DNA of 21,024 bases from a virus. The notes below the pieces were generated by a model, which was not told the origin of the DNA, ran no database searches, and was given only the letters and a program-made list of their open reading frames with translations. The translations under genes and the position numbers were made by a program. Of this stretch, positions 1-21,024 are shown piece by piece (the first letter of the stretch is position 1; every line of letters begins with the position of its first letter). Location: IMG/VR virus record IMGVR_UViG_3300006751_000178, positions 1 through 21,024 of that record; one strand, written 5' to 3'.

Positions 1-1
1 C

Positions 2-262
2 AGAGCGTTCAAGGACCGTGTGAGGCTCCTGGCTACCGTGGCAGGCGTTCCCCCCTCCCTGGACCCAAAGGATGGCGTGAAGGTGCACTTACATGCATCC
101 TGGAGGCTGCGCCAGAGGATTGACCTCGACAACGTGATCAAAGCGATCCTGGACTCGCTCTGGCTCAACGACCGTCGAGTGGTCGAGATCCAGGCCACAT
201 CAGCCGAGCACACCGGCAAGGAAACTGTACGAGTTTGGGTGGAACACCTTGACAGACCATGA
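2..262 (+). CDS. RusA-type Holliday junction resolvase, C-terminal part (5' end outside window)
   Basis: Members of this family cut four-way DNA junctions, and phages use them to resolve recombination or replication intermediates before packaging. The frame is open to the left edge, so the true start lies upstream; a GTG at 20 is an in-frame codon but probably internal. Numbering from that GTG, the family's acidic core is visible: I-D-L-D-N at 34-38, K41, D45, and N-D-R-R-V at 50-54. These match the D-x-D-N...K...D...(D)D pattern of RusA active sites, although the first residue of the usual second Asp pair is Asn50. The C-terminal strand V-R-V-W-V is also typical. The stop at 260-262 overlaps the start of the next small gene. 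Family assignment is by motif recognition only. Confidence 0.8.
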   Translation, partial: RAFKDRVRLLATVAGVPPSLDPKDGVKVHLHASWRLRQRIDLDNVIKAILDSLWLNDRRVVEIQATSAEHTGKETVRVWVEHLDRP

Positions 263-503
263 CATCAGCAGCGATAACGAGGGCAGGGAGGATCCAGCCT
301 TCATCGCCTCCACTGAGCCGTGCCGAATCTGTGGGTCAGCCGACGCAACCCAGACGACCCGCTTGTACGGATCAGAGCGCCCGGCGCTGCTCTCCTCTCG
401 ATCTCCATTCCACCGCATCCCCTACTCCCTGATCACCGACCTCTGCCCCCACTGCGCCAAGCTCCTGGTGCCGGGGGTGGAGCGTTGCGGGATTCCCCAA
501 TGA
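249..503 (+). CDS. small zinc-ribbon-like protein, unknown function
   Basis: This 84-residue frame starts at a TTG at 249, overlapping the RusA-like gene by 14 bases, and ends overlapping the terminase small subunit start (ATGA at 500-503). Two CxxC pairs, C-R-I-C at 25-28 and C-P-H-C at 66-69, lie about 37 residues apart, with a further Cys at 80; this is the layout of a four-Cys zinc site. No family is recognised. An ATG at 259 lies in another frame that stops near 429 and has no such motif, so the TTG frame is preferred. The tight overlaps on both sides suggest co-translation with the packaging genes. A role in binding DNA, RNA or protein is inference from the metal-site pattern alone. Confidence 0.6.
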   Translation: MTDHDISSDNEGREDPAFIASTEPCRICGSADATQTTRLYGSERPALLSSRSPFHRIPYSLITDLCPHCAKLLVPGVERCGIPQ

Positions 504-1057
504 GGCACAAAAAACCCCGCAAATCCAAGGGGCGACCAGCCAACCTCGTGGACGGCCCGCACCTACCGATCATGGGACGACCAACCAGACTCACCAAGGA
601 AGCAAAGGATAAAATCTGCCGCGCTTTGCGCTTAGGTCTACCCATGGAGTCAGCCGCCGCACTCGCGGGCGTAAGGTCCGAGACCATTTATGGCTGGATT
701 CGGAGGGGGAAAGCAGCAAAAGCGGGGGGTTACTCGCACTTTGTTCGCGCTGTGGAAGAAGCACTTACCGAGTTTGAAGCACGTAACGCCGCAATCATCA
801 ACCAGATGGCTCAAGGCACCGAGGCTGCAACCCCCGACTGGAAAGCGGCAATGACGCTCCTCGAGCGGCGCCGGCCACAGACCTGGGCCAAGACAGAGAA
901 GCATGAGGTCACAGGCCAGGGGGGTGGTCCCGTCCGATACGAGATCATCCGCGAGGAGGGTGCCGACTGGCGCGACGCCATCGAGGTGAAAGCCGAGGTG
1001 GTTGAAGTCCCTACCAACGGAAACGGGAACGGGAATGGCAACGAGAACCACGAATAG
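500..1057 (+). CDS. terS: terminase small subunit
   Basis: TerS recognises the phage packaging site and loads DNA onto the large subunit. The frame is open upstream to 320, but the ATG at 500 is chosen because it forms an ATGA overlap with the preceding stop and because the upstream part is out-of-frame reading of the zinc-ribbon gene. The 185-residue product has a basic N-terminus, a helix-turn-helix-like segment at about 48-70 (M-E-S-A-A-A-L-A-G-V then T-I-Y-G-W-I-R-R-G) typical of phage small terminases, a helical middle, and an R-R-R-P-Q-T-W-A segment at 123-130 resembling the family's oligomerisation region. The C-terminus is an Asn-Gly repeat. It lies upstream of TerL, separated by a methyltransferase and a small gene. 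A second Met at residue 25 is an alternative start. Confidence 0.8.
   Translation: MRHKKPRKSKGRPANLVDGPHLPIMGRPTRLTKEAKDKICRALRLGLPMESAAALAGVRSETIYGWIRRGKAAKAGGYSHFVRAVEEALTEFEARNAAIINQMAQGTEAATPDWKAAMTLLERRRPQTWAKTEKHEVTGQGGGPVRYEIIREEGADWRDAIEVKAEVVEVPTNGNGNGNGNENHE
1016..1048 (+). repeat. AACGGG-like tandem microsatellite encoding Asn-Gly repeats
   Basis: Near-perfect hexamer units (AAC plus GGA, GGG or GGC) encode N-G-N-G-N-G-N-G followed by N-E-N at the end of the terminase small subunit. The repeat spans the probable ATG (1035) of the next gene, so unit-number changes would alter both the TerS tail and the spacing before that start. Confidence 0.7.
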
Positions 1058-1631
1058 CCACATCGTCTCCAGCTTGCTGCCCCTAGCGGTGGCTGTTGAT
1101 AGCCTGGCCGAAGACCCGAAGAACGCCCGCAGACATGACCAGCGCAACCTCGAGGCGATCAAGATGAGCCTTGAGCGGTTCGGGCAGCAGAAGCCCATTG
1201 TGGTCCAGGATGGGGTGGTGGTAGCTGGCAACGGCACGCTTGCTGCCGCCAGAGCTCTAGGCTGGGAAACCATAGCCGTCACCGATACTGACCTAGAGGG
1301 GGCAGCGGTTAAGGCGTATGCGCTCGCTGACAATCGCACGGCAGAGCTTGCCTCTTGGGATGATATCCAACTGGCGGAGACGCTGGACGGGTTGAGACTG
1401 GAGGATGCCGATCTCGCTGTGGCGGCGGGCTGGTCACTTGACGAGGCTGATCGCTTGGTGCCCAACGACTTGGCCGATGTGGACGTGGACATCCCGGAGG
1501 TGCAGGAGGAGATCCACAGCGAGAGAGGTGAGGTCTACGAGCTTGGCCCGCACCGGCTAATGTGCGGGGACTCGAGAGCGCGGAGGACGTCGCCGCGCTG
1601 CTGGGAGGGGCGACGCCTAACCTCATGGTGA
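1035..1631 (+). CDS. ParB-like domain, N-terminal half of a frameshifted ParB-DNA methyltransferase
   Basis: The ATG at 1035 is preferred over a TTG at 1002; the gene overlaps the TerS end by 23 bases. Residues about 15-110 form a ParB/sulfiredoxin-type domain: P-K-N-A-R at 28-32, the strongly conserved G-N-G-T-L-A-A-A-R at 65-73 (equivalent to ParB's G-x-x-R-xx-A region) and A-D-N-R at 98-101. It then reads E-V-Y-E-L-G-P-H-R-L-M-C-G-D-S, the hallmark linker that leads into a DPPY methylase in fused phage proteins. After that point (about 1575) the frame turns to unrelated Arg-rich residues and stops at 1631, while the continuing methylase lies in the -1 frame. This suggests one ancestral protein of about 405 residues. 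The intact family modifies DNA bases; the ParB part may bind or process DNA. Confidence 0.75.
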   Translation: MATRTTNSHIVSSLLPLAVAVDSLAEDPKNARRHDQRNLEAIKMSLERFGQQKPIVVQDGVVVAGNGTLAAARALGWETIAVTDTDLEGAAVKAYALADNRTAELASWDDIQLAETLDGLRLEDADLAVAAGWSLDEADRLVPNDLADVDVDIPEVQEEIHSERGEVYELGPHRLMCGDSRARRTSPRCWEGRRLTSW

Positions 1632-2251
1632 CCGACCCGCCCTATGGGGTCAGCTATGACGCGATTTGGCGCGCCGACGCTGGGCTAAATGCCAGGACAG
1701 GCCCAAGAGTCGGCACCGTCACGAATGACGACCGGGCCGATTGGAGCGAGGCATGGGCGCTATTTCCAGGCGCCGTCGCTTACGTGTGGCATGACGCGAC
1801 GGCGCAAGAGGTTCAGGAAAGCCTAAAGGCCAAGGGATTCGAGACGCGATCCCAAATCGTATGGGCCAAGACGCGATTCGCAATCGGGCGAGGTCATTAC
1901 CATTGGCAACATGAGCCATGCTGGTATGCCGTCCGAAAGGGCAAGACCGCCGCGTGGGCTGGCGATCGATCGCAGACGACGCTATGGGCTATCCCGCTCG
2001 ACGCTAACGTCGAGGGAGGGCACAGCACCCAGAAGCCGCTCGAATGCATGGAGCGACCGATTCGCAACCACGAGGGCGACGTCTATGACCCCTTCCTCGG
2101 ATCCGGCACCACGCTAATCGCCGCCGCTCGCCAGGGGCGCCGCTGCTACGGGCTCGAGATCAGCCCAGCCTATTGCGACGTGATCCGCAGACGCTGGACC
2201 AGGTGGGCTGCCGCCGCCGATCAAGAGGTGGGATCTGGAGGACTGGAATGA
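1562..2251 (+). CDS. N6-adenine DNA methyltransferase domain, C-terminal half of the split protein
   Basis: The frame is open from 1532; the GTG at 1562 is its first possible start, but the protein is more likely the continuation of the ParB-like frame. Residues 6-16 (S-A-E-D-V-A-A-L-L-G-G) continue the fused family's sequence directly. The catalytic D-P-P-Y-G (25-29, motif IV, amino-methylating type) precedes the AdoMet-binding D-P-F-L-G-S-G-T-T (176-184, motif I), an order found in beta-class enzymes. W-Q-H-E-P-C-W-Y at 115-122 and T-Q-K-P at 156-159 are also typical. All motifs look intact, so loss of function, if any, comes from the split. It probably methylates phage DNA, perhaps for anti-restriction or packaging marks; target unknown. 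The stop overlaps the next gene as ATGA. Confidence 0.8.
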   Translation: MRGLESAEDVAALLGGATPNLMVTDPPYGVSYDAIWRADAGLNARTGPRVGTVTNDDRADWSEAWALFPGAVAYVWHDATAQEVQESLKAKGFETRSQIVWAKTRFAIGRGHYHWQHEPCWYAVRKGKTAAWAGDRSQTTLWAIPLDANVEGGHSTQKPLECMERPIRNHEGDVYDPFLGSGTTLIAAARQGRRCYGLEISPAYCDVIRRRWTRWAAAADQEVGSGGLE

Positions 2252-2484
2252 CCACCCCCGCTCACTGCCCCATCTGCCTCGCTGCCTTCGGGGTCTGCTC
2301 CCGATGCTCGAGGCCAATCCATCATGGCAGATCGCTCCCCCACAGCGGGTCCGGCCCCACCGGATTCTGCTGTGACTCAGAGGGGGAGGTGCGCTGTCTC
2401 TGCGGTCACCAGGTGGTCACCGGGGGCGTGTTCGTTGATTCCACGTTCATGGGCTGGGTGCGCGATCCGGTCCAGGTCCGGTGA
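2248..2484 (+). CDS. small Cys-rich, putative zinc-binding protein
   Basis: The ATG at 2248 overlaps the methyltransferase stop (ATGA), and the TGA at 2482-2484 overlaps the GTG start of TerL (GTGA), so this 78-residue protein is probably coupled to both. The frame is open upstream, but that part reads the methylase gene out of frame. It contains eight Cys: C-P-I-C at 7-10, C-S-R-C at 17-20, C-C at 41-42, and C-L-C at 50-52 followed by G-H. This suggests one or two zinc knuckles. No family is recognised. Together with the Cys protein at 249-503 it brackets the TerS/methyltransferase pair. A structural zinc site is inferred; a function in packaging is only suggested by position. Confidence 0.65.
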   Translation: MTTPAHCPICLAAFGVCSRCSRPIHHGRSLPHSGSGPTGFCCDSEGEVRCLCGHQVVTGGVFVDSTFMGWVRDPVQVR

Positions 2485-3782
2485 CCAAGCGAGTCTACCT
2501 TCCCAAGCCCCTGCCTCACCAGATGCCCGTTCTGGGATCCACGGCACGCATCAAGGTGGTCTGCTGCGGCAGGAGGTGGGGCAAGACCAAGGCCGGGCTT
2601 CTCGCCTGCGTGGAAGGTCACGGACCTCCAGGATGCCACCGTGGAGCAATCGAAGGGGGTACCGTCTGGTGGGTGGCGCCCAGCTACCCCATAGCCTCCA
2701 TGATCTGGCGCGATCTCAAGCACTGCCTCAAAGAGGCCTGGAGCGCAAAGAACGAGGTTGAACGCCGGATAGAGCTCGATAGCGGGGGAAGCATCAGCGT
2801 TCGATCCGCCGACAACCCCGACAGTCTGCGTGGCGTAGGTCTCGATGGTCTCGTGATCGATGAGGCAGCATTCTGCCGGCAGGAAACCTGGACCGAAGCT
2901 CTGCGCCCGGCCCTCGCAGATCGGCAGGGCTGGGCCGTCTTCATCTCGACGCCATGTGGACAGAACTGGTTCCATGACCTGTGGGAGCGAGCACCAGCCA
3001 CCGACGGCATGGAATCCTGGCAGCGCCCCACCAGCGACAACCCGCTGATTCCCAAATCAGAACTTGACGCTGCAAGGCTCGAGCTTGGGCCGTACACGTT
3101 CTCCCAGGAGTTTGAGGCGCAATTCGTTGCCCCGGAAGGCGCCCTCTTCAAGCGAGAAGACATCGAGATCATTGAGGGACGTGTAACGCGCATAGCCTCC
3201 AGGGTGCGGGGGTGGGATCTAGCCGCCAGCCTCACGGGCAAGCGCACCGCTGGGGTGCTCCTCGCCAAGACCCCCGAGCTACACACGTACGTGGTTGAAG
3301 ATGTGGTGAAGGGGCAGTGGCTCCCAGGCGACCGGGACAAGATCATCCGACAAACCGCTGAAGCGGATGGCCTGGGAATCCCCATCAGAATCGAACAGGA
3401 ACCGGGTTCAGGTGGCGTGGCACAGATCCATGCTATAGTGTCGTCACTGGCTGGATTCGATGCCAAAGGCGTACGCGTCACGGGTGACAAAATAACTCGA
3501 GCCGATCCGGTGGCGGCGCAAGCCGGCATCGGTAGACTCCAGGTTGTCCGGGGTGATTGGGTTGGCGACTTCCTCTCAGAGCTTGAGACGTTCCCTAGCG
3601 GTCAGTACCTCGACCAGGTGGATGCGCTCTCGATCGCCTTCGATCACCTCAAGAGTAGGGCGCCGGGAGCCGCTATCTCAGGATGGCGACCCAGGCCCGC
3701 AGCGGATGACTGGCGCAACGAGATCGAGATCACGGATGCAGCATTTACCCCTGGTAATTGGCGCGACGAGTTCCCGGAGTAA
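2481..3782 (+). CDS. terL: terminase large subunit (packaging ATPase and nuclease)
   Basis: TerL powers DNA translocation into the prohead and cuts the concatemer. The 433-residue product starts at GTG 2481. The ATPase domain shows Walker A C-C-G-R-R-W-G-K-T (28-36), Walker B L-V-I-D-E-A-A (124-130; D127, catalytic E128) and coupling motif I-S-T-P (155-158). The C-terminal RNase H-like nuclease domain shows R-G-W-D-L-A (243-248; D246), an acidic I-E-Q-E-P at 304-308, and D-Q-V-D-A-L-S (378-384), which fit the three metal-binding acidic positions. The length is normal for the family and no motif is missing. It ends just upstream of the portal gene, the usual order. A few residues at the C-terminus beyond 395 are probably a portal-docking tail (inference). 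Confidence 0.93.
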   Translation: MTKRVYLPKPLPHQMPVLGSTARIKVVCCGRRWGKTKAGLLACVEGHGPPGCHRGAIEGGTVWWVAPSYPIASMIWRDLKHCLKEAWSAKNEVERRIELDSGGSISVRSADNPDSLRGVGLDGLVIDEAAFCRQETWTEALRPALADRQGWAVFISTPCGQNWFHDLWERAPATDGMESWQRPTSDNPLIPKSELDAARLELGPYTFSQEFEAQFVAPEGALFKREDIEIIEGRVTRIASRVRGWDLAASLTGKRTAGVLLAKTPELHTYVVEDVVKGQWLPGDRDKIIRQTAEADGLGIPIRIEQEPGSGGVAQIHAIVSSLAGFDAKGVRVTGDKITRADPVAAQAGIGRLQVVRGDWVGDFLSELETFPSGQYLDQVDALSIAFDHLKSRAPGAAISGWRPRPAADDWRNEIEITDAAFTPGNWRDEFPE

Positions 3783-3787
3783 CCAAC

Positions 3788-5143
3788 ATGGCCATGCCTA
3801 GCCTCCCGATCGTTGAAGGTCGGAACTTCAATGCTGACCTCTATAATCACGCGCTATCCAACGCATATCGTGTCTGGACCAGACTGTACGATCCTGCGTA
3901 TGGATTAGCGCGTGATCCAGCGATCTACAGCAAGGTGCGGCGGGACGCGACTATTGCCCAGGCCATCGACACTCGCTGTCACATGGTCGCCTCGAGGGAC
4001 TGGCATATCGAGGCCGGCGATGATTCGGAGGAGTCCCGCAAGGCGGCAGGAATCTGTGAGAAGCTCGTGAGGTCCATCAAGGACTTCTCTGAAGCCAGGC
4101 TCATCCTTGCCCAGAACGTGTTCCATGGCCGCGCCTATGCTTTCATCGAGGGTGACCGGCAGACGCGCACGTTCGGAGACGAGAAGCCACGCCGCTGGTG
4201 GATGCCCATGCGTCTCCGCGACGTGGACCCGCGCCGCATCCGATTCGTCCCCCACACTGAGCAGGACGAAGACGGCAAGCAGCGTCTCTGGGTCACCCAG
4301 GAGATGTGGAGCGTGGTGCGCCAGGACTACGAAGAAATCACCCCCGCGCACCAGAAGCAATTCATCAGCATCATTCGGCTGAACCAGGAAGCCAACCTTG
4401 GCTACGGCTTCCCCCTCATGGATTCAATCTACTTCCTCTGGTGGATGAAATCCATTTGCTGGCGCGAGGGCTTACAGGGCCTGGAACGCTGGAGTCAGGG
4501 CGTGGTGGTCGGCAAGGTGGATTCCTTGCGCGAGGGTGGAGTGGGTCGCACCAACGACGACATCCGAACAGAGCTCTTCGACAGCCTCCAGTCCATGCGC
4601 TCCCGCCACGTCCTGGTAGTGGACAAAGAGACCGATATCGAGGTCAAAGAAGGTGGCGGCGCCGGCCACTCCATGGTGATGGACTTCATCAAGTACATGG
4701 ATGACAAACTTCTGGCTCTGATCCTGGGCAGCGTGCTTCCATTCGGCGGCGGAGACGGTGGAGGATCCTACGCCAGGGCTCGCGTGGAATCTGACACCAG
4801 TTCGGGCGTGATCCAGTACGACCGGGACAAGCTCGATGATGCGTTGACCGATGATCTGATCCAGTTGGTGTGGGAGCAGAACTATGCCAACTTCGCCGCG
4901 TTGGGGCTTCAAGGCGCGACCATTCCGAAGTTCGTGACCGACCTCTCCATCAAGAGCGATCCCGCCCAGGCAGCGGGGATCATCACGCAACTGGCCCAGG
5001 CTGGTCTCCCCATGAAGCTCGAGGAGGTATATTCCAAGGTTGGTATGACGATGCCCTCCGAAGAGGATGAGATATTCGAGGCGCAACCGCAGGGACCAGG
5101 GCAGATGCCCGAGGGCTTGCCCTTCACGGCTAAGACACTCTAA
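3788..5143 (+). CDS. portal protein, DUF935/Mu gp29-like
   Basis: The portal is the dodecameric ring at the head vertex through which TerL pumps DNA. The ATG at 3788 lies six bases after the TerL stop, with GGAG at 3776-3779 as ribosome site; a TTG at 3758 in frame is within TerL and not favoured, and an ATG at 3794 is an alternative. The 451-residue product has the DUF935 signature: an N-terminal region with D-A-R/D-T-R-C-H-M-V followed by S-R-D-W-H-I, the R-L-R-D-V-D-P-R-R-I-R-F segment, the W-W-M-K-S-I-C-W-R-E-G segment, and the Gly-rich loop L-P-F-G-G-G-D-G-G-G-S-Y-A preceding V-E-S-D-T, where the Mu family has similar text. The MuF-type gene downstream fits a Mu-like head module. Confidence 0.85.
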   Translation: MAMPSLPIVEGRNFNADLYNHALSNAYRVWTRLYDPAYGLARDPAIYSKVRRDATIAQAIDTRCHMVASRDWHIEAGDDSEESRKAAGICEKLVRSIKDFSEARLILAQNVFHGRAYAFIEGDRQTRTFGDEKPRRWWMPMRLRDVDPRRIRFVPHTEQDEDGKQRLWVTQEMWSVVRQDYEEITPAHQKQFISIIRLNQEANLGYGFPLMDSIYFLWWMKSICWREGLQGLERWSQGVVVGKVDSLREGGVGRTNDDIRTELFDSLQSMRSRHVLVVDKETDIEVKEGGGAGHSMVMDFIKYMDDKLLALILGSVLPFGGGDGGGSYARARVESDTSSGVIQYDRDKLDDALTDDLIQLVWEQNYANFAALGLQGATIPKFVTDLSIKSDPAQAAGIITQLAQAGLPMKLEEVYSKVGMTMPSEEDEIFEAQPQGPGQMPEGLPFTAKTL

Positions 5144-5154
5144 GGAACCACCCC

Positions 5155-5991
5155 ATGACCACCCCACGCATCATCTACGCGAAGCACCTGGTCGCCAGCC
5201 CGGCGCACTATCCCCAGCTTGCCAAGGGTGAACCCTGCAAGAAGGGTGAGACTGCGGCTAAGAGTGGATGCACGCCCGCGAGTGGGAAGGGAGGGGGTGT
5301 TGGGAGTGACTGGCGCGTTACGGGCGAAGATCCCCACTGGACGGGGGGACCGGCCTACAAAGAGCCCCCCGACGACCCAAAGATGAACAGCGCATGGGAG
5401 AAAGCTGTCTCCAGCCCGGAGGACTTCTCGCGGGAGGAGTTGCTGAATCTCCTATCCTGGAATGAGAGGTGGCAAGAGGACTACTCCGACGAATCTATGA
5501 TCGAGGAGTTCGGCAAGCCATTGACTCACGCGGATGCCGCCGAGATGATCCGGGAGCTTGAAGCGGAGGGTGGGGGGGGAGCCAAGGAACCCCAGCCCGC
5601 GCCAGCGGGGGGTGGGGGGGAGTGGACAAAAGATCGCGTTAGGGCAGAAGAGGCGCGATCAGAGTCCCCGCAGGCAGCACAGAAAGCCTCCGATTCGGCG
5701 GAAGGTAAATGGTTGCCTAAAATCAGGACTCTTGACCATCTAATCAAAGCGGGATGGACCATTGAGAATGAGGCGGCGTCTCTTGAGAGGGAAAACGCTG
5801 AGAAGATAAAAGCCGGAAGATTTGACCAGATAGATTTTGATGAAATTGTCAGGGTTAACTCGGAAACGCTATTCATTCGTAATTGGATGAAGGAACACAA
5901 AGAGAAAACCGGAGGGTTGGGAGACTATGAACCTGATCAGATTCCTCTGAATCCTCTAGTGAGCTCTCCATCGCGCATCATGGGATCCTAG
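5155..5991 (+). CDS. unrecognised protein between portal and MuF, two parts joined by a poly-Gly linker
   Basis: The 278-residue product starts at ATG 5155, 11 bases after the portal stop, with AAGGAACC upstream. No family is recognised with confidence. Residues 24-42 carry a paired-Cys motif, G-E-P-C-K-K-G-E-T-A-A-K-S-G-C-T-P-A-S, that looks like a short conserved module. Residues 75-138 are acidic and helical. Residues 139-155 are a Gly/Pro linker encoded by G tracts, and residues 185-255 form a second helical domain (K-W-L-P-K-I...) whose DNA (about 5700-5930) is visibly richer in A and T than its surroundings. The change in composition suggests the C-terminal part was acquired separately. 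Because it lies between portal and MuF it may be an internal or injected head protein, but this is inference. Confidence 0.7.
   Translation: MTTPRIIYAKHLVASPAHYPQLAKGEPCKKGETAAKSGCTPASGKGGGVGSDWRVTGEDPHWTGGPAYKEPPDDPKMNSAWEKAVSSPEDFSREELLNLLSWNERWQEDYSDESMIEEFGKPLTHADAAEMIRELEAEGGGGAKEPQPAPAGGGGEWTKDRVRAEEARSESPQAAQKASDSAEGKWLPKIRTLDHLIKAGWTIENEAASLERENAEKIKAGRFDQIDFDEIVRVNSETLFIRNWMKEHKEKTGGLGDYEPDQIPLNPLVSSPSRIMGS
5572..5620 (+). repeat. three poly-G tracts (8, 6 and 7 G)
   Basis: G runs occur at 5572-5579 (8), 5607-5612 (6) and 5614-5620 (7), encoding the two Gly blocks of the linker in the preceding gene. A one-base change in any tract would shift the frame and remove the C-terminal 120-odd residues. 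Such tracts are known contingency (phase-variation) sites in bacteria, and also common sites of sequencing or assembly error. Confidence 0.8.
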
Positions 5992-5996
5992 CCACG

Positions 5997-6920
5997 ATGC
6001 CCGTCCAAACCCCAGTAGACGATCAGCTAGCTCTGCTCCATCGCTCTGCCGCTCTCTTCACGGAGGCTATGCGCGATGTGATCGATGCTCACCTGGCGAA
6101 CGACGTGAGCCGGGAGCGAGTAGCCACGGAGCAGCTTGCCGAATTACTGGGCCACACCATGACGCTCTCCAACCTGCTTGGCCGGCGCCGCACGCTGCTC
6201 CAGTACGATGAGATGGTCAAGCGGAACGAGCCCGACGAGGGAATCAAGGGTGTGCTGACCTTCACCGCTGAAGACATCGTAAAAGATACGCCCATCATGC
6301 GGCTCCCCTTCATGGACGCGATCCGTCAACTCCAGAGCCGCTATCCCGCAATCGCTCGAGGATACAAGCAGGTCCAGGAGCTCTATCAGGGGCGCCGGGC
6401 GTTTGCTCTGGCAAAGCACTCCGTTCTCGAGACCACCAGGCGCGTCCAGAAGCACATCGTCAAGCTGATGCGCGAGGGCGCAACGGAGATCCAGGGGAGC
6501 AAAAAGCTATTCACGCAGGCTCTCAAAGAGGGCATGGAGGGGTGGACCCAGAGCTATGCCGATGTGGTCTACCGGACCAACCTGACCAATTCGTTCGCCA
6601 GCGGCACGGTAGACATGGCGCGGGATCCAGATGTGGCTGATGTGATCGTGGGCATGGCTTACGAAACGGTGGGAGATGGGCTGGTGCGCCCGAACCACGC
6701 CGCAGCCAACCGCTTCATTGCCTCCACGCATGACCCCATCTGGCAGCGTCTGACCCCGCCCCTGGGTTATAATTGCCGGTGCGCCCTTCGCATGGTGGAC
6801 AAGTGGGAAGCCGAGAAAAAAGGCTTGCTGGCGCCCAGCGGAGTGATGAGGCAGTGGCGACCGCCCAACTTCAATCGAGCAGGTCCAGATCCCGATTTCA
6901 CACCAGGAGCAGCGACATGA
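5997..6920 (+). CDS. MuF-type head morphogenesis protein (Mu gpF-like)
   Basis: MuF proteins are minor head components at or near the portal, carried in low copy and in some phages co-packaged or injected. The ATG at 5997 lies five bases after the previous stop. The 307-residue product is mostly helical to residue 185 and then has the MuF core: V-Y-R-T-N-L-T-N-S-F-A-S-G (191-203), D-G-L-V-R-P-N-H-A-A (227-236) and P-P-L-G-Y-N-C-R-C-A-L (254-264). The R-x-N-H and Y-N-C-R-C elements are the strongest family marks, and the Cys pair with the conserved His may bind metal. It follows the DUF935 portal as in Mu-like phages. The stop overlaps the next gene's ATG (ATGA at 6917-6920). No toxin domain is fused to its C-terminus. 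Confidence 0.88.
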   Translation: MPVQTPVDDQLALLHRSAALFTEAMRDVIDAHLANDVSRERVATEQLAELLGHTMTLSNLLGRRRTLLQYDEMVKRNEPDEGIKGVLTFTAEDIVKDTPIMRLPFMDAIRQLQSRYPAIARGYKQVQELYQGRRAFALAKHSVLETTRRVQKHIVKLMREGATEIQGSKKLFTQALKEGMEGWTQSYADVVYRTNLTNSFASGTVDMARDPDVADVIVGMAYETVGDGLVRPNHAAANRFIASTHDPIWQRLTPPLGYNCRCALRMVDKWEAEKKGLLAPSGVMRQWRPPNFNRAGPDPDFTPGAAT

Positions 6921-7105
6921 CCACCGACAAGACCAGGTTGAGCGTTGACCTGTCCCCGATCATGTTCGAGGCTCTGGGGGAGCGAGCTAAGGAAGCGGGA
7001 CAGACCAAGGCTGCGGTGGTGCGTTCGGTTCTCTGCGTGGAACTCAAAGAGCACATGCGCGATGCGGCCAAGAAGAAATCCAGTCAGGACGTGAGTAATT
7101 CTTGA
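6917..7105 (+). CDS. ribbon-helix-helix-like small DNA-binding protein
   Basis: The ATG at 6917 overlaps the MuF stop, giving 62 residues; the frame is open upstream but that part reads MuF out of frame. The pattern is that of the CopG/Arc superfamily: a short strand T-R-L-S-V-D-L-S (6-13), a helix P-I-M-F-E-A-L-G-E-R-A-K-E (14-26), a turn A-G-Q-T (27-30), and a second helix K-A-A-V-V-R-S-V-L (31-39) running into a basic tail. Family members dimerise and bind operator DNA through the paired strands. Finding one within a structural operon is unusual; it may regulate the late genes or compact DNA. The 66-base gap that follows, one of the two longest in the window, is a possible place for an operator, but no clear inverted repeat is seen there. 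Confidence 0.6.
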   Translation: MTTDKTRLSVDLSPIMFEALGERAKEAGQTKAAVVRSVLCVELKEHMRDAAKKKSSQDVSNS

Positions 7106-7171
7106 GGACTAGCGCCCAATAACGTAGCCCGCCCCTTTCGCGATCCCAGCCTCTCTGCTATTCAGGGAGCG

Positions 7172-8542
7172 ATGGCGAAACCCCCCAAAGACGACGACTG
7201 CATCAGCCGCAAGATTGGCATCCACAAAAAAGAGGGGATGCCCCAGGATCAAGCTGTGGCTGTCGCAATCAAGAAATGCAAGAACTCCGCCGGAGGATAC
7301 AACTTCTCCGAGGCCGACGATGGCATGTATGTCATTCATGACGTGCCGATCATGGCGGAGGTGCCCAGGGGCGAGAAGGGCAACCGCAAGCGTGTTGGCA
7401 AGTCCTGGATGGTCAAGGCTGTCCTGAAGGCCAAGAAGCGATTCCGTGAGGACGGGTACAAAGCTCCGCTCCATGTCGAGCATCACGGCAAGAGCGAGAC
7501 CCGATCCGCCGGATTCGTGCGCCCCACAGCGGTGCGCCAATTTAAATACGAAGGCAAGCCCGTTTACGCGATCTTTGCCGATCTCGAGGTCACGCCCGAG
7601 ATCCTGACTGAGATCAAAGAACGTCGCCTGCCGTATCGAAGCGTGGAGATATTCACCTGGGACAAGCCGGAAATCAACAGCCTGGCACTTCTTACGACAG
7701 AAGTTCCCTTCTTCCGCTTCGATGTTCTCACGCTCAATGACAAGCCAGAGGAGCCCGAGCGGTTCCAGGCGGGACCGGTAAGCGTTTGCTCCCGACCCGA
7801 CACCAACGGATGCCGCGCCATTCTCTTTTCATTTAAGGGGTATGCCATGCCGGAAAAGGACATCAAGAAGTTCGATGACGAGTCTCGCGCCGAACGCGCT
7901 GATGTGGATCGCTACGAGTATGAGGAAGGCAAGAAAGCAGGCGAGGACGAGAAGCACGATCTTCAGGACCGTGACGACGAGATCCTTGACCTTCTTCGCC
8001 GCATCCTCGAGGCAGTTGGCGGAAATGGTGAGGACGAGGTTGAGGAGATCACCGAAGCGGAGGTGGTTGAGGCTCCCGTCGAGCAGTCTGCCCTGGCCGC
8101 GCTGTCTGGGAAGATCGCTGCTCTCGAGGCCCGCGAGCGTAACCGCGCCAACGACGAGAGCGGGCGGAAGATCGTGACCCAGGCCATGATGGAGATCGCC
8201 GCCTGGGATCCAGACCGAAGCACGCGCCAGCACCTGACAGAGCTCGTCAAGCTCAGTGCGAATCCAGAGAAGACAGCGGCTCAGTTCGTGGCGTCGTTCA
8301 AGACTTCGGTCCCCAAGAAGCCATTCCGCACCCTCGAGGAGTTTGATGCTTCCATGGGTGGTGGTGGCGACCATCCTGACGTTCTCCGATTCGCGGAGCG
8401 TGGGCCGGATGCCCTGGATGCGGCTCGTGAGGCATCTACTCAGTACGACGACCTGATTGAGCGCGGGATGATTACTGGCACCCGCGAGAACTTCATCGAA
8501 ACCCAGATCAACGCGGCTAATGGCGACATCGCCCGGAGGTAA
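7172..8542 (+). CDS. prohead protease with C-terminal scaffold region (Mu gpI-like)
   Basis: Prohead proteases cut scaffold and capsid proteins during head maturation. The ATG at 7172 has AGGGAG immediately upstream. In the 456-residue product, residues 10-37 form a short module (C-I-S-R-K-I-G...E-G-M-P-Q-D-Q-A-V-A-V-A-I-K-K-C) that I recognise as a prefix on phage proteins. Residues 50-190 resemble the Mu gpI protease: L-H-V-E-H-H at 100-105, A-G-F-V at 113-116, Y-A-I-F-A-D-L-E-V-T at 132-141, and Y-R-S-V-E-I at 155-160 before a L-A-L-L-T-T segment. Catalytic residues cannot be assigned surely; H104/H105 and S157 are candidates. From 226 the protein is highly charged and helical, with a probable coiled coil at 300-325, as in scaffolds. 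It lies directly before the decoration and capsid genes. Confidence 0.75.
   Translation: MAKPPKDDDCISRKIGIHKKEGMPQDQAVAVAIKKCKNSAGGYNFSEADDGMYVIHDVPIMAEVPRGEKGNRKRVGKSWMVKAVLKAKKRFREDGYKAPLHVEHHGKSETRSAGFVRPTAVRQFKYEGKPVYAIFADLEVTPEILTEIKERRLPYRSVEIFTWDKPEINSLALLTTEVPFFRFDVLTLNDKPEEPERFQAGPVSVCSRPDTNGCRAILFSFKGYAMPEKDIKKFDDESRAERADVDRYEYEEGKKAGEDEKHDLQDRDDEILDLLRRILEAVGGNGEDEVEEITEAEVVEAPVEQSALAALSGKIAALEARERNRANDESGRKIVTQAMMEIAAWDPDRSTRQHLTELVKLSANPEKTAAQFVASFKTSVPKKPFRTLEEFDASMGGGGDHPDVLRFAERGPDALDAAREASTQYDDLIERGMITGTRENFIETQINAANGDIARR
7835..7849 (+). promoter_or_regulatory. internal ribosome binding site and ATG for a nested scaffold
   Basis: AAGGGG at 7835-7840 is followed six bases later by an in-frame ATG at 7847 (Met226 of the protease-scaffold gene). 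The strength and spacing are better than those before many primary starts in this window. An out-of-frame ATG at 7842 is nearer but would give an unrelated Arg/Ser-rich reading. Confidence 0.6.
7847..8542 (+). CDS. putative scaffolding protein from an internal in-frame start (Mu gpZ-like arrangement)
   Basis: Starting at the internal ATG, the product would be 231 residues: M-P-E-K-D-I-K-K-F-D-D-E at its head, very rich in Asp, Glu, Lys and Arg to about residue 60 (the equivalent of 285 in the full protein), then an acidic E-V-E-E-I-T-E-A-E region, a coiled-coil-like A-L-A-A-L-S-G-K-I-A-A-L-E-A segment, and a C-terminal helical domain. Lambda (C/Nu3) and Mu (I/Z) express scaffolds as shorter products nested in frame within the protease gene, so the arrangement has precedent. 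The start is supported by a good ribosome site; actual expression is inferred. Confidence 0.55.
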   Translation: MPEKDIKKFDDESRAERADVDRYEYEEGKKAGEDEKHDLQDRDDEILDLLRRILEAVGGNGEDEVEEITEAEVVEAPVEQSALAALSGKIAALEARERNRANDESGRKIVTQAMMEIAAWDPDRSTRQHLTELVKLSANPEKTAAQFVASFKTSVPKKPFRTLEEFDASMGGGGDHPDVLRFAERGPDALDAAREASTQYDDLIERGMITGTRENFIETQINAANGDIARR

Positions 8543-8544
8543 TA

Positions 8545-8976
8545 ATGGCTCTTACCGCTGATGCCTTTTATGAGACTTCAGTACGCGGTCTGGAAGCTAC
8601 TCCAGCCGCAAACACGGTGCAGATTTTCGCTGGCGCACTGGTCGCGATCAACGCGGCTGGATTCGCGACCAACTGGGGCGACGTTGCTGGAAACACATTC
8701 GCGGGGCTCAACACCCGTGACGTTACGGGTGACACCGCCGCAACTCCTCCGCCAGAGGCAGAGGTTAATGTCTCAGGTGTTCACCTTAAAAAAGTATCCG
8801 TGGCGACGGTTGCCTCGCAGGCTGATTGCGGTGCTCTGGTTCACGCAACCGACGAGAACACCCTCACCTTGGTGGCGGGCGCCAACGTCGAAGCCATCGG
8901 TCAGATCACCCGGTATTACCAGGGAACCATCTGTGATGTTCGCCTGTTCATCCCGGCTGAGTATCTTGGCCTCTAG
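8545..8976 (+). CDS. head decoration / capsid cement-like protein
   Basis: The ATG at 8545 lies two bases after the protease-scaffold stop, with GGAGG at 8535-8539 as ribosome site. The 143-residue product is beta-rich and has the look of capsid cement proteins: an early V-Q-I-F-A-G-A-L-V-A-I-N-A-A-G-F-A segment (26-42), N-T-F-A-G-L-N-T-R-D-V-T-G-D (50-63), and S-Q-A-D-C-G-A-L-V-H-A-T-D-E-N-T-L-T-L (91-109), where relatives read similarly. Such proteins trimerise on the capsid surface and stabilise it after expansion. Position between scaffold and major capsid protein is exactly that expected. It would be needed in about the same molar amount as the capsid protein, which agrees with its strong ribosome site. 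Confidence 0.72.
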   Translation: MALTADAFYETSVRGLEATPAANTVQIFAGALVAINAAGFATNWGDVAGNTFAGLNTRDVTGDTAATPPPEAEVNVSGVHLKKVSVATVASQADCGALVHATDENTLTLVAGANVEAIGQITRYYQGTICDVRLFIPAEYLGL

Positions 8977-8994
8977 GCCGGAAAGGAAGCGACC

Positions 8995-9963
8995 GTGCCG
9001 AATCAAGTAATTGCTGCCAATACTTTAACCGCTGGCCTAAGAGCAACGTTTGCAGACACTTACAAGATGCAGTATGAGGTAATCCGCTCGCGTCTTGGCA
9101 ATGTCATGGAGCTTGGTCTTGCGTCAGACAAGTTGACTGAGATTTACGGTTACTTCGAGAGTGCTCCCCCGGTTCGCAACTGGAAGCGCGGCGATACCAT
9201 CTCTGCCGATGAGTTCGGATCGCGTCAGTTCAGCGTGACGAATCTCGACTGGGGAATCCAGGTCAACTGGATGGAGCAGGATCGGCAAGACGACCTCACT
9301 AAGTCGCTCCTTGATCGCGCCCGTGATGCTGGGCGCTCATTCGCGGCTCTTCCAGAGCGCGTTTTCTTCCAGATCCTTCGTGGTGTAGTGGACAATGATC
9401 TGCTCCCCGCAATTCCAACTGCCCCTGATGGTCTCGCGATGTACGCAGCCAACAGGTTCGGATTAGTTGCGGGAAATATTGCCCCTGGCACTGGGGCGAC
9501 CACAGCCAACATCCGCACCGACTTCTTTACGGGCGTGGAGCAGATCCGAGCGTTCCAGGACACTCAGGGGCAGCCCTTGTGGCCAGACGCTGTCCTTGAT
9601 GGACCTGGCGGCTGGACCTGCGTGTATCCGCTGCACATGGATCAGCAGTTCCGTGAGGTTTTCATCCAGTCGAGAACTGCCGACACCAACGCTGCTGTCA
9701 CCAATATCATCCTGGAGTCTGGACTGAAGGTGAATCTGTGGGCGACCCAGAGACTTCCAGCCGGCAACAACGATTGGTATCTCTTCGCGCCGACGCCTCA
9801 GAAGTCTCTCTTCCAGCAGGTTCGTATGCCTGTCCGTGAGAGCTTTGCTAACTTTGACAACAGCGACCAGGTGCGCCAGACCAAGGTTGAGTATGTGCAG
9901 TGGGACAGCCGTGAGGGCTATGGATTGACGCTGCCCTACCAGACCGTAACCATCAATAACTAG
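8995..9963 (+). CDS. major capsid protein, Mu gpT-like
   Basis: The GTG at 8995 has a strong AAGGAAG five bases upstream (8983-8989). The 322-residue product is of normal length for an HK97-fold capsid protein without a long cleaved scaffold domain. Recognisable stretches include the N-terminal helix L-R-A-T-F-A-D-T-Y-K-M-Q-Y, the Y-F-E-S-A-P-P-V-R-N-W-K-R-G-D segment (53-67), which corresponds to the gpT Y...P..R.W.G region, the V-N-W-M-E-Q-D-R-Q-D-D segment (90-100), and the terminal Y-V-Q-W-D-S-R-E-G-Y-G-L-T. Codon use looks more uniform than in neighbours, as expected for a highly expressed gene. It is followed by a perfect hairpin that may end or weaken transcription. HK97-fold assignment is from family knowledge. 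Confidence 0.85.
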   Translation: MPNQVIAANTLTAGLRATFADTYKMQYEVIRSRLGNVMELGLASDKLTEIYGYFESAPPVRNWKRGDTISADEFGSRQFSVTNLDWGIQVNWMEQDRQDDLTKSLLDRARDAGRSFAALPERVFFQILRGVVDNDLLPAIPTAPDGLAMYAANRFGLVAGNIAPGTGATTANIRTDFFTGVEQIRAFQDTQGQPLWPDAVLDGPGGWTCVYPLHMDQQFREVFIQSRTADTNAAVTNIILESGLKVNLWATQRLPAGNNDWYLFAPTPQKSLFQQVRMPVRESFANFDNSDQVRQTKVEYVQWDSREGYGLTLPYQTVTINN

Positions 9964-9987
9964 AAATCATCCCTGTCATCCTTGCTG

Positions 9988-10015
9988 CCCCGGAGCGTAA
10001 CCAGACGCTCCGGGG
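9988..10015 (+). terminator. perfect 11-bp GC-rich hairpin after the capsid gene
   Basis: CCCCGGAGCGT at 9988-9998 pairs with ACGCTCCGGGG at 10005-10015 around a six-base loop (AACCAG). It starts 24 bases after the capsid stop. The bases after it (TATCCGTTAG) are not a true U run, so it may be a leaky terminator, an RNA-stabilising 3' end or an attenuator between head and tail genes rather than a strong rho-independent terminator. Confidence 0.6.
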
Positions 10016-10043
10016 TATCCGTTAGCCGGAATGGAGAAAACCA

Positions 10044-10640
10044 ATGACCTCACCAGACCCGCAGGGAGCCGCTGTGGCTGACGTTGACACCCAACCAACC
10101 CAGAGCCAGGCGCAGCCCAAGAAGAAGCGCGGGCGCCCCCGCAAGAACCCTGTTGATGACTCCAAGCTAGATCCCGTTCCGGTGGCCAATCTGCCCAAAG
10201 ATGAGAAGCCATTCGCCAGCGTGATCAAGGCCACGGGCTCCATCGCCATCGACCCCACCGCTGGGGCGGATGTGCCCACCTTCCCAGTATTCATGGGAGT
10301 CAAGGATGGGTGCCCCTACGCCAACATCCAGGCGGGCGGTAAAGAGTTCAGCCATCACACCGAGATCGTGGAAGCGGATAGCTCCGGGATCACCAACCGC
10401 ACCAAGCAGCGCGGGAAGGTGACTGACCTCACTCGAGCCGAGATCGAGAACGTGGCGGCTGCCGTTGGGCGCAAGGTGCTGCGGATGCGCGGTCACTCGC
10501 CTCTGATCCTCGATGTAGGCAATCCTCACTACCGGCCACACAACGAAGATGAGCCCCTGGGCAAGTCTTTGTACATGCAGATCATGACCGACAGGATGCC
10601 CCACGATTGGCGCGAGCGTGACCCGGAGGTGATGGCGTAG
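10044..10640 (+). CDS. unknown protein with an N-terminal AT-hook-like motif
   Basis: This 198-residue frame starts at ATG 10044 with GGAG upstream at 10032-10035, after the capsid hairpin. Residues 1-25 are low in complexity (Gln, Thr, Pro), then K-K-K-R-G-R-P-R-K-N at 26-35 is a close match to the AT-hook core (R-G-R-P), which binds the minor groove of AT-rich DNA. The rest has a compact-looking domain: F-P-V-F-M-G-V-K-D-G-C-P-Y at 82-94 and a C-terminal segment V-G-R-K-V-L-R-M-R-G-H-S-P-L-I at 140-154. I recognise no family. Position after the capsid gene suggests a head or head-tail accessory protein; the AT-hook could equally be a coincidental basic linker. Confidence 0.65.
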   Translation: MTSPDPQGAAVADVDTQPTQSQAQPKKKRGRPRKNPVDDSKLDPVPVANLPKDEKPFASVIKATGSIAIDPTAGADVPTFPVFMGVKDGCPYANIQAGGKEFSHHTEIVEADSSGITNRTKQRGKVTDLTRAEIENVAAAVGRKVLRMRGHSPLILDVGNPHYRPHNEDEPLGKSLYMQIMTDRMPHDWRERDPEVMA

Positions 10641-10643
10641 CCC

Positions 10644-11909
10644 ATGGCGTCACCAACTCAGACCGAAGTCCAGAACCAAATCAACAGGGTCACCGATATC
10701 CTGAACAACCTGCTGCAGTACGCAGGGGTCACCGCGTTGACCAATTTCCTGGATACTGAGGACACCCTGGTACAGGGTTTGGAAACCAACTATGGGCCTG
10801 AGTTGCTCTCTGCCGTCCAGGGATTCAGGAACCAGTTGAACGGAGCCATGGAGTCTGCCGGCTCCATGATGACTCCCAATTTCACGGACATGGGCATGGT
10901 GATCGATTGTCCCGAGAAGGACATCCAGACCATCTTCACTCGGCTGTATGATCAGATGTCAGACTCGGCCTTGGCTGTCCAGACCCGCGACATCACCTAC
11001 GGTGCGGTGGCGGCTGGTGGCGCCAATGTTGGAACCGGGACCATCTTCCGCCTGAATACCGATGAACGCGGTTTCGACATTGAGAATTGCACGCCTGAGC
11101 TCAAAAAGGCTGAATGTGTGGCTGATCGCTTTTCAGGCGCTAGCGTTCAGGAGGAGGTCTTCAGCCTGCTGGGGAGCGATGCCGAGCGTGATCGCCTGAA
11201 GATCACCGGGAGTGGAGCCGTCTCCACCATTCGCTCCATGAGCGCGAGAGACAGCCTGGTGGGCAACGCCAGCTTCACATCGTTCTCCGGGACCATCGCG
11301 GTGCCCACCGCCATCACCAACTGGACCCCGACCAATATCGCCAACTTCGAGATTGACCAGACCAACTTCTACCGCACGGATCCCGCCGATGGCGGAAACC
11401 CCGCATCCCTGAAGTTCAAAGACAATGACGACGTTGAACAACTCTGGAGCGTGCGCAACATCACGCTGAATCCAGCGGTGCCTTATTGGTGCTCGATCGC
11501 GTACAACAGGCAGGTGGGCGGTGCGGATGGCACGCTGGAACTCACCTTCGGCGACCAGACGGTGAACGTGGTGCTAGCCGCCCAGGTTGGCTGGAATCTC
11601 CTCCAGATCCCCCTGGGGACTCAGAACTGGATGCGTACCTTCAACTCAACCACCCCCACGCTCAAGATCGAGTTGACCGGGCGCACCGTTGGGACGCTAC
11701 TGGTTGATGATGTCATCTTCACGCCATTCACGTTGTTCGATGGGCTCTACTACCAGTGCATGGGCGCAACCACCCCGTTTCTGCTGGATGACAGCTTCTC
11801 CTGGACAGACACAGAGGTTGGCAGCATCAATCAATACTGGTTCTATCGAACCTTTGGGAGATATTTGCCTCACGGAACGGGTGGAGCGGTTACCTGGGCA
11901 GACCCCTGA
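10644..11909 (+). CDS. putative virion structural protein with a C-terminal beta-sandwich
   Basis: The ATG at 10644 follows the previous stop by three bases, with GGAGGTG at 10625-10631. The 421-residue product opens with a helical region (1-90, Q-N-Q-I-N-R-V-T-D-I-L-N-N-L), has a central domain at 95-200, and from about 205 a beta-rich stretch (N-A-S-F-T-S-F-S-G-T-I-A-V... to V-D-D-V-I-F-T-P-F) whose pattern resembles jelly-roll or carbohydrate-binding modules: a named sample segment near the start, a W-N-L-L-Q-I-P segment in the middle, and a closing L-L-V-D-D-V-I-F strand. I do not recognise the family by sequence. It may be a head fibre, a host-binding or a decoration protein. No signal peptide or membrane segment is seen. 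Confidence 0.65.
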   Translation: MASPTQTEVQNQINRVTDILNNLLQYAGVTALTNFLDTEDTLVQGLETNYGPELLSAVQGFRNQLNGAMESAGSMMTPNFTDMGMVIDCPEKDIQTIFTRLYDQMSDSALAVQTRDITYGAVAAGGANVGTGTIFRLNTDERGFDIENCTPELKKAECVADRFSGASVQEEVFSLLGSDAERDRLKITGSGAVSTIRSMSARDSLVGNASFTSFSGTIAVPTAITNWTPTNIANFEIDQTNFYRTDPADGGNPASLKFKDNDDVEQLWSVRNITLNPAVPYWCSIAYNRQVGGADGTLELTFGDQTVNVVLAAQVGWNLLQIPLGTQNWMRTFNSTTPTLKIELTGRTVGTLLVDDVIFTPFTLFDGLYYQCMGATTPFLLDDSFSWTDTEVGSINQYWFYRTFGRYLPHGTGGAVTWADP

Positions 11910-11921
11910 TGGAGGATTCTC

Positions 11922-12383
11922 ATGCCTCTCACCGCAGAGGTCACAGCCCGATACGGCGCTCAGTACCTCGTAAATTTAACCAACCCGTCACTGCCATCGG
12001 CCACCGTCGTTGATGCGGCTCGCCTGCTAGCGGCGTGCACGGACACGGAAGCCGACTTCCCCATCTATGCCGGGGTGACCTGGGACGATAGCGCCGTTAC
12101 GAACCCCACGCTATTTACACAGCATATAGCCGTGGCCGTTGAGGGCGTCATCGCCAAGCTGGCGATTCGGACCGGTACCGGTGGGCAGTACGCCACCAAC
12201 CTCCATGACGTATACATCGGCAGGTTGCGTGACCTGGCCCTGATCGCTGGCAGAAATCGCGTTCAGCCCAAGACCGATGGGCTTCTGATCCCAAGCTCCG
12301 AGCAGAAGCAGAACGAGACGGTTCGACCAGACTTTGACCGTGACCGATTCCGTGACCTCATCCCCGACAGCCCTCCCGACTAA
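11922..12383 (+). CDS. head-tail connector candidate (Mu gp36/DUF1320-like)
   Basis: The ATG at 11922 has GGAGGA at 11911-11916. The 153-residue product is mostly helical in residues 1-30 and 70-110: M-P-L-T-A-E-V-T-A-R-Y-G-A-Q-Y-L-V-N-L-T-N at the start and I-A-V-A-V-E-G-V-I-A-K-L-A-I-R-T in the middle. This resembles the short connector proteins of Mu-like phages (start Y/T-x-x-D/V-x-x-R-Y/F-G, then an Ala-rich helix), which sit between the portal and the tail. The C-terminus is charged (D-F-D-R-D-R-F-R-D-L). The gene order (connector, then gpG-like) supports this. Sequence similarity alone would be weak; confidence is low to moderate. Confidence 0.6.
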   Translation: MPLTAEVTARYGAQYLVNLTNPSLPSATVVDAARLLAACTDTEADFPIYAGVTWDDSAVTNPTLFTQHIAVAVEGVIAKLAIRTGTGGQYATNLHDVYIGRLRDLALIAGRNRVQPKTDGLLIPSSEQKQNETVRPDFDRDRFRDLIPDSPPD

Positions 12384-12392
12384 GGATGAGAC

Positions 12393-13262
12393 ATGGAACG
12401 CCTGGAGCTCGAACTTAGCAGCGGAACGGCACGGTTCAAGAACGTCAAGGTTCTGAGGGATACCCTCGAGGATCCCCAGAAGCTGTTGAAGAAGATTGGC
12501 GTGATCATCCTCGCGTCTTCTCAGCGAGCGTTCCAGGAGCAGCGCCTCGGCTCGTTTCTCTGGAAGCCCCGATATCCCAACCAGAAGGCGCCCAAGGTGA
12601 ACATTGCCGGGGCTCTCGCCCTGCTCAATGAAGGCAAGATCCCCCGGCAGGGAAGTGTGATCTTTCAGGATCGTCCAGCCCTCAAGGGCCAAAGCCAGTC
12701 GCTGAGAAAAAGTCTTGCGAAGAACAACGCTGAAGCCATGACGATGGTGGGACCGTTCACCATTGAGGTGGGGTCCAATCTTCCCTATGCAGACAACATG
12801 CAGTTTGGCATCAAGAGTTCTCAGCCCGTGACGGACACGGCTAAGAAGACGCTATCCAAATGGATGAAGAAGCTCCGCCGGAAACGTCGCAAGATTGCCG
12901 ATTATGATCGCTCTACCAGAACCTGGGTTCCCAAGGGTACCGGGCCGAAGAAGAAGCGAAAGCGGAAGAAGAAAGAGCCGGAGAGGATCAGGGCCGGCAA
13001 GGTGGGAACAGCCAAGCGCAAGCCGCAGACGACTGCCAGCGGAAAGTCCAGGCTCCCCAAGGAATCACTGAGCGGGGAGTCCCGCAAGGCGTTCCGTCAG
13101 GTATCCAACCAGATCAACATCACCAGCAAGCTGGCGTTTCTGTTCGGCAAGGACACGCTAATCACCACCCCCATAGCCAGGCCATTCATTGGAATCACCA
13201 AGGAAGTCGCGGCTGACATCCAGGAAACGGTAGAGAAGGCATTGACCAGTGGGCGCCGCTAA
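12393..13262 (+). CDS. phage virion morphogenesis protein, Mu gpG-like, with a polybasic insert
   Basis: The ATG at 12393 follows an AAGGATGAG upstream sequence. In Mu, gpG is a head-tail completion protein. In this 289-residue product, residues 25-60 are the helical start of the family (K-I-G-V-I-I-L-A-S-S-Q-R-A-F), residues 66-140 include the short A-L-A-L-L-N-E-G-K element, P-F-T-I-E-V-G-S-N-L-P-Y-A-D (121-134), and residues 261-275 carry I-A-R-P-F-I-G-I-T, the conserved R-P-F-x-G ending. Between these, residues 151-222 are unusually basic, with long Lys/Arg runs around 157-167 and 186-194, which inflates the protein above the family's usual size (about 150-200). The insert could touch packaged DNA; that is inference. 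Confidence 0.78.
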   Translation: MERLELELSSGTARFKNVKVLRDTLEDPQKLLKKIGVIILASSQRAFQEQRLGSFLWKPRYPNQKAPKVNIAGALALLNEGKIPRQGSVIFQDRPALKGQSQSLRKSLAKNNAEAMTMVGPFTIEVGSNLPYADNMQFGIKSSQPVTDTAKKTLSKWMKKLRRKRRKIADYDRSTRTWVPKGTGPKKKRKRKKKEPERIRAGKVGTAKRKPQTTASGKSRLPKESLSGESRKAFRQVSNQINITSKLAFLFGKDTLITTPIARPFIGITKEVAADIQETVEKALTSGRR

Positions 13263-13815
13263 CGTAGGAGATGTCCTTAAGCTGCCGGGAAGGCTTTGCG
13301 CCAACCCCACGGACCTGGATCTGGACTTCCCCCACGGGGGCACGGCTCTGGGTCTGACCAGGGCAGCGGAGTTCCGATTCGGGATCAAGACTGCCCTGGT
13401 GACGGCAGAGGAATGGGGTCAACAGCCCGTCGAGGCTGTTTATGCGGGAGATGTATCGGTGTTTGGATGTGTCCTGCGCGAATGGGACAATGATGCCGTT
13501 TCGGCCATTTTCGCCAATACGGGAGCCGGAGCCATCAGCGGAGACTCCACGATCCTGGGGCGCGTCGATGGGGTTGGCGTCAACCGTGCTGGATACCTCA
13601 TCTCGAATCAATCCCTGGTTCTGCTGTTCTCGCCCCGATCTGTGGATCGTCACCCCATGATCCTGATCCGAAAAGCCCTGCCAATGCCCGACGAAACCGC
13701 CATGATCCAGGCGTCACTGGCCCAGGAGTTTGGCATTGGGGTGGTGTTCCAGGCGATACCAGACGCCACGGATCGCACCTACGACATTGGGAAGCGGGAG
13801 GATCTGACGCTGTGA
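13249..13815 (+). CDS. putative tail tube or virion structural protein
   Basis: The GTG at 13249 overlaps the gpG-like gene by 14 bases; an ATG at 13271 is out of frame. The 188-residue product begins K-L-P-G-R-L-C-A-N-P-T-D-L-D-L-D-F-P-H-G-G-T-A-L-G (11-35), a segment I associate with phage tail proteins of this genome type, and is mostly beta-like, with W-D-N-D-A-V-S-A-I-F (79-88) and S-L-V-L-L-F-S-P-R-S (122-131). Its size and place immediately after a tail-completion gene fit a tail tube subunit, which is usually about 150-200 residues. No tube family is recognised with certainty, so the function is by position. The stop overlaps the next start as GTGA. Confidence 0.6.
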   Translation: MGAANVGDVLKLPGRLCANPTDLDLDFPHGGTALGLTRAAEFRFGIKTALVTAEEWGQQPVEAVYAGDVSVFGCVLREWDNDAVSAIFANTGAGAISGDSTILGRVDGVGVNRAGYLISNQSLVLLFSPRSVDRHPMILIRKALPMPDETAMIQASLAQEFGIGVVFQAIPDATDRTYDIGKREDLTL

Positions 13816-14168
13816 TTGATCGCTTCATCCTATCCACTGGCATCGTGGCTTGTGATCAGGAGTTCGATGCAGATGCCGTCGAGATCCTGATTGCCCACGC
13901 TGAAGCCTTCATCAGAGCCGGGGGACATTTATCTCTATCCGACTGGGAGGGTCTATCAGAGGACAGCAAGGGAGCATTCGTCGCTGCCGGCAATGCCGTG
14001 GAGCGTGATCGAGCGTTCATGCTGTCCACAGCGTTCCAGAGCCGGAACCATGCGCTTCACATCGCAGCAGAAAACGATGGAGGCGCGGAGTTGGTTTCTG
14101 AGTACCTCCGAGCCGTTATGGACGTAGCTGAACAGAAGTTGCGAAACGGAAAGCCCATCAAACTGTGA
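13812..14168 (+). CDS. small unknown protein, possible tail chaperone
   Basis: The GTG at 13812 overlaps the previous stop (GTGA) and the TGA at 14166-14168 overlaps the next GTG, so its 118 residues are translationally coupled on both sides. The sequence is helical and Ala-rich, with D-W-E-G-L-S-E-D-S-K-G-A-F (43-55) and A-L-H-I-A-A-E (81-87). No motif, membrane segment or Cys pair is seen. Tail assembly chaperones often follow the tube gene and are of this size, but no frameshift-made longer form is seen here, so the label is weak. Confidence 0.5.
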   Translation: MIDRFILSTGIVACDQEFDADAVEILIAHAEAFIRAGGHLSLSDWEGLSEDSKGAFVAAGNAVERDRAFMLSTAFQSRNHALHIAAENDGGAELVSEYLRAVMDVAEQKLRNGKPIKL

Positions 14169-14995
14169 ACACCTGGCAGATTCTCCAGCAACTGAGGTTC
14201 AAGCTCCTCGCACGCAGGTGGGAGGATGCCGTGGCTAATCAGAACGTGTTCCAGGAGTCCAGCGTGATCATCAGCGTGGGAGGGGATGAAGCAGCGATGG
14301 CAACGCTTATCACCCCCACCTGCGTCATCCAGCCTCTGGGGGCATCGTCAGATCCATCGCATGACGAAGAACCCGACCTGATCATGCAGAGCATCAATGT
14401 TCGCGTGACGGTGACGGTGCCGGGTGATCCCTTGGGCGAATACTCGCTGATCGGTGGTGGTCGCCAGGATCAGGGGGATTCCAGGGGCAGGGGTCTGCTC
14501 GAGGTCGAGGAAGAGATCCTAGGCGCAATCGGAGAGCTCAACACGATTGATGGCGTGGTGATATACAATCGGGCGAAGTCCGAGGCCCAGGCAGAGCTTG
14601 ACGACAACGACCGATACACGGCAATGAGAGCCTATTCATTCGAGGCTTTGACTAGCGCCTCGAGGTTCTATCCCCCGGCTGAGAAGTTCGCTGCCGTGGA
14701 TGCAGGGGCAGCGGGAGACGCTGATCTAACCTGGATTCCAGCCCCCATCAGATTCGACTCTCGCGGTGTTCGTATTCTAAGGGTGGCTGGTGCCGTCCCC
14801 ACCCTGGACCCTGCTGACGGTGGGGCCGTTGTCGTGCTCGACGGTAGCGCGTTCCCTGCGCCTGCTGGGGCTATTACAGACTCTCCGGGCGCCGGTCAGT
14901 GGTCCTGGACTATCTGGATTACCTTTGATGAATGGAATAGCGGAACCACGGAGAGGTTCAGCGATCCGAAGACCTCCACGGTGACGGTGACCTAA
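14165..14995 (+). CDS. tail terminator-like protein with a C-terminal Fn3-like domain
   Basis: The GTG at 14165 follows directly from the previous stop; 276 residues. Residues 1-165 (helix N-T-W-Q-I-L-Q-Q-L-R-F-K-L-L-A, then strands with a N-V-R-V-T-V-T-V segment at 78-85, a Gly/Asp loop at 97-110 and a helix L-L-E-V-E-E-E-I-L-G-A-I at 111-122) have the general plan of tail terminators, which cap the tube at the head. Residues 181-276 resemble fibronectin type III-like modules of phage proteins: V-R-I-L-R-V at 202-207, V-P-T-L-D-P-A-D-G-G at 211-220, then S-W-T-I-W-I-T-F-D-E-W at 247-257 and R-F-S-D-P at 264-268. An Fn3-like domain on a terminator would be unusual. Both assignments are by pattern only. 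Confidence 0.6.
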   Translation: MNTWQILQQLRFKLLARRWEDAVANQNVFQESSVIISVGGDEAAMATLITPTCVIQPLGASSDPSHDEEPDLIMQSINVRVTVTVPGDPLGEYSLIGGGRQDQGDSRGRGLLEVEEEILGAIGELNTIDGVVIYNRAKSEAQAELDDNDRYTAMRAYSFEALTSASRFYPPAEKFAAVDAGAAGDADLTWIPAPIRFDSRGVRILRVAGAVPTLDPADGGAVVVLDGSAFPAPAGAITDSPGAGQWSWTIWITFDEWNSGTTERFSDPKTSTVTVT

Positions 14996-15651
14996 TGGCA
15001 ACCTCACTCCAAGACGCGAAGATCCAGGTAACGCTTGACACCAAGGAAGCTGAGAGGGCGCTTCGGAATCTGGACAAAAAGGCAGAAATTGAGGTGGACC
15101 TTACCAGCAAGATGAAGCTGGAAGATCCCAGGAAAAGAAAAAAGGGACTATATCAGAGGTTCATGAGGCATCGACTCCAGCCGACGGTGGGGGGCGTGGC
15201 GGCAGCGGCTGGCGCGGTGGGGGTGGGGGCTGCTGCCGCTGGGGTTGCTGCATTTAAGGGCGCAGAGTTTGGGCTTCCAGCCATCACCAGCATCGTTGCA
15301 GCGGAACTTGAGAAGGCAGCGGAAAGGGGGGGGGAAAGATCAGAACAATTGGCAGCAATGGTAAAGGCGTTTGATGAGAAGGTGTCTGCGTTTTCTCAGA
15401 AACTTAGCGGGATCAGCAATGAAGTATTCTCAATCAAGGATGCCATGAGTGCCGTTTCAACGGCAGCCTCCCTTCAGGCGGGGGTGGGGGTGCCTCTCAA
15501 TGTGGATTTCTTTACCGATCTTGGATTAAGAAACTATGACATTTCTGTAGTTCAAGGAGGTCTAGCGGCTGAAGTGAAAAAGGTGGCTCAAAAGAATGTG
15601 GGAAGATTCGTGGCTGGGGGGATGGTTGACGCAATCAGGTCAGGAATGTAG
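14995..15651 (+). CDS. short tape-measure-like protein with a hydrophobic Ala/Gly segment
   Basis: The ATG at 14995 overlaps the previous stop (TAATG). The 218-residue product opens with I-Q-V-T-L-D-T-K-E-A-E-R-A-L-R-N-L-D-K-K (10-29), which is the start typical of tape-measure proteins, then a basic stretch (45-60), a hydrophobic Ala/Gly/Val segment at 65-90 long enough to cross a membrane, a charged helix (98-150), and a short C-terminal part. Tape measures set tail length at roughly 1.5 angstrom per residue, so if complete it would imply a tail of only about 33 nm. Several codons and the local base composition (A-rich stretches at 15130-15155 and 15540-15600) differ from the neighbours. 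A nine-G tract lies inside it. An alternative is a minor tail protein. Confidence 0.5.
   Translation: MATSLQDAKIQVTLDTKEAERALRNLDKKAEIEVDLTSKMKLEDPRKRKKGLYQRFMRHRLQPTVGGVAAAAGAVGVGAAAAGVAAFKGAEFGLPAITSIVAAELEKAAERGGERSEQLAAMVKAFDEKVSAFSQKLSGISNEVFSIKDAMSAVSTAASLQAGVGVPLNVDFFTDLGLRNYDISVVQGGLAAEVKKVAQKNVGRFVAGGMVDAIRSGM
15326..15334 (+). repeat. nine-G homopolymer inside the tape-measure-like gene
   Basis: Nine consecutive G at 15326-15334 read as part of R-G-G-E. A gain or loss of one G would shift the frame after residue 113 and truncate or replace the C-terminal half, so this could be a slippage site, a hidden recoding site or a sequencing error position. Confidence 0.85.
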
Positions 15652-17118
15652 ATGGCTTCTGTAACTAGAGAATTAGTGATCAACTACGGGGGCTTCATTG
15701 TTGGGGGTGCCGCTGCCCCTGGCAGCGAACGTCTCATTGATGGCGCTCTCCGCATTGATCGCAGTTTCACAGGGCTGACGGTCAGCTTCGATTTCGTTAT
15801 CTCCCAGGCGACAGAGGCGAACTTTGCCGCCGAGGTGGCCATCTGTGAGGTAGCATTTCGGGATCCATTTAGGGATCTAACCATCAGCCAAGGGGCCGCT
15901 ACGCTCATCGATTGTCGGCCTAGCGCAAACACAGGATTGAACACACAGCCCAGCATCACGAAGAGTGATCATCAAGCCGACACCGGAAGATCCAGGCGCT
16001 ATAGCGTCACGATTGACGCGGAACTCCCCGCTGACAACTCCCCCACGGTGGGCATCCGAGAGTCCACCATCAATGTGGCATTTTCGCCCGCACGCAAGCG
16101 CACGGTGACGATCTCTGGGGTGGTGACGGCGGAGGGGGGATCAGAGGCTCGAGCGAAGTACACCGCAATCATCGCTGCCTACACCACCGCGATCCTCACA
16201 GCCCTGGGCGGGACGTACGAGCTAGGCGAAGAGCCCACCACGGAAACGGACTTCCAGGATAAGTTGATCAGCTTCTCCAGGGTCTTTGATGAGATCATCT
16301 TCAGCCAGGCCGGATCAGCAGATGATGCGCGGATCATCCGGCAGCAACTCACCATCACCCGCAACCAGGTGGCGCCGGGAGACACCACGGGATCCAACGC
16401 GGTTCGACTGATCGAGCTTTCCGCTACCTACGCTGCCTGGATCGATAAAGACGAGACTCAAGACCTGTCCGGGGTGTGGGATTCGATCAAGGTATGGGTC
16501 TATGCTCAGATTGCGGATGTGTTCGGGGCGGGAGCCATTGCGGTGACCTCAGTGGCGCCCCAGTATGCCTTCGATGAGAATCGCATCTCAGCCACCATTT
16601 CGGCTGTGGGAGCAAGCTCGACGGGGCTTCTGGAGCATCGCGAAACCGTTCAGATTGAGGATGTGGTGGGGAACGTCCTGGTTCCGGTCTGGAGCGGAAA
16701 CGCCCTGGGCAAGTACCTCTATCAAGGCCCAAGCACCACCAAGAAGACCACCACCATCATCGAGAAGGAAGTTGCCGGGTCAGTTCCGACTGCCGCTGAC
16801 GCTGGAAGGGCTGGGAATCGCCTTACCAGTCGATTGAGCGGAAGGGTGGGGGGAGCGCCTAGCGCACGCAGGCAGCGCGTTCTGGATCGCTTGGCCGCTC
16901 GAAACCAGCCAGCCAACTCAGGTCCAGAATCCTCCGGTGGAGGAGGTCAGCCCGAGTACATCTTGATGTCAACCAACACCAGCACAACCCCGCTGACCCT
17001 GGGAACCGACAATCAGACCATTGACATCGTTGAGCGCACCACCGTGACCGTTGAAGAAGGTTACGTGCAGGTGATTGCCGCGACTCCTGCTCCTTCAGAG
17101 CAAACGGAGACGGGTTAA
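15652..17118 (+). CDS. large tail/baseplate structural protein, unrecognised
   Basis: The ATG at 15652 directly follows the previous stop; 488 residues. The N-terminal 130 residues are beta-rich: R-E-L-V-I-N-Y-G-G-F-I-V-G-G at 5-18, a helix-strand unit around F-A-A-E-V-A-I-C-E-V-A-F-R-D-P (58-72), N-T-G-L-N-T-Q-P-S-I at 93-102 and S-R-R-Y-S-V-T-I-D-A-E-L-P-A-D at 113-127. Residues 140-370 alternate beta and short helix (T-T-A-I-L-T-A-L-G-G-T-Y), and residues 385-430 are a disordered Ala/Arg/Ser linker before a Thr-rich tail. This is the size and texture of a distal tail or baseplate protein in siphovirus-like genomes, but no named family is recognised. The stop overlaps the next start by one base (TAATG at 17116-17120). 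Confidence 0.6.
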   Translation: MASVTRELVINYGGFIVGGAAAPGSERLIDGALRIDRSFTGLTVSFDFVISQATEANFAAEVAICEVAFRDPFRDLTISQGAATLIDCRPSANTGLNTQPSITKSDHQADTGRSRRYSVTIDAELPADNSPTVGIRESTINVAFSPARKRTVTISGVVTAEGGSEARAKYTAIIAAYTTAILTALGGTYELGEEPTTETDFQDKLISFSRVFDEIIFSQAGSADDARIIRQQLTITRNQVAPGDTTGSNAVRLIELSATYAAWIDKDETQDLSGVWDSIKVWVYAQIADVFGAGAIAVTSVAPQYAFDENRISATISAVGASSTGLLEHRETVQIEDVVGNVLVPVWSGNALGKYLYQGPSTTKKTTTIIEKEVAGSVPTAADAGRAGNRLTSRLSGRVGGAPSARRQRVLDRLAARNQPANSGPESSGGGGQPEYILMSTNTSTTPLTLGTDNQTIDIVERTTVTVEEGYVQVIAATPAPSEQTETG

Positions 17119-19487
17119 TGGGAGAAGCTCCCACCACCAAGGCAACGCTAGGCGGATTCCCGCTGCTGGGATCATCGGTGGTGACGTGGGAACTCATCGA
17201 TGGAGTGATTCCGTACACCACCACGGTGGAGATGGATCCAGGCAGCGCGGCTGAGTTGATGAAGGTGGTGGATCCAGGCAACATCGTGAAGCCCACCACG
17301 CTTAGGATTGAGAGCGGTGGTCATGTCGCGGAGTTTCAAAAGATCTATGTGATTGGGTTGCGACCGAGCTCCAATCCATTCATCACCCGCGTCATGCTGG
17401 CTGATCGTAGATGGCTTTGGAAGTACGCTCACATTGGACCGCGCCGCTACAACTGGCGCCGCAATGTCTCCTTCAAACGCCTCGAGGCCATTAATCGCGA
17501 CAGCCTGATCAATGACGTGATTGAGGATGTATGGTATGCGCCATGGTCTCTTCCAGATGGCGGCTCAGAACAGTCAGCGGATGCAGATGTCTCAATCTGG
17601 AAAGCCAGCGAGATCCTTGACAACGTCCTGAAGTCGGTGGTGGATTTCGAGTTTCTGTACAACGGTGAATCAGTCAAGATTCGCCCAACACCGGGCCTTG
17701 ACGAGATCCCTGTTGAGAATCTGCTGCTGGATGGGTCTGCCGATCAACAGATAGCTCGCACCCTGGGCTTCCTTCCGCAACTGGGAATCTTCATCGATGA
17801 GACGGGGCGCATCTGTCCTTATCGGAAGTTCACTGGCGAGGAGAAGAAGCTATACAGAGACCTTGGAGGAACTAAGGGCGAGAAGATTGGGGAAGGTCAC
17901 ATTGGGCTGGTGGACAATCGCCTGGTGCGCCCGAGGGCCGTCAATGTCTGGTTCACCATCGAGGCAGAGCTTCGCTTTGATTTCCTGGGAGACGAGGGAC
18001 GCACCACCACGAATATTTTCGATGATCCTCTTGATAGAACAATGTTCAACGTCTTACCGAGTCCAGACTTCGAGTCTCCCGTCACCAAGAAGCCCGCCGG
18101 CACATGGATTAAGTTTCAAGACGCTATCTCCGAATGGAAGCAAGATGGGTCACAAGTAGCCAGGTATTTCAGCTTTCAGTTGATGCGGCGTGCCTTCTGT
18201 CCGTTCCTGGACATCTGGGGAGCGGTGAGAAATGCAGGACTTCAAGACCCCGATGTGAATTGGGGCGCCAGGGTCAATGGATGCTTGCAGCACTACAGGA
18301 GAACATTCCAGCTTCATCCCAAGTGGTGGAGCAGGATTCTCAGCATTCACGCCAGGCGCGTATCGTTGATCGATAAGGAAACTGGATCAACAGCGCCGGC
18401 GGGAGTTTGGGCTGATTTCTGTAGGCTCGGTACCGAGCGGAGCTTCTTCCGGTCCATGAATGCCGGCAGCACTGGGGGAAATAGGGGGAATATACCCTAT
18501 TGCATGAATTACAAGAGCTACCCTGCCGGATCTCCGCAAATTATACCGGTGGGTGATCCAGCATTTCTGTTCTCAATCACCAAAGAGCCCCAAGCAGAGG
18601 CTCGCGTCACTATCCTGGACAAAGAACAGGGGGTGATCGCTGTTGACTACTTGCCCGATGTGAGAGGCATATACGAGACAGTACTGCCGTCGATGATGCA
18701 GTTCCCTGGGTCTGCCTTAGATTCCGACGGGAGACCCCTCGAGGCTGGTCCGGGAGCGGAGGTTATTAACAGAGAATTGCCATTCACTTTCGATGCGATA
18801 ACCAAGGGAATGTCAAATAGCGCCAGCAAAAAGATACCAGAACTCAGCGAGGATCATCGCGTGGCTGTGGTGCTGACGGCAACTCCAGCCGTCTGGAATC
18901 GCACTCAGTTCCAGGTGCCGCATGGCGACTACACCGATAACACCCTGTACAAGGTGACTATCGATTCCACTGATCAAGACCTGAAGCACAGAATGAACTC
19001 TGGAGCCAGCGTGGAGGGCATCTCCCTTGGTCTTGACCAGGCGCATGGTCCAGAGATGAACGTCAGGATAGGCCCAGGGGTGGAGGTGGCGAAGGTTGCC
19101 TGGGTTGATAGCCGCTTCGTTGACATCCAGAAAATCTTCGGAATCCATGAGGATGGCGACCCGACAAAACCCCCCAATCTCAAGGATCTAGTTCTCAATG
19201 ACGGATTCGGTGACGAGAAAGGCGCCAGCCTGCGGCAAATTGCTCTGGCTGTGGCGTCGTCAGTCTATGCCGAGTACGCCAATCACCTCGAGGGCAGCGC
19301 ATCGTTCGGATTGGTCCCAGGAGTTCAGCCCACGGGTTGGATGGACTCTGCCGGCTATGAGCTCTCCACCACCGGGGAAGGCTCTGTGAAGCTAGACATG
19401 CCCACCAAGGTGGAGAAGATCGATATGGACATGTTCATGGGGCCTTCTACCAAGGCGACCATCGCCAAACTCGTGAGGCCCGACTAA
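17118..19487 (+). CDS. large tail hub/baseplate-like protein, unrecognised
   Basis: The ATG at 17118 is coupled to the previous stop; 789 residues, the largest complete gene here. Residues 85-118 (R-V-M-L-A-D-R-R-W-L-W-K-Y-A-H-I then R-R-Y-N-W-R-R-N-V) resemble the hub proteins of phage tails, and the mid-part (about 120-330) has strand-rich W-K-A-S-E-I-L-D-N-V-L and R-P-R-A-V-N-V-W-F segments. Residues 340-480 hold a Trp/Arg-rich helical insert (W-S-R-I-L-S-I-H-A-R-R). The C-terminus (730-789) is Gly/Ser-rich and ends in a Met/Asp-rich strand. Such proteins form the central hub that opens on host contact. Function by size, position and texture only; no peptidase motif is visible. Confidence 0.6.
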   Translation: MGEAPTTKATLGGFPLLGSSVVTWELIDGVIPYTTTVEMDPGSAAELMKVVDPGNIVKPTTLRIESGGHVAEFQKIYVIGLRPSSNPFITRVMLADRRWLWKYAHIGPRRYNWRRNVSFKRLEAINRDSLINDVIEDVWYAPWSLPDGGSEQSADADVSIWKASEILDNVLKSVVDFEFLYNGESVKIRPTPGLDEIPVENLLLDGSADQQIARTLGFLPQLGIFIDETGRICPYRKFTGEEKKLYRDLGGTKGEKIGEGHIGLVDNRLVRPRAVNVWFTIEAELRFDFLGDEGRTTTNIFDDPLDRTMFNVLPSPDFESPVTKKPAGTWIKFQDAISEWKQDGSQVARYFSFQLMRRAFCPFLDIWGAVRNAGLQDPDVNWGARVNGCLQHYRRTFQLHPKWWSRILSIHARRVSLIDKETGSTAPAGVWADFCRLGTERSFFRSMNAGSTGGNRGNIPYCMNYKSYPAGSPQIIPVGDPAFLFSITKEPQAEARVTILDKEQGVIAVDYLPDVRGIYETVLPSMMQFPGSALDSDGRPLEAGPGAEVINRELPFTFDAITKGMSNSASKKIPELSEDHRVAVVLTATPAVWNRTQFQVPHGDYTDNTLYKVTIDSTDQDLKHRMNSGASVEGISLGLDQAHGPEMNVRIGPGVEVAKVAWVDSRFVDIQKIFGIHEDGDPTKPPNLKDLVLNDGFGDEKGASLRQIALAVASSVYAEYANHLEGSASFGLVPGVQPTGWMDSAGYELSTTGEGSVKLDMPTKVEKIDMDMFMGPSTKATIAKLVRPD

Positions 19488-21024
19488 TGTTCATTGGCGA
19501 CAGCAGAAGGCCAAGCGGTCCAGGCGTTCTTCCGCTTCAGCACGAGAACTACGAGGCTGGCGAATGGCCGCTCTGGAATCGGTCCAGCATCTTGGCTGTT
19601 CGCCTGGTGGGTCGATTTGACAACGACGGTGGAACGTCAGACGCTGGAGAGCTTGGCTGGTGGGAAGAAGATCCCGAAACCCGAGGCGATGTGATCGGGG
19701 GCATGAATTGGCCTCGATCCAGCCGCGAGATCAGTGCCTGGCGCTTTGCGTGGCCGGTCAACACCACAGAGGAGCAGGGTGACGCCGCTGAGACGGGAGA
19801 TCAGAGTAGACCACGGGGATCGGCTGGAAAGGCAGGAGACAGGCCCAAGGCTATCCAGGCAGGCAAGGTGGGAGGAGGGAGCAAACAGCAGAACGCTGGG
19901 AAAATCACGGTCAAGTTCGTGCCCCCTCCAAACAACAAAAAGCCCAACGTCCCAGGCTCAAAAGAAGCTGGAGGCGCCAAGGGCAGCGACGGCGCGAGGG
20001 TGCCAACCAGTTCGGCGGGGGGTGGTGGCTGCGAGGAGCTTACCGACGAGCACGTCATCCCGGTGCGTCATGATGACTGGTCCAACGATGACCGATTCGA
20101 GACCATTGAGTATCAATCACCCGAGGACGATGAGGGCAAGCGACTGTGGCCCAAGTTCCCCTACGACTGGAAGGGGATCGTTCTCCAGGCAGACCACGAG
20201 GACGAACAGGAAGAACTGTTCTATCCCACTGATCCACGCTTGCTGGCCGTTCATTGCCATGGCGACAAGGAGATGGGCTCCCTGGTCTGTGACATGGCGG
20301 CAGGGTTCAAGGTGGACGCGAACCGGATGGCGCGGCTTCAATCGGCCTTCCGTGTCACGCCGAAGGTTTCCGGGTGTGCCGTCAACTCCACTGAGCCAAT
20401 CATTGCCTGGAACATCGGTGACACCGGATGCAAAGAGGGCCTGGGAGGGCTGATCTGGGAGCAGGACAGCGGAGCGGCTGGCGGATCGACGGTGGACGGA
20501 AACGCGAACACCCGACCCACCACCGGAGCACCTGGAACCAAAGACCCCAACACATCGGTTAGCGTCAGCCGCTTCGGGAGCACAGATAGTGGAGGCGGCG
20601 GAGGCGGCGGAGGATCAAGCACCACCACCGGAGGCGGCGGCTGCCCGTCTGGAGTCATGGGCCACGTCAGCCAGAGACGGTCTGGGCCGCTCGAGCTCGA
20701 TTGCAATGGCAACCACCGCATTGGAAGCGACGAAGATGGCAACCCGATATTTTCGGCGCATCTGAGTTTAAACAGCTACTTCACCTTTCCCGGCGGCACC
20801 TTCGATGGACCCCTGGCCCACAACGGCAAGTGGCGCAAAGATCCCGATGAAGCGCCATTCGACACGTTCGTCTTTTTCGAGTACGACGATTCGCTGCCTC
20901 ATCCATTCGTGTGTGGCGCGAGGCTAGGCAAGCATCGCTGGCGTTCGCAAGCCTGGAGGTTCTGGACCAGCAACCCGCCGCCCCAGACTCCGGGTGGCCC
21001 CATCACCGATGCTCCACCAGCAAC
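19487..21024 (+). CDS. Gly-rich, Cys-containing tail protein, truncated by the right edge
   Basis: The ATG at 19487 overlaps the hub stop (TAATG) and the frame has no stop to the last base, giving at least 512 codons; the gene continues beyond the window. The product begins M-F-I-G-D-S-R-R-P-S-G-P-G, and residues 25-95 are Trp- and acid-rich (W-P-L-W-N-R-S-S-I-L, G-E-L-G-W-W-E-E-D). A long Gly/Lys/Pro low-complexity linker follows at 96-180, then an Asp/Glu-rich domain with Cys (C-E-E-L-T-D-E-H), and a Gly-Gly-Ser linker near 368-385 before a beta-rich C-terminal part (L-S-L-N-S-Y-F-T-F-P-G-G). This multi-linker design fits a minor tail or fibre protein in the position after the hub. No family is recognised. 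Confidence 0.65.
   Translation, partial: MFIGDSRRPSGPGVLPLQHENYEAGEWPLWNRSSILAVRLVGRFDNDGGTSDAGELGWWEEDPETRGDVIGGMNWPRSSREISAWRFAWPVNTTEEQGDAAETGDQSRPRGSAGKAGDRPKAIQAGKVGGGSKQQNAGKITVKFVPPPNNKKPNVPGSKEAGGAKGSDGARVPTSSAGGGGCEELTDEHVIPVRHDDWSNDDRFETIEYQSPEDDEGKRLWPKFPYDWKGIVLQADHEDEQEELFYPTDPRLLAVHCHGDKEMGSLVCDMAAGFKVDANRMARLQSAFRVTPKVSGCAVNSTEPIIAWNIGDTGCKEGLGGLIWEQDSGAAGGSTVDGNANTRPTTGAPGTKDPNTSVSVSRFGSTDSGGGGGGGGSSTTTGGGGCPSGVMGHVSQRRSGPLELDCNGNHRIGSDEDGNPIFSAHLSLNSYFTFPGGTFDGPLAHNGKWRKDPDEAPFDTFVFFEYDDSLPHPFVCGARLGKHRWRSQAWRFWTSNPPPQTPGGPITDAPPA
20591..20641 (+). repeat. GGAGGCGGC-type Gly linker repeat
   Basis: Tandem GGAGGC/GGC units at 20591-20613 and again near 20630-20641, separated by a short Ser/Thr stretch, encode a Gly-Ser-Thr linker in the last gene. 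Repeats of this sort recombine easily, so linker length may vary among relatives. Confidence 0.6.

Follow-up and report, generated by a model that had tools for sequence, protein, structure and literature searches.

Does the ParB-DNA methyltransferase gene of this phage encode one protein, two proteins or a broken product? The window, by which we mean the whole 21,024-base linear IMG/VR virus record analysed here, contained tightly packed ORFs on its + strand, in the order RusA-like resolvase fragment, small terminase, ParB/methylase region, 78-aa ORF, large terminase and portal-like gene; from their order and size, the ORFs beyond the portal-like gene look like head and tail genes. The features bearing on the question were as follows.

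500-1057, + strand: terminase small subunit, the upstream neighbour (phrog_4102, E 2.5e-26 over window:500-1054).
1035-1631, + strand: ParB-like half of the gene, comprising the ParB domain, the linker, methylase strands 1-2 and then about 18 out-of-frame residues.
1532-2251, + strand: methyltransferase frame, N6/N4 type (PF01555), -1 relative to the ParB frame.
1550-2103, + strand: segment 94% identical to the methylase domain of L051, from a three-segment identity fit.
1575-1589, + strand: interval holding the net one-base frame change, from identity to L051 and a spacing of 59 versus 60 nt.
1625-1631, + strand: ATGGTGA, in which the ParB-frame stop overlaps an ATG and a GTG of the methylase frame, a by-product of the LMVTDPPYG codons.
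2481-3782, + strand: terminase large subunit, the downstream neighbour, intact by profile matches and comparison with L113.

We conclude that this is very probably an ordinary phage ParB-DNA methyltransferase fusion gene whose frame was recently broken within the methylase domain through a net difference of one base, be it a true change or a consensus error. The ParB-like frame started at ATG 1035 (or TTG 1002) and stopped at TGA 1629-1631, and the methylase frame was open from 1532, just after a TGA at 1529-1531, to TGA 2249-2251, so that the two frames overlapped from 1532 to 1628. The methylase frame ran for 239 codons without a stop and all motifs were kept. The ParB-frame translation P0001 (1035-1574) matched positions 38-208 of the PHROG 498 profile (E 8e-40; 8.1e-40 unrounded), and the methylase-frame translation P0002 (1532-2248) matched positions 210-432 (E 2e-67), showing that no part of the family is missing. 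On these profile scores, the match in two frames is judged not to be due to chance. The first-pass annotation had read the ParB frame up to HRLMCGDS, followed the methylase onward in the -1 frame, found no residues of the fusion lost between them and considered the methylase motifs intact; each of these readings was borne out. The ParB-like N-terminal half belonged to PHROG 498 by its own match; Pfam ParB_N alone gave 20.3 bits, below the cut-off of 26.3. The C-terminal half scored 68.1 bits against PF01555 (cut-off 26.7) and belonged to PHROG 498 as an N6/N4 methylase with the DPPY and GSGT motifs. PHROG 498 has both halves in a single reading frame, and in the window they were in two, making the gene a broken member of the family.

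The position of the change was narrowed by comparison with intact fused genes. When spacings of 10 to 35 residues between GDS and DPPYG were accepted in the search, exactly 20 residues were found in all 84 related ORFs (75 distinct contexts). By contrast, the GDS codons and DPPYG of the window were 59 nt apart, one short of the 60 nt that never varied in these ORFs. L051, which carries an intact fused gene, was base-identical to the window from 1561 through 1575, including the GGGG run at 1566-1569; the run is therefore not the site, the change lies 3' of it, and the earlier proposal that the shift falls beside this run did not hold. By this homology, the net one-base change is placed between 1575 and about 1589. 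The break itself was thus upheld, and the interval first assigned to it proved too wide. The patch at 1575-1604, beside the frame change, had 73% identity to L051, below that of the rest of the 94% segment. An exact search for the junction returned 0 matches, which is weak evidence since records near-identical to the window may have been hidden from the search.

The intact L051 protein was modelled with AF2 from a 28-row alignment (A1), giving a mean pLDDT of 83 and a pTM of 0.62. The model had a low-confidence linker at residues 141-155, followed in the methylase domain by strands 172-175 and 178-182 (HRLMC), a helix at 188-195, a strand at 202-205 and then DPPY. The break falls after residue 185 (L051 numbering), between strand 178-182 and helix 188-195, indicating that, as modelled, it is inside the methylase fold (second strand/first helix) and not at the ParB/methylase linker. 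Methylases with no ParB part (L026, L053 and L067) began upstream of HRLxCGDx and kept this motif in frame, which places the natural border between the domains left of the break. One of these records also held two consecutive methylase ORFs (L026:982-2615), each with a GSA/GDS-20-DPPYG segment.

Relatives were surveyed for the same split. GDx-20-DPPY lay in one frame in 79 of 80 methylase loci; 72 of the 79 had at least 150 open codons upstream, three were at contig edges and four had short upstream frames. The sole exception was L037, which breaks at a run of Gs. This independent break (L037:4989-5022) is at a stretch of about ten Gs just before DPPYG, either a homopolymer error or possibly a phase-variable tract. 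In L075, one of the four loci with short upstream frames, the break was inside the ParB part, at about 330-350, with no long homopolymer. A broader count took in 99 sequences, namely the window and 98 loci (one of them L001, the window's own copy), and comprised 80 long fused genes, 7 short ones, 3 at edges and 9 with no methylase match. No natural two-gene state cut at this place was found among the 80 methylase loci and the ParB-only loci, where records near-identical to the window may be hidden. The first-pass annotation had allowed for a natural two-protein state shared by relatives; the contiguity of 79 of the 80 loci and the position of the break within the methylase fold argue against it, and designed splitting of the gene is unlikely. 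Phage records matching P0001 numbered 585, and those matching P0002 numbered 637. Both doubly annotated cases opened among the matches listed were rejected as natural splits. In Bphi-R1888 (L121) a single CDS encodes the methylase, and the other feature is its upstream neighbour; in Javan269 (L122) there are two methyltransferase CDSs that share 4 nt within the methylase region, at another place than the break in the window. A832.1 (L123) and AmM-1 (L124) each have a single methylase CDS. A scan of genome contigs covered 68 stretches and gave 2 relatives. The closest phage, L113, was uninformative on the junction because it has no ParB-methylase gene.

Two proteins could be made if the ParB-like protein stopped at TGA 1629-1631 and ribosomes restarted at ATG 1625 or GTG 1628, giving a methylase that starts just before DPPYG. 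The overlap of the stop with in-frame starts in ATGGTGA, purifying selection on the methylase core and the existence of ParB-only relatives (L086-L091) all favor such a restart. However, a TGA in the same shifted register was present in 41 of 79 relatives because MVT is encoded there, so about half of the genes in the family would show this overlap if shifted here, and restart at ATGGTGA was rejected as family background. The restarted product would also be missing the HRLxCGDx strand as well as the 20-residue segment that all 84 ORFs retain, and no relative shows this state. Inspection by eye revealed no good ribosome-binding site before the in-frame starts GTG 1562, ATG 1625 and GTG 1628; ATG 1625 comes about 15 nt after the end of the G-rich stretch at 1603-1610, more than the usual spacing from a ribosome-binding site. 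Within 3.5 kb downstream of the six ParB-only loci, the + strand showed no ORF with a DPPY-type motif. We consider restart very improbable.

Programmed -1 ribosomal frameshifting, which would yield a mixture of full-length fusion and ParB-only protein, is in keeping with a methylase in the -1 frame and with frames that overlap from 1532 to 1628. However, a scan of 1532-1631 in register contained no slippery heptamer X_XXY_YYZ, confirming the first-pass annotation on this point. Only G_GGG at 1607-1610 could slip; it is downstream of the conserved helix and would leave about 11 wrong residues in the fusion. The RNA fold of 1576-1665 (-41.1 kcal/mol) had a z of only -1.79, and 11 of 200 shuffles were as good. 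With an empty heptamer scan, a weak fold and relatives that use one frame, recoding was rejected as an account of the split, and we regard frameshifting as the least probable of the readings. Frameshifting has been proposed for tail assembly genes in a paper on corynephage phi16.

The fused gene in the window was found to be a hybrid. Identity to L051 was best described by three segments (lnL -576.9, versus -768.5 for one rate), with 43% before 1550, 94% at 1550-2103 and 51% after; bounds within 2 lnL units were 1540-1552 on the left and 2100-2109 on the right. Over the 24 nt of HRLMCGDS, 23 matched L051, compared with a mean of 16.5 and a maximum of 20 in 29 controls. L051, L116, L117 and L118 were mutually identical over 1,260 nt. 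The ParB half was nearest to L082, L119, L083, L084/L085 and L011, not to L051. These identities indicate that the methylase domain is one exchanged between otherwise unrelated phages, in either direction. The edges of the 94% segment fell at HRLMCGDS and at the GSGTT motif, so that the exchanged piece is of domain size and lies within a fused gene. From the left edge of this segment, the frame change is some 25 to 40 nt inward; the exchange may therefore have helped cause the break. It is also conceivable that, after a recent methylase-domain swap with its left edge about 25-40 nt upstream of the change, the overlapping frames give a ParB-only protein and a separate or fused methylase, through restart at ATGGTGA or rare slippage, and we assign this a similarly small chance to restart itself.

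Selection on the methylase core was assessed over the 160 codons at 1604-2083, where the window and L051 differed by 16 synonymous and 3 nonsynonymous changes. Judged against the residues present in 14-15 outgroup sequences, the replacements at 1688 and 1916 were changes on the L051 side and the side of the one at 1610 was ambiguous, leaving at most one replacement on the side of the window; the polarity of the silent changes was mostly ambiguous. On the side of the window, this comparison thus gave no hint that selection had been relaxed, indicating that the break is recent, or a sequence error, or that the frame is still in use. The earlier suggestion of recent decay or a base-calling error fits such an undecayed core. 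For the preferred reading, a recently broken or mis-called fusion gene, the undecayed methylase frame is also a point against, since reinitiation or recoding would explain it equally well. A long-standing pseudogene would account for the broken frame and for the absence of the gene from L113, which together suggest that the gene is dispensable; with so few replacements, no stop in the methylase frame and every motif kept, it is very improbable.

Within the preferred reading of a recent one-base break, a consensus or assembly error would mean that the phage gene is intact and the contig wrong by one base. The undecayed methylase core, the intact state of all other genes compared (six gene pairs with L113 ran in single frames) and the breaks in L037 (at its G-run) and L075 (in its ParB part) speak for this sub-case; the latter two suggest that breaks occur at a few percent in contigs of the ParB-methylase family. 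However, the site is not a homopolymer and the nearby GGGG is unchanged relative to L051, so a sequencing slip is a less natural cause. We consider such an error a real but minority possibility, and put at roughly even the chances that the sampled phage truly carries a loss-of-function change.

The gene is probably an accessory one, with the small terminase gene before it and the large one after it. Translation as sequenced would give a product of about 198 residues, made up of the ParB domain and a short out-of-frame tail, and presumably no working methylase; the intact protein would act on phage DNA near packaging. In L113, the nearest phage (83% amino-acid identity in the large terminase and 81% in the portal), the small and large terminase genes were adjacent. 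A large terminase was recognised by PF03237 or PF03354 in 15 of 30 hand-picked records with the gene; in the remaining 15, neither profile matched. It started about 0.4 to 0.9 kb downstream of the methylase on the same strand in 12 of the 15 (L002, L007, L012, L018, L019, L020, L028, L034, L037, L051, L066 and L073) and lay 4 to 8 kb away in three. The first ~50 residues encoded by window ORF 5155-5991 matched three successive ORFs of L113 (L113:3531-6505 versus window 5134-5988), suggesting repeated copies of one small domain beside the portal gene.

What looked like a recoding candidate is thus mostly settled as a gene of an ordinary kind that is broken or mis-called. The by-products were a clear domain map with the break away from the border between domains, the exchange of a domain-sized methylase core between unrelated phages, and a recurrent terminase-adjacent place of the ParB-methylase gene.

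Both halves of the window's gene match PHROG 498, a phage DNA methyltransferase family with an N-terminal ParB-like domain, contiguously, and they differ from it in their two frames. No split or recoded ParB-methylase was named in the titles and abstracts of the literature searched. Fusions of a ParB-CTPase fold with an N6_N4 methyltransferase are commoner in phages than in bacteria according to one survey, whose accessible text describes no split form (PMC12704722). BCE_0392, a ParB-methyltransferase of a Bacillus cereus prophage region with reported nicking-associated concatenation (PMC3459991, PMC5512222), shares, by its description, the ParB-adenine methylase layout; the portions of those papers available report no break. 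It was suggested to act in phage replication or packaging (PMC3459991), and the terminase-adjacent place seen here fits such a role. A precedent within the same family is in Wolbachia prophages, where met1/met2 encode an adenine methyltransferase with a predicted N-terminal ParB-like domain and met2 of wAu carries a 2-bp deletion after codon 92, producing a frameshift that removes the methylase domain (PMC3089641). In the window, a metagenome contig, the frame change amounts to a net one base and falls within the methylase domain itself.
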